Assembly (NCBI GenBank): GCA_030429205.1
Contig: JAUICZ010000002.1
Location: 310,001 to 374,000 of the forward strand
Source of the DNA: Bacteroidia bacterium
GTDB taxonomy: Bacteria; Bacteroidota; Bacteroidia; Chitinophagales; Chitinophagaceae
Reading direction: 5' to 3'
Length of the DNA: 64,000 nt
The notes under the pieces are model-generated. The model saw only the letters and a list, made by a program, of their open reading frames with translations, was not told the origin of the DNA and ran no database searches. Positions 1-64,000 of this stretch are shown here, in pieces. The position numbers were made by a program, and so were the translations under genes. Each line of letters starts with the position of its first letter. Within the stretch, counting starts at the first letter, position 1.

Positions 1-21
1 GTTTTTCATAGATTTACGATA

Positions 22-963
22 ATGAAGCTGTTTTTCGAGATACTGGCACAAGTTTTACTCATTCTACTTTCTATAGTAATTGGTGTAAGTTTTATTTACT
101 CTGCATATACCAAGTCGTGGCCAATTGAAAGTTTTGAGTACCGAATAGTAGAATATGTACAACTACCGTGGCTGTTATCAGCGATCGCTGCGCGTGCTTT
201 AGTCGGTTTAGAAGCTGCTTTAGGCATACTTATCACACTTAACATTTTCGGCAAATCCAAATGGATCTTAAAATTCTCTATGCTGATACTAGTGATATTT
301 AGCATATATCTGGTATATCTATGGATTGCAGTTGGTAATGATGTTAACTGTGGCTGTTTTGGCGACGATATACTCATGACTCCTTCAGAATCATTGATCA
401 AAAACGCAATCATGCTTGTTTTGATCTTTATTTTAAATAAGTATCATAAAGGGTTAAAAAAGAATTGGTTGCATATTTTCTCTATTATAGGGGTAATAGC
501 AGGCATGTCTGTACCGTTTATAGCCCAACCAATAGCTTCTTCTGCGCCTGGCTTCCTAAAAGATGAAGCATATAAAGTTGACCTGACAGTTCTTTATGAA
601 GAAGACATAAATCATCCACCTACAATAAACTTATCAGAAGGAAAACATATTATCTCGTTTATGAGCTTAACCTGTCCGCATTGCAGAAAAGCCGCTTATA
701 AAATGTACCTGATGAAACAGCGCAACCCTGACTTACCATTCTACTTCATTTTAAATGGCAGCACTACTCTTTTAGACAATTTTTGGGAAGAAACGAAGTC
801 TGGTGAAATACCTTACACTATGCTGGGTAGAGATAAATTCATCAAATTATCAGGACCTAACGTACCTGCAATTTATTGGATAAATAACAGCACTGTTGAA
901 GCCAAGAGCAGCTATCTGGACTTAAGCCAAACCGGTATTGAAGACTGGGTAAACGGTAAATAA
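22..963 (+). CDS. MauE/DoxX-like membrane protein fused to a thioredoxin-like domain
   Basis: The 313-residue product has about five hydrophobic segments (near residues 7-29, 49-73, 84-105, 129-139, 150-169) and then a soluble C-terminal half. The pair C110/C112 (CGCFG) after the third segment is typical of MauE/DoxX-type redox-associated membrane proteins. The soluble half carries a CPHC motif at 218-221, in the context SLTCPHCRKAAY, which resembles a thioredoxin or DsbA active site. I infer a membrane-to-periplasm thiol redox relay, with substrates unknown. It starts 21 bases from the window edge, so promoter and upstream partners cannot be seen. The Omp28-like gene that follows converges on it and also carries a CxxC motif. 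Family assignment is fairly firm, function is inferred. Confidence 0.75.
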   Translation: MKLFFEILAQVLLILLSIVIGVSFIYSAYTKSWPIESFEYRIVEYVQLPWLLSAIAARALVGLEAALGILITLNIFGKSKWILKFSMLILVIFSIYLVYLWIAVGNDVNCGCFGDDILMTPSESLIKNAIMLVLIFILNKYHKGLKKNWLHIFSIIGVIAGMSVPFIAQPIASSAPGFLKDEAYKVDLTVLYEEDINHPPTINLSEGKHIISFMSLTCPHCRKAAYKMYLMKQRNPDLPFYFILNGSTTLLDNFWEETKSGEIPYTMLGRDKFIKLSGPNVPAIYWINNSTVEAKSSYLDLSQTGIEDWVNGK

Positions 964-1013
964 AAAGGGCGTGTTTTGCAACACTACCCTTATATACCCT
1001 CTGTAAAAGGCAG

Positions 1014-1850
1014 CTATTTTGCTATGTACCCGTTAACAGGAACATATCTATTGCCATCTTTTTTCCAAAGAACAACAGTTATATATGTATTTGTTTCATT
1101 ATAATCTGAAAGATCAAAGCTAAACTGCCAAGTCACCTCATTGTCCATTAAATCAGCAGACGTAAATGCTTTACCAAATGCACCGTCTGCGGAAGCTCTA
1201 AGTACCTGATTGTGTGTAGTCGGGTTTGAGGCAGATGAACTCTGGTTGTATGACAAACCGTCTTCTGTTAAGTAGCATGCCAACGCATATTCACCATCTG
1301 TAGGCACATCTATAAACTTAACACCGTAAGTAACATTTAGTTTACCACCCTCTTTTTTAATAGAAGCCGCTACAGCAGGTTGATCTACGCCTTGTCCTGC
1401 ATTCATCAAATCTCTGGCATTTTGCTCTGATGCTGACGATATAGAACCACCAGTCAATATTATGGCATTCATATCTCCTACCCATATTTGTGGTGTATAC
1501 CTACTGCCATGCCTGTTATCTGCAATCGCCTGAGACTCAGCTGTAATCATTGGGTCCCCGTATTTAATATGAACTGCCAATGGTGTGATATCATTACCGA
1601 AATCGTTTACCAACTTTTTAAAAGTAGGTTTTCCCCAGCTACCACAACCTGGACAACCTGTACTGGTTATTTCCAGTAGAACCGGTCTTGTTTTCTTTGT
1701 AAAAGTCAGCTTATCCTCAGGCTCGTTGGTGTTGTTCGTACCCGTTTGTTGCTGATTAGGCTGTGCCGTTTCTGTTTTAGTACATGAGCTTATGTACATT
1801 GTTGCACATGCAAATAGTGCAAACACGAAGGTTAATTTTATTTTTTTCAT
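1014..1850 (-). CDS. Omp28-related lipoprotein with a CPGC motif
   Basis: The 278-residue protein begins with a signal sequence ending in a lipobox (YISSC, Cys23), so it is probably lipid-anchored. A Thr/Asn/Gln-rich linker follows. C66 and C69 form CPGC inside the segment LLEITSTGCPGCGSWG, which resembles the redox centre of a thioredoxin fold, and the C-terminal half looks like a beta-rich domain. This matches the Omp28 family of Bacteroidota surface proteins, named after the Porphyromonas protein. It converges on the MauE/thioredoxin-like gene at 22-963, so a shared thiol-redox theme is possible, but no operon links them. The role is unknown beyond envelope location. Confidence 0.75.
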   Translation of the reverse strand: MKKIKLTFVFALFACATMYISSCTKTETAQPNQQQTGTNNTNEPEDKLTFTKKTRPVLLEITSTGCPGCGSWGKPTFKKLVNDFGNDITPLAVHIKYGDPMITAESQAIADNRHGSRYTPQIWVGDMNAIILTGGSISSASEQNARDLMNAGQGVDQPAVAASIKKEGGKLNVTYGVKFIDVPTDGEYALACYLTEDGLSYNQSSSASNPTTHNQVLRASADGAFGKAFTSADLMDNEVTWQFSFDLSDYNETNTYITVVLWKKDGNRYVPVNGYIAK

Positions 1851-1897
1851 ATTGTTTATCGTTTACCATTATTAATGACGATAAACTAAAAAAAACC

Positions 1898-2254
1898 TTA
1901 CAGCACTTTAGACTTAAATTCTATAGACATTTTCTTCAAGTACTTGAGAAACAGATAGTTTGTTATCAATAATAATAATGGATAAAAGGAACCGAGTGTA
2001 CAGACTACAATCAATAGGTTCAGGATGTTGAGAAAAAGCAAAATAATCAAGCTATTTTTCAATCTTTTCCTTTCGTTATATGTTTCAGTGAATATCTCAA
2101 CTATTGTTGGTAAAGACAAAATAAATACGCCAACCACAACATACTCATAATAAGGCCAATGCTGTATTCGCATAAGCATATATATGATAAACACTACAAT
2201 CGATATATAATAGCAAAAATGTAATAACCTATATACGAAACGTGACTTAGCCAT
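1898..2254 (-). CDS. Small membrane protein of unknown function
   Basis: From ATG at 2254 the product has 118 residues, begins MAKSRFVYRL and has three or four hydrophobic segments with a basic C-terminus. An upstream in-frame ATG at 2263 is possible, but the 2254 start gives an 8-base overlap (ATGGCTAA) with the stop of the isoaspartyl peptidase gene, a typical coupled arrangement. The segment RIQHWPYYEY recalls N-termini of GldL-like proteins, but the protein is too short and different for that call. It is the last gene of the minus-strand run that starts with the FtsX-type permease. I do not recognise the family. Confidence 0.6.
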   Translation of the reverse strand: MAKSRFVYRLLHFCYYISIVVFIIYMLMRIQHWPYYEYVVVGVFILSLPTIVEIFTETYNERKRLKNSLIILLFLNILNLLIVVCTLGSFYPLLLLITNYLFLKYLKKMSIEFKSKVL

Positions 2255-3200
2255 AGTAAGCAACTTCTTCTATACCTTCGCTGTTTTTCATAGCGCGGTA
2301 CATACCTGCTGAGTTAAAGCAGAAAAGCCCGTTAGCTTTACTGTCCACAGCTATAACACCACCTTCGCCGCCAATTTTCACAAGTTTGTCTTTTACAACA
2401 ATATCACAAGCCTCTTGCAGGCTTAAGCCCTTATATTCCAATAAACAGCTAATGTCGTGCGCAACAACAGATTGTATAAACGGTTCTCCATGCCCGGTAC
2501 AACTAATAGCACAAGTAGCATTGTTAGCATAGGTACCTGCTCCTATAACAGGGCTATCTCCTATTCTACCGAACCTTTTATTAGTCATACCACCTGTTGA
2601 TGTACCTGCAGCAAGGTTACCTTGTTCATCGCAAGCAACGGCACCAACTGTACCAAACTTATGATCGGGATTGGGTGCGGGAGCACCTTTCAGATTATCG
2701 GCTTTATGATCTAATTGATAAAAGTCACTGTCACGTATTTCTACCCATTGATCGTAGCGAAGCTTATTAAAGAAATATTCATCAGGTTCTTGAGTAAACC
2801 CTCTACTCAAAGCAAACTCAGAAGCACCTTTACCACTCAAAAACACATGCCCTGAGTGATCCATTACCTCTCTGGCCAAAGCTATCGGGTTTTTAATATT
2901 TCTCACTCCGGCAATTGCACCTGCTCCTAATGTTTTACCATTCATTACAGCTGCATCCATTTCATTAAGCCCTTTTTTAGTAAAAACAGCTCCTCTGCCC
3001 GCATTGAATATCGGGTTATCTTCTAACACCGTTATTGCTGCTACTACAGCATCCATAGCAGCACCGCCTTTTGCTAATATATCATAACCTTTATTTAGGG
3101 CTGCTTGTAGCCCCTCAGTATATGCTTGTTCATCTTCTTTGCTCATCATTGCAGGTGTAATATTACCTGCACCACCATGTATGACTAATGTGTGTGCCAT
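2247..3200 (-). CDS. Isoaspartyl peptidase / plant-type L-asparaginase
   Basis: The 317-residue protein is an Ntn-hydrolase of the IaaA/EcAIII family. The N-terminus has the characteristic VIHGGAGN. The expected autocleavage site lies before T184 (KFGTVGAVA), which would become the N-terminal nucleophile of the beta subunit. The glycine-rich GTSTGGMTNKRFGRIGDSP segment that forms the substrate pocket is complete. The family removes beta-aspartyl residues from dipeptides and can hydrolyse asparagine. No signal peptide is seen, so it is likely cytoplasmic. It lies 30 bases after the phosphoribosyltransferase gene and overlaps the next small gene by 8 bases. Confidence 0.88.
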   Translation of the reverse strand: MAHTLVIHGGAGNITPAMMSKEDEQAYTEGLQAALNKGYDILAKGGAAMDAVVAAITVLEDNPIFNAGRGAVFTKKGLNEMDAAVMNGKTLGAGAIAGVRNIKNPIALAREVMDHSGHVFLSGKGASEFALSRGFTQEPDEYFFNKLRYDQWVEIRDSDFYQLDHKADNLKGAPAPNPDHKFGTVGAVACDEQGNLAAGTSTGGMTNKRFGRIGDSPVIGAGTYANNATCAISCTGHGEPFIQSVVAHDISCLLEYKGLSLQEACDIVVKDKLVKIGGEGGVIAVDSKANGLFCFNSAGMYRAMKNSEGIEEVAYYG

Positions 3201-3230
3201 ATGCTCTAGTATTATGTATTGTGTATGTTG

Positions 3231-3731
3231 TTATTGTAAATAAGCAGCCGTTATTCTATTGCCTTCTGTTTCCACCTCAATGTGTTCTTGCAATGTTGTT
3301 GCTATACTATGCCCAACAATATCCGGAGTTATTGGGAAAGACTTATGACGCCTGTCTACAAGTACAGCTATCATCACTTTCTTTGGTTCAAAATCAAGTA
3401 TAGGACGCAAGGCATACAAAAGTGTTTTACCTGAGTTTGCAACATCATCTACCAAAACCACAGCCTTATCGTTCAGCTCTTTATTCAGTATAATCTCTTC
3501 TTTTAGCGGCTTTCTTTTATTCAACTTCAAATTGATGTATTCCACTTCCAGCGGACTGATATCAGTCAAACGTTTTGCAAGACTTTTTGCAACAATTGCT
3601 CCACTACCTTCAATACCTATTAAGGTAACGGCTTTTTCCTCACTGTACTCTTCCCATATCTGGAAAGCCATCCTTTGCATTTTCTTATTAATGCGTTCTT
3701 TATCGAGTATGAGTGTCTTTTCTTTGCTCAT
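3231..3731 (-). CDS. PyrR-like phosphoribosyltransferase-family protein
   Basis: I place the start at ATG 3731 (MSKEKTLILD, 166 residues). A longer form from 3758 would run into the upstream permease gene. The PRPP-binding loop VVLVDDVANSGKTL has the two acidic residues and small residues expected of type I phosphoribosyltransferases, and LIGIEGSGAIVAKSLA forms the upstream PPi loop region. Overall it resembles the PyrR branch more than hypoxanthine or adenine enzymes. The family transfers or binds phosphoribosyl groups on pyrimidines or purines, and PyrR proteins can regulate pyr transcripts. No pyr gene is adjacent, so the substrate and any regulatory role are undecided. Confidence 0.75.
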   Translation of the reverse strand: MSKEKTLILDKERINKKMQRMAFQIWEEYSEEKAVTLIGIEGSGAIVAKSLAKRLTDISPLEVEYINLKLNKRKPLKEEIILNKELNDKAVVLVDDVANSGKTLLYALRPILDFEPKKVMIAVLVDRRHKSFPITPDIVGHSIATTLQEHIEVETEGNRITAAYLQ

Positions 3732-3738
3732 TACATGA

Positions 3739-5004
3739 TTAATTAGACCTGATTGCAACTACCGGTTTTAACCTTGAAGCAAAAAATGCCGGAATTATGC
3801 CCGAAAGTACACCTACAATTGTTGAAATCAATATACCTATGAAAAAATTATACAAACTTAGTGTAGTTGGAAAGTCTGCTGTATAAGTAAGAACAAGAGA
3901 TAGCAATACAACAATAGTAATACCAACAAGCCCACCAATAATAGATAACACTACGGCTTCTACTAAGAACTCCAATAGTATACTTATAGCATGTGCACCA
4001 ACTGCCTTCTTTATACCTATTATTTTAGTACGCTCTTTAACACTCACAAACATGATATTTGCCACACCAAAAGCACCTACTAACAGAGAGAAAAATGCTA
4101 TGATTCCTCCTACCATATTTATGCCGTCAAACATCATGTCTAACCGCTCGGTAATTTGCGTTAGCTGATTAATGGCAAAATTGTTTTTCTCTCCGGGGCT
4201 TACCTTCCTTATTCTTCTTAATGCACCTTCTACTTCCAGCTTTACATCTTCTATGTTTTCAGCAGAACCCGTTTTTATGATCAATGAGGGATCTTTATTT
4301 ATTGACCGAACATCTACCATTGAGGCGGCAGCGTAGTACGGATAAATAACACCTCTGTCGAAATTGAACCCGGCCATATTCTGTCCCACCTTTTGCATCA
4401 CTCCTACTATATTAAAAGCTCTGCCTCTAATAGAGATCTTTTTTCCTATAGCATTGTTTCTACTGGGGAATAATGATTCATATACATCATAACCAATCAC
4501 TACCGATTTTGTACCACCATCTATTTCAGACAGGCTTAGGTAACGTCCGTTATCTATCTCTATATTTTGAATTTTATCAAAATTGTGCATTACTGCATAA
4601 GCTGTAATGCCCTCAATTTCCTGATCGCCATGCTTTATAGATTGGCCACCATCACTAAAGCTTAGCGTAGCAAATTCTATATTTTTCACATCTCTCTGTA
4701 CCGCTTTCAGCTCTTTTGTTGTCATGCTGGGTCTTCTCATAAACTCCCACCATTTATATTCCCCTCCTTCATCCATCCATGGCCAACGCCCTATGTATAA
4801 AACATCACTCCCAAGGCTGGAAATTTCTGTACGGATATTATTCTTCATACTATCCAATACCGTAGCTACAGCAATAATGCAGAATATACCTATTGTTATG
4901 CCTAACAAGGATAAAGAAGTTCGCAACTTATTACCTTTCAGCTCTTGTATAGCCTGTACAATGCTGGTATATAGTATTTGACGTAAATGATTCACCGTCA
5001 ACAA
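3739..5004 (-). CDS. ABC transporter permease, MacB/FtsX type
   Basis: The 421-residue protein has the MacB layout: one N-terminal membrane segment (around 28-48, in SLSLLGITIGIFCIIAVATV), a periplasmic domain of about 230 residues, and three C-terminal membrane segments forming the FtsX domain, with VKERTKIIGIKKAVGA before the second. Such permeases pair with a separate ATPase and use mechanotransmission to drive periplasmic export rather than forming a channel. No ATPase gene is adjacent. It is the first gene of a minus-strand run; its stop lies 7 bases before the phosphoribosyltransferase start. Confidence 0.85.
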   Translation of the reverse strand: MLTVNHLRQILYTSIVQAIQELKGNKLRTSLSLLGITIGIFCIIAVATVLDSMKNNIRTEISSLGSDVLYIGRWPWMDEGGEYKWWEFMRRPSMTTKELKAVQRDVKNIEFATLSFSDGGQSIKHGDQEIEGITAYAVMHNFDKIQNIEIDNGRYLSLSEIDGGTKSVVIGYDVYESLFPSRNNAIGKKISIRGRAFNIVGVMQKVGQNMAGFNFDRGVIYPYYAAASMVDVRSINKDPSLIIKTGSAENIEDVKLEVEGALRRIRKVSPGEKNNFAINQLTQITERLDMMFDGINMVGGIIAFFSLLVGAFGVANIMFVSVKERTKIIGIKKAVGAHAISILLEFLVEAVVLSIIGGLVGITIVVLLSLVLTYTADFPTTLSLYNFFIGILISTIVGVLSGIIPAFFASRLKPVVAIRSN

Positions 5005-5203
5005 ATTTAAGCTTTACCTGCGGATATCCGCATTACCTACAATAATGATTACAAACCTAAAAATTGTTAAAGAAAAATTGTTTGGCGCAATATTTGTGTT
5101 TCAATAAAAAAGTGGTTTTTTGGGCAATAAATAGACAATGGGGTCGTTATTACATTGTCGTCACACTATAGGATTGTTAAAATTTAATAAGATTAATAGT
5201 AAT
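5005..5203. other. Intergenic leader region upstream of the FtsX permease
   Basis: This AT-rich stretch separates the minus-strand permease from a possible small plus-strand gene and should hold promoters for both directions. TATTTG-like elements occur near 5090, but none has a convincing partner at the right spacing, so I mark no promoter. No RNA gene was seen. Confidence 0.3.
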
Positions 5204-5314
5204 ATGTCTTACAAATTCCCTCTGAAACAAGCACAAAACAAAACAAAGTGGATTACTATTGCTCTTATCGGGGTCTACGCCTGTGTCGCCATCTTTATTG
5301 TTATTAACCAATAA
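5204..5314 (+). CDS. Possible 36-residue single-span membrane peptide
   Basis: This short frame starts ATG TCT TAC and ends TAA at 5312-5314. It encodes a basic, amphipathic start (MSYKFPLKQAQNKTK) followed by one continuous hydrophobic span (WITIALIGVYACVAIFIVIN), ending in Gln. Charge distribution and span length fit a small membrane protein. It sits on the opposite strand to both neighbours in an otherwise empty gap and stops 7 bases before the end of the converging GT39-like gene. I see no strong ribosome-binding or promoter signal. The call rests only on composition and position. Confidence 0.45.
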   Translation: MSYKFPLKQAQNKTKWITIALIGVYACVAIFIVINQ

Positions 5315-5321
5315 CGCTTTA

Positions 5322-7523
5322 CTATTTCTTACTTTCAGCTAATTGGTACATCTTATTAGCTTGAGCATCATTGCCTAGTATTTTGTATATCTCAGCCATC
5401 TGTACGTAACAATCGTATGTTATTTCTGGTTGTTGCGATGCAATATTAAAGTTATTAAGCGCCTCCTGATAGCTTTTTAGTTGTTTCTGCACTAAGCCTA
5501 AGTAATAATACCCGGCTGCAAAATCAGGACGTTGCTTTACTATGCTTTGGAAAATCGCCAGAGCCTGCTGAAACTCACCTTTATTTACCAACACCATAGC
5601 ATATATCCTCTGGGTTTCAACATCGTTACCACCAATATCATATGCTTTCTTAGCATACATGAAAGCGCTGTCAATATCCTGCTTTTGCATATATATCCTT
5701 GCTAAAGCATTCATCACCGCAAGGTTTGAATTATCTTCTTCTAAGAAGTTTTTAAAGTGCTGTATCGCACCGTCAACATCTCCGCTCTGCATTGCCTTAA
5801 AACCTTGAGCATCTTCTGTAGTCTTCCTTTTTAGCAAAACGCAAAGCGGGTTGTCTTTTACAGTAGCGACAAACTCAGCATCTTCCGGTATCCATGTACC
5901 ATTTTGTATCAATGGCAATGGAATTAACGCAATATGAAAAATAGCATAATCCCAATTTTTGATATGCTGCTCTCCAAATCGCATGTAGTCTACAAGCACG
6001 TAGTCCTTATATGGCTCTAAATATCTGGCAGTTAAGTGTGCTGCGTTAGAATACACCCATGTTTCCTTGCTAGTATCCAGGTTAGGCAGCTCATGCTCAA
6101 TAAAGTAGTCTGTACACTGCTTAACGCTATTATAGTAATAGTCGACTTCGTAGTTACCATAAGCCTCTTTTGTACCACCAACAAAACCATTATAATAAGT
6201 AACCGTATTAGGGAATGTTGGTACCATGAATATAACAGGCTCTAGTAGTAATACCGCTGCTATACCTAAACCTATTACTGTAGGCTTCCAGCTACGACTG
6301 ATAAACTCATTTAAGTACTGCCAACCCAAACCAGACATCACCATCAACGACGGAAATATAAACAGCACATGGCGCCATGCATGGTATACGTTCGATTTTT
6401 TGTAGATGATGTAAAACAGCGGGAAGAGTGCAGTAAACGCTACAAACCAGATAATATGCCTCTTATTGTTTTTAAAGGTAGCACGAATGAATATGAAAAA
6501 GCAAAGTATACCGGCTATTACTGCATATGTATTGGTATACAAAAAGCTTTTTATAAGATAACCTTGTGGTAGTTGACTGGAATATACTTTTTCACCATCC
6601 CATATTTGAGCAAGGTTCACCTTAAAGTTGCTCATTTCTTTCAGAGCTGTCAACGGATTACCAATCGGGCTTTTTTGACCATACGGCCAAAATAAGCTTC
6701 CTGCTAAGTAACCCAACACTGCTATTATTAATAACGGTTTGATGTAATCTTTTAAGACAACAGTTTCTTTTGTAAACGCTGCTTTAGCAAAGTATAACAA
6801 CCCTACATACACGAATAAATAAGGTATCAGTAATATACCTGCCACACGTATATTGATGGTAATACCAATACTCAATATTACCCATAGATAATCTTTCCAG
6901 TTGGCATCAGGATAACGCTCAAAAAAACGTATGATAAAATATATAGCCATGATATACCCGGCAGCAAGTGGAATATCTTTAGGGTTATTCATAGCATGCC
7001 CTAAAAAGAACGGAGACAAAAACATCAACCATACCGTTAAGGTGGCTATCCGCTTGTCAGATAGCATGGCCACTATTTTGCCACTAAACAATATAGCAAC
7101 AAAGCCTGCCCAGGCATTTAGTATGTGTCTTGTTTCATATTCGCTAAAAGGAGAAAACTTGTTAACTACTGCGCAGATCAGATCGAAGAAACCTCCATAA
7201 TACAAGATAACACCATCACGATCATACTCAGCAGGCATATGAAACACAGTATCATCAGCCCCAAAAGTTGCAAAGTATTTTAGTATGGCTTTACCATACT
7301 CGTTCATATCTACTTCATCGCCGGATAGTCCATACCAGAAGCTCATTACTGCCATCAGTACGAACAATAGCAGCAGGCTTATGTTAAATACCTTTGCCCA
7401 TAGCTGCGGATTAGTTAATGTAGTAGAAGATACAATCGTTTTAGCAGCAGGCTCTTTCTTAGCTGCAGGCTTATTAACCGGCTTATGTTCTTGTTGATTT
7501 TTATTCGGTTTTTTCTTTGCCAT
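5322..7523 (-). CDS. GT39-like polytopic membrane protein with C-terminal TPR repeats
   Basis: The 733-residue product starts with a Lys/Pro/Ala-rich tail (about 30 residues), then a polytopic region of roughly ten spans resembling the ArnT/PMT (GT39-type) glycosyltransferase superfamily, and ends with about 150 residues of tetratricopeptide repeats (for example NLAVMNALARIYMQKQDIDS and AAGYYYLGLVQKQLKSYQEA). GT39-type enzymes use polyprenyl-phosphate sugars on the periplasmic face. The early segment LSGDEVDMNEYGK has acidic residues where these enzymes place their catalytic aspartate. The following GT2 gene, in the same direction and 21 bases upstream, could supply the lipid-linked sugar. 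The acceptor is unknown. Confidence 0.75.
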   Translation of the reverse strand: MAKKKPNKNQQEHKPVNKPAAKKEPAAKTIVSSTTLTNPQLWAKVFNISLLLLFVLMAVMSFWYGLSGDEVDMNEYGKAILKYFATFGADDTVFHMPAEYDRDGVILYYGGFFDLICAVVNKFSPFSEYETRHILNAWAGFVAILFSGKIVAMLSDKRIATLTVWLMFLSPFFLGHAMNNPKDIPLAAGYIMAIYFIIRFFERYPDANWKDYLWVILSIGITINIRVAGILLIPYLFVYVGLLYFAKAAFTKETVVLKDYIKPLLIIAVLGYLAGSLFWPYGQKSPIGNPLTALKEMSNFKVNLAQIWDGEKVYSSQLPQGYLIKSFLYTNTYAVIAGILCFFIFIRATFKNNKRHIIWFVAFTALFPLFYIIYKKSNVYHAWRHVLFIFPSLMVMSGLGWQYLNEFISRSWKPTVIGLGIAAVLLLEPVIFMVPTFPNTVTYYNGFVGGTKEAYGNYEVDYYYNSVKQCTDYFIEHELPNLDTSKETWVYSNAAHLTARYLEPYKDYVLVDYMRFGEQHIKNWDYAIFHIALIPLPLIQNGTWIPEDAEFVATVKDNPLCVLLKRKTTEDAQGFKAMQSGDVDGAIQHFKNFLEEDNSNLAVMNALARIYMQKQDIDSAFMYAKKAYDIGGNDVETQRIYAMVLVNKGEFQQALAIFQSIVKQRPDFAAGYYYLGLVQKQLKSYQEALNNFNIASQQPEITYDCYVQMAEIYKILGNDAQANKMYQLAESKK

Positions 7524-7544
7524 GCCTTGCCTGTTTTAAGTTTT

Positions 7545-8252
7545 TTATTTCTGCATACTAGCAGCGCGCAGTTGTTTAAATAACTTGAATCCGTGTTTTA
7601 CAAACGATATCGTTTTTACACTGGCTGTTCCTCCTGCCCTATCTCTAAAATGAATGTTGATCCATTTTATTTTTGTTGCCTTACTTACTAATACAGATAC
7701 TAAGATATTAGCTAAATGGAAAGTTTTGGGCACTTTGTCCGGAATATTTTTTAACACCGAACTGTGCATTAGCCTGTATGGCACATTAGCATCAGGCACC
7801 CACTCTCCTGTTGCAAAAAAGGTAAATAGCGTAACAAAACGAGACACTATTGACCGTTGCATACCATCGTCTCTGGTTTTACGGTAGCCCTGTACTGCCA
7901 GATAACTCTCCGTGGCTTTAACAAACTCAGGAAAATGTTCTGAAGCACATTGCCCGTCAGAATCTATTTGAAATACCCAGTCAGCATTATTTTCCAATGC
8001 CAGCCTATATCCCATGATACAGGTTTGTCCATGACCGGAATTTACTTTGTCAACTACTTTTATCTGCGGATATTTCTGCTCATAATCACGCAGTATATTC
8101 AAGGTATTATCCTTAGACCCGTCGTTAATTATACAGAAGGTATAGTTTTCTAAATGTTCTGAAAAACACTTTTGCCACTCTTCTATTACAGCAGGTACTG
8201 CTTCTTCCTCGTTATACACAGGCATCACTACCCATAAGTTCTCTATAGCCAT
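7545..8252 (-). CDS. Glycosyltransferase family 2, dolichyl-phosphate-mannose-synthase-like
   Basis: I start at ATG 8252 (MAIENLWVVMPVYNEEE, 235 residues) because the GT-A fold begins there; an upstream ATG at 8366 adds 38 residues without family support. The motifs VVMPVYNEE, IINDGSKDNT and a QIDSDGQ (DxD-like) element are intact. No C-terminal membrane span is evident, as in DPM1-type soluble enzymes. The likely reaction is transfer of a sugar from a nucleotide to polyprenyl phosphate, feeding the GT39-like protein encoded directly downstream. Sugar identity cannot be read from sequence. Confidence 0.8.
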   Translation of the reverse strand: MAIENLWVVMPVYNEEEAVPAVIEEWQKCFSEHLENYTFCIINDGSKDNTLNILRDYEQKYPQIKVVDKVNSGHGQTCIMGYRLALENNADWVFQIDSDGQCASEHFPEFVKATESYLAVQGYRKTRDDGMQRSIVSRFVTLFTFFATGEWVPDANVPYRLMHSSVLKNIPDKVPKTFHLANILVSVLVSKATKIKWINIHFRDRAGGTASVKTISFVKHGFKLFKQLRAASMQK

Positions 8253-8383
8253 GCCACCTAAATATTCTTTACTGATACTTGGTTGTTTATTTCCATCAAA
8301 TAATTTATTCTGCAGTAAACGGGATAACCTACTCTTAAAAAAAGAGTCGTGAAGATAATAAACCAAAGGTTACTGCAAAAAAA

Positions 8384-8409
8384 AAGAACATATCAATTGA
8401 TATGTTCTT
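8384..8409 (-). terminator. Intrinsic terminator after rpsP
   Basis: A perfect inverted repeat (AAGAACATATCAA with its complement, no spacer) sits 30 bases after the rpsP stop. Read on the minus strand it is followed directly by a run of about ten T residues. It separates rpsP from the GT2 gene. Confidence 0.85.
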
Positions 8410-8438
8410 AAAGCTTTTATGAGATGAAAATATGAATC

Positions 8439-9008
8439 TTATTCAGATTTCTCCTCGTTTGCCTCTTCAGCCGGTGCTTCTGTAGCTTGTGCTTCAGGTG
8501 CATCCTCTGTTGCTTCAGCAGCTGGCGCATCTTCACTACCTTCTTCTGCAGGTGCAGCAGTAGCAGCTTTAGCAGCCATTTTTTCCTCTACTCTTTTAAC
8601 AGATTCTGCCATTGCAGCATGACGCTTGTCAGCTTTAGCTTTACGGTGAGACTCTTCACGCTCAGCAACTAGTTTTTCGTGCTCGGCGTTCCAAGACTCA
8701 AATTTCTGCATAGCTGTTTCTTCATCAAACAAACCAAGTTTTACACCACGCATCAAGTGCTTCAAGTACAACACACCCTTGAACGACAATATACGACGAC
8801 AAGTGTTTGTTGGTTGTGCACCTTCTTGCAACCAGTGCAATGCACGCTCACGGTTCATGCGGATAGTTGCAGGAACAGTAAGTGGGTTGTAAGTACCTAA
8901 TTTTTCGATGAATCTTCCGTCGCGCGGAGCAGCTGTGTCAGCTACTACAATAAAATAAAATGGACGCTTCTTAGAGCCATGGCGCTGTAATCTGATTTTA
9001 ACAGCCAT
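8439..9008 (-). CDS. rpsP: 30S ribosomal protein S16 with long acidic C-terminal tail
   Basis: The first 80 or so residues ([19 protein letters not shown] onward, with [20 protein letters not shown]) are canonical S16, a 16S rRNA-binding assembly protein of the small subunit. The total length is 189 residues, about twice the E. coli protein. The extra part is a Lys/Glu/Ala helix-like stretch and then an Ala/Glu/Pro/Thr tail ending NEEKSE. Extended S16 is common in Bacteroidota. The tail resembles that on L17 (45217-45759). An intrinsic terminator follows. An AT-rich TATTTTTG element at 9051-9058 on the minus strand may be its promoter. Confidence 0.97.
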
Positions 9009-9120
9009 AAATAATAGAAATTATTCTGGTTTAACAATAAATTTTCCCTGCAAAAATAGTGATTTTTACAGACTACAAGCCCGTTTTGGGATTTTTTTTC
9101 AATATTTTTTAAGATATCTC

Positions 9121-10452
9121 TTATCTGCCCATTGGCATATTCATACCAGGAGGCATCATTCCCTTCATTTTACCCATTTGTCCCATCATCTTCTTCATCT
9201 GGTCAAATTGCTTCATAAAGGCATTCACTTCACTAATATCTTTACCAGCACCCTTTGCGATACGCTTTCTGCGGCTACCATCTATCACCTCCGGGTTGTT
9301 ACGCTCATAAGGGGTCATAGAGTTGATCATAGCTTCTATGCCTTTGAACGCGTCATCTGATATATCAATATCTTTTATAGCTTTACCAACACCAGGTATC
9401 ATACCTAAAAGGTCTTTTATGTTACCCATCTTCTTGATCTGGTTCAGCTGTTTCTTAAAGTCATCAAAATCAAACTTGTTGGCACGAATCTTCTTCTCCA
9501 GCTTTTTAGCCTCTGCTTCGTCAAATTGAGATTGAGCACGTTCTACAAGTGATGTGATATCACCCATACCGAGAATACGCTGAGCCATACGATCCGGATA
9601 GAAAACATCCAGCGTATCCAGCTTCTCACCCATACTCACAAACTTAATGGGCTTGTTAACGGTGTACTTAATAGACAATGCGGCACCACCACGAGTATCA
9701 CCATCCAGCTTTGTTAATACAACTCCGCTAAAATCTAATCGCTCGTTAAAGGCTTTTGCAGTATTTACCGCATCCTGCCCTGTCATAGAGTCTACAACAA
9801 AAAGAATCTCGTGTGGATTAACCGCAGACTTGATATTAGCTACCTCAGTCATCATCTGCTCGTCTACAGCTAAGCGACCCGCAGTATCTATAATAACAAC
9901 ACTGTTACCATTCTTTTTAGCTTCCGCTATTGCGTTTCCGGCAATAGCCACAACATCTTTATTTTCAGGCTCGCTGTAAACAGGTACGTTTATCTGCTCA
10001 CCAAGTACATTCAACTGATTGATCGCCGCAGGACGATAAACATCACCGGCAACCAATAACGGGTTACGTCCTTTCTTGCTCTTTAAGAAATTGGCCAGCT
10101 TACCACTAAAAGTTGTTTTACCTGAACCTTGTAAACCCGCAACTAATATTATCGTTGGTTTGTTGGAAAGATCTACTTCTTCTACTTCTCCTCCCATCAA
10201 CTCGGCAAGATTATCCTGAACGATCTTTACCATTTGTTGGCCCGGAGACACAGCATTCAAAACCTTCTCTCCTACAGCTTCTTCTTTTACCTTGTTGGTA
10301 AAATCTTTAGCTATTTTATAGTTCACATCGGCATCAACCAATGCACGACGGATCTCTTTTACAGTCGTGGCAATATTAATCTCTGATATTCTACCCTCAC
10401 CTTTCAGTTGCTTAAACGCACCTTCCAGTCTTTCACTAAGATTTTCAAACAT
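9121..10452 (-). CDS. ffh: Signal recognition particle protein Ffh
   Basis: The 443-residue protein is the SRP GTPase that binds 4.5S RNA and signal sequences and docks with FtsY. The N-terminal four-helix bundle precedes the P-loop GLQGSGKTT (106-114), DTAGR and TKLDGD motifs of the G domain. The C-terminal M domain is methionine-rich and ends in a Met/Gly/Pro tail (MKGMMPPGMNMPMGR). Length is normal. It is apparently a single-gene unit: a minus-strand TACCTTTG element lies 26 bases upstream, and rpsP follows after a 112-base gap. Confidence 0.98.
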   Translation of the reverse strand: MFENLSERLEGAFKQLKGEGRISEINIATTVKEIRRALVDADVNYKIAKDFTNKVKEEAVGEKVLNAVSPGQQMVKIVQDNLAELMGGEVEEVDLSNKPTIILVAGLQGSGKTTFSGKLANFLKSKKGRNPLLVAGDVYRPAAINQLNVLGEQINVPVYSEPENKDVVAIAGNAIAEAKKNGNSVVIIDTAGRLAVDEQMMTEVANIKSAVNPHEILFVVDSMTGQDAVNTAKAFNERLDFSGVVLTKLDGDTRGGAALSIKYTVNKPIKFVSMGEKLDTLDVFYPDRMAQRILGMGDITSLVERAQSQFDEAEAKKLEKKIRANKFDFDDFKKQLNQIKKMGNIKDLLGMIPGVGKAIKDIDISDDAFKGIEAMINSMTPYERNNPEVIDGSRRKRIAKGAGKDISEVNAFMKQFDQMKKMMGQMGKMKGMMPPGMNMPMGR

Positions 10453-10477
10453 ACTAGCGGTATTTTATTAAGGATTG

Positions 10478-10485
10478 CAAAGGTA
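10478..10485 (-). promoter_or_regulatory. Putative -7 element for ffh
   Basis: The minus strand reads TACCTTTG, matching the Bacteroidota -7 consensus TAnnTTTG, 25 bases before the ffh ATG. A TTG lies upstream, but the spacer is about 16 bases, shorter than usual, so only the -7 half is supported. Confidence 0.45.
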
Positions 10486-10681
10486 ATTGCTTTTAGCGAA
10501 ACAATACATTACCACCGTGCAGATATATGAAGAACTAAGTCAAAAAATTGTATTTTCGCTGATTAACCGTATAATTAATACATCAGCAATAGTGCTAAAC
10601 GGAATATGACTGATAATCAATCTGTATGTTTCTGAAGAGTGTTTTCGATTTAGCCGGCTGTCAATATAAATATATATATAA

Positions 10682-12022
10682 ATGGGATGTGGCAATTGTG
10701 GTACAGGTGCCGATGGTAAACCTGGAGGTTGCAAAGGAAATGGTGGATGTGATTCCGGGGGATGTAACCGACTAAACGTATATGACTGGCTGAATGACAT
10801 ACCTTTATCGGATAGTGCAAAACCCTACCCGATAATAGAGGTGTCTTTCAATAGAGGTAGTCGTAAAGATTTCTACAAGAACAATACTAGTATAATTCCT
10901 GAAAAAGGACAATGGATAGCAGTAGAAGGTGTTAACGGTTTCGATGTCGGGCAGGTGAGCCTGACAGGAGAACTGGTAAAACTGCAACTAAAAAAATATG
11001 GCACCAAAGAAGATGATGTTGCACGTAAAGTACACCGTGCAGCAACAGATACAGATCTGGAGCAGTTCAGAAGCAGTAAAGCCAAAGAGCAAGACATGCT
11101 TGTACGCAGCAGAGCAGCTGCACGCAACTTAAATCTTGAAATGAAGCTCTGCGAAGTGGAACTTCAGGCAGATGGCAAGAAAGCTACATTCTTTTACACT
11201 GCAGACCAACGTGTAGATTTCCGCGAACTCATCAAAGTATATGCTTCTGAATTCAAAGTAAAAGTTGAGATGAAGCAAATTGGTGCCCGTCAGGAAAGTG
11301 GCAAGGTGGGCGGAATTGGTAGCTGTGGTAGAGAACTATGCTGCAGCACCTGGTTAACAGACTTTAAAAGTGTCAATACAACGGCTGCACGTTACCAAAA
11401 CCTATCTATCAATCAAGCAAAATTAAGCGGGCAGTGCGGCAGACTAAAATGCTGCCTGAACTTTGAGTTGGATACCTACATGGATGCCTTGTCTGTATTT
11501 CCTAAAAATGCAGATAGTATAGAAACAGCATCTGGCATTGCTCACCTGCAAAAAAGAGACATCTTCAAGAATTTAATGTGGTACAGCTACAGAGATAGCA
11601 ATAAACAATACCCTTTATCTATTGAACGTGTTAAAGAAATAATAGACCTAAATAAAAAAGGTGTAAAACCTGATGAATTACAACCTGTTGAAATAGAAGT
11701 AAGCTCAGAGAAACACTCTGTAAAAACAGATGCCGGATTTGTAAACGATGTTGGACAGGTAAGCTTAAAATCTTTAGAGCGCTCTTCTAAAAAGAAGAAA
11801 ACAAAAAGCAGGAACACTCGTGGCAGAGCCAACAATAATCCACAGCAAAAAGCGCAAGGACAAGGGCAACAACAACAGAATAAACAACAAGGGCAACAGC
11901 AAAACAAACAACAAGCCGGTAAGAACAGGCCACAAAGTGGTAATAATAGTAACAGAAAAAGAAATACACGAGGACCGAGAAACAGACCTCAACAAAGGCC
12001 GGAGCAGAATAATGATAAATAA
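10682..12022 (+). CDS. ricT: PSP1-domain iron-sulfur protein RicT-like
   Basis: The 446-residue protein starts with an unusual Cys/Gly-rich segment (GCGNC, GGCKGNGGCDSGGCNR) and then the PSP1 domain with GSCGRELCCSTWL and SGQCGRLKCCLNFE, the cysteines that in RicT help hold an Fe-S cluster of the RicA-RicF-RicT complex. In Bacillus that complex affects RNase Y and mRNA maturation; the role in Bacteroidota is not established. The last 90 residues are a basic, Gln/Asn-rich low-complexity tail encoded by CAA/AAC repeats. It stands alone on the plus strand, diverging from ffh and ending at a bidirectional hairpin. Confidence 0.85.
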   Translation: MGCGNCGTGADGKPGGCKGNGGCDSGGCNRLNVYDWLNDIPLSDSAKPYPIIEVSFNRGSRKDFYKNNTSIIPEKGQWIAVEGVNGFDVGQVSLTGELVKLQLKKYGTKEDDVARKVHRAATDTDLEQFRSSKAKEQDMLVRSRAAARNLNLEMKLCEVELQADGKKATFFYTADQRVDFRELIKVYASEFKVKVEMKQIGARQESGKVGGIGSCGRELCCSTWLTDFKSVNTTAARYQNLSINQAKLSGQCGRLKCCLNFELDTYMDALSVFPKNADSIETASGIAHLQKRDIFKNLMWYSYRDSNKQYPLSIERVKEIIDLNKKGVKPDELQPVEIEVSSEKHSVKTDAGFVNDVGQVSLKSLERSSKKKKTKSRNTRGRANNNPQQKAQGQGQQQQNKQQGQQQNKQQAGKNRPQSGNNSNRKRNTRGPRNRPQQRPEQNNDK

Positions 12023-12045
12023 TACTTACAAATACTAAACAAATT

Positions 12046-12069
12046 AAAGGGTGCTAAAAAGTGCCCTTT
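12046..12069. terminator. Bidirectional hairpin between ricT and the DUF1761 gene
   Basis: The arms AAAGGGTGC and GTGCCCTTT pair with two G-T wobbles around a TAAAAA loop, followed by AATTTT on the plus strand. It sits between two converging genes. Confidence 0.6.
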
Positions 12070-12090
12070 AATTTTATATAGAATGTTTAG

Positions 12091-12588
12091 TTATGCAAAC
12101 TGACAGATAATACCGCCCATCAAAGCCAGAGATACTACCCAATACCCTGCATGAATAAAGATGTACTTACCCTTCTTCCTTTCGAAAAGCGCTATTATGG
12201 TTATAATAGGGAGCCCAATAGTAATGCCTGCAATAGAGCCATGTAATGCTCCGTGTTTAAATGTTCTAAAATTAGTACCATATTGCTCCATAAGCTCTAT
12301 ACCAAGTTTATGAGCTTCTGTACCCTCATTCATTACATCAGGAAAAAGCATAGACTGTGCACCTAACTGATGAATTACCATGCTTGATAGTTGAAAACAG
12401 ATAAACAAACTAACTACATATGTTAACCCGAAAATCACAGCCATATTGGCCCCTTTCAGCTGCTCTTCTGTAAGCCATGCCGATTTCATCCAGGCATTAC
12501 CAAATACTTTGGGATTATACCAAATTGCGCCAATTATCAGTGGCACCAACGCTGCAAGCAGCAAAACTACAATATTAAGATCTACCAT
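12091..12588 (-). CDS. DUF1761-family membrane protein
   Basis: The 165-residue protein has four hydrophobic segments. Its N-terminal region (ALVPLIIGAIWYNPKVFGNAWMK, then the EEQLKGANM motif) is characteristic of DUF1761, a family of small integral membrane proteins without known function. The gene stands alone, converging with ricT and divergent from the secreted protein gene at 12739. The family is recognised with good confidence; no function can be proposed. Confidence 0.8.
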   Translation of the reverse strand: MVDLNIVVLLLAALVPLIIGAIWYNPKVFGNAWMKSAWLTEEQLKGANMAVIFGLTYVVSLFICFQLSSMVIHQLGAQSMLFPDVMNEGTEAHKLGIELMEQYGTNFRTFKHGALHGSIAGITIGLPIITIIALFERKKGKYIFIHAGYWVVSLALMGGIICQFA

Positions 12589-12738
12589 ATAACAATGTTT
12601 TGCATATAAAAATAGCCGTGCTCAGATAAAAAGCAAAAAGATTAAATACAAAACTTTATGATTTTCAGGAAAACACTGAAATATGCTTACTGTTTTATAA
12701 TTTAGAGATATTAATCAACTTAAGCTAAATATTTCTGT

Positions 12739-13776
12739 ATGAAAACTCATATAATCGCCTTGGCACTAGTACTGTTTACATCACTAGCCAATGCGCAAAT
12801 TAAAGTTGTAGACTACCAATACAAAGACAATACATTCAGTGTATCTCAACACGACAAACGTTTGACAAACAAAACAACCGGTAAAGTATACTATGGAAGG
12901 TTGCAAGCCTTTGATAGTTTTACAAGAGCCTCTTTAAAACCATATCTATCAAGAGATCAATTCTATCGTTACATGGAAGAATTGAAGACAACACCAAAAG
13001 TTGCGCAATCTATTGGTTATGGAGAGTTCAGCAACGCTATAGGTGTATTCTGTAACAGCATCAGAAACTTGAGCCGTATTTCATCTCAAGAAGACTTCAG
13101 ATACAGATTGTACCAAATATCTATGCCGGTATATAAAGTGATTAATGAAAGCTGGGGAAATGATATTGTAGATGCAGTATTAAAAGAAGCCTACTTAAAC
13201 TTATATGAGTATACCAACATGATGGCAGCAGGCAATCCTGAATATGCTAGTGCTCCTAAGTATGTTGATATGACGCCTATTAAAACAGATGAAAGCAAAG
13301 GTCAATGTCAGTTCACGGTTGTTATAGACGAACCTGTTTTGAAAAAAGATGAAATAGAGGTTTACTTCTCTGATCTTGCTTTGTTTAGAAAAATAAGCAA
13401 ACGATATTCTGGCGATCTACTTGCAGGGCCTATCAACGGTTGGGAATCAATAAAAGACGAAAGTGATGTAGTAAGAACATTATTACAAGCATATGAAGGC
13501 AAACATGAGTTACCAGCATATTATGTATATGAGTACAAGTTGAAAGACTTTGGTAATCCATCTACCATTCAACAAAACCTTTACAAAGATCAAGATTGGT
13601 TTGTATGGGTATTCCGCAAAGGCGTACTATACTATTCTTATATGGCTCATCCTTGCGCTAAGATCAGCAAGATAACCGTTTACGAAGAAAGACCTGTAGC
13701 CGGACTTGAAGACGCAGGTACTTACGACTACACTACTGAGGATAACAGTAACAGTGACGATAACTACGATTATTAA
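12739..13776 (+). CDS. Secreted protein of unknown function
   Basis: The 345-residue product has a standard signal peptide (MKTHIIALALVLFTSLANA, then Gln at the expected cleavage site). The mature part is mixed alpha/beta without a motif I can name, and it ends in an acidic Asp/Asn/Tyr tail (DNSNSDDNYDY). It lacks a recognisable T9SS sorting domain and a lipobox, so a periplasmic or SPI-exported fate is likely. It is a single gene with its own strong terminator. I do not recognise the family. Confidence 0.65.
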   Translation: MKTHIIALALVLFTSLANAQIKVVDYQYKDNTFSVSQHDKRLTNKTTGKVYYGRLQAFDSFTRASLKPYLSRDQFYRYMEELKTTPKVAQSIGYGEFSNAIGVFCNSIRNLSRISSQEDFRYRLYQISMPVYKVINESWGNDIVDAVLKEAYLNLYEYTNMMAAGNPEYASAPKYVDMTPIKTDESKGQCQFTVVIDEPVLKKDEIEVYFSDLALFRKISKRYSGDLLAGPINGWESIKDESDVVRTLLQAYEGKHELPAYYVYEYKLKDFGNPSTIQQNLYKDQDWFVWVFRKGVLYYSYMAHPCAKISKITVYEERPVAGLEDAGTYDYTTEDNSNSDDNYDY

Positions 13777-13796
13777 TATCAACTAGTTTATAAATC

Positions 13797-13829
13797 AAAA
13801 AAGCAGCTATCTGATGTAGCTGCTTTTTT
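13797..13829. terminator. Bidirectional intrinsic terminator
   Basis: Perfect 13-base arms (AAAAAAGCAGCTA and complement) flank a 7-base loop. The A-run and T-run give a poly-U tail in both directions, so it can end both the 12739 gene and the converging nitroreductase-fold gene. Confidence 0.9.
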
Positions 13830-13830
13830 A

Positions 13831-14514
13831 TTATTCGTAATACACTGCTATTTCGTCTAGTTCTTTTCTGTTTAACTCAGGCACTAAACATTCGTCTGCT
13901 GCATAACCTACAGGAATTAATAAGAACGGCTTTTCATGAGCAGGCCTATCCAATATTTTCGTAAGAAAGTTCATCGGGCTGGGTGTATGCGTTAAAGCTG
14001 CCAAACCTGCATGGTGTATCGCCGATAGCAAAAAGCCTGATGCCAGCCCTACACTCTCCTGAACGTAATAATTGTTTTTCTTTTTACCTTCTTCAGTTGG
14101 CTCGTATATCTTTTTGAAAACAATGATTAACCACGGACAAATTTCTAGAAACTCTTTATGCCAATCTGTTTGTAATGGTAATAGATCGTCCAGCCATTCT
14201 TGCGGCATTCTGTTGTTATAGCTTTCATACTCCTCCTCTTCCGCAGCAATTCTTATTTGTTTTTTTATCTCAGAGTTGCTTACTGCACAGAATGTCCATG
14301 GTTGTTTATGTGCTCCCGACGGAGCTGTTGATGCTGCTTTGATTATATTATCTATTACTTCCTTAGGTACGGGTTTATCAGAAAAATCTCTTACAGTTCT
14401 TCTTTTGTCCATCCATTCGTAAAAAGCTTGTGCTCGTTGTTTCATTTCTTCCAACTCAAAGCTTTCTTTACTGTATGTTACAAACGGAAAGCCGTTTACC
14501 AGTTTCTTTTCCAT
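13831..14514 (-). CDS. Nitroreductase-fold flavoprotein, iodotyrosine deiodinase (IYD) type
   Basis: The 227-residue protein has the FMN-binding start of the nitroreductase fold (RRTVRDFSDKPVP, STAPSGAHKQPWTF). The insertion from 91 to 121 matches the active-site lid of iodotyrosine deiodinase. By my manual comparison E95, Y99 and K120 correspond to Glu157, Tyr161 and Lys182 of human IYD, the residues that hold the amino-acid zwitterion, with the same 4- and 21-residue spacing. The segments GRPAHEK-like (DRPAHEK), LLIPVGYAA and PELNRKELDEI also follow IYD. Bacterial IYD homologues with dehalogenase activity are known, for example from Haliscomenobacter. No signal or membrane anchor is present, unlike the mammalian enzyme. 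The physiological substrate is unknown. Confidence 0.82.
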   Translation of the reverse strand: MEKKLVNGFPFVTYSKESFELEEMKQRAQAFYEWMDKRRTVRDFSDKPVPKEVIDNIIKAASTAPSGAHKQPWTFCAVSNSEIKKQIRIAAEEEEYESYNNRMPQEWLDDLLPLQTDWHKEFLEICPWLIIVFKKIYEPTEEGKKKNNYYVQESVGLASGFLLSAIHHAGLAALTHTPSPMNFLTKILDRPAHEKPFLLIPVGYAADECLVPELNRKELDEIAVYYE

Positions 14515-14619
14515 GTTTATAAAATCTTAAAAACTAAAGTAACAAAGTATCATGACTGATATTTAACGTTACGTATAAATATATTCTACTAATTTAAGTT
14601 TAGAACAACTTTAGACGAT

Positions 14620-15138
14620 ATGAACTTCAGGAAACTTACAGTGGTTTTAATTGCATTTGCAACATTGATAATTACATCTTGCAATAAAGAAGAAACCACA
14701 CCAACAAATAATACTAATGTTGGCGGGCCGGCACCCAATACACCAGACCAGCAAAAGTTATTAGATCTTGTAAATGCGGCCAGAGCAACCGGACACAAAT
14801 GTGGTAACACCTTCTACCCTGCAGTACCTGCATTAACATGGAATGCAACACTGGCAACAGCAGCACAAAAGCATAGTGACTATATGAATAGTACAGGCAA
14901 CTTTTCTCATACCGGAGAAAACGGATCCAGTGCGGGCGACAGAATATCTGCAGAAGGTTATAACTGGATGGCATATGGGGAGAATATAGCAGAAGGCTAT
15001 GCGACAGAAGAAGCTGTTGTACAGGCTTGGCTGGAAAGCGAAGGACACTGTAAAAACATTATGAGTGCAGACTATAAAGAAATGGGTGTTGCTACCAGCG
15101 GCAACTACTGGACACAGGTTTTTGGTACACAGCAATAA
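14620..15138 (+). CDS. CAP/SCP-domain lipoprotein
   Basis: The 172-residue protein carries a lipobox (IITSC, Cys21) and a short Thr/Asn linker before a CAP domain. Family signatures are visible: HSDYMNSTGNFSH, GENIAEGY, and GHCKNIMSADYKEMGV, with the His and Glu residues that form the CAP cavity. CAP proteins in bacteria are secreted or surface proteins with varied or unknown roles. The gene converges with the DUF2147 gene with no gap between their stops. Confidence 0.85.
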   Translation: MNFRKLTVVLIAFATLIITSCNKEETTPTNNTNVGGPAPNTPDQQKLLDLVNAARATGHKCGNTFYPAVPALTWNATLATAAQKHSDYMNSTGNFSHTGENGSSAGDRISAEGYNWMAYGENIAEGYATEEAVVQAWLESEGHCKNIMSADYKEMGVATSGNYWTQVFGTQQ

Positions 15139-15600
15139 CTACTCCTCAAAAGTAGTTTTAGTCCAAACCGTTGTTCTTCCTATCCAGGAAAAACCTATAT
15201 ACCCACGAACATCCAGCTTATCTCCGTTGTGTGTTATAACGCAAGAATATGTTTTACCATTTTTAGGGTCGTAAATGGTTCCGTCCTCGTATTCGTCATC
15301 TCCGTCCTTCTCAAAACCTTTTAGTATCAGTAAACCTAGTATAGGCTCTTTCTGCTTTTCTTCATCGGGGTTTTCTATGTCCAGCTTAGGTTTACCATCG
15401 CGTAATGGTTCTTTCAACCATACAATCTTACCATAAAACTTACCGTTCTTAGCCTTGTAGATCTTTACTTTACCCGTCCCTTCTTCATTCAACCATACCC
15501 CCTCTATTTTATCTTTTTGTGCAAAAGATGGTATGGCAAATAAAAATGCACATAGCAATATCAGCATTGTTTTGAAGATATTATTCAAACCCATAAACAA
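15139..15600 (-). CDS. DUF2147-family secreted protein
   Basis: The 153-residue product has a signal peptide (ending near FAIPSFAQ) and the DUF2147 layout: EGVWLNEEGTGKVKIYK near the mature N-terminus, KNGKFYGKIVWLKEP, then YDPKNGKTYSC and LDVRGYIGFSWIGRTTVW. The family folds as a small beta-barrel and is secreted; its role is unknown. A second in-frame ATG at 15594 could equally be the start. It converges directly on the CAP gene. Confidence 0.85.
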   Translation of the reverse strand: MFMGLNNIFKTMLILLCAFLFAIPSFAQKDKIEGVWLNEEGTGKVKIYKAKNGKFYGKIVWLKEPLRDGKPKLDIENPDEEKQKEPILGLLILKGFEKDGDDEYEDGTIYDPKNGKTYSCVITHNGDKLDVRGYIGFSWIGRTTVWTKTTFEE

Positions 15601-15638
15601 ACGATTTTTGTATCTACAATATACGGAAAAACGACCTA

Positions 15639-16364
15639 TTAATTCTTATCGGTCAATGAGCCTGCACCGCTAATGTGTGATGATATTTTCGGGTGACCTT
15701 TGTAACCTATTTTACCTGCACCTGTAATGTGTGCATTCAATTTGTCAGAAACTGTTAAGTTCATTTCACCCGCGCCCGATACTTTTGCTTCTGCGATCTT
15801 TGTTTCAAGACCTTCTGCATCTATATCTCCTGAGCCGGTAACTTTATATACAGCATGGTTAGAAACACCCTTAGCAACTTTCACTTCAGAAGAACCGGAT
15901 AGCTTTGCCGTAAAACCATTTGTATGTAGTTCCTGTATATCTACTTCTGCATTGCCTGTTACATGCAGCTCAAAATTATCTGCCTGCACATCCCCTTTTA
16001 TAGAAGCATCGGCAGAGCCTGTAATATCTAAACAAGTTAACGCTGCTGTAGTCACCTTCACCTCTATATCCTTATTAACCGACAGTATATCATCAGTATA
16101 GATTTGTAGCGTATTGTCTACAACTTCAGTTTTTATGTGTTTGTGGACGTTTTGGTATGTAACTATTTCAATAGCATTTTCGCTACCCTCTTCAACAAGT
16201 ATGGTTGCTTCTACAGGAACATTTATCTGAAGCTTATTGAAAACGGCTGTTGGTCTTTTTTGTCTGGTAACTTCACCTGTCCCTTTAACATAGTCGCTTT
16301 TGCAAGAAACAAATGCTACACTTAGTAACAAAATGATACTAACCAAATGGAAAACCCTGGTCAT
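15639..16364 (-). CDS. Head-GIN domain (DUF2807) lipoprotein
   Basis: The 241-residue protein has a lipobox (AFVSC, Cys21). The rest is a right-handed beta-solenoid-like repeat typical of DUF2807/head-GIN: recurring units such as LDITGSADASIKGDV, LHVTGNAEVDIQEL, AKLSGSSEVKVAKG, YKVTGSGDIDAEGL and AKVSGAGEMNLTV, spaced about 20 residues apart. These proteins are common in Bacteroidota envelopes and have no established biochemical role. Its start is 32 bases beyond the end of the respiratory cluster, in the same direction, but a link is not evident. Confidence 0.88.
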   Translation of the reverse strand: MTRVFHLVSIILLLSVAFVSCKSDYVKGTGEVTRQKRPTAVFNKLQINVPVEATILVEEGSENAIEIVTYQNVHKHIKTEVVDNTLQIYTDDILSVNKDIEVKVTTAALTCLDITGSADASIKGDVQADNFELHVTGNAEVDIQELHTNGFTAKLSGSSEVKVAKGVSNHAVYKVTGSGDIDAEGLETKIAEAKVSGAGEMNLTVSDKLNAHITGAGKIGYKGHPKISSHISGAGSLTDKN

Positions 16365-16396
16365 ATACTACGCATTTTAAAAGATTGAAGTAAATA

Positions 16397-16621
16397 CTAC
16401 AACTCTTCTTCTGTTCCTCTGTTATTCTTCCACCAAACAAACCCCACTGTACCCAATATGGTTAAAGGTAATGCGGCCAGGTATAAAATACCGCTGTTTA
16501 GGCCTTTTGCACTTTTATCGTCCAGCTCTCCGGCTGTTTTAGTACAAAGCGAGCACCCTTGTGCCATTGCAGCAGGTGCAATGCAGGTCAACATCAAAAC
16601 GATCAACAACTTCTTGCCCAT
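16397..16621 (-). CDS. Small Cys-containing membrane protein at the end of the oxidase cluster
   Basis: The 74-residue product has a signal peptide (to about Ala20), then GCSLC, a short polar linker, one membrane span (LYLAALPLTILGTVGFVWW) and a charged C-terminus. The CxxC just after the cleavage site would face the periplasm. It follows the DUF420 gene by 17 bases and looks like the last gene of the cytochrome oxidase cluster. A role in oxidase assembly or metal handling is only inferred from position. Confidence 0.65.
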   Translation of the reverse strand: MGKKLLIVLMLTCIAPAAMAQGCSLCTKTAGELDDKSAKGLNSGILYLAALPLTILGTVGFVWWKNNRGTEEEL

Positions 16622-16638
16622 AGCACAAATTTAATATA

Positions 16639-17184
16639 TTAAGCCGAATAATATGGGGATATCATCAGATAAACTGCAACTCCTGTAACACTTACATAAA
16701 ACCACAAGGGCCATGTATACCTTGCCAGTTTTTTATGTTTGTCGTACTCCCCTGTTAACGAACGATATGCCGTGAATAGTATAAACGGTAAAATAATAGC
16801 CGCCAGAATAATATGTGTGATCAGGATAAAGAAATACACATAGCGTATAGCACCCTCTCCTCCATATACAGTATCGCCGGCTAATAAGTGGTGTGCTATG
16901 TAAGACACTAAGAACAGTATAGAAAGTATAATAGCGCCAAACATCACATTTTTATGCAGCACGTAGTTCTTCTTTTTCACAGCCGCTAGTGCCAATACCA
17001 ATAAAAAAGAAACTATAGAATTGATTACCGCATTGATAGCTGCAAATATGTGTACGTCAAAGCCCAGGTCCACCTCTAGCTTTACTCTCGACAATACAGC
17101 AACTGCTGCAAATACTACAAACGATACTGTAAATATCAACAGCCTTGCCTGCTTATCGTTTTTCTTGAATAATGGTTTCAACAT
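16639..17184 (-). CDS. DUF420-family membrane protein
   Basis: The 181-residue protein has five hydrophobic segments, with His residues in HKNVMFGAIILS, SYIAHHLLAGDT and FFILITHIILA positioned as in DUF420 proteins. These are polytopic proteins found next to cytochrome oxidase genes; Bacillus/Staphylococcus relatives (CtaM) are needed for haem-copper oxidase activity. Its start overlaps the SCO gene stop by one base, supporting co-transcription and a role in oxidase assembly. Confidence 0.8.
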   Translation of the reverse strand: MLKPLFKKNDKQARLLIFTVSFVVFAAVAVLSRVKLEVDLGFDVHIFAAINAVINSIVSFLLVLALAAVKKKNYVLHKNVMFGAIILSILFLVSYIAHHLLAGDTVYGGEGAIRYVYFFILITHIILAAIILPFILFTAYRSLTGEYDKHKKLARYTWPLWFYVSVTGVAVYLMISPYYSA

Positions 17185-17879
17185 TATTTTCTTCTTTTAC
17201 GTTTCTTTTCCAGCGTTAGTAAGATAATGTCATCTGCACAACGGCTCAGGTCTACAGTATCTAAACCATCGTAATAGCCGCGTATATGCCTTTCCTTATC
17301 TAGCAATACAAGCTTTTGCGTGTGTATAAAATCTTCTACACCTTCTCCGCCTTTGCCCATTACTACCCTTAGCTCATTACGCGCGTAATTATAGATCTTA
17401 TCTCTATCGCCGGTTAAAAACCACCAATGATCGTGGTCTACATTATACTGCTCTGAGTAGCTGCGCAATGCCTGAAAACTATCTGTTTCAGGGTCTACCG
17501 TTACAGACACGAGGTGCACTGTAGTATCGTTCTTTTTAAAGGCTTTTTGCAGCATGGTGATATTACCGGTAAGCTTGGGGCAAATTGTAGGGCAAGTTGT
17601 AAACATAAAGTTCACCACGACTATTTTATCGCTTAGGTCTTTGTTTACAGACACCTCTTCGCCCAACTGATTGGTGAGTGTAATATCCGCTACTTTGTGG
17701 TATATACTGTCGTAGTATGTTTCACCATCTTCCTCTACAGTATCTATACCGTCTACTACATAATAATCCGGCAAGTCTATTTTGTCTTTAGACATAGACT
17801 TGGTGATCATATAAAAAAGGAACGGTAGCAATGCTACCGTTAACCCTAATAAATACTTTTTGTTGGAAACTTTTGCCAT
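17184..17879 (-). CDS. SCO1/SenC-type copper chaperone
   Basis: The 231-residue protein has an N-terminal membrane anchor (residues 8-26) and a thioredoxin-like domain with the copper-binding CxxxC, C96 and C100 in TTCPTICPK. H186 in FIHTQKLVLLD is the likely third ligand. SCO proteins deliver copper to, or reduce, the CuA site of cytochrome oxidase subunit II. It sits inside the oxidase cluster, 41 bases after subunit IV and overlapping DUF420 by one base. Subunit II itself is not in this window. Confidence 0.92.
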   Translation of the reverse strand: MAKVSNKKYLLGLTVALLPFLFYMITKSMSKDKIDLPDYYVVDGIDTVEEDGETYYDSIYHKVADITLTNQLGEEVSVNKDLSDKIVVVNFMFTTCPTICPKLTGNITMLQKAFKKNDTTVHLVSVTVDPETDSFQALRSYSEQYNVDHDHWWFLTGDRDKIYNYARNELRVVMGKGGEGVEDFIHTQKLVLLDKERHIRGYYDGLDTVDLSRCADDIILLTLEKKRKRRK

Positions 17880-17920
17880 CTCTTCTTAATCAATCAAGTT
17901 CCTGTATAGTAAGATAATTT

Positions 17921-18349
17921 TTATCTGATTGGTGTTGATGCATTCATGAACAGCCAGAAATTTCCGTCTGCAAGGAAAGCTATAATAAACCATACAAACA
18001 ATAATAAAGGCATTAATACCATCCAAAAGAAGCTTTTCACTTCATCGCCAAGGTGCATGAATACCGAAACAATATACCCTGCCTTAACTAATGTAAGAAC
18101 CAAGAATATAGTATTTAGTAAAGGGCGAGGCAATACATCCGGATAATAATAAGCGAATGCAAGACCCAAACCCACCTCTGCAATTGTTACTAGAGACAGA
18201 AGGATCAACACCCATCTGATTCTACCTATTTGCTTTCTGCTTTCTTCAGACTTGATGTCTGAGTGATGATTCATCACTCCAGAGTAAAGCTTAGACTGGT
18301 CGCCTTCGTATAATGCTTGCGGATCGTTACTGTTATGACCGTGTGACAT
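17921..18349 (-). CDS. Cytochrome c oxidase subunit IV family protein
   Basis: The 142-residue protein has a polar N-terminus of about 45 residues, then three membrane spans (WVLILLSLVTIAEVGLGLAF, NTIFLVLTLVKAGYIVSVFM, and WMVLMPLLLFVWFIIAFLAD). The LVKAGYIVSVFMHLGDE segment is the family signature. It is an accessory subunit of caa3/cytochrome c type oxidases and follows subunit III by 40 bases. Confidence 0.88.
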   Translation of the reverse strand: MSHGHNSNDPQALYEGDQSKLYSGVMNHHSDIKSEESRKQIGRIRWVLILLSLVTIAEVGLGLAFAYYYPDVLPRPLLNTIFLVLTLVKAGYIVSVFMHLGDEVKSFFWMVLMPLLLFVWFIIAFLADGNFWLFMNASTPIR

Positions 18350-18389
18350 ATAATTAGTTTATTAAAAGTTGTGTGTTATAGTTAATAGA

Positions 18390-19139
18390 TTAAAGTAGAT
18401 AGAAACAAGTAAATACAAATACCCATACCAAATCTACAAAGTGCCAATACAGCCCTACTTTCTCTACCATCTCATAATGCCCTCTGTTATCGTAAGTACC
18501 GTTAACAGTGTTTATTAGTATCAAAACAAGGAAAGCCACACCACTTAATACGTGGAAACCGTGGAAACCTGTAATAGTAAAGAAGAAGTTATAGAAGTTG
18601 TGCGTTGAGCTGGCAAGCTCTGCAGGTGTTGCTGCTGCCCACGCATCAGATGCTGTATTGTAATATGCCTCGTATATAGCTTTAGGTGCGTCACCATCTG
18701 TAAACGTACCCCAAAGGCCACCTGTTAAGTGAGAAAGGTGTGTCCACTCCCAAGCCTGACAAGCCAAGAAAGCTATACCACCAATGATTGTCCAAAGCAT
18801 CCATTTGATCACCCCGTTACGGTCGCCATAGTGGCCGGCATGTACTGCCAATACCATTGTAACAGAACTGGCGATCAATATAAACGTCATTAAACTCACG
18901 AATACCAATGGAAGATCCATATGACCCATGAAAGGGAAAGCGTGGAATACGTGGTTGGGGTCTGGCCATACTGCACTAAAGAAACGTTTAGTACCGTAAG
19001 AGATCAAAAATGCACCAAATGTAAACGCATCTGATAATAGGAAGAACCACATCATCATTTTACCGTAGCTTACATTAAACGGTGAGCGTCCACCGCCCCA
19101 AGGTTTTGTTTCAGCAGTTGTAGCTGTAGCGTGTGCCAT
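18390..19139 (-). CDS. Cytochrome c oxidase subunit III (first copy)
   Basis: The 249-residue protein starts with a cytoplasmic segment (PWGGGRSPFNVSYGKMMMWF) and has about six spans. FFTITGFHGFHVLSGVAFL and YWHFVDLVWVFVFTCFYL are the diagnostic subunit III motifs (HGxHV and WHFVDxVW). An extra loop between 150 and 175 is present. Subunit III stabilises the haem-copper catalytic core. It is followed by subunit IV and preceded by a second, shorter subunit III gene, an arrangement seen in Bacteroidota oxidase clusters. Confidence 0.93.
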   Translation of the reverse strand: MAHATATTAETKPWGGGRSPFNVSYGKMMMWFFLLSDAFTFGAFLISYGTKRFFSAVWPDPNHVFHAFPFMGHMDLPLVFVSLMTFILIASSVTMVLAVHAGHYGDRNGVIKWMLWTIIGGIAFLACQAWEWTHLSHLTGGLWGTFTDGDAPKAIYEAYYNTASDAWAAATPAELASSTHNFYNFFFTITGFHGFHVLSGVAFLVLILINTVNGTYDNRGHYEMVEKVGLYWHFVDLVWVFVFTCFYLL

Positions 19140-19206
19140 AGTTAGTGTTCTAAATAATTAAGTTTGTTGTGAATATATGTATGTGTGCGCAAATTTCGTA
19201 ACAATT

Positions 19207-19773
19207 TTATTGATTTGCCAGAAAGAACACAAATAAATAAATCCACAATACATCAACGAAGTGCCAATAGGTAGCCATAATTTCTAACCCGGTGGCATTA
19301 TATACTTTAATGTTTTTTCTGAATGCTCTTAAAAATACGATCAACAACGCAATTACACCACCCAATATGTGTATACCATGCAAGCCTGCTATTATAAACA
19401 AGAAACTCTCGCTGGGGTTACCATCTACCCTGATGTTGTATCCGTATAAAATATAGAAACCATAAGCCTGTAATACAAGAAATAAAGTTCCCAGTATTAA
19501 AGTAGTGGTTATTAATGCTTTGTACTTAGGTATTTGACGTGATTTGAAGGCCTTTAAACCCAAATGCATGGTAATACTGCTGGCGATAATTGCAGCTGTA
19601 GACCAGTAGAATATTTGTGGTAGCTGATAGTACACCCAATGGCCCTGCGCCTCTCTTACAATGTATGCACTGGTAAGCCCGGCAAACATCATTACGATAC
19701 TACCAATGGCTATGTACAAGTTAAACTTGTGCGGATGCATCTTTTTTCTCGGTTGTTCCATTGCTGTATTCAT
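19207..19773 (-). CDS. Cytochrome c oxidase subunit III (second, short copy)
   Basis: The 188-residue protein has five spans and the same two signatures, FIIAGLHGIHILGGVIALL and ATYWHFVDVLWIYLFVFF. It is about 60 residues shorter than its neighbour and diverges strongly, so it is a paralogue rather than a recent duplicate. The N-terminus is basic (RKKMHPHKFNLY). It starts 13 bases after ctaB ends, so it is probably the second gene of the transcript. Confidence 0.9.
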   Translation of the reverse strand: MNTAMEQPRKKMHPHKFNLYIAIGSIVMMFAGLTSAYIVREAQGHWVYYQLPQIFYWSTAAIIASSITMHLGLKAFKSRQIPKYKALITTTLILGTLFLVLQAYGFYILYGYNIRVDGNPSESFLFIIAGLHGIHILGGVIALLIVFLRAFRKNIKVYNATGLEIMATYWHFVDVLWIYLFVFFLANQ

Positions 19774-19786
19774 CTATATTACCACA

Positions 19787-20698
19787 TTATAGTTTATCAA
19801 ATAACAATGCTAATAGTGTTACCGGTAAGTATATAAATGATGCGTACATCACTCTTTTTGCAGATTTATAGTCGTTTTTAACAAAAAACGCCACGGTGGC
19901 CGCAAAGTACAACGCTCCGCAGAACATCATTACCCACATACCTATATTACCTGTAATGCCTATATAACGTGGTACCAAAGCTATAGGTATCAATACCACA
20001 CTATAAAACATACATTGTATCGCAGTGAACTTAGAGCTACGCTCTTGCGATGGCAACATGCTGATGCCTGCCTTCAGATACTCGTCGTACCCTACCCAGC
20101 CAATAGCCCAGTAATGCGGAAACTGCCAGAAAAACTGTATTAAAAACAATACCCAGCCACCCAAAGCCAAATTGCCTGTTAAAGTGCCTGTGGCAGCCAC
20201 CCAACCCAATAATGGCGGTAATGCACCCGGTATAGCACCTATCAGTACAGCTACGGGGTGTATACGCTTCATAGGCGTGTAAGCAAAACCATATAATAAT
20301 AAAGAAGTAAAGCTGAGTAAACCTGTAAGCGGATTGAAGTAATAACCCAACAGCAATGCCCCTGAAAGGCCTGCTATTGCAGCTACAGCCCACCCTTCTG
20401 CCACACTGATGCGCCCTTGAGGTATCGGACGGTTTTGTGTGCGGGTCATCATTTTATCACCCTCGCGCTCCAATACCTGGTTAATGGTATTGGCACCACC
20501 TGTCACCAAAATACCACCTGTGAACAAGATGATAACATTCAACCAATCGAACGCAATACCGGGAGCCAGTAAATAACCGATTACGCTGGAGAACACCACC
20601 ATGAAACTCAGGTTGGGCTTGAGCAACATAGCATAATCCTTACCACGAGCGGTTAAAGACATATACCATTTTGCTTTTATAGACTGTTCCTTCAGCAT
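19787..20698 (-). CDS. ctaB: Protohaem IX farnesyltransferase (haem O synthase)
   Basis: The 303-residue polytopic prenyltransferase converts haem B to haem O for the oxidase active site. The first Asp-rich region is NQVLEREGDKMMTRTQNRP (the NxxxD...DxxMxRTxxRP signature), and DEYLKAGISMLP lies in the second. About eight spans are visible. It is the first gene of the oxidase cluster on the minus strand. A TACCTTTG element at 20730-20737 on the minus strand is a possible -7 box, without a clear -33 partner. Confidence 0.93.
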   Translation of the reverse strand: MLKEQSIKAKWYMSLTARGKDYAMLLKPNLSFMVVFSSVIGYLLAPGIAFDWLNVIILFTGGILVTGGANTINQVLEREGDKMMTRTQNRPIPQGRISVAEGWAVAAIAGLSGALLLGYYFNPLTGLLSFTSLLLYGFAYTPMKRIHPVAVLIGAIPGALPPLLGWVAATGTLTGNLALGGWVLFLIQFFWQFPHYWAIGWVGYDEYLKAGISMLPSQERSSKFTAIQCMFYSVVLIPIALVPRYIGITGNIGMWVMMFCGALYFAATVAFFVKNDYKSAKRVMYASFIYLPVTLLALLFDKL

Positions 20699-20857
20699 GT
20701 AAAATGTGCAGAATTGCTAAAATGTAGCGCAAAGGTAATAAACGAAGCCCGTTTATGTGCATATTTTGTGTATTAGTGGATAATTAAAGATGAGGTATCT
20801 GGCAATTTGTTATATAGTATTGTTTTGTAGATTTATATTAAACTTATACAACATACC

Positions 20858-21211
20858 ATGCCACTAACTATTCACCAGATAAAGGCTATTATTGATGATA
20901 CCATTGATACTTTTCACCAAAGAAGAAAGACACAAACACTGTACTCTATTCTTTTATTCATTTGCGGGGTTCTAGTAATAGTTATTTCTGTTATATATTA
21001 TGGAAATGAAAATGACGAATACTCTTCTTCATTATTAGTAATAGGTGCTAGTATGGTTACAGCAACAATACCTATAATAGTCAAACCTGTTCACTATTCG
21101 TCAAAAATTAGCAGACTTAAAATTGTAAAGCAAGAATTGAGCAATGTTAAAGATAAAGATGATGAGAATGTTTGTAAAGAGCTCGCTAACGTCTTAAAGG
21201 AATTACAATAG
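20858..21211 (+). CDS. Two-span membrane protein of unknown function
   Basis: The 117-residue product begins with a helical polar segment (HQIKAIIDDTIDTFHQRRKT), then two hydrophobic spans (about 26-46 and 57-73) and a cytoplasmic Lys/Glu-rich C-terminal helix of about 40 residues. No family recognised. It ends 2 bases before the next gene, so the two probably work together. They mark the left edge of the repeat-rich island. Confidence 0.6.
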   Translation: MPLTIHQIKAIIDDTIDTFHQRRKTQTLYSILLFICGVLVIVISVIYYGNENDEYSSSLLVIGASMVTATIPIIVKPVHYSSKISRLKIVKQELSNVKDKDDENVCKELANVLKELQ

Positions 21212-21213
21212 CT

Positions 21214-21723
21214 ATGGCATCTAGATACACAGTTTCTGCTATCATAGCCTTTGTGTGTATATTGCTATATGTTGTTATTAGCAATAAGCAATTACGGCTT
21301 CTAAAGGACAATGCAGCTACAGACATTCAGAGAATACAAGATTCTATGAATGGAGTAAACAGACACCTTGCATCCAACCTTGATAAACTAATTGATTCTC
21401 TAAGAAATATTAAAAGTGATTCCGTGTATATTCTAAAGATCGATACTATATATAGAGTAGACAGCACGATAATTAAGAAACAAATTAACTTAATAAACAC
21501 ATATGCAAAGAGGGTTGACACACAACTATATCAAATAATAAATCTTGAAAAACAATTTAACGATCACAAAAGGCTACACACAAAAGACTCAATAGAATTA
21601 TTAAAAAAAAATCAACGAATTAGATCACTTGAAGATACTCTACAAAGCTGTATTAGAACACAATTGAATATGCAAGAAAACAAGAGGGGCTTCTTGGATT
21701 GGTTGATCAATACAAACAAGTAA
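21214..21723 (+). CDS. Single-span coiled-coil protein of unknown function
   Basis: The 169-residue protein has one N-terminal span (residues 6-22, SAIIAFVCILLYVVISN) and then about 140 residues of polar helix with heptad-like hydrophobic spacing, suggesting a coiled coil. The end (RGFLDWLINTNK) is aromatic. This build, small anchor plus coiled coil, recalls phage spanin or divisome-like spacers, but no family match is claimed. It follows the two-span gene by 2 bases and is followed 17 bases later by the first GC-rich repeat. Confidence 0.6.
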   Translation: MASRYTVSAIIAFVCILLYVVISNKQLRLLKDNAATDIQRIQDSMNGVNRHLASNLDKLIDSLRNIKSDSVYILKIDTIYRVDSTIIKKQINLINTYAKRVDTQLYQIINLEKQFNDHKRLHTKDSIELLKKNQRIRSLEDTLQSCIRTQLNMQENKRGFLDWLINTNK

Positions 21724-21740
21724 TATTTATGGTTCCATAC

Positions 21741-21756
21741 GCGCGCGACCGCGCCT
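21741..21756. repeat. GC-rich palindromic module, right half only (module 1)
   Basis: This copy keeps only GCGCGCGACCGCGCCT of the roughly 28-bp consensus; the left arm is replaced by unrelated bases. It is one of nine modules between 21.7 and 29.8 kb. Confidence 0.6.
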
Positions 21757-21760
21757 GTTC

Positions 21761-21856
21761 CTCCATCCAAAGGCATATGTTCTACAGCCCGGCAGCGCAG
21801 TAGCACAGTAGGCACATCAGGGCGGCAACCGACAATTATGAAGCTTTAATTGTCGG
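21761..21856. repeat. 96-bp interspersed repeat with terminal hairpin (copy 1)
   Basis: The repeat runs from CTCCAT through AGGCATATGTTCTACAG and GGCAGCGCAGTAGCAC to GGGCGGCAACCGAC. It ends in the perfect hairpin CCGACAATTA-TGAAGCTT-TAATTGTCGG (21829-21856). Other copies lie at 23972-24045 (no hairpin) and 25346-25441. Confidence 0.75.
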
Positions 21857-21872
21857 GGTCTTTTCTTTAGTT

Positions 21873-21896
21873 CTTTCTTTGGACAAGCAAAGAAAG
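21873..21896. repeat. CTTT/AAAG hairpin of composite repeat (copy 1)
   Basis: The arms CTTTCTTTG and CAAAGAAAG pair around GACAAG. The equivalent hairpin at 25454-25483 uses different arm bases and a different loop but keeps the pairing. Confidence 0.6.
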
Positions 21897-21922
21897 GACA
21901 GGTAAAAACAATACTCATTACG

Positions 21923-21955
21923 CTAGATCCTGAAATAAATTCAGCATGACCGTGT
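21923..21955. repeat. REP-like palindrome (copy 1)
   Basis: The sequence CTAGATCCTGAA...TTCAGCATGACCGTG belongs to the short palindrome family (core ATGCTGAA, five-base loop, TTCAGCAT) also present at 25514, 28644 and, split, 29489-29568. This copy has one base change in the left arm. Confidence 0.65.
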
Positions 21956-22020
21956 TTTGTGATGTTACGGACTCATCGCAATGAAGAGTGGTTCAGGATG
22001 ACCGTATGGTGTAAATGGTA

Positions 22021-22045
22021 GCGGTTGCGCGCGCGACCGCGCCTG
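22021..22045. repeat. GC-rich palindromic module 2
   Basis: GCGGTTGCGCGCGCGACCGCGCCTG lies within 3 bases of the stop codon of the minus-strand FAD oxidoreductase, where it could act as a 3' hairpin. Confidence 0.7.
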
Positions 22046-22047
22046 TT

Positions 22048-23187
22048 TTAAAACCTTTTCTGCATCAACCTGCGTATGGGCTCTATCTTACCCAAAGCAA
22101 ACACAATATTCAACAACCAGGGCGATTGCCGCAACACTTTTTGTGCCTTAGCATGAAAACTCAATTCGCCCCCCAAAGCCTCCCAAACGGCATCATCATA
22201 AGCAAGCATAAAACCTGCACTAAAATTGTTTTTACCGAAACACTGTATGGCTTGCAACGCCGCCAGCCTGCCGCTGAGCATGGCATTGCCTATCCCCTCG
22301 CCCGTTATCGGGTCTATTAAAGAGGCAGCATCACCCACCAGCATAAATGCCGCTCCCGACATGGTTACCCTGCGCGAGCCTACAGGCAGGCTATGCCCCT
22401 CTATACCTGTAACTGCCGTTGCCTGTTTAAAACGCTCCTGCAACTCGGGTACTGTATTGATAAAGTCCTGAAGGCTTTGTTTCATATTGATGTTTCGTTC
22501 AGCGACATCGCAACTCAACATACCAAACCCTACATTGGCCATACCACCCTCTATAGGAAATATCCAAAAGTACCCCGGGCTAAATTGTTTGTTTACATAC
22601 ATCTCTGTACGGTGCTCATCTACCCCCGATACATTTTTATAGTAAGCCCGCACAGCAGCTATGTGATGTTCTCTGTCCAGCTTGTAACCCGCCAGTTGTT
22701 TGGCTGCAATACTCTGCGCACCATCTGCACCAATCACCAAACGGGCATTATATACATTGCCCTTATCGTCTGCAACGGCATACCCTTCACTGGTTTTAGT
22801 AATCGTCTTGATCCTGGTGTTTTGGATGATGGTTGTATCGGTATGCTCTTCTACCATACCAAACAGCTTATTGTCAAAGTCCATACGCGTGCAGGTATAG
22901 GCTGGTATCTTCCAGTTGAAGTGTAAAGACCTTGTGTTGTAAACTATCTGCGTTCTTTTAGTAAGCAATAGTTTATTGAATGTACTCATCTCGGTAGCCA
23001 GCTCCGGTGCTATCGTTTTTAAAACAGCTATCGCTCTGGATGGTATGGCATCGCCACACACTTTATCACGCGGAAAAATGCTCTTTTCCAGCAGTAACAC
23101 TTTTAGCCCTGCATCCTTCAGTGCCAATGCCGCAGTACAACCCGCAGGCCCTGCACCGGCTATCAATACATCGTAAACCATTTGCAA
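22048..23187 (-). CDS. FAD-dependent oxidoreductase, geranylgeranyl-reductase type
   Basis: The 379-residue protein has an N-terminal dinucleotide-binding motif (DVLIAGAGPAGCTAAL), the PRDKVCGD motif near 40-47, ARLVIGADGAQS and, in the second half, MLVGDAASLIDPITGEGIGNAM, which together define the geranylgeranyl reductase / PHBH-like flavoprotein superfamily. Members reduce isoprenoid chains or hydroxylate aromatics; the substrate here is not predictable. Base composition looks more GC-rich than the neighbouring island genes. It is flanked by GC repeat modules, the first touching its stop codon. Confidence 0.82.
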   Translation of the reverse strand: MQMVYDVLIAGAGPAGCTAALALKDAGLKVLLLEKSIFPRDKVCGDAIPSRAIAVLKTIAPELATEMSTFNKLLLTKRTQIVYNTRSLHFNWKIPAYTCTRMDFDNKLFGMVEEHTDTTIIQNTRIKTITKTSEGYAVADDKGNVYNARLVIGADGAQSIAAKQLAGYKLDREHHIAAVRAYYKNVSGVDEHRTEMYVNKQFSPGYFWIFPIEGGMANVGFGMLSCDVAERNINMKQSLQDFINTVPELQERFKQATAVTGIEGHSLPVGSRRVTMSGAAFMLVGDAASLIDPITGEGIGNAMLSGRLAALQAIQCFGKNNFSAGFMLAYDDAVWEALGGELSFHAKAQKVLRQSPWLLNIVFALGKIEPIRRLMQKRF

Positions 23188-23268
23188 AGGCTAAGCTATA
23201 TAAAAAATGGCCGCTACCTATCTGTAACGACCATTATCATATTTTGAACAACTAAGTGTGTCTGTTAG

Positions 23269-23679
23269 TTAATCTTCTTTCAGCTGTACGCCTCTGCCCT
23301 TTACGGTTACTTTGCGAGAGCTGTAGTTCAATAATATCAACGGAATAGAAAAACGCTTGTATTCTGTTTTAGGCAGTATCAAAGCATCTGCACCTTTACA
23401 GTTATCTACGGCGTTGTAATAAGCATTACTCTCCAGCTCTTGTGTTGTTTTAGATTTTCCGATCGGGAAAAACAACAGGTACAATTGCTTAGATGTTGCA
23501 GTACCGGTTGTGCTGTTGAGCACCTTGTATTCGCTGCGTTTAAGCGGCTCTACACTGCTGTTTAAATACGGGTTGGGCTCGTCGGACAAGGTTTTTGTTA
23601 CAGAAAAACCGCAAGAAGAGCTGAGCAGTAATACTGCTGCTAAAAATGTCAGGGAAATGTTCGTTCCAAAAGTTCGCAT
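23269..23679 (-). CDS. Small lipoprotein of unknown function
   Basis: I start at ATG 23679 (MRTFGTNISL, 136 residues) because the signal peptide begins there; an ATG at 23721 adds 14 residues of no signal character. The lipobox is LSSSC. The mature part contains YLLFFPIGKSKTTQELESNA and a segment AVDNCKGADALILPKTEYKR, a pattern seen in Bacteroidota lipoproteins annotated only as hypothetical. The gene stands alone and its upstream region carries repeats. Confidence 0.65.
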   Translation of the reverse strand: MRTFGTNISLTFLAAVLLLSSSCGFSVTKTLSDEPNPYLNSSVEPLKRSEYKVLNSTTGTATSKQLYLLFFPIGKSKTTQELESNAYYNAVDNCKGADALILPKTEYKRFSIPLILLNYSSRKVTVKGRGVQLKED

Positions 23680-23770
23680 AAGGTAATCTTTTAAATTTGG
23701 CTGCGAAGGTGCGGAAAACATCTAACTGATGCAAACAAAAAAATGTTAATTTGATATACATTCCACAAAA

Positions 23771-23798
23771 GGGCGCGGTTGCGCGCGCTCCCGCTCCT
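23771..23798. repeat. GC-rich palindromic module 3
   Basis: GGGCGCGGTTGCGCGCGC followed by TCCCGCTCCT. The right arm carries TCCC in place of AACC, a variant shared only with module 8 at 29601, so the two are probably copies of one element. Confidence 0.75.
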
Positions 23799-23805
23799 GT
23801 TTTTA

Positions 23806-23916
23806 CGTTCGTCATTACGAGGAGTCCTGTAGCCGCAAGGACGACGTGGTAATCTCGTCATAATACATGTGGTTACAAGATTGCTTCTCCCGATGTCTCG
23901 GGATCGCAATGACGGG
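23806..23916. repeat. 110-bp imperfect palindromic repeat (copy 1)
   Basis: The ends CGTCATTACGA and TCGCAATGACG are near-complements. Inside are AGGACGACGTGGTAATCTCG and TTACAAGATTGCTTC, then a small hairpin TCCCGA-TGTC-TCGGGA. Copy 2 at 29636-29756 is nearly identical up to TTGCTTC and then differs. Confidence 0.75.
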
Positions 23917-23939
23917 AGGCGTATTTACATTTCACAAAA

Positions 23940-23968
23940 GGGCGCGGTCGCGCGCGCAACCGCGCCTG
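23940..23968. repeat. GC-rich palindromic module 4
   Basis: GGGCGCGGTCGCGCGCGC followed by AACCGCGCCT, the apparent consensus form with near-complete dyad symmetry. Confidence 0.75.
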
Positions 23969-23971
23969 TTG

Positions 23972-24045
23972 CTCCATGCAAAGGCATATGTTCTACAGGT
24001 GGCAGCGCAGTAGCACTACAGGCACACCACCAGGGCGGCAACCGA
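23972..24045. repeat. 75-bp interspersed repeat, no terminal hairpin (copy 2)
   Basis: CTCCATGCAAAGGCATATGT through GGCAGCGCAGTAGCACTACA to GGGCGGCAACCGA. It stops exactly where the minus-strand esterase-like reading frame ends (TAG at 24046-24048), so the hairpin found in the other copies is absent. Confidence 0.7.
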
Positions 24046-25254
24046 CTATCTTTTCACAAGGTTAACAGTGGGAGTGGTAGAATTTACAATGAACAAATAG
24101 TTGTAAGACTTTGATAGTGTGAGATGATCAATACCCAACTTATCTGCTTTTTCAATACTGTACGTAGCGCCAAAACTATTAACAACTTGCCTCTTATCTA
24201 CTATGGGGTTGCCCTTATTTTTACCACAGTCAATACCTAAAACACCTTTATTGATACCAGACAATTGATAGCCTAAGCTATGTCGCTGCAGGATGATATC
24301 TATAGTATCCAATCTGTATTGATCATTAGTAAACATCTTTACCATGGCTTTACCTTCTTTCAGCTCAGTGCCTATCACCTTATACTTGTCCCCATACCTT
24401 TCATACAACATTTTGCCTAATGATTCTCTCCCACTGTATCTTTTTGATACGTGGTCATTATGCGCATAAATAAATCCTTTCTCCCCTTTAAAAAAGCTAT
24501 CTATTAACACTGATGCCATATCAAATATCAAGCCCTCTCTATATGCACGCCTTTTACCTCCATGAGAAAAATTGTGCATTATATACGACCTGATGACATT
24601 CGTTTTAGCAATGGAATCTATAAGGTTTTCAGGCTTTTTCATCTGCTCCTTTAACATTTTAGTGTATTGTTCGTGCTTATCCTTCTCGCTGCCTTCTATT
24701 CTTTCCAATTGGCTAAAAAATGCAGTATCAACCCAGCCATTTCCAGTAGCTATACCATTTCTTTCTTCTTCCATCTTCACATACCTGTACACATGAGTGC
24801 CATATCTGTCCATCCCGTAGAACTGCACCTTTCGCTCAAGCGGCATCATAGCATTGTACTCTTTTAGCCAATGCAACAGACCTAGCATACCCTCAGTAAC
24901 AAATGGCCAAGGCACAAAGGCAGCTAACGCTTTTTTACAGTTGCCTGTCCCATTGTTTATATATTCATTCAGTGCAATGCATTGAGGGTAGCTCGCCTCC
25001 AAGATAATATGCCTATAGCTATATTTTGTGACAAGTAGCTTTATGATCTCTATTCTTAATTCTTCAAATTCTGAGGTACCATGCGTAGCCTCTCCAAGCC
25101 CTATTATCTGTGAGCTTTCTGCTATATACTTCAGCTCACCATCATAGTCGAATGATTTTATATCTGCAGATGTAACATATTTCAGGTTCTCTATACCATT
25201 TATTTGTCCATAGCAATTAACACAGATTACCATTAGTATTAGTATCCTAATCAT
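24046..25254 (-). CDS. Erythromycin-esterase-family protein, exported
   Basis: The 402-residue protein has a signal peptide (MIRILILMVICVNCYGQ). The family hallmark GLGEATHGTSEFEELR is present with E55 and H58, the catalytic-type His of EreA-like enzymes. ASYPQC, FYGMDRYG and YAHNDHVSKR are the further conserved blocks. The superfamily includes macrolide esterases and many proteins without tested substrate; export suggests a role other than cytoplasmic drug inactivation. Its stop codon abuts the repeat at 23972-24045, and a composite repeat lies just upstream, so the gene is bracketed by repeats. Confidence 0.82.
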   Translation of the reverse strand: MIRILILMVICVNCYGQINGIENLKYVTSADIKSFDYDGELKYIAESSQIIGLGEATHGTSEFEELRIEIIKLLVTKYSYRHIILEASYPQCIALNEYINNGTGNCKKALAAFVPWPFVTEGMLGLLHWLKEYNAMMPLERKVQFYGMDRYGTHVYRYVKMEEERNGIATGNGWVDTAFFSQLERIEGSEKDKHEQYTKMLKEQMKKPENLIDSIAKTNVIRSYIMHNFSHGGKRRAYREGLIFDMASVLIDSFFKGEKGFIYAHNDHVSKRYSGRESLGKMLYERYGDKYKVIGTELKEGKAMVKMFTNDQYRLDTIDIILQRHSLGYQLSGINKGVLGIDCGKNKGNPIVDKRQVVNSFGATYSIEKADKLGIDHLTLSKSYNYLFIVNSTTPTVNLVKR

Positions 25255-25313
25255 AATTGAATTTATGAAATGATGTAGAAAGCACTGTTTAAGCTTTGAT
25301 TAAAAACACAAAA

Positions 25314-25341
25314 GGGCGCGGTCGCGCGCGCAACCGCGCCT
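25314..25341. repeat. GC-rich palindromic module 5
   Basis: GGGCGCGGTCGCGCGCGC followed by AACCGCGCCT, identical to module 4, preceded by ACACAAAA as in modules 8 and 9. Confidence 0.75.
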
Positions 25342-25345
25342 GTTG

Positions 25346-25441
25346 CTCCATACAAAGGCACATGTTCTACAGGTGGGCAGCGCAGTAGCACTACAGGCAC
25401 GTCAGGGCGGCAACCGACAATTATGAAGCTTTAATTGTCGG
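25346..25441. repeat. 96-bp interspersed repeat with terminal hairpin (copy 3)
   Basis: Closely matches copy 1, including the perfect hairpin CCGACAATTA-TGAAGCTT-TAATTGTCGG (25414-25441). Confidence 0.75.
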
Positions 25442-25453
25442 CGGTTTTCTTTG

Positions 25454-25483
25454 CCTCTTTCTTTTGAAGTAAAAAGAAAGAGG
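25454..25483. repeat. CTTT/AAAG hairpin of composite repeat (copy 2)
   Basis: Perfect 12-base arms CCTCTTTCTTTT and AAAAGAAAGAGG around GAAGTA. Arm bases differ from copy 1 at paired positions. Confidence 0.65.
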
Positions 25484-25513
25484 GATAAGACAAATAAAAC
25501 AATACTCATTTCG

Positions 25514-25545
25514 CGAGATGCTGAATCTAGTCCAGCATGACCGTG
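25514..25545. repeat. REP-like palindrome (copy 2)
   Basis: CGAGATGCTGAA, loop, then CCAGCATGACCGTG, the same family as 21923-21955 and 28644-28672. Confidence 0.65.
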
Positions 25546-25570
25546 TGGTGTGAAAGGGCGCTCATGTTTA

Positions 25571-26164
25571 TCAATTAACCTTCTTTCCATTTTGATAGTA
25601 ATCTTTTGATTTAGCCTCACCTTTACTGTTGTAGTATATTCTCATCCCATGCCACTTATTGTTTTTATATTCCTGTGTTGTAACGATTGAACCATCTTCT
25701 CTATAATTGGTACATTTCCCGTTCCTTTTTCCGCCAACATAATCACACTTTTGAGACACCCTACCATTTGAACGATAATCAATAACAGTACCTTCAAGTA
25801 CATTATTGACGTATGGGCTTTCTCTACGAGGTTTCCCATTTTCTTTACGATAACTAACACACAATCCATTCTTTTTACCAAAATCAAATATTGTTTTTTT
25901 GGTAATTATGCCATCACTTAAGTCATACCAGACACCATGTTTAACCCAGTTTCCATTATTTTTTATATATAAACCTCTTGAGTTTGGTGTTTTATTTATT
26001 CTAAAGGTATTCCCCTTTTTATCACTAAACTCTAACCTATCTTCTGAGCCTTTAACATCGTAAAATTCAACTTCCATTTTAAAAGGGTCAACATTAGACT
26101 CCTGACCTGTTGCTACAAAAGCACATATTGTTAGTACAAATACCGTCAAAAAAAAATGTTTCAT
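25571..26164 (-). CDS. Exported YwqK-like protein with MORN-type repeats
   Basis: The protein of about 197 residues has a signal peptide (MKHFFLTVFVLTICAFVATG; an ATG two codons earlier is also possible). The second half is a chain of short repeats: GLCVSYRKENGKPRRESPY, VLEGTVIDYRSNGRVSQKCD, KRNGKCTNYREDGSIVTTQE and KWHGMRIYYNSKGEAKSKD. These are MORN-type units, as in proteins annotated as YwqK-family antitoxins. No partner toxin gene is next to it, and export makes an antitoxin role doubtful. It lies between repeats in the island. Confidence 0.75.
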   Translation of the reverse strand: MKHFFLTVFVLTICAFVATGQESNVDPFKMEVEFYDVKGSEDRLEFSDKKGNTFRINKTPNSRGLYIKNNGNWVKHGVWYDLSDGIITKKTIFDFGKKNGLCVSYRKENGKPRRESPYVNNVLEGTVIDYRSNGRVSQKCDYVGGKRNGKCTNYREDGSIVTTQEYKNNKWHGMRIYYNSKGEAKSKDYYQNGKKVN

Positions 26165-26429
26165 GATCATAGTTTTTGGTTAATGTAAAATTGAAAATAA
26201 AAGCTCTTTTATAACAGAAGAAAATCACTGTTAATGAATTAATACTACAAACAGTATTTAAGTAGTTGAATCCCAAAAATTTATTATTTCACATTCTAAA
26301 TTATTTGTTGTAATATTGTTGTCGTAATTCCTCATGCCTTTAAGCAGGCATCTAAACAATAGCTTATCACGTTGCGCCTGCAATGTTCAACCCACCAGGC
26401 TTTGTTTCATTTTATTAAACCGACGATCA

Positions 26430-26645
26430 ATGTCGCCTGAACAGCAGCCCATACACCCGTTTTGGAAGAGCGAAGCTTTTAAGCAGATACTACTGCGTGT
26501 GCAACAAAGAGCACAGCGCAAACAACAACCCGACATACCCAAAACAACAGAAGAGGTGCTGCAAATGGCCGACGACTATCTCGAACAATTTTTCAAGAAC
26601 AAAAACCATGGAAGACAAAACGAAGAAGACCCTGCAATGGATTGA
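26430..26645 (+). CDS. Small helical protein, first gene of the DUF3987 cassette
   Basis: From ATG 26430 the product is 71 residues, MSPEQQPIHPFWKSEAFKQ..., rich in Gln, Lys and Glu and mostly helical. A longer frame from 26334 has no coding character in its extra part. It overlaps the next gene by 38 bases in a different frame, which suggests translational coupling. I do not recognise it. Similar position, strand and composition make it the probable first gene of a three-gene unit with the DUF3987 gene and the zinc-ribbon gene. Confidence 0.6.
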   Translation: MSPEQQPIHPFWKSEAFKQILLRVQQRAQRKQQPDIPKTTEEVLQMADDYLEQFFKNKNHGRQNEEDPAMD

Positions 26646-28062
26646 CGGCATCATGTACCGGATAGACCCGGAAGGTAACAGAACACCTTACAATTTTGAT
26701 GAAGAACCTAAACCACCACCCAAAGAAACCGAGCCCGAATCTGAAGACAACGGCTACCGCGCCTTCTCTAACAAAGTATATAATACCCTACCCGACCTGT
26801 TGCGCCTGCCCTGCGAACGCTTTAGCGATGGTGCTGAAAAAGAGCTGTTTCTTGTAGGGGCGCTGGGTGTCATCAGTGGTATGATGCCCCACTACACAGG
26901 CAATTACTTTGGCAGCAGCGTAGGCACCAATTTGTATTGCTTTGTTATAGGCAACTATGGCACAGGCAAGGGCGCGCTGAAGTGGGCACACATGCTGGGC
27001 AACGCCACCCACCAAAACAGGCTGAAGGCTGCGGAACAAGATGCAGAACGCTACCGCAGAGAGAAACTGCATTATAACAAGCAGATCAACCTGTTCAACA
27101 AAGGGCAAACCGATGACACACCTAAAGAGCCCACCCCGCCCAGGCATTTAAAACTCTTTATACCTGCTAACACCACGAAAACAGCGGTGATGCAATTGCT
27201 GGAAGAGAACGGCGGCAGGGGCATTATTTTTGAAACAGAGGGCGATACACTGGCAGATATGCTGAAGCAGGATTACGGCAACTTCAGCGATATACTGCGC
27301 AAGGCGTATCATCACGAAGCCATCAGTTTCTTTCGCCGGGCAAACAACGAGGACGTTACCGTGAACGACCCCGCACTATCGGTAGTGCTCAGCGGTACTT
27401 ACGATCAGTTGGTGAAGCTGATACCCAGTATAGAGAACGGACTGTACAGCCGCTTTATGTTTTACATACTGCATGGCAGCAGCGAGTTTCGCGATCCTTT
27501 CGAGCAAAACACATCGGCACATAGTTATCATATAGAACAGTATGCCCAACAGTTGGCTGCCTTATATGAGTTGCTGAACAGTCAACAAACCAACAAACAG
27601 TTTCTGCTCACAGAATCGCAAATGAAAAAGTTTGTAACCCATTTTAAATATGTAAAAGAATGGACACAAGAAACCGTGAGCGAAGAGCTGGACGGTAGTG
27701 TGAACCGTATGGCACTAATGGCGTATCGTATAGCTATGATACTGACCATGCTGCGCGAATATGGCAAAGACAGCGAACTGAAACAGCCCGCATACACTTG
27801 TACCGATGCAGACCTTCAAAACGCGCTGGACATTATAGATGTACTGAGCTACTATGCTACCGATGTGTATGAATACCTGAACAAGAATGGCATTAAAAGA
27901 AACAACGGTACGGTAAAACCACTCAGCGATGACGAACTGAAACTCATCATCAACTACCGTAAAGAAGGGATGAGCCATAAGAAGATAGCCATAGAAGTAT
28001 TGGGAAATGTGAATGCACACCAAAGGGTAAAACGCACTTTGAAGAAGTACGGCATGCAATAG
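26608..28062 (+). CDS. DUF3987-family protein (primase/helicase-associated ATPase-like)
   Basis: I start at ATG 26608 (MEDKTKKTLQWIDG, 484 residues); the frame extends further upstream but that part overlaps the previous gene and looks non-coding. GNYGTGKG (about 115-122) resembles a Walker A loop with Gly instead of Ser/Thr after the Lys. ETEGDTLADMLKQDYGNFSD and PALSVVLSGTYDQLVKL correspond to the Walker-B-like and following blocks of DUF3987, a family common on mobile elements and near primases. A helix-turn-helix-like end (LIINYRKEGMSHKKIAIEVL) suggests DNA contact. Codons look more GC-rich than the neighbours. GC module 6 follows the stop within 10 bases. Confidence 0.72.
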   Translation: MEDKTKKTLQWIDGIMYRIDPEGNRTPYNFDEEPKPPPKETEPESEDNGYRAFSNKVYNTLPDLLRLPCERFSDGAEKELFLVGALGVISGMMPHYTGNYFGSSVGTNLYCFVIGNYGTGKGALKWAHMLGNATHQNRLKAAEQDAERYRREKLHYNKQINLFNKGQTDDTPKEPTPPRHLKLFIPANTTKTAVMQLLEENGGRGIIFETEGDTLADMLKQDYGNFSDILRKAYHHEAISFFRRANNEDVTVNDPALSVVLSGTYDQLVKLIPSIENGLYSRFMFYILHGSSEFRDPFEQNTSAHSYHIEQYAQQLAALYELLNSQQTNKQFLLTESQMKKFVTHFKYVKEWTQETVSEELDGSVNRMALMAYRIAMILTMLREYGKDSELKQPAYTCTDADLQNALDIIDVLSYYATDVYEYLNKNGIKRNNGTVKPLSDDELKLIINYRKEGMSHKKIAIEVLGNVNAHQRVKRTLKKYGMQ

Positions 28063-28067
28063 AAAAA

Positions 28068-28095
28068 GGGTGCGGGTGCGCGCGCACCCGCGCCT
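28068..28095. repeat. GC-rich palindromic module 6 (perfect dyad)
   Basis: The core GCGGGTGCGCGCGCACCCGC (28072-28091) is a perfect 20-base palindrome, with both arms changed relative to the consensus yet still paired. It begins 6 bases after the DUF3987 stop and may serve as a 3' hairpin. Confidence 0.75.
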
Positions 28096-28123
28096 ATTCT
28101 GAAAACTTAAAAACAAAAACACC

Positions 28124-28555
28124 ATGTTATTAAAACCACTACAACAGTTTATATGCGACGGCTGCGGTGCCGTAATACAACAACCGCAACATGCAGAGAT
28201 ACTCTGGACCATGGAGGCTGCCCCCGAAGACTATCCGCACGATTACTGGTATTACAACTATAAGCTGGTACATAAAAGGTATAAGTCGCCATATGGTACT
28301 ATAGGCTGCGGACTGGGCGACCAGCTATGTAATAATGATATAGAGACCTTTCTGGAGTTGTTCTTATTAGATCCTGAGTGTAAAGACATCTCAGAATTTC
28401 AGGAGCTGATGCACCGGCTGACCATCCCCTACTTTGAAGAAGCCAAGCTATATATGGCAGCAGCAATAAAAGACATGGACATGCTGAAAGAACTCTGCGG
28501 CGGCTTTACCAATGCCAAATTCTTTAAAAAGGTAATAGAACTATATGGCGGGTAG
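28124..28555 (+). CDS. Zinc-ribbon-like protein of unknown function, third gene of the DUF3987 cassette
   Basis: The 143-residue product begins with a possible metal site, C11-DG-C14 (FICDGCGAVIQQ), and has further cysteines in IGCGLGDQLC and DPECKD. The rest is acidic and aromatic and ends in a helical region (KFFKKVIELYGG). It starts 61 bases after the DUF3987 stop in the same direction, with GC module 6 between them; GC module 7 follows its own stop by 12 bases. No family recognised. Confidence 0.6.
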   Translation: MLLKPLQQFICDGCGAVIQQPQHAEILWTMEAAPEDYPHDYWYYNYKLVHKRYKSPYGTIGCGLGDQLCNNDIETFLELFLLDPECKDISEFQELMHRLTIPYFEEAKLYMAAAIKDMDMLKELCGGFTNAKFFKKVIELYGG

Positions 28556-28567
28556 TATACTGATACA

Positions 28568-28595
28568 GGTAGCGGGAGCGTGCGCGACCGCGCCT
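28568..28595. repeat. GC-rich palindromic module 7
   Basis: GGTAGCGGGAGCGTGCGCGA followed by CCGCGCCTG, a diverged copy close to the stop of the zinc-ribbon gene and just before the converging gene at 28604. Confidence 0.7.
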
Positions 28596-28603
28596 GTTTA
28601 TAC

Positions 28604-29428
28604 TTACTTGTTTCCTGATCTAGCTTTAATAGTACTTGTATCTCTAGATGCTGAATCAAGTTCAGCATGACTGTTTGGTTTAGGCATAGTTTGTTGTTCT
28701 AATATTACTCTATACGGTTTATTATCATCAGTAAAAAACCATTTATCAATATATGGAATAAGAGAAATCAACAAAGCCAGTAAAGCTATAATAAGAGGAG
28801 CAGTAAAGAACTTATTTTCTTTATGAAGCTTTTGTACTTCTATTTCATGTTTATCTGCAATAAGGCAAGCATTTCCATATTCTATCATAGAGTCTACATA
28901 TTTTAAGCTCTCATCAAAGTTATACTGTCGAATCATTTTATCTTTGTAAGGAAGCATATGGTAATTTACAGTCATGATAAAATCTATAACTTGAGATTTC
29001 AAGCTATAAACAAAAGTTACCTGCTCTGAAGTTTTTTTAATCTTTCTGACTTGCTCTATAGCATTCATTATGTATACATCTAAAAAATATTCTGGAGTAT
29101 AAGGCCGAAGTTTACCCTCAGATACTATTTCTACAAAGATCACATACAGCTTATTATCTTTTTTAGATTTTTTGCATACAACATTAATATCTTTTGCACT
29201 TATACTCTTGATAATACCAATGTCATATTCTATATCATACTCTGAAATATCAACAATGGGTTCAGAGTCTTTATTATCATACTCAGCATTCTTTATACCT
29301 GGAGGTATATTTATCATACCAGCTCCACCACAAGCAAGACAATGCTTATAGTTGCTTTTATTCTTACTATCATACTTCTCAACTAATTTCACTCCAGTTC
29401 CACCACAATACACACAATATTCTCCCAT
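28604..29428 (-). CDS. Membrane-anchored protein with DnaJ-like zinc fingers and a repeat-derived tail
   Basis: The 274-residue protein starts with two CxxCGGxG-type knuckles, C5/C8 (CVYCGGTG) and C30/C33 (CLACGGAG), as in the DnaJ zinc-binding region. A central domain of about 170 residues follows, then one membrane span near 209-229 (APLIIALLALLISLIPYI). The last 20 residues contain HAELDSASR, which is the translation of the REP-like palindrome at 28644-28672, so the original C-terminus was probably shorter. The N-terminal domain would be cytoplasmic. No family match beyond the zinc knuckles. Confidence 0.65.
   Translation of the reverse strand: MGEYCVYCGGTGVKLVEKYDSKNKSNYKHCLACGGAGMINIPPGIKNAEYDNKDSEPIVDISEYDIEYDIGIIKSISAKDINVVCKKSKKDNKLYVIFVEIVSEGKLRPYTPEYFLDVYIMNAIEQVRKIKKTSEQVTFVYSLKSQVIDFIMTVNYHMLPYKDKMIRQYNFDESLKYVDSMIEYGNACLIADKHEIEVQKLHKENKFFTAPLIIALLALLISLIPYIDKWFFTDDNKPYRVILEQQTMPKPNSHAELDSASRDTSTIKARSGNK
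28644..28672. repeat. REP-like palindrome inside a coding region (copy 3)
   Basis: CTAGATGCTGAA-TCAAG-TTCAGCATGAC with a perfect 8-base stem. It lies in the 3' end of the minus-strand gene at 28604-29428 and is translated there. Confidence 0.7.
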
Positions 29429-29488
29429 GAATTAAAGTTAGATAAATCTATCTTATTAACATACGTAAAATCACCCTACCTCCCATTC

Positions 29489-29568
29489 CGCTAGATGCTG
29501 AATTGCGAAGCACTCATAGAGACAAGTAAAAAGATATTGTGAACGAGATAATCAAGTTCAGCATGACC
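29489..29568. repeat. Interrupted REP-like palindrome (copy 4)
   Basis: The left part CGCTAGATGCTGAAT (29489-29503) and right part AATCAAGTTCAGCATGACC (29550-29568) match the family but are separated by 46 bases. AAT occurs on both sides of the intervening sequence. Confidence 0.6.
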
Positions 29569-29600
29569 ATGTGGTTGTACGTATTTACAAACACACAAAA

Positions 29601-29628
29601 GGGCGCGGTCGCGCGCGCTCCCGCTCCT
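29601..29628. repeat. GC-rich palindromic module 8
   Basis: GGGCGCGGTCGCGCGCGC followed by TCCCGCTCCT, sharing the TCCC right-arm variant with module 3. Confidence 0.75.
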
Positions 29629-29635
29629 CCCTGCA

Positions 29636-29756
29636 CGTTCGTCATTACGAGGAGTCCTGTAGCGCAAGGACGACGTGGTAATCTCGTCATAATACATGTG
29701 GTTACAAGATTGCTTCATACATAACACTGTAAGCGTTACTCCCTCGCAATGACGGG
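29636..29756. repeat. 120-bp imperfect palindromic repeat (copy 2)
   Basis: Nearly identical to 23806-23916 from CGTTCGTCATT to TTGCTTC. The terminal part has a different insert (ATACATAACACTGTAAGCG...) before the shared CGCAATGACGGG end. Confidence 0.75.
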
Positions 29757-29785
29757 TAGAGTATAAAGCGTACAAATACACAAAA

Positions 29786-29812
29786 GGGCGCGGTCGCGCG
29801 CGCAACCGCTCC
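29786..29812. repeat. GC-rich palindromic module 9
   Basis: GGGCGCGGTCGCGCGCGC followed by AACCGCTCC, the last module before the core genes resume. Confidence 0.7.
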
Positions 29813-29891
29813 TGTTTTGGCTACCCGATAGCACCCTGCCATTTTTACGGCTTTAACCTATCATTATCATGGATAAGCCATAGAAACACCT

Positions 29892-29899
29892 TATCTTTG
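29892..29899 (+). promoter_or_regulatory. Putative -7 element for miaB
   Basis: TATCTTTG fits the Bacteroidota -7 consensus TAnnTTTG, 21 bases before the miaB ATG. No good -33 TTTG is seen at the usual distance. Confidence 0.45.
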
Positions 29900-29920
29900 C
29901 GCACTACGTAATCGGTAAAT

Positions 29921-31348
29921 ATGGCAGACATCATAGAAAAAGTGATTGATGAAACACAGCAGGGAGCAGCATATCAGCCCTTTGCAAACGACCCTAATTC
30001 GTATAAAAAGAAATTCTATATAGAGAGCTATGGCTGCCAGATGAACTTCAGCGATAGCGAGATCGTGGCATCTATCCTCAACGAAGAGGGTTTTGGCGCT
30101 ACAGGTAATTATACAGAGGCAGACCTTGTACTCATCAACACCTGTTCCATCCGCGAGAAGGCAGAGCAAACTGTGCGTAACAGGCTAAAAGCCTTCCGCC
30201 AGGTGAAGGAGGAAAAACCGGGTATGCTCATTGGCGTATTGGGTTGTATGGCAGAGCGTTTAAAAGCTAAGTTCTTAGAAGAAGAAAAGCTGGTAGATAT
30301 AGTGGTAGGTCCTGATGCTTACCGTAGCCTGCCGGGTTTGGTGCAAGAGGCAGATACGGGTCAGAAATCGGTAAACGTATTATTGAGCCGCGAGGAGACT
30401 TATGCAGACATTTCTCCCGTACGTTTAGACAGTAACGGAGTGACGGCATTTGTGAGCATCATGCGTGGTTGTAACAATATGTGTACGTTCTGCGTGGTAC
30501 CATTCACTCGTGGTCGTGAGCGTAGCCGCGATGCACAGAGCATCGTTAATGAGTGTCAGCAATTATTCGACAATGGTTATCGCGAGGTGACGTTATTGGG
30601 TCAGAATGTAGATAGCTACTACCATACCGAAGCTGATGCCGATGGTAACCTTAACGAGGTGACTTTTGCCAAGCTGTTAGAGATGTGTGCGCAGGTTTCT
30701 CCCCTGTTGCGTGTACGCTTCAGCACATCACACCCTAAGGATATTACGGATGATGTACTGCACACCATGGCGAAGTACAATAACATTTGCGAGTATATAC
30801 ACCTGCCGGTACAAAGTGGTAACACCCGGGTACTGCAGTTGATGAACAGAACTTATACCCGCGAGTGGTATTTGAGTAAGGTAAAACGCATTCGTGAGAT
30901 CATGCCCGACTGTGGATTGAGTACCGATGTCATCAGTGGTTTTTGTACAGAAACAGAAGAAGAGCACCAGGAAACGCTGGACCTGATGGAGCAATGCCGT
31001 TTCGATATGGCTTATATGTTCTCTTACAGTGAGCGCCCGGGTACTTTGGCAGCTCGCCGTTACGAAGATGATGTGCCTGAAGATGTAAAGAAGCGCAGAC
31101 TGACAGAGATCATCAAACTGCAAAACGGACACAGTGCAGAGAGCTATAAAAACGATATCGGTAAAACATTCGAAGTACTGATAGAAGGTAACAGTAAAAA
31201 AAGTGACGATGACTGGTGTGGCAGAAACAGCCAGAACAAAATGGTCGTGTTCCCCAAAGGCACACACGATTTACATAAAGGAGACTATTGTACCGTTAAG
31301 GTGAACGATGCTACATCGGCTACTTTGATAGGCGAGATAGTTGCTTAA
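29921..31348 (+). CDS. miaB: tRNA-2-methylthio-N6-dimethylallyladenosine synthase
   Basis: The 475-residue radical-SAM methylthiotransferase adds the 2-methylthio group to i6A37 of tRNAs. The N-terminal domain carries the second-cluster cysteines ([31 protein letters not shown]). The radical-SAM site [21 protein letters not shown]-like motif holds CxxxCxxC. A C-terminal TRAM domain ends the protein ([18 protein letters not shown]). It is the first gene of a plus-strand run ending at secG, with 10 bases to the sigma-54 activator gene. Confidence 0.97.
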
Positions 31349-31358
31349 GAACTAGAAC

Positions 31359-32621
31359 ATGGAATTACAAAGCATAAAGAACAGGTTTGGCATTATTGGT
31401 AATTCAGAGGCATTGAACCATGCCCTGAGCACTGCCGCACAGGTAGCCAATACAGACCTTTCTGTACTTATTGCGGGCGAAAGCGGTGTAGGTAAAGAGG
31501 CCTTCTCCAACATCATCCACGCATTATCATCCAGAAAACACAATTCGTTTATCGCAGTAAACTGTGGTGCCATACCGGAGGGGACAATCGATAGTGAACT
31601 TTTTGGTCACGAGAAAGGCGCATTTACAGGAGCGGTAGATAGCCGTAAAGGTTATTTTGAAACGGTGAACGGAGGTACCATCTTCTTAGATGAGATAGGC
31701 GAAATGCCTTTGGGTACACAAGCAAGATTACTAAGGGTTTTAGAAAGTGGTGAGTTCATTCGTGTAGGATCTTCTAAAGTGCAAAAGACAGATGTGCGTG
31801 TTATTGCGGCTACCAACAAAGATTTGTTAGAGCTGGCACAGGCAGGTAAGTTCAGAGAAGACCTTTACTATCGTTTGAGCACAGTACCTATACGTGTACC
31901 GGCACTTAGAGACAGAAGAGAAGACATTCCCCTACTCTTCCGTAAATTCTCCAGCGACTTTGCAGAGAAGTATCGCACCAACTCTATACACTTATCTCCC
32001 GAAGCGCAACAACTGCTCACGAGCTACCCTTGGAATGGTAATGTGCGTGAGTTAAAGAATATAGCAGAGCAAATATCTGTGTTAAGTACCGACAGGGAAT
32101 TATCAGCAGAAACGCTGCATGGCTTTTTACCCGGTGGTCAGCAATCAAGGAGTTTAGCCGTAATACCATCAGCAGGTATACCCATGCCCAGCCCCACAGC
32201 ATCATCTGGCAATAATGAGTATAATGGTAATACTGAAAGGGAAATACTCTACAAACTATTCTTCGACCTGAAGAAAGACCTGAACGAGATGAAGCAAATG
32301 TTGTATGAGCTGACCAACGGCGGTGGTACATATACCCCTGCTCCATCGCGAGAGCAAGACTACCCTTCTTACAATGTACCGGACGCGGGAGCGGCACAAC
32401 CATACCCTCCTTCATCTACCCAACCTGTTGTGATACATCCTGATGGCATGGCGCAACACGAAGATGTTGAAGAATCTTTATTTCTGGCAGACAGAGAGAA
32501 GGAGTTCATCATTAAAGCCCTGCAAAAACACAAAGGGCGCAGGCGCGATGCTGCCAGTGAGTTGGGTATATCCGAAAGAACCTTGTACAGAAAAATTAAA
32601 GAATACGATATAAGCGAGTAA
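31359..32621 (+). CDS. Sigma-54 activator without receiver domain
   Basis: The 420-residue protein starts directly with the AAA+ sigma-54-interaction domain: Walker A GESGVGK (40-46), the GAFTGA loop (87-92) that contacts sigma-54, Walker B TIFLDEIGE (107-115) and an arginine-finger region (FREDLYYRLS). A Ser/Pro-rich linker of about 100 residues leads to a Fis-type helix-turn-helix (GRRRDAASELGISERTLYRK). There is no N-terminal sensor or REC domain, so control must come from expression, partners or a bound ligand. It sits between miaB and lptE. Confidence 0.92.
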   Translation: MELQSIKNRFGIIGNSEALNHALSTAAQVANTDLSVLIAGESGVGKEAFSNIIHALSSRKHNSFIAVNCGAIPEGTIDSELFGHEKGAFTGAVDSRKGYFETVNGGTIFLDEIGEMPLGTQARLLRVLESGEFIRVGSSKVQKTDVRVIAATNKDLLELAQAGKFREDLYYRLSTVPIRVPALRDRREDIPLLFRKFSSDFAEKYRTNSIHLSPEAQQLLTSYPWNGNVRELKNIAEQISVLSTDRELSAETLHGFLPGGQQSRSLAVIPSAGIPMPSPTASSGNNEYNGNTEREILYKLFFDLKKDLNEMKQMLYELTNGGGTYTPAPSREQDYPSYNVPDAGAAQPYPPSSTQPVVIHPDGMAQHEDVEESLFLADREKEFIIKALQKHKGRRRDAASELGISERTLYRKIKEYDISE

Positions 32622-32629
32622 ATTTGAGC

Positions 32630-33133
32630 ATGGCATTCAGAGCATTATTATTTTTCATACCTGCATTGATACTTACCCTGTCGGGCTGTGGCGTATATAG
32701 TTTTACGGGTGCCAGTATCGATGGTAAGAACATCAACATCCATACGTTGGATAACAAGGCTCGTAATGTGGTGCCAACACTTAGTCCGTCGCTTACCTCT
32801 AAGATCCGTTCGCGCATTTTATCGCAAACAGGTTTAGCGCCTGTAAATAGCGAAGATGCCGACTACGATATTTCAGGAGCGATAACGGCGTATAATGTAA
32901 CCGTAACAGGTGTACAAAACACACAAACAGCCAGCACCAACAGGCTGACCATAGCAATACAAATCAAGTTTCAGAACAGACTAGACGATAAAGCAGGCTT
33001 TACAGAAACGTTCAGCCGTTTTGCAGACTTTCCTGCTACACAAACACTACAAAGTGCAGAAGCAGGGTTAATAGAGGAAATAGGCGACCAGCTTGCTAAT
33101 GACATTTTTAATAAAGCATTCGTAAATTGGTAG
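32630..33133 (+). CDS. lptE: LptE-family lipopolysaccharide-assembly lipoprotein
   Basis: I choose ATG 32630 (MAFRALLFF, 167 residues) over an in-frame TTG at 32624. A lipobox (TLSGC) is followed by GVYSFTGASI, the typical start of the Bacteroidota LptE-like family. DNKARNVVPTLSPSLTSKIRSR and the beta-rich remainder agree. LptE plugs the LptD barrel that inserts LPS into the outer leaflet. lptD is not in the window. It follows the sigma-54 activator gene by 8 bases. Confidence 0.85.
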   Translation: MAFRALLFFIPALILTLSGCGVYSFTGASIDGKNINIHTLDNKARNVVPTLSPSLTSKIRSRILSQTGLAPVNSEDADYDISGAITAYNVTVTGVQNTQTASTNRLTIAIQIKFQNRLDDKAGFTETFSRFADFPATQTLQSAEAGLIEEIGDQLANDIFNKAFVNW

Positions 33134-33151
33134 TAACTTAGGGGGTTCGTA

Positions 33152-34186
33152 ATGATAACATCTTCATCTATATCATACATATCAAAAGTATTAGATCAGC
33201 CGCAGGATATTACCGAAGCTGATAGTGAGAGTATTGAGCAACTGACAAAAGAGTATCCGTACTTTGTACCTGCCAGGTATCTGGATGCTGCAAAGCGTCA
33301 TAAAGAAATGCCTTTCAGCGACGATATGATGTCGTCTATGCAACTTTTTAAAGGCAACTGGCTATTGTATTGTCAATTTCTGCAAGATAGTATGGGCGGT
33401 ATGGCCACCAACTTTGAACCGCAAGCCGACACTGTAGTTGAAGAAGCACCGGTTGAACCGGTAGTTGAAGCGCAGGAAACTGTTGTAGAAGAATCGGCTG
33501 AAGCAACACCTGTTATTGAAACAGCAGTACAACCCGAAACAGAGGTAGAAGCACCAGTTGAAGAGGTGGTAGAAGCCCCTAAAGAAGAGCCGCAGGCTGC
33601 ACCACTGGTAGAGCAGGCAATTGCAGCAGCAGAGGCAACCAACGAAAAACTGGCAGAGCTGGTAGAAGAAGCTACTGAAACCGAAGAACTGACCGAGGAG
33701 CCACTGGATAATAAGAAAGAGAATTTAATACCACCTGTATATACAGAAGATTACTTCTTGCATCAGGGCGTACAGGTATCTAATGCCATACCTGCAGATA
33801 TACCAAAGAGAAACGACGATGAAACGTCTTTAATGGTGGTGATGAGCTTTACAGAATGGCTATCGCACTACAAACGCAAGAAAAAGCAGGCAGAAGAGGA
33901 AGAAAACGACCAGAGGGAGCTAAAAACTATGTGGCAAAAAGAGAAACTGGCAGCCGCATTAGAAGAAGGTAATGATGAAATACCCGAGACAGTATTTGAG
34001 ATGGCGGTAAACTCAATATCTAAAGAAGAGAATCTGGCCAGTGAATCTCTGGCAGAGGTTTATGTAAAACAGGAGCGTTACGACAAGGCTATTGAAATGT
34101 ATAAAAAATTAAGTTTGTCTAAACCCCAAAAAAAGGCGTATTTTGCGCGACGAATTGAAGAAATTTTAAACTTAAGTAACTCATGA
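33152..34186 (+). CDS. Protein with long acidic linker and C-terminal TPR unit
   Basis: The 344-residue product has a helical N-terminal domain of about 85 residues (ISYISKVLDQPQDITEADSE), an acidic Glu/Val/Pro/Ala linker (about 90-180, built of repeats such as VVEEAPVEPVVEAQ), a middle region with SFTEWLSHYKRKKKQAEEEE, and a TPR-like end (LAEVYVKQERYDKAIEMYKK). No signal peptide. Its stop overlaps the secG start by 4 bases (ATGA). Family members occur next to lptE and secG in relatives, but function is unknown. Confidence 0.75.
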   Translation: MITSSSISYISKVLDQPQDITEADSESIEQLTKEYPYFVPARYLDAAKRHKEMPFSDDMMSSMQLFKGNWLLYCQFLQDSMGGMATNFEPQADTVVEEAPVEPVVEAQETVVEESAEATPVIETAVQPETEVEAPVEEVVEAPKEEPQAAPLVEQAIAAAEATNEKLAELVEEATETEELTEEPLDNKKENLIPPVYTEDYFLHQGVQVSNAIPADIPKRNDDETSLMVVMSFTEWLSHYKRKKKQAEEEENDQRELKTMWQKEKLAAALEEGNDEIPETVFEMAVNSISKEENLASESLAEVYVKQERYDKAIEMYKKLSLSKPQKKAYFARRIEEILNLSNS

Positions 34187-34479
34187 TAACTTTTATAGCT
34201 GTAGTCATTTTATTGGCTTGTGTAGTAATGGCATTTTTCATTTTGGTACAAAACCCTAAAGGGGGTGGCTTGTCAGGTACTTTCGGTAGTGTTAGTAGCC
34301 AGGTAATGGGCGTTAAGCAATCGGGAGATATTATGGAAAAAGGCACATGGACTACAATGGGTATTATAGCAGCATTGGCTATTATTTCTGTAATGTTCAT
34401 AGAAAAACCCAAAGAGGTTAAAACTAATACCCCTGCACCAACAAGTGCTCCGGTACAGCAGAATGCTCCGACTAACTAA
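34183..34479 (+). CDS. secG: Preprotein translocase subunit SecG
   Basis: The 98-residue protein has the SecG plan: two membrane spans (3-20 and about 56-74) around a cytoplasmic loop with QNPKGGGLSGTFGS, the family signature. The C-terminus is a short Thr/Pro/Asn tail. SecG supports SecYE during protein export. It overlaps the preceding gene by 4 bases and is followed by an intrinsic terminator, so it ends the miaB-secG run. Confidence 0.93.
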   Translation: MITFIAVVILLACVVMAFFILVQNPKGGGLSGTFGSVSSQVMGVKQSGDIMEKGTWTTMGIIAALAIISVMFIEKPKEVKTNTPAPTSAPVQQNAPTN

Positions 34480-34500
34480 TTAGTTACAATATATTATTTC

Positions 34501-34529
34501 AATACCTGCTTCTTCATCAAGCAGGTATT
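34501..34529 (+). terminator. Intrinsic terminator after secG
   Basis: Perfect 11-base arms AATACCTGCTT and AAGCAGGTATT around a 7-base loop, followed by TTTATTTTT on the plus strand. Confidence 0.9.
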
Positions 34530-34544
34530 TTTATTTTTACAACA

Positions 34545-35609
34545 ATGACACAGGAACAATCGATCAACACCGCTCCGAAACCTAAAAAGAAAAGTAGTGG
34601 CACGTGGATGCTACTGACCTTTTTACTACTGTTGGGTGCAGGTGGCTTTGTTGCATATAAAATTTGGGGACCCAATACCGGGGCAATGTCTCATGGTAAT
34701 TACTTATACATACCTACAAACGCATCTTACGACTACGTTTTACAAGCTTTAGAACAAGGTGAGTATGTACATGATGTTGCCAGCTTTGATATTTTGGCAC
34801 AAAGGGCAAAATACAATAATATGGTAAAGCCCGGCAGATACAACATACCTAATGGTATCAGCAATTACGACCTGATAAGACTGCTACGCTCAGGCAAGCA
34901 AGAACCAATAAACGTTGTTATTAATAAACTACGTACCAAGCAAGACTTTATCAAGATCATTAGTGGAAATCTGGAGGCAGATAGCAGCTCTATAGCGAAA
35001 CTGTTGAATGACAATAGCTTCCTTCAAAAATACGGAGCAGATACCAACAGTGCATTGGCTATTGTTATTCCTGACACATATGAATTTTACTGGAACACCA
35101 CTGCTGAGAAAGCTTATGACAGACTTGCCAGCTACTACGACAAGTACTGGACAGAGGAAAGAAAACAAAAAGCTTTTTCTAAAGAGTTAACTCCAATGGA
35201 GGTGATGATACTTGCCTCTATAGTTGAAGAGGAAACCAATAAGAATGACGAAAAGCCACAAGTAGCCTCTGTGTACCTGAACAGGTTGAAATACAACATG
35301 AAGCTACAGGCAGACCCTACCGTTAAATTTGCACTGAATGACTTTGCCATAAAAAGGATACTGAACATTCATTTAGAACAGGAATCTCCGTACAATACAT
35401 ATATGTATGCGGGATTGCCTCCGGGTCCTATCGCTACCCCATCAAAAGCCAGTATAAATGCCGTACTGAATGCACCTGATACTAAATACTTGTATTTCTG
35501 TGCTAAAGAAGACTTTAGTGGTTATCACAACTTTGCTAAAAGCCTAACTGAGCACCTAAAAAATGCACGTAAGTACCAGAAAGCATTGAACGAGAATGGA
35601 ATAAAATAG
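34545..35609 (+). CDS. mltG: Endolytic transglycosylase MltG
   Basis: The 354-residue protein has a cytoplasmic Lys-rich start, one membrane span (23-41) and the YceG-like periplasmic domain. ILASIVEEETNKNDEKPQVASVYLNRL contains the catalytic glutamate in the expected context, and LQADPTVKFAL, YNTYMYAGLPPGPIATPSKASI are conserved. MltG cleaves nascent glycan strands and sets their length. It starts 15 bases after the secG terminator and may use its own promoter. Confidence 0.95.
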   Translation: MTQEQSINTAPKPKKKSSGTWMLLTFLLLLGAGGFVAYKIWGPNTGAMSHGNYLYIPTNASYDYVLQALEQGEYVHDVASFDILAQRAKYNNMVKPGRYNIPNGISNYDLIRLLRSGKQEPINVVINKLRTKQDFIKIISGNLEADSSSIAKLLNDNSFLQKYGADTNSALAIVIPDTYEFYWNTTAEKAYDRLASYYDKYWTEERKQKAFSKELTPMEVMILASIVEEETNKNDEKPQVASVYLNRLKYNMKLQADPTVKFALNDFAIKRILNIHLEQESPYNTYMYAGLPPGPIATPSKASINAVLNAPDTKYLYFCAKEDFSGYHNFAKSLTEHLKNARKYQKALNENGIK

Positions 35610-35666
35610 AATTACTAAATAATCTGTTATTTCCATTATCATATAGTTACTTGACAATATATGACC

Positions 35667-35697
35667 TTGTTTTTTGTTTGCCTCTGCCGTACCTTTG
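35667..35697 (+). promoter_or_regulatory. Promoter of gap
   Basis: TTG at 35667-35669 and TACCTTTG at 35690-35697 with a 20-base spacer match the Bacteroidota -33/-7 consensus. The ATG follows 39 bases after the -7 box. Confidence 0.65.
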
Positions 35698-35736
35698 CCG
35701 CACATTTAAACAGTTCATATTAAATAAATTAATAGA

Positions 35737-36750
35737 ATGAGTACAGTAAAAGTTGCCATTAATGGTTTCGGTCGTATAGGCCGCCTGGCATACCGCCAGA
35801 TCTACAACATGGAAGGTATCGACGTTGTTGCTATCAACGACTTAACCAGTCCTGAGTTTTTGGCTCACTTATTAAAATACGACACCGCACAGGGCCGTTT
35901 CGACGCCAGTGTGTCTAGCAGTGACAACTCAATCACTGTTAATGGTGACGAGATCAAAATATATGCAGAACGTAACCCTGCAGATATTCCATGGGGACAA
36001 CACGACGTAGATGTTGTTTTGGAATGTACAGGTTTCTTTGCAGACAGAGATAAAGCGGCTGCACACATCAACGCTGGTGCTAAGCGTGTTGTTATATCTG
36101 CGCCTGCAACAGGAGATCTTAAAACAATCGTTTACAACGTAAACCACGAAATACTTGACGGTAGCGAAACTGTTATTAGCTGTGCTTCTTGTACTACAAA
36201 CTGTTTGGCACCAATGGCTAAAACACTACACGAGAACTTTGGTATCGTTAGCGGTTTGATGAATACCATCCACGCTTACACTAACGACCAAAATACTTTG
36301 GATGCTCCACACCCTAAAGGAGATTTCCGTCGTGCACGTGCTGCCGCTGCTAACATCATCCCTAACTCTACAGGTGCTGCAAAAGCAATTGGTTTAGTAA
36401 TGCCTGAGTTAAAAGGTAAACTTGATGGTGGTGCACAGCGTGTTCCTACAATCACGGGTTCTCTTACAGAGTTAGTATCTGTTTTAGATAAGAAAGTAAC
36501 TGTTGAAGAAGTAAATGCAGCTATGCAAGCAGCATCTAACGAAAGCTTTGGTTATACAGAAGATCAAATCGTTTCCAGCGATATCATCGGTACTTCTTTC
36601 GGTTCTTTGTTTGATGCTACTCAAACTAAAATAATGACACAAGGTGATGTTCAACTAGTTAAAACAGTTAGCTGGTACGATAACGAAATGAGCTATGTTT
36701 CTCAACTGGTACGTACTGTTAAACATTTTGCTAACCTGATCAGCAAATAA
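35737..36750 (+). CDS. gap: Glyceraldehyde-3-phosphate dehydrogenase, type I
   Basis: The 337-residue protein has the Rossmann start [12 protein letters not shown], the catalytic C152 in [12 protein letters not shown], and the downstream phosphate-site blocks ([23 protein letters not shown]). AINDLT at 33-38 keeps the acidic residue typical of NAD preference. It oxidises glyceraldehyde 3-phosphate to 1,3-bisphosphoglycerate, which Pgk, encoded next, turns into ATP and 3-phosphoglycerate. A hairpin lies between the two genes. Confidence 0.98.
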
Positions 36751-36768
36751 TAGCATAACTATATACAG

Positions 36769-36800
36769 AAACGCCACCTTAGCAATATTAGGTGGCGTTT
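36769..36800 (+). terminator. Hairpin between gap and pgk
   Basis: Arms AAACGCCACCT and AGGTGGCGTTT with a 10-base loop; only CTATC follows, so the terminator may be partial and allow read-through into pgk, which starts 23 bases later. Confidence 0.65.
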
Positions 36801-36823
36801 CTATCTAAAAGACAAATATAAAG

Positions 36824-38035
36824 ATGAGCAAGTTTCAAGAATATGATTTCAGCGGTAAGAAAGCATTGATACGTGTTGACTTCAATGTACCTATCAGAGA
36901 TGGTGAAATAACTGATGATACTCGTATGCGTGCTGCCCTGCCAACCATTAAAAAAGTATTGACAGATGGCGGTAGTGTTATACTAATGAGCCACTGGGGA
37001 CGTCCTCTTAAGGAGATCAAAAAAGATCCTACAAAAGACTTTGCACAATTCACGTTGAAGCGTATTGAAGATCATCTGTCGGAGCTTTTAGAAGCAGAAG
37101 TTTTATTTGCTACAGAACCTACGGGTGAAGAAGCTAAACTTAAGGCTGCAGAACTGCAGACCGGCCAAATATTACTACTGGAAAACTTACGTTTTACTCA
37201 ACACGAAGAAAATGGTGATAAAGATTTTGCAGAAGCTCTGTCTAAGCTGGGCGATGTGTATGTAAATGATGCTTTTGGTACAGCACACAGGGCTCATGCA
37301 TCTACAGCTGTAATAGCACAATTCTTTAAGCCTGAAGACAGAATGTATGGCTTGTTAATGGAAGCAGAGATCAATGCTGCTAATAAAGTATTGAACAAAG
37401 CTCAAAAGCCATTTACAGCTATCATTGGTGGTGCAAAAGTTTCTGACAAGATCATGATCATTGAAAACTTGTTAGAAAAAGCTACAGACATTATCATCGG
37501 TGGTGGTATGGCTTATACTTTCTTTAAAGCTCAAGGTGGCAAAATAGGCAACTCTCTTTGCGAAGAAGATAAGCTAGACCTTGCACTGGACCTATTAAAG
37601 AAAGCGGAAGAGAAGGGAGTTAATATACATTTGCCAATGGACAGCATCATTGCCGACAACTTCTCTAACGATGCAAACACATCATCTGCGCTGAATACAG
37701 AAATCCCTGACGGCTGGATGGGACTTGATATAGGTCAGCAAGCAAGTGAAGCTTTTACCAAAGCTATAGAAGCATCTAAAACTATTCTTTGGAATGGACC
37801 AATGGGTGTGTTTGAGATGGAAAAATTCCAAAATGGTACTAAAGCAATTGCAGAGGCGGTAGTTGCAGCGACTAAGAACGGAGCTTACTCATTAGTAGGT
37901 GGTGGTGATAGTGTTGCTGCAGTGAACAAGTTTGGTTTTGCTGACGATGTTAGCTATGTATCTACAGGAGGTGGCGCTATGCTGGAGTTTTTTGAAGGTA
38001 AAGAGCTACCAGGTATTGCAGCGATAAACAAATAA
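36824..38035 (+). CDS. pgk: Phosphoglycerate kinase
   Basis: The 403-residue monomeric kinase has all signature blocks: [59 protein letters not shown] and, at the end, [13 protein letters not shown]. Length is slightly above the E. coli enzyme (387). It forms a glycolytic pair with gap. The next gene begins 16 bases after the stop and may be read on the same transcript. Confidence 0.98.
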
Positions 38036-38051
38036 CCATAAATCAACTTAT

Positions 38052-38681
38052 ATGCCCAGGTATATTCTATTACTGGCTTTTGCTTTTTATTGCTTCCCTA
38101 CATTGGGGCAGATAAAAGCCATTACCGAAGAAGGTGATGAAGTGCTATTAAGTGACAATGGCACTTGGGCCTATGTTAGTAAAATCAAGAAAGCACACAC
38201 AATTATACCGGACACTGTTTATGAAGAAAAGAGCAGTAATGCAACCTTTCTTGTAAAAGGTAAAAAGGTAAATTACGGTGTCTATGTCAACCCAAAGAAA
38301 TGGAAGTTTGAAAAACCTGATAACGGAGATGCAATAGAATATGATTTTCAGCATAAAACACTGGATATATATGCATCTACAATACCAGAACAAATTCCTA
38401 TACCGTTCGGTACACTGAAAGGTCTGGCTTTGGAAAACATAAGAAGTAGTGCCCCTGATGCAAATATTATTGAAGAAGGTGTAAGAGTAGTAAACGGAAT
38501 CCTAGTTCACTCATTAGTAATAAAGGCTACTATACAAGGTATCAACTTCACATACTTGGGGTATTACTATTGTAGCGACCTGGACACCATTCAGTTTGTT
38601 GCATATACTTCTGATAATCTTTTTGCAAAACACAGAAAGGAAATAGAAGAATTTTTAAAAGGGTTTACTATTATCGATTAA
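38052..38681 (+). CDS. Exported protein of unknown function
   Basis: The 209-residue product has a signal peptide (to about GQ at 19-20). Just after it comes KAITEEGDEVLLSDNGTWAY, a pattern (xxGxxVxLxxxGTWxY) seen in several secreted Bacteroidota proteins such as DUF3157. The rest is beta-rich and unremarkable. Spacing from pgk suggests possible co-transcription, but a hairpin follows its own stop. Confidence 0.65.
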   Translation: MPRYILLLAFAFYCFPTLGQIKAITEEGDEVLLSDNGTWAYVSKIKKAHTIIPDTVYEEKSSNATFLVKGKKVNYGVYVNPKKWKFEKPDNGDAIEYDFQHKTLDIYASTIPEQIPIPFGTLKGLALENIRSSAPDANIIEEGVRVVNGILVHSLVIKATIQGINFTYLGYYYCSDLDTIQFVAYTSDNLFAKHRKEIEEFLKGFTIID

Positions 38682-38694
38682 GATATAAAAGCTT

Positions 38695-38718
38695 AAGGCT
38701 CTGCAATTGCAGGGCCTT
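38695..38718 (+). terminator. Hairpin after the 38052 gene
   Basis: AAGGCTCTGCAA and TTGCAGGGCCTT pair with one wobble and no spacer between the arms, followed by TCTATTTGTTTT. Confidence 0.7.
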
Positions 38719-38809
38719 TCTATTTGTTTTGATATTGTAATATTATTATAGCAAGTGCATAATTGAAAATTCAATTGTATACATTTATAGAACCTTAAAA
38801 ACTCAAGTT

Positions 38810-40171
38810 ATGCTCAAGATAGTTACTACAATTACTGCCCTATTGTTTATTAGCACGAGCTGCTTTGCACAAACTACTGTTAGCGGGCAAATAAGAAATA
38901 ACACCACATGGACAAAATCAGGTAGCCCTTATGTATGTAATGGATTGATAGAAATAGCCCCCAATATTACGTTAACAATAGAACCTGGAGTTGTTGTAAA
39001 TATGGGCTACAGTAATATTGATATTTATGGAAAATTGATTGTTGATGCTAATGTTACAGATTCTGTTAAGTTCTTTTCGAACAAAAAAAATTATGAGCAG
39101 CATGGCATACGCTTGTACAAGCCAGATTCATTAATTTTAAAATATTGCTACTTAGAAAACTTAACCGTTAATAGTATGACTGCTATTAACTTCTTATCTA
39201 TTAGCAACTGTAAAACAAACCATACAAAAACAATATTCTATGGTAACAACAATTCGCAGTTGATCTACACAAATAATACCGTTGTTGATGGCTTAACTAC
39301 TTTTAGCGGTAATAGCTCCATAAAAAAAATTGAAATATCAGGTAATACAATAGCAAACTGTACAAACGTTGCTATTCGAGGAAATGCATATAATGGAGTA
39401 TATAAGATTACCAATAACAAGTTTACAAATAACGAATGGGGATGTCTTTCTTTTAGTTCTACAGATAGTGTAGAAATATCAAACAATGTATTTCACAACA
39501 ACGCTAAAGCTGCCCTGGAAATAAAAGCGCCATCAATGATTCATGATAACATTTTTTCTCACAACGAATATGCTATTCAAGCTATAAGAAACAAACACCT
39601 AAACACAAGCTCTATAACATCTAATAGCATTTATGGCAATAAGGTAGGGATTCGTGTAATAGAGCCTGATGAAGTAAACCAGAATCAAAACTACAACATC
39701 AGCAACAACTGTCTTTACGACAACTCAGAGTATTCTTTATATTGGAATAGTGATAAAAACATCAGTATAGGTTCAAACTGGTGGGGATCTACTGACACCA
39801 ATAGCATTGACAGTAGTATTTACGACTATAAAGACGATTTCAAAACAGGCACAGTATTATATACACCATACTTAACAAACAAAAACAATTGTAAAACATA
39901 TACCCCACCTGCAGGTATAACGGAATACAATAACGAGCAAAATACACAAGTCTACCCCAACCCATTTAATAATGAACTAAATTTTAAAGCAGACAACAAA
40001 CAGATTAAAGAGGTGCAGTTATACAACCTTGTGGGCAAGCTTATCTATAAGGGTAAAGGTTTATCGAAGAGCCATACTATTAATACAACTCAATACCCGA
40101 CAGGGGTTTACATTTACAAGCTCATAACTACAGACAATAAAATAGAAACAGGTAAAGTTATAAAAAACTAA
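38810..40171 (+). CDS. Secreted parallel-beta-helix protein with T9SS sorting domain
   Basis: The 453-residue protein has a signal peptide (to about FAQ at 21), a long right-handed beta-helix with repeating Asn-rich turns (NNKFTNNEWGCLSFSSTDSV, EISNNVFHNNAKAALEI, ISNNCLYDNSEYSLYWN), and a type A T9SS C-terminal domain (VYPNPFNNELNFK, VQLYNLVGKLIYKGKG, YPTGVYIYKL, GKVIKN). It would be exported to the surface by T9SS. Such helices often bind or cleave polysaccharide, but no catalytic residues can be identified. Confidence 0.85.
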   Translation: MLKIVTTITALLFISTSCFAQTTVSGQIRNNTTWTKSGSPYVCNGLIEIAPNITLTIEPGVVVNMGYSNIDIYGKLIVDANVTDSVKFFSNKKNYEQHGIRLYKPDSLILKYCYLENLTVNSMTAINFLSISNCKTNHTKTIFYGNNNSQLIYTNNTVVDGLTTFSGNSSIKKIEISGNTIANCTNVAIRGNAYNGVYKITNNKFTNNEWGCLSFSSTDSVEISNNVFHNNAKAALEIKAPSMIHDNIFSHNEYAIQAIRNKHLNTSSITSNSIYGNKVGIRVIEPDEVNQNQNYNISNNCLYDNSEYSLYWNSDKNISIGSNWWGSTDTNSIDSSIYDYKDDFKTGTVLYTPYLTNKNNCKTYTPPAGITEYNNEQNTQVYPNPFNNELNFKADNKQIKEVQLYNLVGKLIYKGKGLSKSHTINTTQYPTGVYIYKLITTDNKIETGKVIKN

Positions 40172-40190
40172 CCTGAAAATCTTAAACTAG

Positions 40191-40217
40191 AAGCTCTGCA
40201 TATGCAGGGCTTTTTTT
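40191..40217 (+). terminator. Intrinsic terminator after the beta-helix gene
   Basis: AAGCTCTGCATATGCAGGGCTT forms near-perfect arms and is followed by TTTTTTATA. It closely resembles the hairpin at 38695-38718. Confidence 0.85.
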
Positions 40218-40241
40218 ATATACTATTACTATCTTATAAGC

Positions 40242-41321
40242 ATGAAAAAAGCACTGAAAATAATCGCAATCATACTTGGGGTAATAATTGTAGGGTTCGG
40301 GATACTCATATGGTATTTCAAATCAGAGATAAGTGCTGATACAATAGCAGAATATATTCACGACCATCCTGAAAATAGCTCTATATACCTTACAGTCAAC
40401 AATCAGGTTTTGGCAGACAAAAACTCTGATAGAAAAATGCCTTTAGCCAGCAGTGTAAAAATAATTGTAGCGATAGAATACGCACAACAAGTGGCGGATA
40501 GTATCGTTAACCCTAACACAATGGTTGACACAAACACCATTAACAGATACTACATACCTAATACAGACGGAGGTGCTCAGCCAGAATGGATAAAATCACA
40601 AATTGCGCAAAACAAAATAGCTGATGGCAAAGTAAGCATTGAACAAATTGCCAAAGGTATGATAGACTTCAGTAGCAATGCCAATACTGAGTACTTGATA
40701 GACTTACTAACTGTTGATAGCTTAAACAAGCGAATTGAAAAACTTGGCATACAAACCCACGATAGCTTCTATTACTTCATATCCGCCTTATACGTTTTAA
40801 AAGACAATAATATAGAACAACTTGAGGCTATGCCAATGAGTACATACCAAAATAAATCATTAGCCTTTCATCTTAGAAAATCTATTAATGATACTTCTCT
40901 AAAAATAAGCGGCGCAGACCTCCCTTTAGAAAAACAAAGAATATGGAGCGATCGTCTTATAGGTAGTACTACTAAAGATTATGCTTCGGTAATGCAAAAG
41001 ATAAATAGCCGTATCTATTTTGATAGCACTACTCAACATTATCTAGACCATGTATTGGAAGGGTTGATGGACAACCCTGCTAACCAAAAATGGCTGGAAC
41101 ACTCTGGTAAAAAAGGTGGCTCAACTGCATTTGTACTGACAGAAAACTTATACGCAACAAGGAAAGATGGCGAACAAATTGAACTTTCATACTTCTTCAA
41201 TAATCTAGACATCGTAGATGCAATTATGATGCAAAGCTGTATTAATATGTTTGACCTGGCTATGATAAGAAATAAAGACGGCGAACGAGATAAACTACTA
41301 GAAATAATAAATGAGAAATAA
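40242..41321 (+). CDS. Serine hydrolase, class A beta-lactamase-like, membrane-anchored
   Basis: The 359-residue protein has one N-terminal span (5-26) and a periplasmic domain with SxxK at 70-73 (ASSVK), an SxN triad at 144-146 (FSSNAN) and KKGG in place of KTG near the end (HSGKKGGSTAFV). This order is that of class A penicillin-binding/beta-lactamase-fold hydrolases. The substrate is unknown and resistance should not be assumed, since the KTG motif is altered and the anchor is unusual for a secreted lactamase. It is followed by a lipoprotein gene 23 bases on. Confidence 0.78.
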   Translation: MKKALKIIAIILGVIIVGFGILIWYFKSEISADTIAEYIHDHPENSSIYLTVNNQVLADKNSDRKMPLASSVKIIVAIEYAQQVADSIVNPNTMVDTNTINRYYIPNTDGGAQPEWIKSQIAQNKIADGKVSIEQIAKGMIDFSSNANTEYLIDLLTVDSLNKRIEKLGIQTHDSFYYFISALYVLKDNNIEQLEAMPMSTYQNKSLAFHLRKSINDTSLKISGADLPLEKQRIWSDRLIGSTTKDYASVMQKINSRIYFDSTTQHYLDHVLEGLMDNPANQKWLEHSGKKGGSTAFVLTENLYATRKDGEQIELSYFFNNLDIVDAIMMQSCINMFDLAMIRNKDGERDKLLEIINEK

Positions 41322-41344
41322 GAGTTCCTTACTTTTGTCACTCC

Positions 41345-41944
41345 ATGCAACGCATCCTTAACTACATACTTTTTATCTGTATAGCCTTTACTTCTTGTGA
41401 AGAGGATAACCATACCAAATCTCGAAAAGAGCTATTGGATGCGATGGAAGAAGATTATATAAGGAAGATCAACGACCTTGATATATACGAACTATACAAT
41501 GAAGTAAAGTTCAGGTTATACTGCAACCACTGCGATCAGGTGGTTAAAGACTGTATGGGTCATGAAGTTGAGGGTCTTACTTACGGAATGCTTGCCCTTA
41601 AGGTTTTTTACTTGAATTATGACGAGGGAAAAGGAGAGCTTGCATATACTTTTATATATAACGATTCTTTACAATGCTCATTAGAGTCTGCACCACGCAA
41701 CCAAATACATGGTATTGGTTTTGAAGAAGGGGGCAAAGCTCCACTATATTATATCGTTGCAGGCAAAGACAAGAAGGTAAGTATCCGCTGCGATACAATG
41801 GAAGATATCTCTGACTGTCCCACACGTATGATCAACCCTAAACAACCTGTTGTTATTAAATACCTTGAGCGTAACAGAGGTAGGATAAATCCATGGTTTC
41901 ATATGGAGGCAATGAAACGAGGCTTTATTAAAGAAGAACAATAA
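41345..41944 (+). CDS. Lipoprotein of unknown function
   Basis: The 199-residue product has a lipobox (AFTSC, Cys18) and a charged mature domain with cysteines in YCNHCDQVVKDC and a second group (SIRCDTMEDISDC). CNHC may bind metal or form disulphides. No family recognised. It ends directly at the stop of holB on the other strand. Confidence 0.65.
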   Translation: MQRILNYILFICIAFTSCEEDNHTKSRKELLDAMEEDYIRKINDLDIYELYNEVKFRLYCNHCDQVVKDCMGHEVEGLTYGMLALKVFYLNYDEGKGELAYTFIYNDSLQCSLESAPRNQIHGIGFEEGGKAPLYYIVAGKDKKVSIRCDTMEDISDCPTRMINPKQPVVIKYLERNRGRINPWFHMEAMKRGFIKEEQ

Positions 41945-43081
41945 CTACAATACAGGAACTTGCTTACGGTTTATTATGTAGCTCATTTTAATACACAAGG
42001 CTTGTAGTTGTGTCTTGCCATGAGCATTTCTAGTAATGTTGTGAATTGTATCGGAAATTTCGTTTACTAATGATCCAACTACATCAACATGTAGATTCAT
42101 ACTACCTAGTTTCTGTACAAACTCTTGTTCTGCAGCAGGCAAAGTACCTGTAGTCTGTGTCATATACTGAGCTTTCAAAGAATGTTCCAATAGCTTAATA
42201 GTATACTGTAAAAGGTTCTTCTGTTGCTCTCTACCCGCTTTACTCCACTGCTCTGCAAACTTTGTTAAGCCAACACCATTATTAGTAAACAAAGCATTAA
42301 ACCAATTTTTCACTTCAGGAAACAGATCATTATCTGCATGTTGCAAAAGGCGTAGAGCCTCTGCATAACTACCGTTTGCAGTATGTCCTATTTGTAATGC
42401 AGCAGTTTCGTCTGCCAGCCCTTTAGAGGTTAATGTATTAGCTATATCTTCTGCTGATATTGGGGCCAACCTAACCATTTGCGTACGTGATAAAATGGTA
42501 CCAAGTATACTTTGTGTATCCTCAGCAACAAAAATCAGGTAAGTATTTTCTGGCGGTTCTTCAATTAACTTTAGTAGAATATTCCCTTCTTTACCAAAAT
42601 ACTCCGGCCTCCAAACTATCTGTACTTTTGCCTTTCCTTCGTACGACTTTAAGTTCAATACGTCTATTACCTCACGACATTCTTCAGCTGTAATATTACC
42701 TTGTTTATTTTCTGCATTAATAAACTGCAACCAGTCGTATGTACTACTGAATGGCGTTTGCTTTACAAATTCGCGAAAGTCTTGAATATAGTATTTGCTC
42801 ATAGCCTTTGTACCGGGCTTAGGAGCAACTGTTGGGTAACTTAGGTGTAGATCTGCATGTTCCTGCTTCATTATTTTTTGGCAGGATACACATACACCAC
42901 AAGCATCATTATCTTGTTTGTTTTCGCAAAATATGTACTGCGCTATTGCTAAAGCCATGGGCAAGCCTCCTACCCCATCATTACCAACTAGCATTAAAGC
43001 ATGAGGAAAATGATTACTGGCCCACATATGCAGCAAGCCTTCTTTTGCCTTCTTTTGTCCGGGAATATTTGCGAATAGCAT
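41945..43081 (-). CDS. holB: DNA polymerase III subunit delta-prime
   Basis: I start at ATG 43081 (MLFANIPGQKKAKEGL, 378 residues); an upstream ATG at 43120 adds 13 residues outside the fold. The clamp-loader N-terminal region has LMLVGNDGVGG, a P-loop relic with Gly instead of the Lys, as expected for the non-ATPase delta-prime. The zinc site uses C-x8-C-x2-C-x2-C (CENKQDNDACGVCVSC), and IVWRPEYFGKEGNILLKLIEEPPENTY is the sensor-region signature. It completes the clamp loader with DnaX and HolA, not in this window. Confidence 0.9.
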   Translation of the reverse strand: MLFANIPGQKKAKEGLLHMWASNHFPHALMLVGNDGVGGLPMALAIAQYIFCENKQDNDACGVCVSCQKIMKQEHADLHLSYPTVAPKPGTKAMSKYYIQDFREFVKQTPFSSTYDWLQFINAENKQGNITAEECREVIDVLNLKSYEGKAKVQIVWRPEYFGKEGNILLKLIEEPPENTYLIFVAEDTQSILGTILSRTQMVRLAPISAEDIANTLTSKGLADETAALQIGHTANGSYAEALRLLQHADNDLFPEVKNWFNALFTNNGVGLTKFAEQWSKAGREQQKNLLQYTIKLLEHSLKAQYMTQTTGTLPAAEQEFVQKLGSMNLHVDVVGSLVNEISDTIHNITRNAHGKTQLQALCIKMSYIINRKQVPVL

Positions 43082-43120
43082 ACAGCTATAAATGTATGCA
43101 GTTATTTGCAAACACACCAA

Positions 43121-44074
43121 CTAATATTTGACTACAGTTTTTGTCAGGTTTTCATCACCCGTAGAGACATTGATAAAGTATGCCCCTGCACTCCAGGATA
43201 TTGTATTGATTCTTACTTCCCTTTGTTCGTTTTCAGCTGAATAGATTAATTGTCCCATAGCATTATATATATGCACATTGACATTTTCTTTTGAGGTAAT
43301 ATAGAGCTCATCATTAAATGGGTTCGGAGCAAGCATGATACTTTCAACAGTTTTTTGGTCTTTAATATTGTCAGGCCAAAAGTCTACACAAGCCGAATTA
43401 TTATACGAATATTCAGTATAACCAGCATTGGAAAAACAAACTAGCTTTGCAGTTACACTCGGAGCGGTATGAGGGAACACAAGCCCAAACATATAACTAC
43501 CCACACCTTCTACAATAGTATCTATAGCTGGTATAATTAGATTCTGAACTACAACTCTCTTTCTCAAAGTATTGTTAATGCTTATAGTATCTATTTGCTT
43601 TACAACACTATACTTAGGCAGTGTAACTGTATCGCCTACTTTTTGAAATAATTCAAAATAGAGAACTATGTCTTTGGTAGTATCAGCCGGAATGGCATCT
43701 GATATAAAAACCTTTTTCCCTGATTGACTCAGCCACAAGTGACCAACTACCTTATAAAACAAAGGGGCATTATAACTATTATCAATACAGTCTTTTTCGC
43801 TGTTAAACTTTTTGAACGCAATACGAGCTTCTAACTCATAATATTGCATAGCTCCTATACTTGTATCTTTACCTGTGAACCTGTACTCTTCAGGCGAGCA
43901 AATTGATAATGGTGGAGTAACTGCTCCTCCGGGGTACCTATCAACATAAGCCATCTTCCAAGAAGCATTTTTTGTTGGTATCTGTTGGTAACTATATGCT
44001 TGCGAAAAGCATGTTGCAGGTATGCTAAATAAGCATAACGAATAAGAAAGAAAAAGAATTATAGGTGTTTTCAT
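43121..44074 (-). CDS. Secreted T9SS-sorted protein
   Basis: The 317-residue protein has a signal peptide (to about CFSQ at 25), a beta-rich middle without a recognised motif, and a type A T9SS domain (MLAPNPFNDELYITS, VHIYNAMGQLIYSAEN, WSAGAYFINV, TVVKY). Exported to the cell surface; the cargo domain is not identifiable. Confidence 0.78.
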   Translation of the reverse strand: MKTPIILFLSYSLCLFSIPATCFSQAYSYQQIPTKNASWKMAYVDRYPGGAVTPPLSICSPEEYRFTGKDTSIGAMQYYELEARIAFKKFNSEKDCIDNSYNAPLFYKVVGHLWLSQSGKKVFISDAIPADTTKDIVLYFELFQKVGDTVTLPKYSVVKQIDTISINNTLRKRVVVQNLIIPAIDTIVEGVGSYMFGLVFPHTAPSVTAKLVCFSNAGYTEYSYNNSACVDFWPDNIKDQKTVESIMLAPNPFNDELYITSKENVNVHIYNAMGQLIYSAENEQREVRINTISWSAGAYFINVSTGDENLTKTVVKY

Positions 44075-44100
44075 TAAAGCAATCTATATAAATAGCATCT

Positions 44101-44643
44101 CTATAATGTCACATTATTGCTATTCGTGAGTTTCTCTTCAAAAAAATATGCTATTTTATTCTGTGCTCTTTTTATAAGTCCATAGTCAAAAATTTCTCTT
44201 AAAGAGAAATTGTCTTTACGCCTTACATTAATGAGTACCATATCGTCATCTGCAAATACATACATATAAACAGGTATACCAAAATTAGTGTGGTATTCAT
44301 ATGCCATGATATCACGATTCTTAAAAGGCAACTCTTTATGCTGCTTCTTTGTAGCCATATAGTCTTCTACTAACTGTTTTTTACGATCAATACTATCATG
44401 AGAATGTATGAGAATCACTTTATTATTAAGAGCCATTCCACGTACCATAGAAATAGCAAATAAGAATGGTAAAACAACTGACAACACTCTTAATATAAGC
44501 TTATATCCTACCTCTGCTGGAACCTCAAAATGGAATAACCAATAAAAGCCCAATACGATGAATACAAAAACAAAGAGGTAATTAAAAGCATCATCAGAAA
44601 AGCTATCTGACCATATCGCTTTTTTAAAAACACGCTCTGTCAT
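44101..44643 (-). CDS. Two-span membrane protein of unknown function
   Basis: The 180-residue product has two spans near the N-terminus (about 23-38 and 48-66) and a basic soluble C-terminal domain (KTNFGIPVYMYV and following). It is separated from the thioesterase gene upstream by only 4 bases, so the two are probably one transcript. No family recognised. Confidence 0.6.
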   Translation of the reverse strand: MTERVFKKAIWSDSFSDDAFNYLFVFVFIVLGFYWLFHFEVPAEVGYKLILRVLSVVLPFLFAISMVRGMALNNKVILIHSHDSIDRKKQLVEDYMATKKQHKELPFKNRDIMAYEYHTNFGIPVYMYVFADDDMVLINVRRKDNFSLREIFDYGLIKRAQNKIAYFFEEKLTNSNNVTL

Positions 44644-44647
44644 AACC

Positions 44648-45133
44648 TTACTTAGAATTGTGCTGCTTTAATTGCTGAACTCTTTCGTCAAAGTTAACAG
44701 CATCCGGTAACGGATTTACGAGTGGTTTAAAATATGTCATCAGCTCGTCGGAATGTGTATCGCGCTTCTGTTCAATCAAGTTAAAATGGACGAATGTAGA
44801 CCATAAAACAGACTTCACCTTTACTTTATCTCTATCCCACATAGTCATTTCAACGAGTATATCAGTATCACTCAGCGCTAATACTGTCGATTGTATCACT
44901 ACCTGTTCCATTAGCATTGCAGGCTTTAAGTACGCAATTTTATTCTGGCCAACCACCCAACTTTTGCCATACTTCTTACCATAGGCATAAATATTAAGGT
45001 CGTAGTGCTCTTGCAGGTGATCCTCACGAGCATTAATAAAATAGTCGATATACCTTGAGTTATTTAAGTGATTAAAAGGATCACAATCGGGGAAGCGTAT
45101 TAGTACTTTACTTTCAGGAGTTTTATTATCCAT
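44648..45133 (-). CDS. Acyl-CoA thioesterase, hotdog fold
   Basis: The 161-residue protein fits the 4HBT-type thioesterase fold: FPDCDPFNHLNNSRYIDYF holds the Asp and Asn-His of the catalytic block, then a central helix and strands (VVGQNKIAYLKPAMLMEQVV). It would release fatty acids from CoA thioesters; the natural acyl group is unknown. A neighbour-based role is not clear. Confidence 0.85.
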   Translation of the reverse strand: MDNKTPESKVLIRFPDCDPFNHLNNSRYIDYFINAREDHLQEHYDLNIYAYGKKYGKSWVVGQNKIAYLKPAMLMEQVVIQSTVLALSDTDILVEMTMWDRDKVKVKSVLWSTFVHFNLIEQKRDTHSDELMTYFKPLVNPLPDAVNFDERVQQLKQHNSK

Positions 45134-45169
45134 AAGTGAATGTTATTATTCAAATATACCTAAAAACAG

Positions 45170-45195
45170 AAAGGGCTGCCATATGGCAGCCCTTT
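45170..45195 (-). terminator. Intrinsic terminator of the ribosomal operon
   Basis: AAAGGGCTGCCAT and its complement form a perfect palindrome 22 bases after the rplQ stop. On the minus strand it is followed by a U-poor stretch (TCTGTTTTTAG). Confidence 0.75.
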
Positions 45196-45216
45196 AATAT
45201 CATCAAAGAACGATTA

Positions 45217-45759
45217 TTAATCTTCTTTCTTCTCTTCATTAGATTCTTCCTGAGCAGGAGCTTCAGTTGCAGCTTGTGGCTGATCAACATTTTCTTCTGC
45301 TGCCGGAGTTTCAGCTTTAGGAGTTGCTTTTTTAGCACTACCACCACGACGGCTACGACGTGTTTTCTTAGCACCATCAGCACTACCCGTTTTGTATAGT
45401 TCGTTAAAGTCTACAAGCTCTATCATTGCCATATCAGCATTATCACCCAAACGACGAGGCAACTTGATAATACGAGTATAACCACCCGGGCGGTTAGCAA
45501 CCTTATCGCCTATAACGCCAAAAAGTTCTTTTACAGAATCTTTTTCTTGCAAATAGCTAAATACAACACGACGGTTGTGCATTGTATCTTTTTTAGAACG
45601 AGTTACTAAAGGCTCAACAAATACGCGTAAAGCTTTTGCTTTTGCTAATGTTGTTGTAATACGCTTGTGTTCTACCAATTGGTTCGCCAAGTTTCTTAAA
45701 AGTGCATGACGATGCGCTTTTTTACGACCTAAATTGTTCACTTTATCTCCGTGACGCAT
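45217..45759 (-). CDS. rplQ: 50S ribosomal protein L17 with acidic C-terminal tail
   Basis: The first 120 or so residues ([20 protein letters not shown] to [10 protein letters not shown]) are canonical L17. The total is 180 residues; the extra tail has a basic part ([15 protein letters not shown]) and then an Ala/Glu/Pro stretch ending NEEKKED, similar to the S16 tail. Last gene of the operon, 107 bases after rpoA. Confidence 0.97.
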
Positions 45760-45830
45760 GACTATTGTTTTTTAGATATTCCTCTGTACCGTGTCAAGGA
45801 GTTACAGAGTACTTTGTTATTAAATAAAAA

Positions 45831-45858
45831 GAGCAACGAACACAAGTGTTCACTGCTC
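45831..45858 (-). terminator. Possible attenuator hairpin between rpoA and rplQ
   Basis: GAGCA and TGCTC flank a second stem GAACAC/GTGTTC with symmetric AC internal loops; on the minus strand TTTTTA follows. It may be a partial terminator. Confidence 0.4.
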
Positions 45859-45866
45859 ATAAAATA

Positions 45867-46862
45867 TTAATCGTTGTTACGAATATACTTGCTGATGTCC
45901 ATACCGAAGTGTAGACCACGTTCACCAAGAACTTGTTCGATCTCAGAAAGAGACTTTTGACCGAAGTTACGGAACTTCATAAGCTCTTCTTGAGTGTACT
46001 GTACCAACTCACTTAAAGAGTTGATCTTAGCAGCTTTCAAACAGTTGAATGCGCGTACAGAAAGTTCCAGATCTTCAAGCGGAGTGTTTAACACCTTACG
46101 TACTTGTAAAGTTTCTTCGTCAACTACAGCCTCTTTTTCTTCACGCTTGTTATCTAAGCTGATGTTCTCATCAGTAATGATCATCAAGTGCTGGATAAGA
46201 ATACGAGATGCTTCTTTAACAGCTTCTTCCGGATGTATAGTACCGTCAGTTACTACTTCCATGATCAATTTTTCGAAGTCAGTACGCTGCTCAACACGAG
46301 TGTTTTCGATGCTGTACTTAACGTTCTTGATCGGAGTGAATATAGAATCGATAGCAATGTAACCTACAGGAGCTTCTTCAATTTGATTCTCTTCTGAAGG
46401 AACATAACCACGACCTTTGCCTATATTCATTTCAATTTGGAATACAGTACCAGGCTCCATGCTGCAAATTACAAGATCAGGGTTCATTACCTCAAAATTT
46501 GGTAATGCATCACCAATCATACCTGCTGTAAAGGTATCCTGTCCTTTGATGTTTAACTCAACCTTATCGCTGGTTACATCATCTTCTACAGTTTTCTTGA
46601 TGCGTACTTGTTTCAAGTTTAAGATGATCTCTGTCACATCTTCAAGTACACCTTTGATAGTAGCAAACTCATGGTCTGCACCTGCTATTTTGATACCTGT
46701 AATGGCATAACCTTCAAGAGAAGAAAGTAATACACGGCGTAAAGCGTTACCAATAGTAACACCATAACCCGGCTCTAACGGACGGAATTCAAATTGAGCT
46801 TCGAAATCTGTTGCTTTCTGAAGAACAATTTTATCCGGTTTTTGGAAATTCAATATGGCCAT
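45867..46862 (-). CDS. rpoA: RNA polymerase alpha subunit
   Basis: The 331-residue protein has the N-terminal dimer domain ([20 protein letters not shown]) and the C-terminal domain that binds DNA and activators ([33 protein letters not shown]). Length is normal. It follows rpsD by 54 bases in the conserved operon. Confidence 0.99.
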
Positions 46863-46916
46863 ATTGAGATTTTAGATTTTACTTTTATTAAATCAGGATG
46901 TACCTGTATAATATTA

Positions 46917-47522
46917 TTACTTAGAGTACAACTCTACAATTAACTGTTCTTTGATATTCTCAGGAACACTCTCACGCTCTGGATGAGCAAGGTATGTACC
47001 TTTCATATCATTTTCATTGAAGTCAACCCAGTTGATCTTAGGATTTTTAGATCCTAACATGCTCATCAAATCTGTGTTTACTTTACTCTTAGGCTTTACT
47101 TCTACAATATCACCCGGTTTCATACGATAAGATGGAATATTTACGATATGTCCATTCACCATAATGTGCTTGTGAGATACCAACTGACGAGCAGCAGGGC
47201 GTGTAGGAGCAATACCCATACGGTAAACTGTGTTATCTAAACGCGCTTCCAGAAGACGGATCAAGTTTTCACCTGTTGCACCTTTCAAACGGTTTGCTTC
47301 AACATATGTGTTACGGAATTGCTTCTCTAATACACCGTAAGTGTATTTAGCTTTTTGTTTCTCTTTTAGCTGTATAGCGTACTCACTGGTAGACTTACGT
47401 CTGCGAGAGTTACCATGTTGTCCCGGAGGGAAGCTATTTTTTTGCAGGCTTTTACCTGACCCTAAGATGGGCTCGCCAAATATGCGACAAATTCTGTTTT
47501 TTGGTCCTGTATAACGTGCCAT
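46917..47522 (-). CDS. rpsD: 30S ribosomal protein S4
   Basis: The 201-residue protein starts MARYTGPKNRICRIFGEP and has the S4 RNA-binding core (RLDNTVYRMGIAPTRPAARQLVSHKHIMVNG). Primary 16S rRNA binder; in E. coli it also represses this operon. Zinc-binding cysteines are absent. Confidence 0.99.
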   Translation of the reverse strand: MARYTGPKNRICRIFGEPILGSGKSLQKNSFPPGQHGNSRRRKSTSEYAIQLKEKQKAKYTYGVLEKQFRNTYVEANRLKGATGENLIRLLEARLDNTVYRMGIAPTRPAARQLVSHKHIMVNGHIVNIPSYRMKPGDIVEVKPKSKVNTDLMSMLGSKNPKINWVDFNENDMKGTYLAHPERESVPENIKEQLIVELYSK

Positions 47523-47612
47523 GTGTCGATTTTTGAATTTTATCTGCTACGTCTCATATAAAAATCGAAAAAGCCGATCCGTAACAGTGATTAAAAAATA
47601 AGATATTATATA

Positions 47613-48017
47613 TTAAACGCGACGCTTTTTAGGTGGTCTGCAACCGTTGTGCGGTAAAGGTGTAACATCTTTAATAGAAGTTACTTCGATACCTGAATTT
47701 GAGATCGAACGAATTGCACCCTCACGACCAGATCCTGGTCCTTTAACAAATACATCTGCTTTCTTCAAACCTGCATCTAATGCAACTTTTGCACAGTCTG
47801 CAGCTGCAGTTTGTGCTGCATATGGAGTGTTCTTTTTAGAACCTCTGAAACCCATTTTACCTGCAGAAGACCAAGAAATAACCTGACCTGTTTTGTTGGT
47901 AATACTGATGATGATGTTATTGAATGTAGCACTTATGTGCACCTCTCCATGAACATCAACCTTTACTACGCGCTTTTTAGCCGCTGTTTTACCTTTTCCG
48001 CTTTGTCCTTTTGCCAT
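47613..48017 (-). CDS. rpsK: 30S ribosomal protein S11
   Basis: The 134-residue protein contains the standard S11 blocks ([72 protein letters not shown]). Platform protein near the mRNA exit. It lies 105 bases after rpsM. Confidence 0.99.
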
Positions 48018-48122
48018 TTTAAATTTTGTATAAGGTAGTCGTTAATAAAATAAACCGGCTTTAACCGGCTTTCTGCCATCTCTCCCCGATACACCAGCCC
48101 GGATCCAATGATAGCAGAAATA

Positions 48123-48503
48123 TTACTTTCTTGGTGCTTTTTTCTTTCCTGCAACAGTTTTACGCTTACCCTTACGAGTACGGCTGTTGGTACGAGTACG
48201 TTGTCCACGTAGAGGTAAACCTTTACGATGACGAAGACCACGATAACAAGCAATATCCATCAAACGTTTGATGTTCATCTGAACTTCAGAACGTAACTGT
48301 CCTTCTACTTTCATTTCAGAAGTAATGATGGTACGGATGGCAGACAATTCATCGTCATTCCAATCCTGTGCTTTCTTATCCCAATCAATGTTCGCTTTGC
48401 TCAAAATGCTTTGAGCCGTACTACGACCGATACCGTAGATGTAAGTGAGTGCTATCTCACCGCGTTTGTTTTTAGGAAGGTCAATACCAGCTATACGAGC
48501 CAT
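48123..48503 (-). CDS. rpsM: 30S ribosomal protein S13
   Basis: The 126-residue protein starts [20 protein letters not shown] and has the C-terminal basic block [18 protein letters not shown] that contacts the P-site tRNA. It is preceded closely by rpmJ. Confidence 0.99.
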
Positions 48504-48530
48504 GTATGTTTCTAATTTATCTGATTAATA

Positions 48531-48647
48531 TTAACCCTGACGTTGCTTAAAACGAGGATTCTTTTTGTTAATAATATATAGTTTTCCTTTACGACGCACG
48601 ATCTTACAATCGGCACTACGCTTTTTAATAGAAGCTCTAACCTTCAT
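48531..48647 (-). CDS. rpmJ: 50S ribosomal protein L36
   Basis: The 38-residue product reads [19 protein letters not shown], then [19 protein letters not shown]. This is the L36 family but the usual Cys/His zinc ligands are largely lost (one Cys at 14), the zinc-free type. It lies between infA and rpsM, the standard place, 29 bases after infA ends and 27 bases before rpsM starts. Confidence 0.95.
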
Positions 48648-48676
48648 AACTTATTGGTTATTTATTATTTCTGTTG

Positions 48677-48895
48677 TTATTTGTATCTGTAAATAATACG
48701 ACCTCGGCTCAAATCATACGGACTCATCTCTACGCCTACTTTGTCTCCCGGAAGAATACGTATATAGTGCATCCTCATTTTACCCGAGATTGTTGCCAAT
48801 ATCTCATGATCATTTTCTAAACGTACTCTGAACATCGCATTTGACAATGCTTCTACAATTACTCCGTCCTGTTTAATTAATGCCTGTTTCGCCAT
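48677..48895 (-). CDS. infA: Translation initiation factor IF-1
   Basis: The 72-residue OB-fold protein ([48 protein letters not shown]) binds the 30S A site during initiation. First gene of the operon here; secY and map, which often precede it, are absent immediately upstream. Confidence 0.98.
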
Positions 48896-48911
48896 ATTAT
48901 TTTAAGGACTG

Positions 48912-48943
48912 CAAAGGTATGAGTATTTTTTATTTCATCCAAA
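48912..48943 (-). promoter_or_regulatory. Promoter of the infA-rplQ operon
   Basis: On the minus strand TTTG (48943-48940), a 20-base spacer and TACCTTTG (48919-48912) match the Bacteroidota consensus exactly. The infA ATG follows 16 bases after the -7 box. Confidence 0.75.
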
Positions 48944-49047
48944 TAAATGTAACATAAGATTTACATTAGGTTACATATGGCATAATAAAACACAATCAGA
49001 AGTGAAAATGCTAGCAGTAAACCGTTTATACATTAAGAAAATAAACG

Positions 49048-49623
49048 CTATTCAACTACAGTGGTAGCTAAACTGTTTGCCCAGGATTGTAGTGAGGGGT
49101 ATTGTTCATCAATAAGGTCGTGTGGTAGTTCAACAGGCTCTCTGGTAGTTGTCAACAAAACTGTATACATACCAGACTTCTTGCCAAACTCCATATCGCT
49201 TAAGTTATTACCTACCATTATACTCTTTGAAAAGTCTATTTCAGGCATATCTTCTTTAGCCTGCATAGCCATACCTATATTAGGTTTTCTGTTATGATCG
49301 TCATCTTCTACAGCTGTACATGCGTATATTTTATTGATAATACCTCCATTATCAACTACAGCCTCTATCATGTTACTATGAATACCATTTAAACTATCGA
49401 TACTCATAATACCTCTACCTACTCCACGCTGGTTAGTAACTACAACAATATTACCAAACACTTCACTCACATGCTTTAGTGCATCTAACGCTCCATCACA
49501 AAACTTAAATTCGTCCCAATTTGTGATATATGACCCTCTATTTTCTACATTAATAACACCATCTCTATCTAAAAAGAGCGTCCATGTAGTATCTACCAAT
49601 GCTTGTATGTTTGTTTCGCTCAT
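49048..49623 (-). CDS. gmhB: D-glycero-D-manno-heptose 1,7-bisphosphate phosphatase-like HAD hydrolase
   Basis: The 191-residue HAD-family protein has the nucleophile motif FLDRDGVIN with the two Asp residues, the VVTNQRGVGRG block (motif II) and KPNIGMAMQAKED plus SIMVGNNLSDMEFG (motifs III/IV). In the GmhB group the zinc-loop cysteines are partly missing (TAVEDDDHNRKP), so the zinc knuckle may be lost. Next to gmhA, supporting a heptose precursor route for LPS. It is the downstream gene of the pair. Confidence 0.8.
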   Translation of the reverse strand: MSETNIQALVDTTWTLFLDRDGVINVENRGSYITNWDEFKFCDGALDALKHVSEVFGNIVVVTNQRGVGRGIMSIDSLNGIHSNMIEAVVDNGGIINKIYACTAVEDDDHNRKPNIGMAMQAKEDMPEIDFSKSIMVGNNLSDMEFGKKSGMYTVLLTTTREPVELPHDLIDEQYPSLQSWANSLATTVVE

Positions 49624-49638
49624 CTTAAAGTCGTTTAA

Positions 49639-50214
49639 TTAATCAAACATTCCCTCTTCTACCAATTGACATATGATGTGGCCTACAGTTATGTGCACCT
49701 CTTGTATTCTTGGCGTATCGTTGCTTGGTACATTTATCAAATGGTCACAAAGGTCTTTCATTTTACCACCACCTTCACCTGTAAACCCTACAGTAATCAT
49801 ACCAAGTTCTTTTGCGGTTTGTAAAGCGTTTGTAATATTCTGCGAGTTGCCTGATGTGCTCAACCCGACCAAAACATCGCCACTATGCCCTACACCTTCT
49901 ACTACCCTGCTGTACACTTTATCATAACCATAATCATTAGCAACTGCTGTCAGATATGATGTATTGCAATGCAATGCTTCTGATGGCAAAGGCTTTCTGT
50001 CTTGATAAAACCTTCCGCTAAACTCTGCAGAAAGGTGTTGAGCATCTGCAGCACTACCACCGTTACCACAAAAAAGCACCTTATTACCATTTTTAAACGC
50101 TGTAATAATTAACGATGTTACTGCCTCGATAGTTTTTAACAGTTCCTTATCGTTTACAACCTTTTGCTTCGTATCTATTGAAGCCTGAACAATGTCGACA
50201 ATTTTACTTTGCAT
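49639..50214 (-). CDS. gmhA: Sedoheptulose 7-phosphate isomerase-like SIS protein
   Basis: I start at ATG 50214 (MQSKIVDIVQASID, 191 residues); the ATG at 50238 would add 8 residues that overlap the upstream terminator. SIS-domain blocks are NKVLFCGNGGSAADAQHLSAEF and VGLSTSGNSQNITNAL, and HITVGHIICQLVEEGMF ends it as in GmhA. It converts sedoheptulose 7-phosphate to heptose 7-phosphate, the first step to ADP-heptose. gmhB follows by 15 bases. Confidence 0.88.
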   Translation of the reverse strand: MQSKIVDIVQASIDTKQKVVNDKELLKTIEAVTSLIITAFKNGNKVLFCGNGGSAADAQHLSAEFSGRFYQDRKPLPSEALHCNTSYLTAVANDYGYDKVYSRVVEGVGHSGDVLVGLSTSGNSQNITNALQTAKELGMITVGFTGEGGGKMKDLCDHLINVPSNDTPRIQEVHITVGHIICQLVEEGMFD

Positions 50215-50230
50215 ACTTACCAAAAATAAG

Positions 50231-50256
50231 CAACGCACTTATTGCTAAGTGCGTTG
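50231..50256 (-). terminator. Terminator between queA and gmhA
   Basis: CAACGCACTTA and TAAGTGCGTTG pair around TTGC. On the minus strand TTATTTTTGG follows. It is 27 bases after the queA stop. Confidence 0.75.
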
Positions 50257-50283
50257 TGTGGAAAACTTGTTATGTTGTGGATA

Positions 50284-51333
50284 TTACAGAACCAACATGG
50301 CGTCGCCGTAGCTGAAGAATCTGTATTTCTCCTTAATAGCTGTTTTGTAAGCTTCCATTGCCAGATCGTACCCGGCAAATGCACATACCATTATTAGTAG
50401 ACTGGTTTTGGGCAGGTGGAAGTTGGTAACCAAACAGTTTGCGATAGAAAATTCGTGAGGAGGATGTATAAATAGGTTTGTCCAACCCTCTTCAGCCTTC
50501 AACATACCATTTGCAGTTACAGAACTTTCTAGTGCACGCATGGTTGTTGTGCCAATAGAACAAATACGCTTCTTATTCTGCTTAGCATGATTAACTATTT
50601 GTGTAGCATAATCATCCACTCTGAAGTATTCAGCATCCATTTTATGCTTAGAAAGATCTTCTACCTCAATAGGACGGAAAGTACCTAAGCCGGTATGCAG
50701 TGTACATTCAGCGAACTTGATACCTTGTATTTCCAAACGCATGATCAACTCACGGCTAAAGTGTAAACCCGCAGTTGGTGCAGCTACAGCACCTTCATAT
50801 TTAGCGTAAACAGTTTGGTAACGCTCTTTATCTTGCTCGTCAGGCTTACGCTTGATGTATTTAGGCAATGGAGTTTCTCCTAATTGCTCTAACATTCTTC
50901 TAAAAGCGTCATCATCCCCGTCAAACAAGAATCGTATAGTACGACCGCGAGAAGTTGTGTTATCAATCACCTCTGCTACAAGTTCATCGTTCTCACCGAA
51001 GTACAACTTATTACCTACCCTTATTTTACGTGCAGGATCTACTATAACATCCCACAAACGGTTAGGTTTATTTAATTCACGAAGTAAAAAAACCTCAATT
51101 TTAGCACCGGTTTTCTCTTTACGACCATAAAGGCGTGCCGGAAAAACCTTTGTGTTATTCACCACCATTACATCATCATCATCGAAATACTCAACGATAT
51201 CACGGAAATTACGGTGCTCTATTTTACCGGTGTCCCTGTGAACGACCATCAAACGGCTATCCTCTCTTTCTTTAGTGGGGTGTTGTGCTATAATATTAAG
51301 TGGAAGGTCAAACTTAAATTGCGACAGCTTCAT
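50284..51333 (-). CDS. queA: S-adenosylmethionine:tRNA ribosyltransferase-isomerase
   Basis: The 349-residue protein transfers ribose from SAM to preQ1 at position 34 of tRNA, giving epoxyqueuosine. Conserved blocks are [68 protein letters not shown] and [17 protein letters not shown]. Length is normal. A good promoter lies upstream. Confidence 0.97.
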
Positions 51334-51361
51334 ATATTGGCAGTATAATTTTAAAAGTGTG

Positions 51362-51392
51362 CAAAGTTAGCGAAAGTTTGATAATATAACAA
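51362..51392 (-). promoter_or_regulatory. Promoter of queA
   Basis: On the minus strand TTG (51392-51390), a 20-base spacer and TAACTTTG (51369-51362) fit the Bacteroidota consensus; ATG follows 28 bases on. Confidence 0.6.
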
Positions 51393-51472
51393 TTATAGCT
51401 GATTTCCTGCAAAGGTTTTTATTAATTAACAAGGCTTTCAATTTCTTATTCCCGTTTTTATTTGAACTGCCT

Positions 51473-51480
51473 TACATTTG
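51473..51480 (+). promoter_or_regulatory. Putative -7 element of the M20 peptidase gene
   Basis: TACATTTG matches TAnnTTTG, 20 bases before the ATG at 51501. No clear -33 element. Confidence 0.4.
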
Positions 51481-51500
51481 AGCCCTAAAATTAGAATAAT

Positions 51501-52871
51501 ATGCAAGCTTGGAAAGACTATATGACAGAGAACAAAGATCGTTTTCTGGATGAGTTATTAGATTTATTAAAGATACCTTCTATTAGTGCGGACAGCAAGT
51601 ACAAAGGCGATGTAGCCAAATGTGCCGAAGCGGTAAAACAATCGCTACTGGACGCGGGTTGTGATAGTGCTGAAATATGCCCTACTGATGGCCACCCTAT
51701 TGTATACGGAGAAAAAATAGTAGACCCTGCACTTCCGACAGTGTTAGTTTACGGTCACTACGACGTACAACCACCAGATCCATTAGACCTTTGGGAAAGT
51801 GGCCCGTTCGAACCGGTGATAAAAGATGGTAATATCTACGCTCGTGGTTCTGCAGATGATAAAGGACAGTTCTTCATGCATGTAAAAGCATTTGAAGTGA
51901 TGGCCAAAACAAACTCACTGGCTTGCAACGTTAAAATGATGATTGAAGGAGAAGAGGAAGTTGGTTCAGACAACTTGGGTATTTTCCTGGAGAACAACGT
52001 AGATAAACTAAAAGCAGATATCGTATTAGTTTCTGACACTGCCATGATCAGCATGGAGCACCCTTCTATTGAAACAGGCTTACGTGGATTATCTTATGTT
52101 GAAGTTGAAGTTACAGGCCCTAACCGCGACTTACACAGCGGTGTTTACGGTGGTGCTGTTGGTAACCCGATCAACGTACTATGTGATATGATCGCTTCAT
52201 TACACGACGAGAATAACCATATTACTATCCCTGGTTTTTATGATAAGGTAATAGAGCTTACGGAAGAACAGCGCAACGCCATTAACGACAAGCCATTTGA
52301 CCTGGACGAGTATAAGAAAGACTTAGATATAGCTGATGTTCGTGGAGAGAAAGGATACTCTACCACAGAGCGTACAGGTACACGCCCAACATTAGACGTT
52401 AATGGTATTTGGGGTGGTTATACAGGAGAAGGAGCGAAAACGGTATTGCCTTCTAAAGCGTATGCTAAAATCTCTATGCGCTTAGTGCCAGACCAAACTT
52501 CTGATGAGATCACAGAAATGTTTACTAAACACTTTGAAAGCATTGCACCTGCATCTGTAAAAGTAAAAGTAACTCCGCACCATGGTGGTGAGCCGGTTGT
52601 TACTCCTACTGATTCGATCGCATATCAGGCTGCAGCAAAAGCAGTTGCTACTGCATTCGGTAAAGATCCGATACCTACTCGTGGTGGTGGTAGTATTCCT
52701 ATTGTTGCATTGTTTGAAAAAACATTAGGACTTAAAACCGTACTAATGGGCTTTGGTTTAGATAGCGATGCTATTCACTCACCAAATGAGAAATATGGTG
52801 TAGAGAATTACTTTAAAGGAATCGAAACGATACCTTACTTCCACAAGTATTTTGCGGAGATGAGTAAATAG
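51501..52871 (+). CDS. M20-family dipeptidase
   Basis: The 456-residue metallopeptidase has the two-zinc site blocks VYGHYDVQP (His, Asp), YARGSADDKGQF (bridging Asp), MIEGEEEVGS (catalytic Glu pair) and AMISMEHP, with the C-terminal His in GLDSDAIHSPNEKYG. RGLSYVEVEVTGPNRDLHSG starts the dimerisation/lid domain. Overall closest in type to carnosine/cytosolic nonspecific dipeptidases. No signal peptide, so cytoplasmic peptide breakdown is likely. Single gene with a strong terminator. Confidence 0.9.
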   Translation: MQAWKDYMTENKDRFLDELLDLLKIPSISADSKYKGDVAKCAEAVKQSLLDAGCDSAEICPTDGHPIVYGEKIVDPALPTVLVYGHYDVQPPDPLDLWESGPFEPVIKDGNIYARGSADDKGQFFMHVKAFEVMAKTNSLACNVKMMIEGEEEVGSDNLGIFLENNVDKLKADIVLVSDTAMISMEHPSIETGLRGLSYVEVEVTGPNRDLHSGVYGGAVGNPINVLCDMIASLHDENNHITIPGFYDKVIELTEEQRNAINDKPFDLDEYKKDLDIADVRGEKGYSTTERTGTRPTLDVNGIWGGYTGEGAKTVLPSKAYAKISMRLVPDQTSDEITEMFTKHFESIAPASVKVKVTPHHGGEPVVTPTDSIAYQAAAKAVATAFGKDPIPTRGGGSIPIVALFEKTLGLKTVLMGFGLDSDAIHSPNEKYGVENYFKGIETIPYFHKYFAEMSK

Positions 52872-52890
52872 AATACAACAAATTATAATA

Positions 52891-52926
52891 CAGATAAAGG
52901 GCAGCGATCGCTGCCCTTTATCTGTA
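52891..52926 (+). terminator. Terminator after the M20 peptidase gene
   Basis: A perfect 36-base palindrome with arms ACAGATAAAGGGCAGCGA and complement, centre GCGATCGC. Poly-U is weak after it, so the hairpin itself may stall transcription or protect the transcript end. Confidence 0.75.
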
Positions 52927-53022
52927 TAGAAACATATTAAGTTACAGCTTTTTTATGACATTTGCCCTATTTGATTTCAGCTGTAGATAACAGAGATTTG
53001 TAGTAACAAAACACGTATAGCT

Positions 53023-53715
53023 ATGGAAGAGAAAATCATAATAGCGATAGACGGACACTCATCTTGCGGCAAGAGTACATTAGCCAAAGACATGGCAAGA
53101 GAACTGGGTTATAAACACATAGACAGTGGAGCTATGTACAGAGCTATTACCCTTCATTTTATTAGAAACAATGTAAACATTTCTGATACTGAAGAAGTAA
53201 AAGCAGCGCTGGATGGCGTAAAACTAAGCTTCGTATACAATGAGCTCAAACAAACATCAGAAATATGCCTGAACGGTGAAGATGTGGCACACCAGATACA
53301 CGAAATGATAGTAGCTGAAAGAGTGAGCGATGTAGCTGCACTGAAAGATGTTCGCGAGTATGCTGTAGAGCAGCAAAGAGCTATGGGCATAGAAAAAGGC
53401 ATAGTAATGGACGGACGAGATATTGGCACTGTTGTATTTCCTGACGCGGAGCTTAAGTTGTTCATGACCGCAGATATGGATGTGAGAGCAAAAAGACGCT
53501 TTCAGGAGTTGTATGAAAAGAACCCTAACATTACTTACGAAGAAGTAATGGCTAACATTCAAATGAGGGATTATATCGATAGCAATCGTGAAGAAAGTCC
53601 GTTAAGACAAGCTGAAGATGCGGTTGTGCTAAACAATGCCAAAATGAGTAGAGAAGAGCAGCTGAAAACAGCACTGGGTTGGGTAAAAGAAAGAACAGCT
53701 AAACTTGCTACATAA
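53023..53715 (+). CDS. cmk: Cytidylate kinase
   Basis: The 230-residue protein has the P-loop IAIDGHSSCGKSTLAKD, the YKHIDSGAMYRA block, MDGRDIGTVVFPDAELKLF and RRFQELYEKNPNITYEEV, all typical of (d)CMP kinase. It makes CDP/dCDP from CMP/dCMP. It stands alone, followed by a terminator. Confidence 0.97.
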   Translation: MEEKIIIAIDGHSSCGKSTLAKDMARELGYKHIDSGAMYRAITLHFIRNNVNISDTEEVKAALDGVKLSFVYNELKQTSEICLNGEDVAHQIHEMIVAERVSDVAALKDVREYAVEQQRAMGIEKGIVMDGRDIGTVVFPDAELKLFMTADMDVRAKRRFQELYEKNPNITYEEVMANIQMRDYIDSNREESPLRQAEDAVVLNNAKMSREEQLKTALGWVKERTAKLAT

Positions 53716-53745
53716 AATCACCTTTAAATAATTTCTCTTTTTCAG

Positions 53746-53774
53746 ATTGACTTGCCAATTTTGAGCAAGTCAAT
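53746..53774 (+). terminator. Intrinsic terminator after cmk
   Basis: ATTGACTTGC and GCAAGTCAAT pair around CAATTTTGA and are followed by TTTATTT. It ends 8 bases before the next start codon. Confidence 0.8.
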
Positions 53775-53782
53775 TTTATTTA

Positions 53783-55459
53783 ATGCACATGACGAATAGC
53801 CAAATATCAGATCATTTCACATTACTGTCTAAACTAATGGACATACACGGAGAAGATGCCTTCAGAGCTAAAAACTATAGTGTAGCGGCCTATTATATAG
53901 ACAAGCTGCCTCGCCAGGCAGAGGAGATGGATGATGCTGAACTATTTAACACAAAAGGAATAGGCAAAAGTACTGGTGCAAAAATTCGAGAGTTGATAGA
54001 AACAGGCAAACTACAGGCTTTAGAAGACATTATGACTAAAACACCGTCAGGCGTTTTAGATATGATGCAAATAAAGGGCTTAGGTCCTAAAAAAATCGCA
54101 CTTATATGGAAGGAGATGGGCATTGAAAGTGTCGGAGAACTAGAATATGCATGTCATGAAAACCGACTATCAACTTACAAAGGCTTTGGTGCTAAAACAC
54201 AACAAAGCATCATTGACAATATTGCCTTTATCAGAGCCAATCAAAACTTTAGGTTGTGGGCAGAAGTAGAGGATATTTCTAACATGCTTATCTCTCAGCT
54301 GGGAAAAGCCAACCCCGGTAAACTTTTTTCTTTGACAGGGGCAATACGCAGGCAATTACCTACCCTTGAATATATAGACTTTATTACCGATACTGAAAAG
54401 GAAACTATCAAACAGCAGTTTGGCGTAACAAAAGGAGTAGAGATAACGGAAGAAGGAGAACTGCTTTTAGTGCAGGCTCCTAACCAACTACTTATTCGTG
54501 TACATTTTTCTGACACTCGAAGCTTTTATAAAAACCTATTCATAACTACTGCTAATGAAGATTTCTTAACTGCATTCAATATGCAGTATACCTTACCAAC
54601 AAACCCTAATAACGAAGCAGAAATTTTTGAGCAAAACAACCTGCAGTATATTCACCCGGCACAAAGAGAAACAGCAGAAATACTGAATATTGCTGCCCAA
54701 CAAAAACTCCCGACACTCATACAAACAGAGGATATAAAATCTATTATACACTCCCACTCTACATGGAGTGACGGTGCAGATACTATAGACGCAATGGCCA
54801 AAGCTTGTATTGAAAAAGGGTATGAATACATGGTGATTAGCGACCACTCTCAAGCTGCCTTTTATGCTAATGGTTTAACGCCCGAGCGAATTGCACAACA
54901 ACATCATGAAATAGACCAGATAAATGATAAGTTAGCACCATTTAAAATTTTCAAAAGCATAGAAGTTGATATACTGAATGATGGAAGTTTAGATTATAGT
55001 GACGATGTATTAGCCACTCTTGATCTTGTTATAGCATCAGTACATACTAACCTGAAAATGACCGAAGCAAAGGCTATGGACCGTGTGTTGAAAGCAATAC
55101 GCAATCCGTACACTACAATACTGGGTCACCCAACGGGCAGGTTATTGTTATCACGCGAAGGCTATCCATTATACCACAAGGTAATCATTGATGAATGTGT
55201 AAAAAACAATGTGGTAATTGAAATAAACGCTCACCCACGTCGTTTAGATTTAGACTGGCAGTATATTAAATATGCTATTGAAGCAGGCGCTACCCTCTCC
55301 ATCAACCCGGATGCACATGCGATTACCGGCTATCACGATGTACACTATGGTGTATTAGCCGCACAAAAAGGCGGGCTTACCAAAGAGCGCAACCTAAGTA
55401 GTTATACGCTAAAGGAGTTTGAGGAGTTTTTAGCTAAATACAAACAAAAGCTTTCATGA
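53783..55459 (+). CDS. PolX-like protein with PHP domain, polymerase site apparently degenerate
   Basis: The 558-residue protein has the PolX order: N-terminal helix-hairpin-helix region (FNTKGIGKSTGAKIRELIET, MQIKGLGPKKIALIWKEMG), a Pol beta-like core, and a C-terminal PHP domain. PHP metal motifs are intact: IIHSHSTWSDG, ISDHS, SIEVDIL, ASVHTN, LGHPTGR, INAHP, NPDAHA. In the core the usual GSxRRG...GDxDxL motif reads TGAIRRQLPTLEYIDFIT, so the first catalytic Asp is Tyr. PolX is a repair polymerase with 3'-5' exonuclease activity; here probably only the PHP phosphoesterase remains. A second ATG at 53789 is possible. Confidence 0.85.
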   Translation: MHMTNSQISDHFTLLSKLMDIHGEDAFRAKNYSVAAYYIDKLPRQAEEMDDAELFNTKGIGKSTGAKIRELIETGKLQALEDIMTKTPSGVLDMMQIKGLGPKKIALIWKEMGIESVGELEYACHENRLSTYKGFGAKTQQSIIDNIAFIRANQNFRLWAEVEDISNMLISQLGKANPGKLFSLTGAIRRQLPTLEYIDFITDTEKETIKQQFGVTKGVEITEEGELLLVQAPNQLLIRVHFSDTRSFYKNLFITTANEDFLTAFNMQYTLPTNPNNEAEIFEQNNLQYIHPAQRETAEILNIAAQQKLPTLIQTEDIKSIIHSHSTWSDGADTIDAMAKACIEKGYEYMVISDHSQAAFYANGLTPERIAQQHHEIDQINDKLAPFKIFKSIEVDILNDGSLDYSDDVLATLDLVIASVHTNLKMTEAKAMDRVLKAIRNPYTTILGHPTGRLLLSREGYPLYHKVIIDECVKNNVVIEINAHPRRLDLDWQYIKYAIEAGATLSINPDAHAITGYHDVHYGVLAAQKGGLTKERNLSSYTLKEFEEFLAKYKQKLS

Positions 55460-55460
55460 A

Positions 55461-56387
55461 TTATTTCATATAAGTATTCATGAGTTTAATAAACTCATCC
55501 TGCTGGTCTATAAAAACACTGTGCGATGCATTTTCTACTACCATAAGTTTAGACTTACCAATAGCATCGCTTATTGCCTGAAGCTGTATTGAATCGAACA
55601 GCCCATCGTCTTTACCATAGATACCATAAACAGGTACTTTATCCTTTAGCTGCTTTAACCTGTTGTACATCACCAGTGTCGTGTAGTGTTCATTATCATA
55701 AAACCCTTTTACAGGATCCTGAGTCATGTACGATGCTTGTTTAATATCCTCAGACTGTTTCATATCAGCCTTAATTTTTTTTGTATTATCTGCTGGATGC
55801 TCTGTACTATACAGTCCACTGGCCATTGCATGCATAAAGCAGTAATTAGCATATATTATCGAAGTAGAATCCATTGATTCTAACATCTTCAGGTAGTTCA
55901 ATTGTTGCTGTTTATTGCTTTTCGTATAGGAGTCTCTGGCATTCTTCAAAATAGCTTTAAATGTTTGCGGAAAGCTCATCGGTGCACCAACAAGAATAAG
56001 GTTGTTTACCTTACCTGGATATTTTTCAGCATATACCAAGCCTAACGTTCCTCCCCAGCTATGACCAATAAGACTCGCATTTTCTACCCCATACTTTTTA
56101 TACACCTCATCCATATCTGAAATAGCCTCTTCAAATGTGTATTTACTATTCTTCATACTATCAGAACGTCCGCAACCTCTTTGATCGAAGACTATTACAT
56201 GAAACCCTTCTTCTGCCAACCTCTGCGCGGTAGACGCTTCAAATGTAAATGAGTTATAACCCGGTCCGCCATGAAGAAATATAATGACTGGGTTGCTCTT
56301 GTCCCCAAAAGCTTTGCTGTACATCTGCCCGAATGTGTTATGTACTGCAGCAATAACTAACAGGAGTAATAATATCGACCTTTTCAT
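55461..56387 (-). CDS. Exported alpha/beta hydrolase
   Basis: The 308-residue protein has a signal peptide (to about FGQ at 21), the HGGPGYNSF oxyanion block, DQRGCGRSD, the nucleophile elbow GHSWGG, and a late His in NASHSVFID. This pattern is that of the proline-iminopeptidase/S33-like branch. Periplasmic location is likely; substrate unknown. It converges on the PolX-like gene with one base between the stops. Confidence 0.85.
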   Translation of the reverse strand: MKRSILLLLLVIAAVHNTFGQMYSKAFGDKSNPVIIFLHGGPGYNSFTFEASTAQRLAEEGFHVIVFDQRGCGRSDSMKNSKYTFEEAISDMDEVYKKYGVENASLIGHSWGGTLGLVYAEKYPGKVNNLILVGAPMSFPQTFKAILKNARDSYTKSNKQQQLNYLKMLESMDSTSIIYANYCFMHAMASGLYSTEHPADNTKKIKADMKQSEDIKQASYMTQDPVKGFYDNEHYTTLVMYNRLKQLKDKVPVYGIYGKDDGLFDSIQLQAISDAIGKSKLMVVENASHSVFIDQQDEFIKLMNTYMK

Positions 56388-56408
56388 TTATACAGTTTTC
56401 GTTGTTTC

Positions 56409-56444
56409 ATGAGTTAAATCATTTTAAAGCTTGACTTAACTCAT
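56409..56444. promoter_or_regulatory. Inverted repeat between divergent genes
   Basis: ATGAGTTAA (56409-56417) and TTAACTCAT (56436-56444) form a perfect 9-base inverted repeat with an 18-base spacer, midway between the divergent hydrolase and flavodoxin-like genes. It could be an operator; no regulator is known. Confidence 0.4.
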
Positions 56445-56478
56445 AGAAGAGACATAAGATATACATTAATTTCAGATC

Positions 56479-57057
56479 ATGAAGAAACTCTTTCGCTTTA
56501 TGATCATAACAACCGCATCCATTTTGGCAATATGGATAATACTTACCATTTGGGCAGAATTACCTAAGGGATCAGATAAAGAATGGATTTTGGGTAATAA
56601 TAGCAGCAATAAAAAAGCACTCGTAGTGTATAACCCGGATCTGTTTTACAACTTAGACGAGCAGGTTTGCAAAGCTGCTGCAGAGGTTCTTGCCGAAAAA
56701 CAGTATCATGTAACGGTTACTACTGTAGCCGCAGCTAAAAGTATTGTAACTTCCGATTATAACCTTTACATAGTATGTGCAAACACTTACAACTGGCGCC
56801 CGGATTGGCCAACAACTAGCTTCATCAAAAGCACAAACTTAAAAGACAAACATGTTATGGCTATTACTTTAGGTTCCGGTTCTACTAAAGTCTCTCAAAA
56901 ACACCTGGAAGAAAAAATCAAAAAAGCAGGTGGACACCTTTTAGCATCACGTTCGCTGTGGCTCATGCGCCCCAATGATGAGACAAGGATTAAGGAAAAG
57001 AATGTAAAGGTGGGTATTTCTATGACCAAAAGCTGGGTAAAAGAAGTCATTCAGTAA
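56479..57057 (+). CDS. Membrane-anchored flavodoxin-like protein
   Basis: The 192-residue product has one N-terminal span (6-28) and a domain of alpha/beta order (KKALVVYNPDLFYNLDE, SDYNLYIVCANTYNWRP, KHVMAITLGSGSTKVSQ) that resembles a flavodoxin-like fold. Typical FMN phosphate loops are not clearly conserved. The function is unknown. It is followed by the ClpP-type gene 61 bases on, same direction. Confidence 0.6.
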   Translation: MKKLFRFMIITTASILAIWIILTIWAELPKGSDKEWILGNNSSNKKALVVYNPDLFYNLDEQVCKAAAEVLAEKQYHVTVTTVAAAKSIVTSDYNLYIVCANTYNWRPDWPTTSFIKSTNLKDKHVMAITLGSGSTKVSQKHLEEKIKKAGGHLLASRSLWLMRPNDETRIKEKNVKVGISMTKSWVKEVIQ

Positions 57058-57118
57058 TATTTATCCACAATTGCAAACCATGGACTATACTCCACCCCTT
57101 ATACTTGTATAAAAACTA

Positions 57119-57673
57119 ATGCAAGAAAAAGAATTAGCACCGGGGCAACTAATAGAACAATCTCTACTCGATTCGCGCAAAGTATTTTTGTGGGGTGCGG
57201 TAGAAGACAAAACTGCTAGAAAAGTAGTAGATCAATTACAATATTTATCTGTAATAGACGAAAATGCACCAATACATTTCCATATCAACAGTCCGGGAGG
57301 TGTTGTCACATCTGGTTTTGCGATATACGATATAATGAACATTATAAAAACGCCCGTGTATACCTACTGCATAGGATTTGCAGCATCAATGGGTTCAATA
57401 TTACTATCTGCAGGCGAGAAAGGGCACAGATACATATACCCAACTGCTGAAGTGATGATACATCAACCCGGAGCAGGTGGCTTTCAAGCAACCTATGCCG
57501 ACATAGAGATACATGCAAAACATATTATGAAGACCAAAGAAGTCAGTGCCAGAATATTAGCTGACAACTGTAGTAAAACCGTAAAAGAAATATATACGGA
57601 TTTTGACCGCGATTACTGGATGGATGCAACGGCTGCAGTAGAATACGGCATTGTTGATAAGATTGTTAGCTAG
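57119..57673 (+). CDS. ClpP-type serine protease subunit
   Basis: The 184-residue protein has the ClpP fold with the catalytic Ser90 (GFAASMGS), His115 (IHQPGAG) and Asp161 (YTDFDRDYW), and the INSPGG oxyanion block. It lacks the N-terminal propeptide-like part of the main ClpP and has diverged sequence, so it may be a second, paralogous ClpP. ClpP forms heptameric rings with ClpX/A-type ATPases; none is adjacent. The stop shares the CTAG palindrome with the stop of the MerR gene. Confidence 0.88.
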   Translation: MQEKELAPGQLIEQSLLDSRKVFLWGAVEDKTARKVVDQLQYLSVIDENAPIHFHINSPGGVVTSGFAIYDIMNIIKTPVYTYCIGFAASMGSILLSAGEKGHRYIYPTAEVMIHQPGAGGFQATYADIEIHAKHIMKTKEVSARILADNCSKTVKEIYTDFDRDYWMDATAAVEYGIVDKIVS

Positions 57674-58068
57674 GCTGCAAGAGACATCTCAGGTAAATCA
57701 AGAATTTTAGTTTGCTCTTCTTCCATCAAACTATATAACTCTCTATTGAGTTTAAGCTTGATATCGTGCAACTTCTCTATCTCTTCATCCACACCCGACA
57801 GCTTTATTTCAATCAGCTTAATGAGCTTAGAAATGTCTAACACTTTAATAGACTGCAATACAACCAACTCTCTGATTTCTTCTAGCGTAAAACCAAGCTC
57901 TTTGTACTTCTTCAACGTTTTTAGGAGTAGAAGTGTTTCTTCCGGATAATCTTTATAGTTGTTTTCGCGGCGTGCTTTTTTAGGCAGAACTATCAAACCG
58001 ATCTTTTCATAATACCTGATGGTATCTCTTGAAAAACCAGACCGTTTTGATAGTTCTCCTATAAGCAT
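57670..58068 (-). CDS. MerR-family transcriptional regulator
   Basis: The 132-residue protein has the MerR N-terminal winged helix (LIGELSKRSGFSRDTIRYYEKIGLI) and a coiled-coil dimerisation helix (KLIEIKLSGVDEEIEKLHDI). No cysteine cluster at the C-terminus, so a metal sensor is unlikely. It converges on the ClpP-type gene, overlapping by 4 bases, and follows ppa by 6 bases. Confidence 0.9.
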   Translation of the reverse strand: MLIGELSKRSGFSRDTIRYYEKIGLIVLPKKARRENNYKDYPEETLLLLKTLKKYKELGFTLEEIRELVVLQSIKVLDISKLIKLIEIKLSGVDEEIEKLHDIKLKLNRELYSLMEEEQTKILDLPEMSLAA

Positions 58069-58074
58069 ATCTTA

Positions 58075-58611
58075 TTATTTACCGAATTTCTCTTTGTAAT
58101 CCTGAATGCTCTGATTTACAATTTCCATGGCTGTTTCCTTATCCTGAAAATCGTCTACAACAACGGTCTTGTTTTCCAGATTCTTGTAACTCTCAAAGAA
58201 GCTACGCAACTCTCTGATCCAGTGTTCCGGAAGGTCTGTTATATCCTTCATATGTATCACACTCATATCGTGCGTAGCAACAGCAATGATCTTGTCATCC
58301 ATTTCACCATTGTCCATCATCCTCATAGCGCCAATAACATTTGCCTCTACAATACACATAGGTACAATGGTGCTTTGTGACAATACTAATATATCAAGAG
58401 GGTCTCCATCATCACAATATGTTTGCGGTATAAAGCCATAGTTAGCCGGATAGTTTACAGATGAGTATAATACTCTATCAAGTATCAACATACCCGAATC
58501 TTTGTCTAATTCATATTTTGCTCTTGAATTCTTAGGAATCTCTATTATCCCATTCACCGTTTCCGGCACATTATTTCCTGTTGACACCTCGTGCCATGGA
58601 TGCTGCATCAT
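58075..58611 (-). CDS. ppa: Inorganic pyrophosphatase, family I
   Basis: The 178-residue protein has the signature [11 protein letters not shown], plus [18 protein letters not shown] and [17 protein letters not shown]. It hydrolyses PPi to two Pi and drives biosynthetic reactions. MerR gene lies downstream in the same direction. A TACTTTTG element at 58631-58638 (minus) may be its -7 box. Confidence 0.95.
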
Positions 58612-58639
58612 AATATTCTAGTATTAGCCGCAAAAGTAA

Positions 58640-58666
58640 AAAAGGTGCGGCAATGCCACACCTTTT
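58640..58666 (-). terminator. Terminator after the thiolase gene
   Basis: AAAAGGTG-C-GGC and GCC-A-CACCTTTT form a stem with one mismatch, giving a U-run on the minus strand after the thiolase stop. Confidence 0.75.
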
Positions 58667-58688
58667 AATAAAAATTTTTATTCTGTAA

Positions 58689-59867
58689 TTACATTTTCTC
58701 TATTACAACAGCACTAGCACCACCACCACCATTACAGATGCCGGCTGCACCATATTGTGCATTATTTTGATGTAATACATTAATTAGTGTTACAAGTATA
58801 CGAGCACCGCTACAACCTAAAGGATGCCCTAAAGAAACTGCACCACCATTTACATTCACTTGTTCAGGCTTTAAGTTCATTTTCTCCATGTTAGCTAACC
58901 CTACAACACTAAATGCTTCGTTTAACTCATAATAGCTAATATCATCCATTTTTAAACCTGCTTTTTCAACCGCTTTTGGCACTGCAAGCGCAGGAGATGT
59001 AGTAAACCACTCAGGTGCCTGTGCAGCATCTGCATACGACTTAATTTTTGCTATTGGCTTTAAGCCTAATGCCTCTGCTTTCTCTTTGCTAACTAACACC
59101 AATGCAGCAGCTCCATCATTCATTGTACTTGCATTTGCAGCAGTAACAGAACCATCTTTCTGGAATGCAGAACGTAATGCAGGTATTTTCTCAAATTTTA
59201 CATTAAAAGGCTCTTCATCTTTTGCAAAAACTATCGGATCTCCTTTACGTTGAGGAACCTCAACCGGTACTATCTCGTTCTCAAACTTACCACCCTCTAC
59301 TGAAGCCTGACTACGCTTGTAACTTTCAATAGCAAAGTTATCTTGAGCCTCACGAGTAATGTTACATTCACTCGCACAAAGCTCTGCAGCATTACCCATT
59401 GGGTAATCGTTGTATACATCGGTAAGACCATCTTTAGCCAAACCATCTATCATAGTAATGTTGCCGTATTTGTTACCCCAACGTTGTTTATCGTTGTAAA
59501 AAGGTACATTACTCATGCTTTCCATACCACCGGCAACAACAACATCCGCATCGCCTAACATGATGGCTTGAGCACCTTGCATAACAGCCTTCATACCACT
59601 TGCACATACTTTATTCACTGTTGTACATGGTACAGAATCAGGTACACCTGCAAAAATAGCAGCCTGACGTGCCGGAGCTTGACCTAAATTGGCTTGCATA
59701 ACACAGCCCATCAAAACTTCATTAACATCTTCGGTTTTTACACCTGCTTTTTCCAATGCTCCTTTTATAGCAATAGAACCTAGCTTAGTAGCTGAAAAGC
59801 CTTTTAAAGATCCGCCCCAGCTTCCCATAGCAGTACGTACAGCTGACACGATATAAACTTCTTTCAT
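58689..59867 (-). CDS. Acetyl-CoA C-acetyltransferase (thiolase)
   Basis: The 392-residue protein has the thiolase nucleophile C88 (NKVCASGMKAVMQG), GGMESMSNVPFY, NGGAVSLGHPLGCSGAR (active-site His) and CNGGGGASAVVIE (second Cys). It condenses or cleaves acetoacetyl-CoA. It appears to be a single gene. A TACATTTG element at 59893-59900 on the minus strand may be its -7 box. Confidence 0.95.
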   Translation of the reverse strand: MKEVYIVSAVRTAMGSWGGSLKGFSATKLGSIAIKGALEKAGVKTEDVNEVLMGCVMQANLGQAPARQAAIFAGVPDSVPCTTVNKVCASGMKAVMQGAQAIMLGDADVVVAGGMESMSNVPFYNDKQRWGNKYGNITMIDGLAKDGLTDVYNDYPMGNAAELCASECNITREAQDNFAIESYKRSQASVEGGKFENEIVPVEVPQRKGDPIVFAKDEEPFNVKFEKIPALRSAFQKDGSVTAANASTMNDGAAALVLVSKEKAEALGLKPIAKIKSYADAAQAPEWFTTSPALAVPKAVEKAGLKMDDISYYELNEAFSVVGLANMEKMNLKPEQVNVNGGAVSLGHPLGCSGARILVTLINVLHQNNAQYGAAGICNGGGGASAVVIEKM

Positions 59868-60024
59868 AGAATTGAATATTTTTAAAGACTGCCAAATGTA
59901 AGGAAAAAAGCAGTGAATATTAAGAGTGATAGAGAGCTACTATAGCAGTATAATATTCAAGTAGTTATTGAACTATCATTATATAGGGTTAATGTAAATA
60001 TTATCGTATCTTTACATATACCTT

Positions 60025-60699
60025 TTGAGAAAAAAACTAATACATATTACCCTCATTTTAGTGTGCTTTTGTAGTAATATAATTGCAGGAGAAACTGATT
60101 CCCCTGTAGATGACATATACAACGGCATACATTTCACTAATCATACAAAACTTGACAAAAATGTATTTGCTATAGCTTACAAAGGATACCTGAAACTCAA
60201 GCAAGAGCAGCGTGTAAATACTGAAAAGGACATACTTACAATTTGTGATTTTAGGTTATCTGCAAATAAATATCGTATTTGGGTGATAGACCTTACAAGT
60301 AACGAAGTAATGGTAAACGACTACGTTGCTCATGGACAAGGATCCGGAGAAGAATATGCAACAGCTTTTTCTAATAAAAACGGCTCCCATCAATCAAGTT
60401 TAGGATTTTACATCACAGGTAATACATACACCGGCAAACATGGCAACTCCCTTTACTTGCATGGCATGGATAAAGGATATAACTCTGAAGCATACAAACG
60501 AGCTATTGTAATGCACGGAGCAGGCTATGTAAGTAAGGATTTTGTATTAGGAACAGGAAGACTGGGCAGAAGCTGGGGTTGCCCTGCTCTAAGTAATGAG
60601 ATATCTGACAAGGTGATCAATTTGATTAAAGATGGTACCTGTCTGTTTATTTACTATCCTGATCAAAAGTATCTGAATACCTGTTACTGGCTACATTAA
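60025..60699 (+). CDS. Exported L,D-transpeptidase-like protein, TTG start
   Basis: The 224-residue product starts with TTG (no ATG precedes it before an in-frame stop at 59995) and a signal peptide RKKLIHITLILVCFCSN. The catalytic domain has LYLHGMDKGYNSEAYKRAIV, MHGAGYV and GRSWGCPAL, the His-rich and SxGCP motifs of the murein L,D-transpeptidase catalytic family. It would act on peptidoglycan cross-links or lipoprotein attachment in the periplasm. It converges on the alkyltransferase-like gene with one base between the stops. Confidence 0.82.
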   Translation: MRKKLIHITLILVCFCSNIIAGETDSPVDDIYNGIHFTNHTKLDKNVFAIAYKGYLKLKQEQRVNTEKDILTICDFRLSANKYRIWVIDLTSNEVMVNDYVAHGQGSGEEYATAFSNKNGSHQSSLGFYITGNTYTGKHGNSLYLHGMDKGYNSEAYKRAIVMHGAGYVSKDFVLGTGRLGRSWGCPALSNEISDKVINLIKDGTCLFIYYPDQKYLNTCYWLH

Positions 60700-60700
60700 C

Positions 60701-61051
60701 TTATAGCTCTAACTCTTTCAAGGGATCCCAAAACAACTGTTTAAAATTCACGACAACATCATCTACTATCACTACCCCCTCCTTTTCTAAAAGTTGCTGC
60801 ATTTTTTCAGGAGGATCAAAATGATGTTTGCCGGAAAGCAAACCATTACGGTTAACGACTCTATGAGCAGGCACATGGGGCTTTACACTTGTTGACAGAT
60901 TCATAGCATAACCTACCATTCTGGCACCAGATTTTAACCCTACAGCAGCTGCTACAGCACCATATGATGTTACTCGTCCTTTAGGCACCAATCTTACAAG
61001 GTCGTATATAGCACCATATATATGCGTTCTATCAACTTGTTTCTTTGCCAT
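60701..61051 (-). CDS. Alkyltransferase-like protein, active-site Cys replaced by Ala
   Basis: The 116-residue protein matches the DNA-binding domain of O6-alkylguanine-DNA methyltransferase (VPKGRVTSYGAVAAAVGLKS, ARMVGYAM), but the acceptor motif PCHRV reads PAHRVV, so Cys is Ala. Such proteins (ATL) bind alkylated guanine without transferring the group and hand lesions to nucleotide excision repair. It is the last gene of the trmB run and overlaps DUF5522 by 20 bases. Confidence 0.85.
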   Translation of the reverse strand: MAKKQVDRTHIYGAIYDLVRLVPKGRVTSYGAVAAAVGLKSGARMVGYAMNLSTSVKPHVPAHRVVNRNGLLSGKHHFDPPEKMQQLLEKEGVVIVDDVVVNFKQLFWDPLKELEL

Positions 61052-61223
61052 TATTTTTCCTGGCTTCTAACAATTTACTGCGTTTCACATCAGGTACATT
61101 TTCATATTCGTAAGGACAGTGTTTACACCCTCTTCCACAACAAGAACCTCTTTCTAAGTGAAACTTTTCTGTAAAAACCAGAAACCCCTCTTCGTTTATG
61201 TAATAGTTATCCTCTTGAGACAA
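61032..61223 (-). CDS. DUF5522-family small Cys-rich protein
   Basis: The 63-residue product has YINEEGFLVFTEKFHLERGS and CCGRGCKHCPYEY, a cysteine cluster typical of DUF5522. Metal binding is likely, function unknown. It overlaps trmB by 17 bases and the ATL gene by 20 bases, indicating a tightly coupled operon. Confidence 0.82.
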   Translation of the reverse strand: MSQEDNYYINEEGFLVFTEKFHLERGSCCGRGCKHCPYEYENVPDVKRSKLLEARKNNGKETS

Positions 61224-61911
61224 TTGCCTTATGTTTTTTATGTCTTTCAGGTATGTCTATTTCTTCATCAGGTAGTTTAAAAGAAATATAGTTTATTATA
61301 CGCCCTTCAGCCAGATGCATTTCTTCATAAAATGTTTTTATAGCTAAAGCCCCTGTTGCTTTCCCTTTGCCGTAAATATCTTGAATATCTTCTACTATAA
61401 CACAACCTGTCTCTTTTATCATTTCGTGTGTATAGTCGTATAGTTCTTTTGAATCTGTTTTGAGGTTTACTGTGCCGCCTTTTTTTAGTATTCTTTGGTA
61501 TCTGTATAGAAAACGCGGGTGTGTGAGTCTGTTATTTTCTCTGGAGTCTCTCAAAAACGGGTCTGGAAATATGATCCATATTTTTTCAACTTCTCCCTGT
61601 TCAAAATAATCCTCTATCTGTAATATATGAGTACGCAAAAAAGAAACGTTACTCAACTCTTCATCTAATGCTTGCTTTGCTCCTATATAAATACGGTTGC
61701 CTTTTACATCAACCCCTATAAAATTTCTATCCTGATGTTCTCTACCAAGATTTACGCTATACTCCCCTTTTCCACATGCAAGTTCTAGTGTTATTGGATT
61801 ACTATTTCCAAAAAACTCGCCCCATTTACCTTTTATACCTTCAGGGTATTGTAACACATTCTTGAATTCATCTATAGCTCTGAATCTTATCAACTTTTTC
61901 TGCCCCATCAT
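61207..61911 (-). CDS. trmB: tRNA (guanine-N7-)-methyltransferase
   Basis: The protein starts MMGQKKLIRF at 61911 (or one codon later at 61908). The SAM site TLELACGKGEYSVNLG, the acidic loop and WIIFPDPFLRDSRENNRLTH (a variant of the FPDPWPKKRH block) are present, and TDSKELYDYTHEMI follows. It methylates G46 of tRNA. TATCTTTG ends 2 bases upstream of the first ATG, which would place transcription start at the ATG itself. Confidence 0.92.
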   Translation of the reverse strand: MMGQKKLIRFRAIDEFKNVLQYPEGIKGKWGEFFGNSNPITLELACGKGEYSVNLGREHQDRNFIGVDVKGNRIYIGAKQALDEELSNVSFLRTHILQIEDYFEQGEVEKIWIIFPDPFLRDSRENNRLTHPRFLYRYQRILKKGGTVNLKTDSKELYDYTHEMIKETGCVIVEDIQDIYGKGKATGALAIKTFYEEMHLAEGRIINYISFKLPDEEIDIPERHKKHKAIVSRG

Positions 61912-61912
61912 G

Positions 61913-61920
61913 CAAAGATA
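61913..61920 (-). promoter_or_regulatory. Putative -7 element of trmB, leaderless arrangement
   Basis: TATCTTTG on the minus strand ends 1-2 bases before the first trmB ATG; by the usual distance the transcript would start at or next to the second ATG (61908). No clear -33 element. Confidence 0.4.
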
Positions 61921-62042
61921 ATTCAAATGACAAACTGCAGACGTAGATTTGGTGTCGAAAAATTTTTAATGATATCTATTAGTAATATATCTTATAGTTT
62001 TTACTTAAATTAGTATACTATTTCACATGTAATCAAATGCTT

Positions 62043-62891
62043 ATGAAGAAAAAACATCTACTCATTACTGCTATTGCAGGACTTATTTATGTTACTGTTT
62101 CCAGCTTTTCTGGCGGAGCATTCAGTAATGGACAAGGCAACCTAACAGGAGGTGCCGGTTCTTCAGGAACTTGCGCCAACTGTCATACAGGAGGTACAGG
62201 GGGTACTACTGGCAGTATAGAGGTTCGCATTAAATCTCAAGGTGCCAGCAGCGCTACTGTAGACAAATACCAACCCGGAGAAGTTTATTTAGTCACACTA
62301 AAAGGCACAAATGCATCCCTTTCAAGATTTGGCTATCAGCTTGTAGCTCAAAATTCCAGCAATGCACTTACCGGGTCTTTCGCAAACGCACCTTCTGGAA
62401 GCCAACTGTTGTCTTCAAATCAAGTTGCAGAGCAATCTAGTGCTATTATGCAGAATGGCTCGGGGGAGTTTGAAGTTACACTAGACTGGACCGCTCCATC
62501 TACGGGTACAGGAAGCGTTACATTCTCAGGAATTATCAATGCTGTAAACGGCGCTACGGGTAACCAAGGAGACGACCCAAGTAGCAATATATCTAAAACA
62601 CTTACCGAGATACCAGCTTCTGTAGCTAAGGTTACCAATGCAACAGTGTTTAAGGCTTATCCTAACCCGGTAACAGACAAGTTAACTTTAGATTTAACAC
62701 TTGCTAAGCCTGGTGTTTATAATGTGCGAGTACTTAACACAAACGGTGCTATAGTTGCAAATCAGGATGTGACGATAAAACCTAACGGATATACTGCACA
62801 ACTTGATGCTGGCAGTTGGTCTACAGGTATACACTTCGTACAAATAATCGGACAAAATGAAAAAAGAGTACTTACTGTTATGAAACAGTAG
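62043..62891 (+). CDS. T9SS-sorted protein with CxxCH motif, choice-of-anchor-V-like
   Basis: From ATG 62043 the product has 282 residues (an ATG at 62037 is also possible). It has a signal peptide, a Gly-rich segment, CANCHTGG (a CxxCH haem-type motif), a beta-sandwich (GEVYLVTLKGTNASLSRFGY, GSVTFSGIINAVNG) and a type A T9SS domain (AYPNPVTDKLTLDL, YNVRVLNTNGAIVANQD, STGIHFVQIIG). It fits the choice-of-anchor V group of Bacteroidota surface proteins. Whether haem is bound is not known. Confidence 0.8.
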   Translation: MKKKHLLITAIAGLIYVTVSSFSGGAFSNGQGNLTGGAGSSGTCANCHTGGTGGTTGSIEVRIKSQGASSATVDKYQPGEVYLVTLKGTNASLSRFGYQLVAQNSSNALTGSFANAPSGSQLLSSNQVAEQSSAIMQNGSGEFEVTLDWTAPSTGTGSVTFSGIINAVNGATGNQGDDPSSNISKTLTEIPASVAKVTNATVFKAYPNPVTDKLTLDLTLAKPGVYNVRVLNTNGAIVANQDVTIKPNGYTAQLDAGSWSTGIHFVQIIGQNEKRVLTVMKQ

Positions 62892-62905
62892 TATTACTTA
62901 CGATT

Positions 62906-62946
62906 TTATAGTAAAAGCCACCTTTCCGAGGTGGCTTTTACTATAA
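62906..62946. terminator. Bidirectional terminator
   Basis: Perfect 18-base arms TTATAGTAAAAGCCACCT and complement around TTCCG, between converging genes (T9SS protein and LytTR regulator). Confidence 0.85.
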
Positions 62947-63062
62947 ACCAAATAGGGTTGAACAGATGACAATCTGTTTAGAATGTAACATTGAGTCCAT
63001 GTTGTATTCAGTCACAATATATTTTCAAATCATTTCACTAACCTTTTATTAAAAGTATCTGC

Positions 63063-63812
63063 TTAGTACGGCTTGTTGAAACAATTAAGAAAAGCTGCTT
63101 TCATATTCTTGGATAATGGTACCACGTCACCATTAGACATTTCAATTATTGCTTCGTTCGATACATATTTTCGTATTTCAGATAACGATATTATATGAGA
63201 TCTATGCACCCGAAAAAATGTTTTTACAGGAAGTATGTTATCGAATTTTGCAATATTATATGAGCTCAATATTGTAGAATCATCTTTTAGGAAAATTTTT
63301 GTGTATGATTTTCTTCCCTCAAAACGCATTATTTTATCTAGCGACACAAACAACAGTCCCTCCTGTGTAGGAATCCCTATTTTATCTACAGCTTCATTAT
63401 TTTCTTTTATAATTTTTTTCAGTGTTGAAATGACTTCTTGTCCACCCCTTCCTTCTAGTCTTTTTTTAGCATTGTCAATTGCTATTTTTAGCTTGTTCTT
63501 ATCAATAGGCTTCAACACATAACCTACAGCTGCAAGTTGAAAAGCATCTAATACATATTTATCAAATGCTGTAATAAAAATAACCTCGCTCTTTATTTCA
63601 GGTAACTCATGCAATATATCAAAACCAGAACCACCCGGAAGCACTACATCCAAAAAGATTATATCAGGCTGAGAGGATAGAATAGATTCCACTCCCTGAT
63701 CAACATTTTCACACTCATCAACTATATCAATAAGCGGATCAACTTCCAGAATTAACTTTTTTATTAAAACACGCAATGCGGGTTCATCTTCTACTACTAC
63801 TGCCGTTATCAT
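63063..63812 (-). CDS. LytTR-family response regulator
   Basis: The 249-residue protein has a receiver domain with acidic pair at 8-9 (VVEDEP), D55 (IIFLDVVLPGG) as phosphorylation site, and Lys in GYVLKPIDK. The C-terminal LytTR domain (IMRFEGRKSYTKIFL, FFRVHRSHIISLSEI) binds DNA. It follows the sensor kinase fragment by 7 bases, forming a two-component pair. Confidence 0.93.
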   Translation of the reverse strand: MITAVVVEDEPALRVLIKKLILEVDPLIDIVDECENVDQGVESILSSQPDIIFLDVVLPGGSGFDILHELPEIKSEVIFITAFDKYVLDAFQLAAVGYVLKPIDKNKLKIAIDNAKKRLEGRGGQEVISTLKKIIKENNEAVDKIGIPTQEGLLFVSLDKIMRFEGRKSYTKIFLKDDSTILSSYNIAKFDNILPVKTFFRVHRSHIISLSEIRKYVSNEAIIEMSNGDVVPLSKNMKAAFLNCFNKPY

Positions 63813-63819
63813 ATATGAT

Positions 63820-64000
63820 TTATATTTTTATAGTTAGCACAACCCTTGTTCCTATTGGTTCTTTATCACTATTCGTTTTATCGATAACATTTACACTAAC
63901 TTCTGCTCTCCCCGACTCGTTTAGAATTGCAACTCTATCTTGTATTAAATTATTACCTACCGATTTGAATATTTTTTTTCTATATGATTTTGCTCTAGAT
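63820..64000 (-). CDS. Sensor kinase C-terminus, cut by window edge
   Basis: Partial frame of 59 codons ending in TAA at 63822-63820. It reads VGNNLIQDRVAILNESGRAE, then EPIGTRVVLTIKI, the last strands of a HATPase_c domain as in LytS/YehU-type kinases. The rest lies outside the window. Confidence 0.75.
   Translation of the reverse strand, partial: SRAKSYRKKIFKSVGNNLIQDRVAILNESGRAEVSVNVIDKTNSDKEPIGTRVVLTIKI

Follow-up and report, generated by a model that had tools for sequence, protein, structure and literature searches.

On balance, we slightly favour the view that the DUF3987 unit described here derives from the replication-initiation module of a small mobile replicon of Bacteroidota, which has been turned into a cargo cassette lacking a recombinase. 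The unit lies in a stretch of 64,000 nucleotides, referred to below as the window. The recurring module can be read from the sequences as a leader, a helicase-type ATPase with a C-terminal helix-turn-helix (HTH), a palindrome, one cargo gene or operon and a second palindrome. Thus, the informative unit is the ATPase with a palindrome, an exchangeable cargo and another palindrome, rather than a trio of genes. A first-pass annotation of this DNA had proposed a conserved three-gene cassette, possibly a defence or replication-linked module brought in by transfer; the replication link, the probable acquisition and the defence-type cargo of relatives are retained here, and the conserved cassette of three genes is abandoned.

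The window unit and its relatives

The three open reading frames first annotated, their overlap, the gap before the third and the GC palindrome within it are all borne out by sequence reading. The features of the unit and its neighbourhood are:

21741-25345, no strand: other GC palindromes of this family, at about 21741, 22027, 23781, 23950 and 25324
26290-26429, plus strand: non-coding conserved leader, with a promoter-like stretch (by eye) and the dyad ATGCCTTTAAGCAGGCAT
26430-26645, plus strand: S71, 71-residue helical protein (ORF read from the sequence)
26608-28062, plus strand: DUF3987 ATPase gene, ATG at 26608, 484 residues, 38-base overlap with S71; C-terminal HTH recognition region GNVNAHQRVKRTLKKYG
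28068-28094, no strand: palindrome P, GGGTGCGGGTGCGCGCGCACCCGCGCC, two tandem and two inverted half-sites, starting 5 bases past the ATPase stop
28124-28555, plus strand: C143, in the cargo slot, 143-residue zinc-ribbon-like CxxC protein, 61 bases after the DUF3987 gene
About 28568-28595, no strand: palindrome P', GC type, a degenerate relative of P beginning about 12 bases past the cargo stop
29588-29817, no strand: the last two GC palindromes

The source genome has three DUF3987 genes, and the genes around them differ. The second copy, L004, lies on this contig about 59 kb farther downstream and comprises the leader, an S71 paralogue (S59, 53% identity), DUF3987 and a 558-residue pentapeptide/membrane ORF, and at L005 an XRE gene precedes DUF3987 and a 374-residue ORF of no known family follows it. 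Since L004 and L005 carry other genes behind DUF3987, the third gene is variable. S71-type genes are paired with DUF3987 only twice, both times in this genome, and among 293 other genomes sampled 3 have relatives of C143, weak and unlinked; with the third gene and even the first varying between copies, the three-gene reading was ruled out. An unrelated RecA-type ATPase, AAA_25, is also present in this genome in three copies, all with this layout and each with a different cargo. The window leader recurs in the genome (blocks 82-88% identical) at two places, ahead of the DUF3987 gene of L004 and ahead of the AAA_25 gene of L156, whose product likewise ends in an HTH.

S71 is a real gene under purifying selection, because comparison with its same-genome paralogue gave pN 0.30 against pS 0.74 (pN/pS 0.41, and 0.25 over the first 34 codons); the refutation proposed with the first-pass annotation thus has a divided outcome, since the three genes are not kept together in other genomes but the small ORF is under selection. 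No convincing S71 homologue was found outside the source genome in 394 genomes. Neither S71 nor C143 had any match in Pfam or PADLOC, no PADLOC anti-phage profile was matched by either of them or by the DUF3987 protein, and the structure model of C143 reached a pLDDT of 42, too low for a structure search. At L132 two ORFs resembling REP-associated transposases (RAYT; 1087-1725 and 3673-3930) adjoin a weak C143 relative, a SUKH protein.

In related genomes, most DUF3987 genes lie behind an HTH_17 gene, with a VirE_N domain fused or adjacent, and an integrase is present in several of these loci. The earlier remark that no integrase is nearby thus holds for the window unit, but not for relatives of its ATPase. 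Solitary DUF3987 proteins, the window copy included, form one clade (support 100/99), six of whose seven members have neither VirE_N nor an integrase nearby; the seventh, from G170, carries VirE_N together with a Dam/DpnII-like pair. DUF3987 was not found in the sister genome, which is complete by estimate.

Palindromes bracketing the cargo

Each ATPase stop is followed by an element-specific palindrome, whose half-sites are about seven bases long and stand in tandem and inverted order. A related palindrome stands at the cargo stop in 18 of the 19 elements tested, with scores above those of all 300 shuffles; these comprise 16 AAA_25 cassettes, of which 15 pass, and L004, L005 and the window unit, which all pass. 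At L214 no P' passed the 300-shuffle control. Exact matches of at least 14 nt were found in 11/15 AAA_25 loci, 3/7 solitary DUF3987 loci, 1/15 canonical loci and 7/255 control genes. In the window unit P and P' aligned with a local score of 19, where 300 shuffles gave at most 15, and their longest exact match was 9 nt, so that the exact-match test was negative and the alignment score alone was positive; the likeness of the two palindromes is loose. At the AAA_25 loci no exact repeat of P was found upstream of the ATPase, indicating that the bracket spans the cargo and not the entire unit.

In most AAA_25 cassettes P' is closer to the reverse complement of P than to P itself, as might be expected of an invertible segment; this possibility was discarded because cargo and ATPase share a strand in every AAA_25 cassette examined. 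At the DUF3987 locus L009 the palindrome is present three times around two cargo genes, which point the opposite way.

The cargo is a single gene or a short operon, about half being of no recognised family. The recognised ones include Fic, nucleoside-deoxyribosyltransferase/TIR-like, pentapeptide-TIR, SIR2, DUF2971 (PDC-S31), OLD-like ATPase, TIR/bSEFIR (bSEFIR with 321 bits) and AIPR/AbiU proteins; the cargo proteins of L216 (AAA_25) and L009 are membrane proteins that look related by eye. Several relatives' cargo match PADLOC anti-phage profiles, unlike the window proteins. By these matches the cargo in relatives is often of known defence type, and for the window copy we infer a defence role. 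The occurrence of different, often anti-phage genes in one slot points to a little-known, recombinase-free way of carrying and exchanging defence genes. No description of the palindrome-bracketed layout was found in the open-access literature on DUF3987.

The ATPase, its HTH and its half-sites

The window protein matches Pfam PF13148 with 193.9 bits (gathering cut-off 27). The P-loop-like GNYGTGKG, with Gly after Lys, is present as first described, and since G-K-G is invariant among 11 aligned homologues it is a family trait and no oddity. The helix-turn-helix-like end was likewise recovered, as three helices modelled at residues 440-479. An AF2 model (pLDDT 83) aligned with MCM helicases over residues 58-422 with a Z score of 18.4 (rmsd 3.5, 270 residues aligned), and the best 50 matches listed in the structure search were all MCM. 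Therefore the protein is predicted to fold like an MCM AAA+ helicase, with which it would share the AAA+ fold. An NGLYSRF motif was found in aligned DUF3987 homologues and resembles the SRF arginine finger of MCM. Sequence searches of PDB gave no match at E<=1 for the DUF3987 core by profile, and HTH proteins only for the AAA_25 ATPase. DUF3987 had already been predicted to be a mobile-element helicase (PMC5862659), and the MCM-like model agrees with this.

The palindrome varies with the HTH. The more alike two AAA_25 proteins are in their last 22 residues, the more alike are their palindromes (Mantel r 0.41-0.54, p=0.0001), whereas similarity of the core shows no correlation. The pattern had first been noticed by eye and was tested statistically afterwards; with independent loci from a viral collection added, r was 0.56 (p=0.0002). 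When AAA_25 and DUF3987 were pooled the correlation was weaker yet significant (r 0.18, p=0.016; partial 0.22, p=0.001), and for DUF3987 by itself (n=7) it did not reach significance (p=0.29). Moreover, KST in the HTH accompanies CCC half-sites in both ATPase families, a pairing that also fits L139, which was found later. Paralogues in the same genome mostly have different half-sites, and in three of four near-identical same-genome pairs the HTH, the palindrome and the cargo have been swapped together. In those three pairs (G221, G669 and G615) the cores are 95-100% identical, the last 45 residues only 40-51%, and the palindrome and cargo differ; homology ends 105-154 bases before the ATPase stop, so that HTH, palindrome and cargo differ jointly. 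The G593 pair departs from this by degree, with an HTH region 89% identical although the half-sites differ. Thus, the C-terminal HTH of the helicase probably recognises the palindrome, binding being suggested by this covariation.

Origin of the module and alternative explanations

Four apparently circular contigs of 6.1-7.8 kb, with terminal direct repeats of 96-127 nt as in circular molecules, carry an AAA_25 ATPase and, directly behind its gene, a cluster of half-sites (iterons); in three of them a DUF6371 primase comes next and an integrase is present. Small contigs filed as viral in IMG/VR (L228-L236), four of them apparently circular, have the look of plasmids or of excised integrative elements that encode an AAA_25 helicase. 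In the primase-type AAA_25 loci an integrase was found in five of five, and the primase lies directly behind the half-site cluster. In a homology search with one integrase query, no tyrosine integrase was found in any of the 16 AAA_25 cassettes or in the window unit, L004, L005, L009 and L052. In seven cassettes a primase occurs 1.7 to 3.7 kb downstream, beyond the cargo. One convergent intergenic site in two species is occupied by a DUF3987/VirE_N/DpnII-like element (L054, in G170) and, in the opposite orientation, by an AAA_25/AIPR cassette (L222, in G264). Neither an empty site with clean ends nor a target duplication came to light, the flanks within the genus being too rearranged for exact ends. 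A tRNA insertion site was also considered and discarded, as a tRNA-Met adjoins the L004 island only and most cassettes are not near a tRNA.

The layout and its recurrence, the covariation of HTH and site, the swaps, the iterons behind AAA_25 in circular contigs and the MCM-like fold are directly supported by the data. According to the mechanism we propose, the HTH of the MCM-like DUF3987 helicase would bind the half-sites behind its own gene, a palindrome that may represent an iteron-type origin site. With a second copy behind it, the cargo would stand between two sites that share a specificity. The HTH, its site and the cargo would be exchanged together between modules, probably via recombination in the conserved ATPase core or the leader, and the helicase might amplify, mobilise or switch on the bracketed segment. 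Several observations weigh against this reading: the loose likeness of the window palindromes, a window cargo that matches no recognised defence gene, the lack of significance for DUF3987 by itself, the G593 pair, the failure of L214, the absence of an exact repeat of P upstream of the AAA_25 ATPases, the want of a clean empty site, and palindromes at genes with no ATPase nearby. We also suggest, tentatively, that such elements may constitute a distinct class of recombinase-free defence cassettes, in which a helicase with an exchangeable HTH would recognise a private palindrome bracketing one defence gene; the HTH-site-cargo unit would be shuffled between helicases of unrelated folds, MCM-like DUF3987 and RecA-like AAA_25, under a common leader, perhaps with infection-triggered, origin-driven amplification or transfer. 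Should the cassette reading be right, it would explain the carriage and exchange of single defence genes by these bacteria without integrase or transposase, and would tie the uncharacterised DUF3987 family to MCM-type helicases. It would also provide a directly checkable sequence rule, HTH against half-site, and a signature for unknown defence genes as whatever sits between matched palindromes behind such an ATPase.

The main rival holds that the ATPase regulates the cargo directly, as a sensor and transcription factor in one, with palindromes as operators or terminators and no present mobility or replication. We consider it rather unlikely. The position of P between ATPase and cargo, the common strand of both in the AAA_25 cassettes, the resemblance of several palindromes to bidirectional terminators and the mostly different half-sites of paralogues in a genome, as would be expected of orthogonal operators, all agree with a switch; however, a switch accounts poorly for the presence of P' past the cargo and for iterons of the same site type lying, in circular contigs, between the helicase and primase genes, and the cargo genes of L009 point the other way.

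It is clearly improbable that the cassettes are decayed integrative elements, helicase genes left after the loss of integrase and primase with cargo and palindromes as hitch-hiking debris at a hypervariable site. An integrase is missing in all cassettes and a primase in many, two copies are frameshifted (L009 and L048, the latter in a gapped draft), and different elements do share a hypervariable intergenic site; yet ATPase and S71 are intact under purifying selection, the layout is regular in nearly all elements tested, and HTH and site change together. The last of these points, in that the palindrome correlates with the HTH and not with the core, also speaks against REP-like palindromes or shared terminators spread passively and placed behind ATPase and cargo by ordinary terminator use, which we regard as highly improbable. 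Palindromes of two types (GC and GGTACA) do follow genes without a nearby ATPase on contig C8 (36-41 kb; 71.7 and 75.3 kb), but the sequences are element-specific, the L156 type occurring on C8 at its own cargo only. The 21-nt palindrome of L004 is found exactly at two ATPase-free intergenic places, C8 71735 and 75286 (L161 11735 and 15286).

Among known systems, the origin favoured here brings the cassettes close to the iteron-type replication modules found in integrative elements of Bacteroidota (integrase, HTH_17, a helicase of the AAA_25 or DUF3987 family, iterons, and a primase of DUF6371 or VirE_N type), with which they share the ATPase families, the half-site cluster directly behind the helicase gene and the circular form seen; they differ in having no integrase, in the cargo between helicase and any primase and in the second site behind it. 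Integron gene cassettes (attC, IntI) are likewise exchangeable single genes, each closely trailed by a palindromic site, but in our cassettes there is no integrase, the site of each element tracks the HTH of the neighbouring ATPase, and the ATPase gene has a site too. REP sequences, which are partnered by RAYT transposases (Y1), are also intergenic palindromes spreading locally; no Y1 transposase was seen in the modules, whose partner is a helicase-type ATPase. The pdif modules, genes between XerC/D sites (PMC7399989), are similarly recombinase-free gene modules between short sites, whereas the cassette half-sites vary with the ATPase HTH and, by inspection, form no single conserved Xer site. 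DUF3987 is among the primase profiles of the search model for PICMI phage satellites (PMC10803314); unlike these, the window unit has no integrase, AlpA or Fis gene that we could see.

With the whole 399-kb contig read, its GC palindromes were confined to two clusters, of 5 and 9 copies. For this reason those of the window are not random background, and a genome-wide REP reading of the GC palindrome was ruled out on this one contig. The clusters lie at 36.4-40.9 kb of C8 and at 21.7-29.8 kb of the window, and their neighbours are a sugar epimerase and miaB, which are separated by about 6 kb in G001, the sister genome, and by 300 kb here; because of this, the clusters may mark rearrangement breakpoints. 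Sequence shared with the sister species resumes at 29836, adjoining miaB. Two GC palindromes surround an erythromycin-esterase-like gene (24046-25254), inside near-identical flanking direct repeats. A short dispersed repeat with TTCAGCATGAC occurs at 21933, 25524, 28654 and 29550 of the window, with further copies elsewhere on the contig, and an Rfam Alpha_RBS match lies at 48471-48579.
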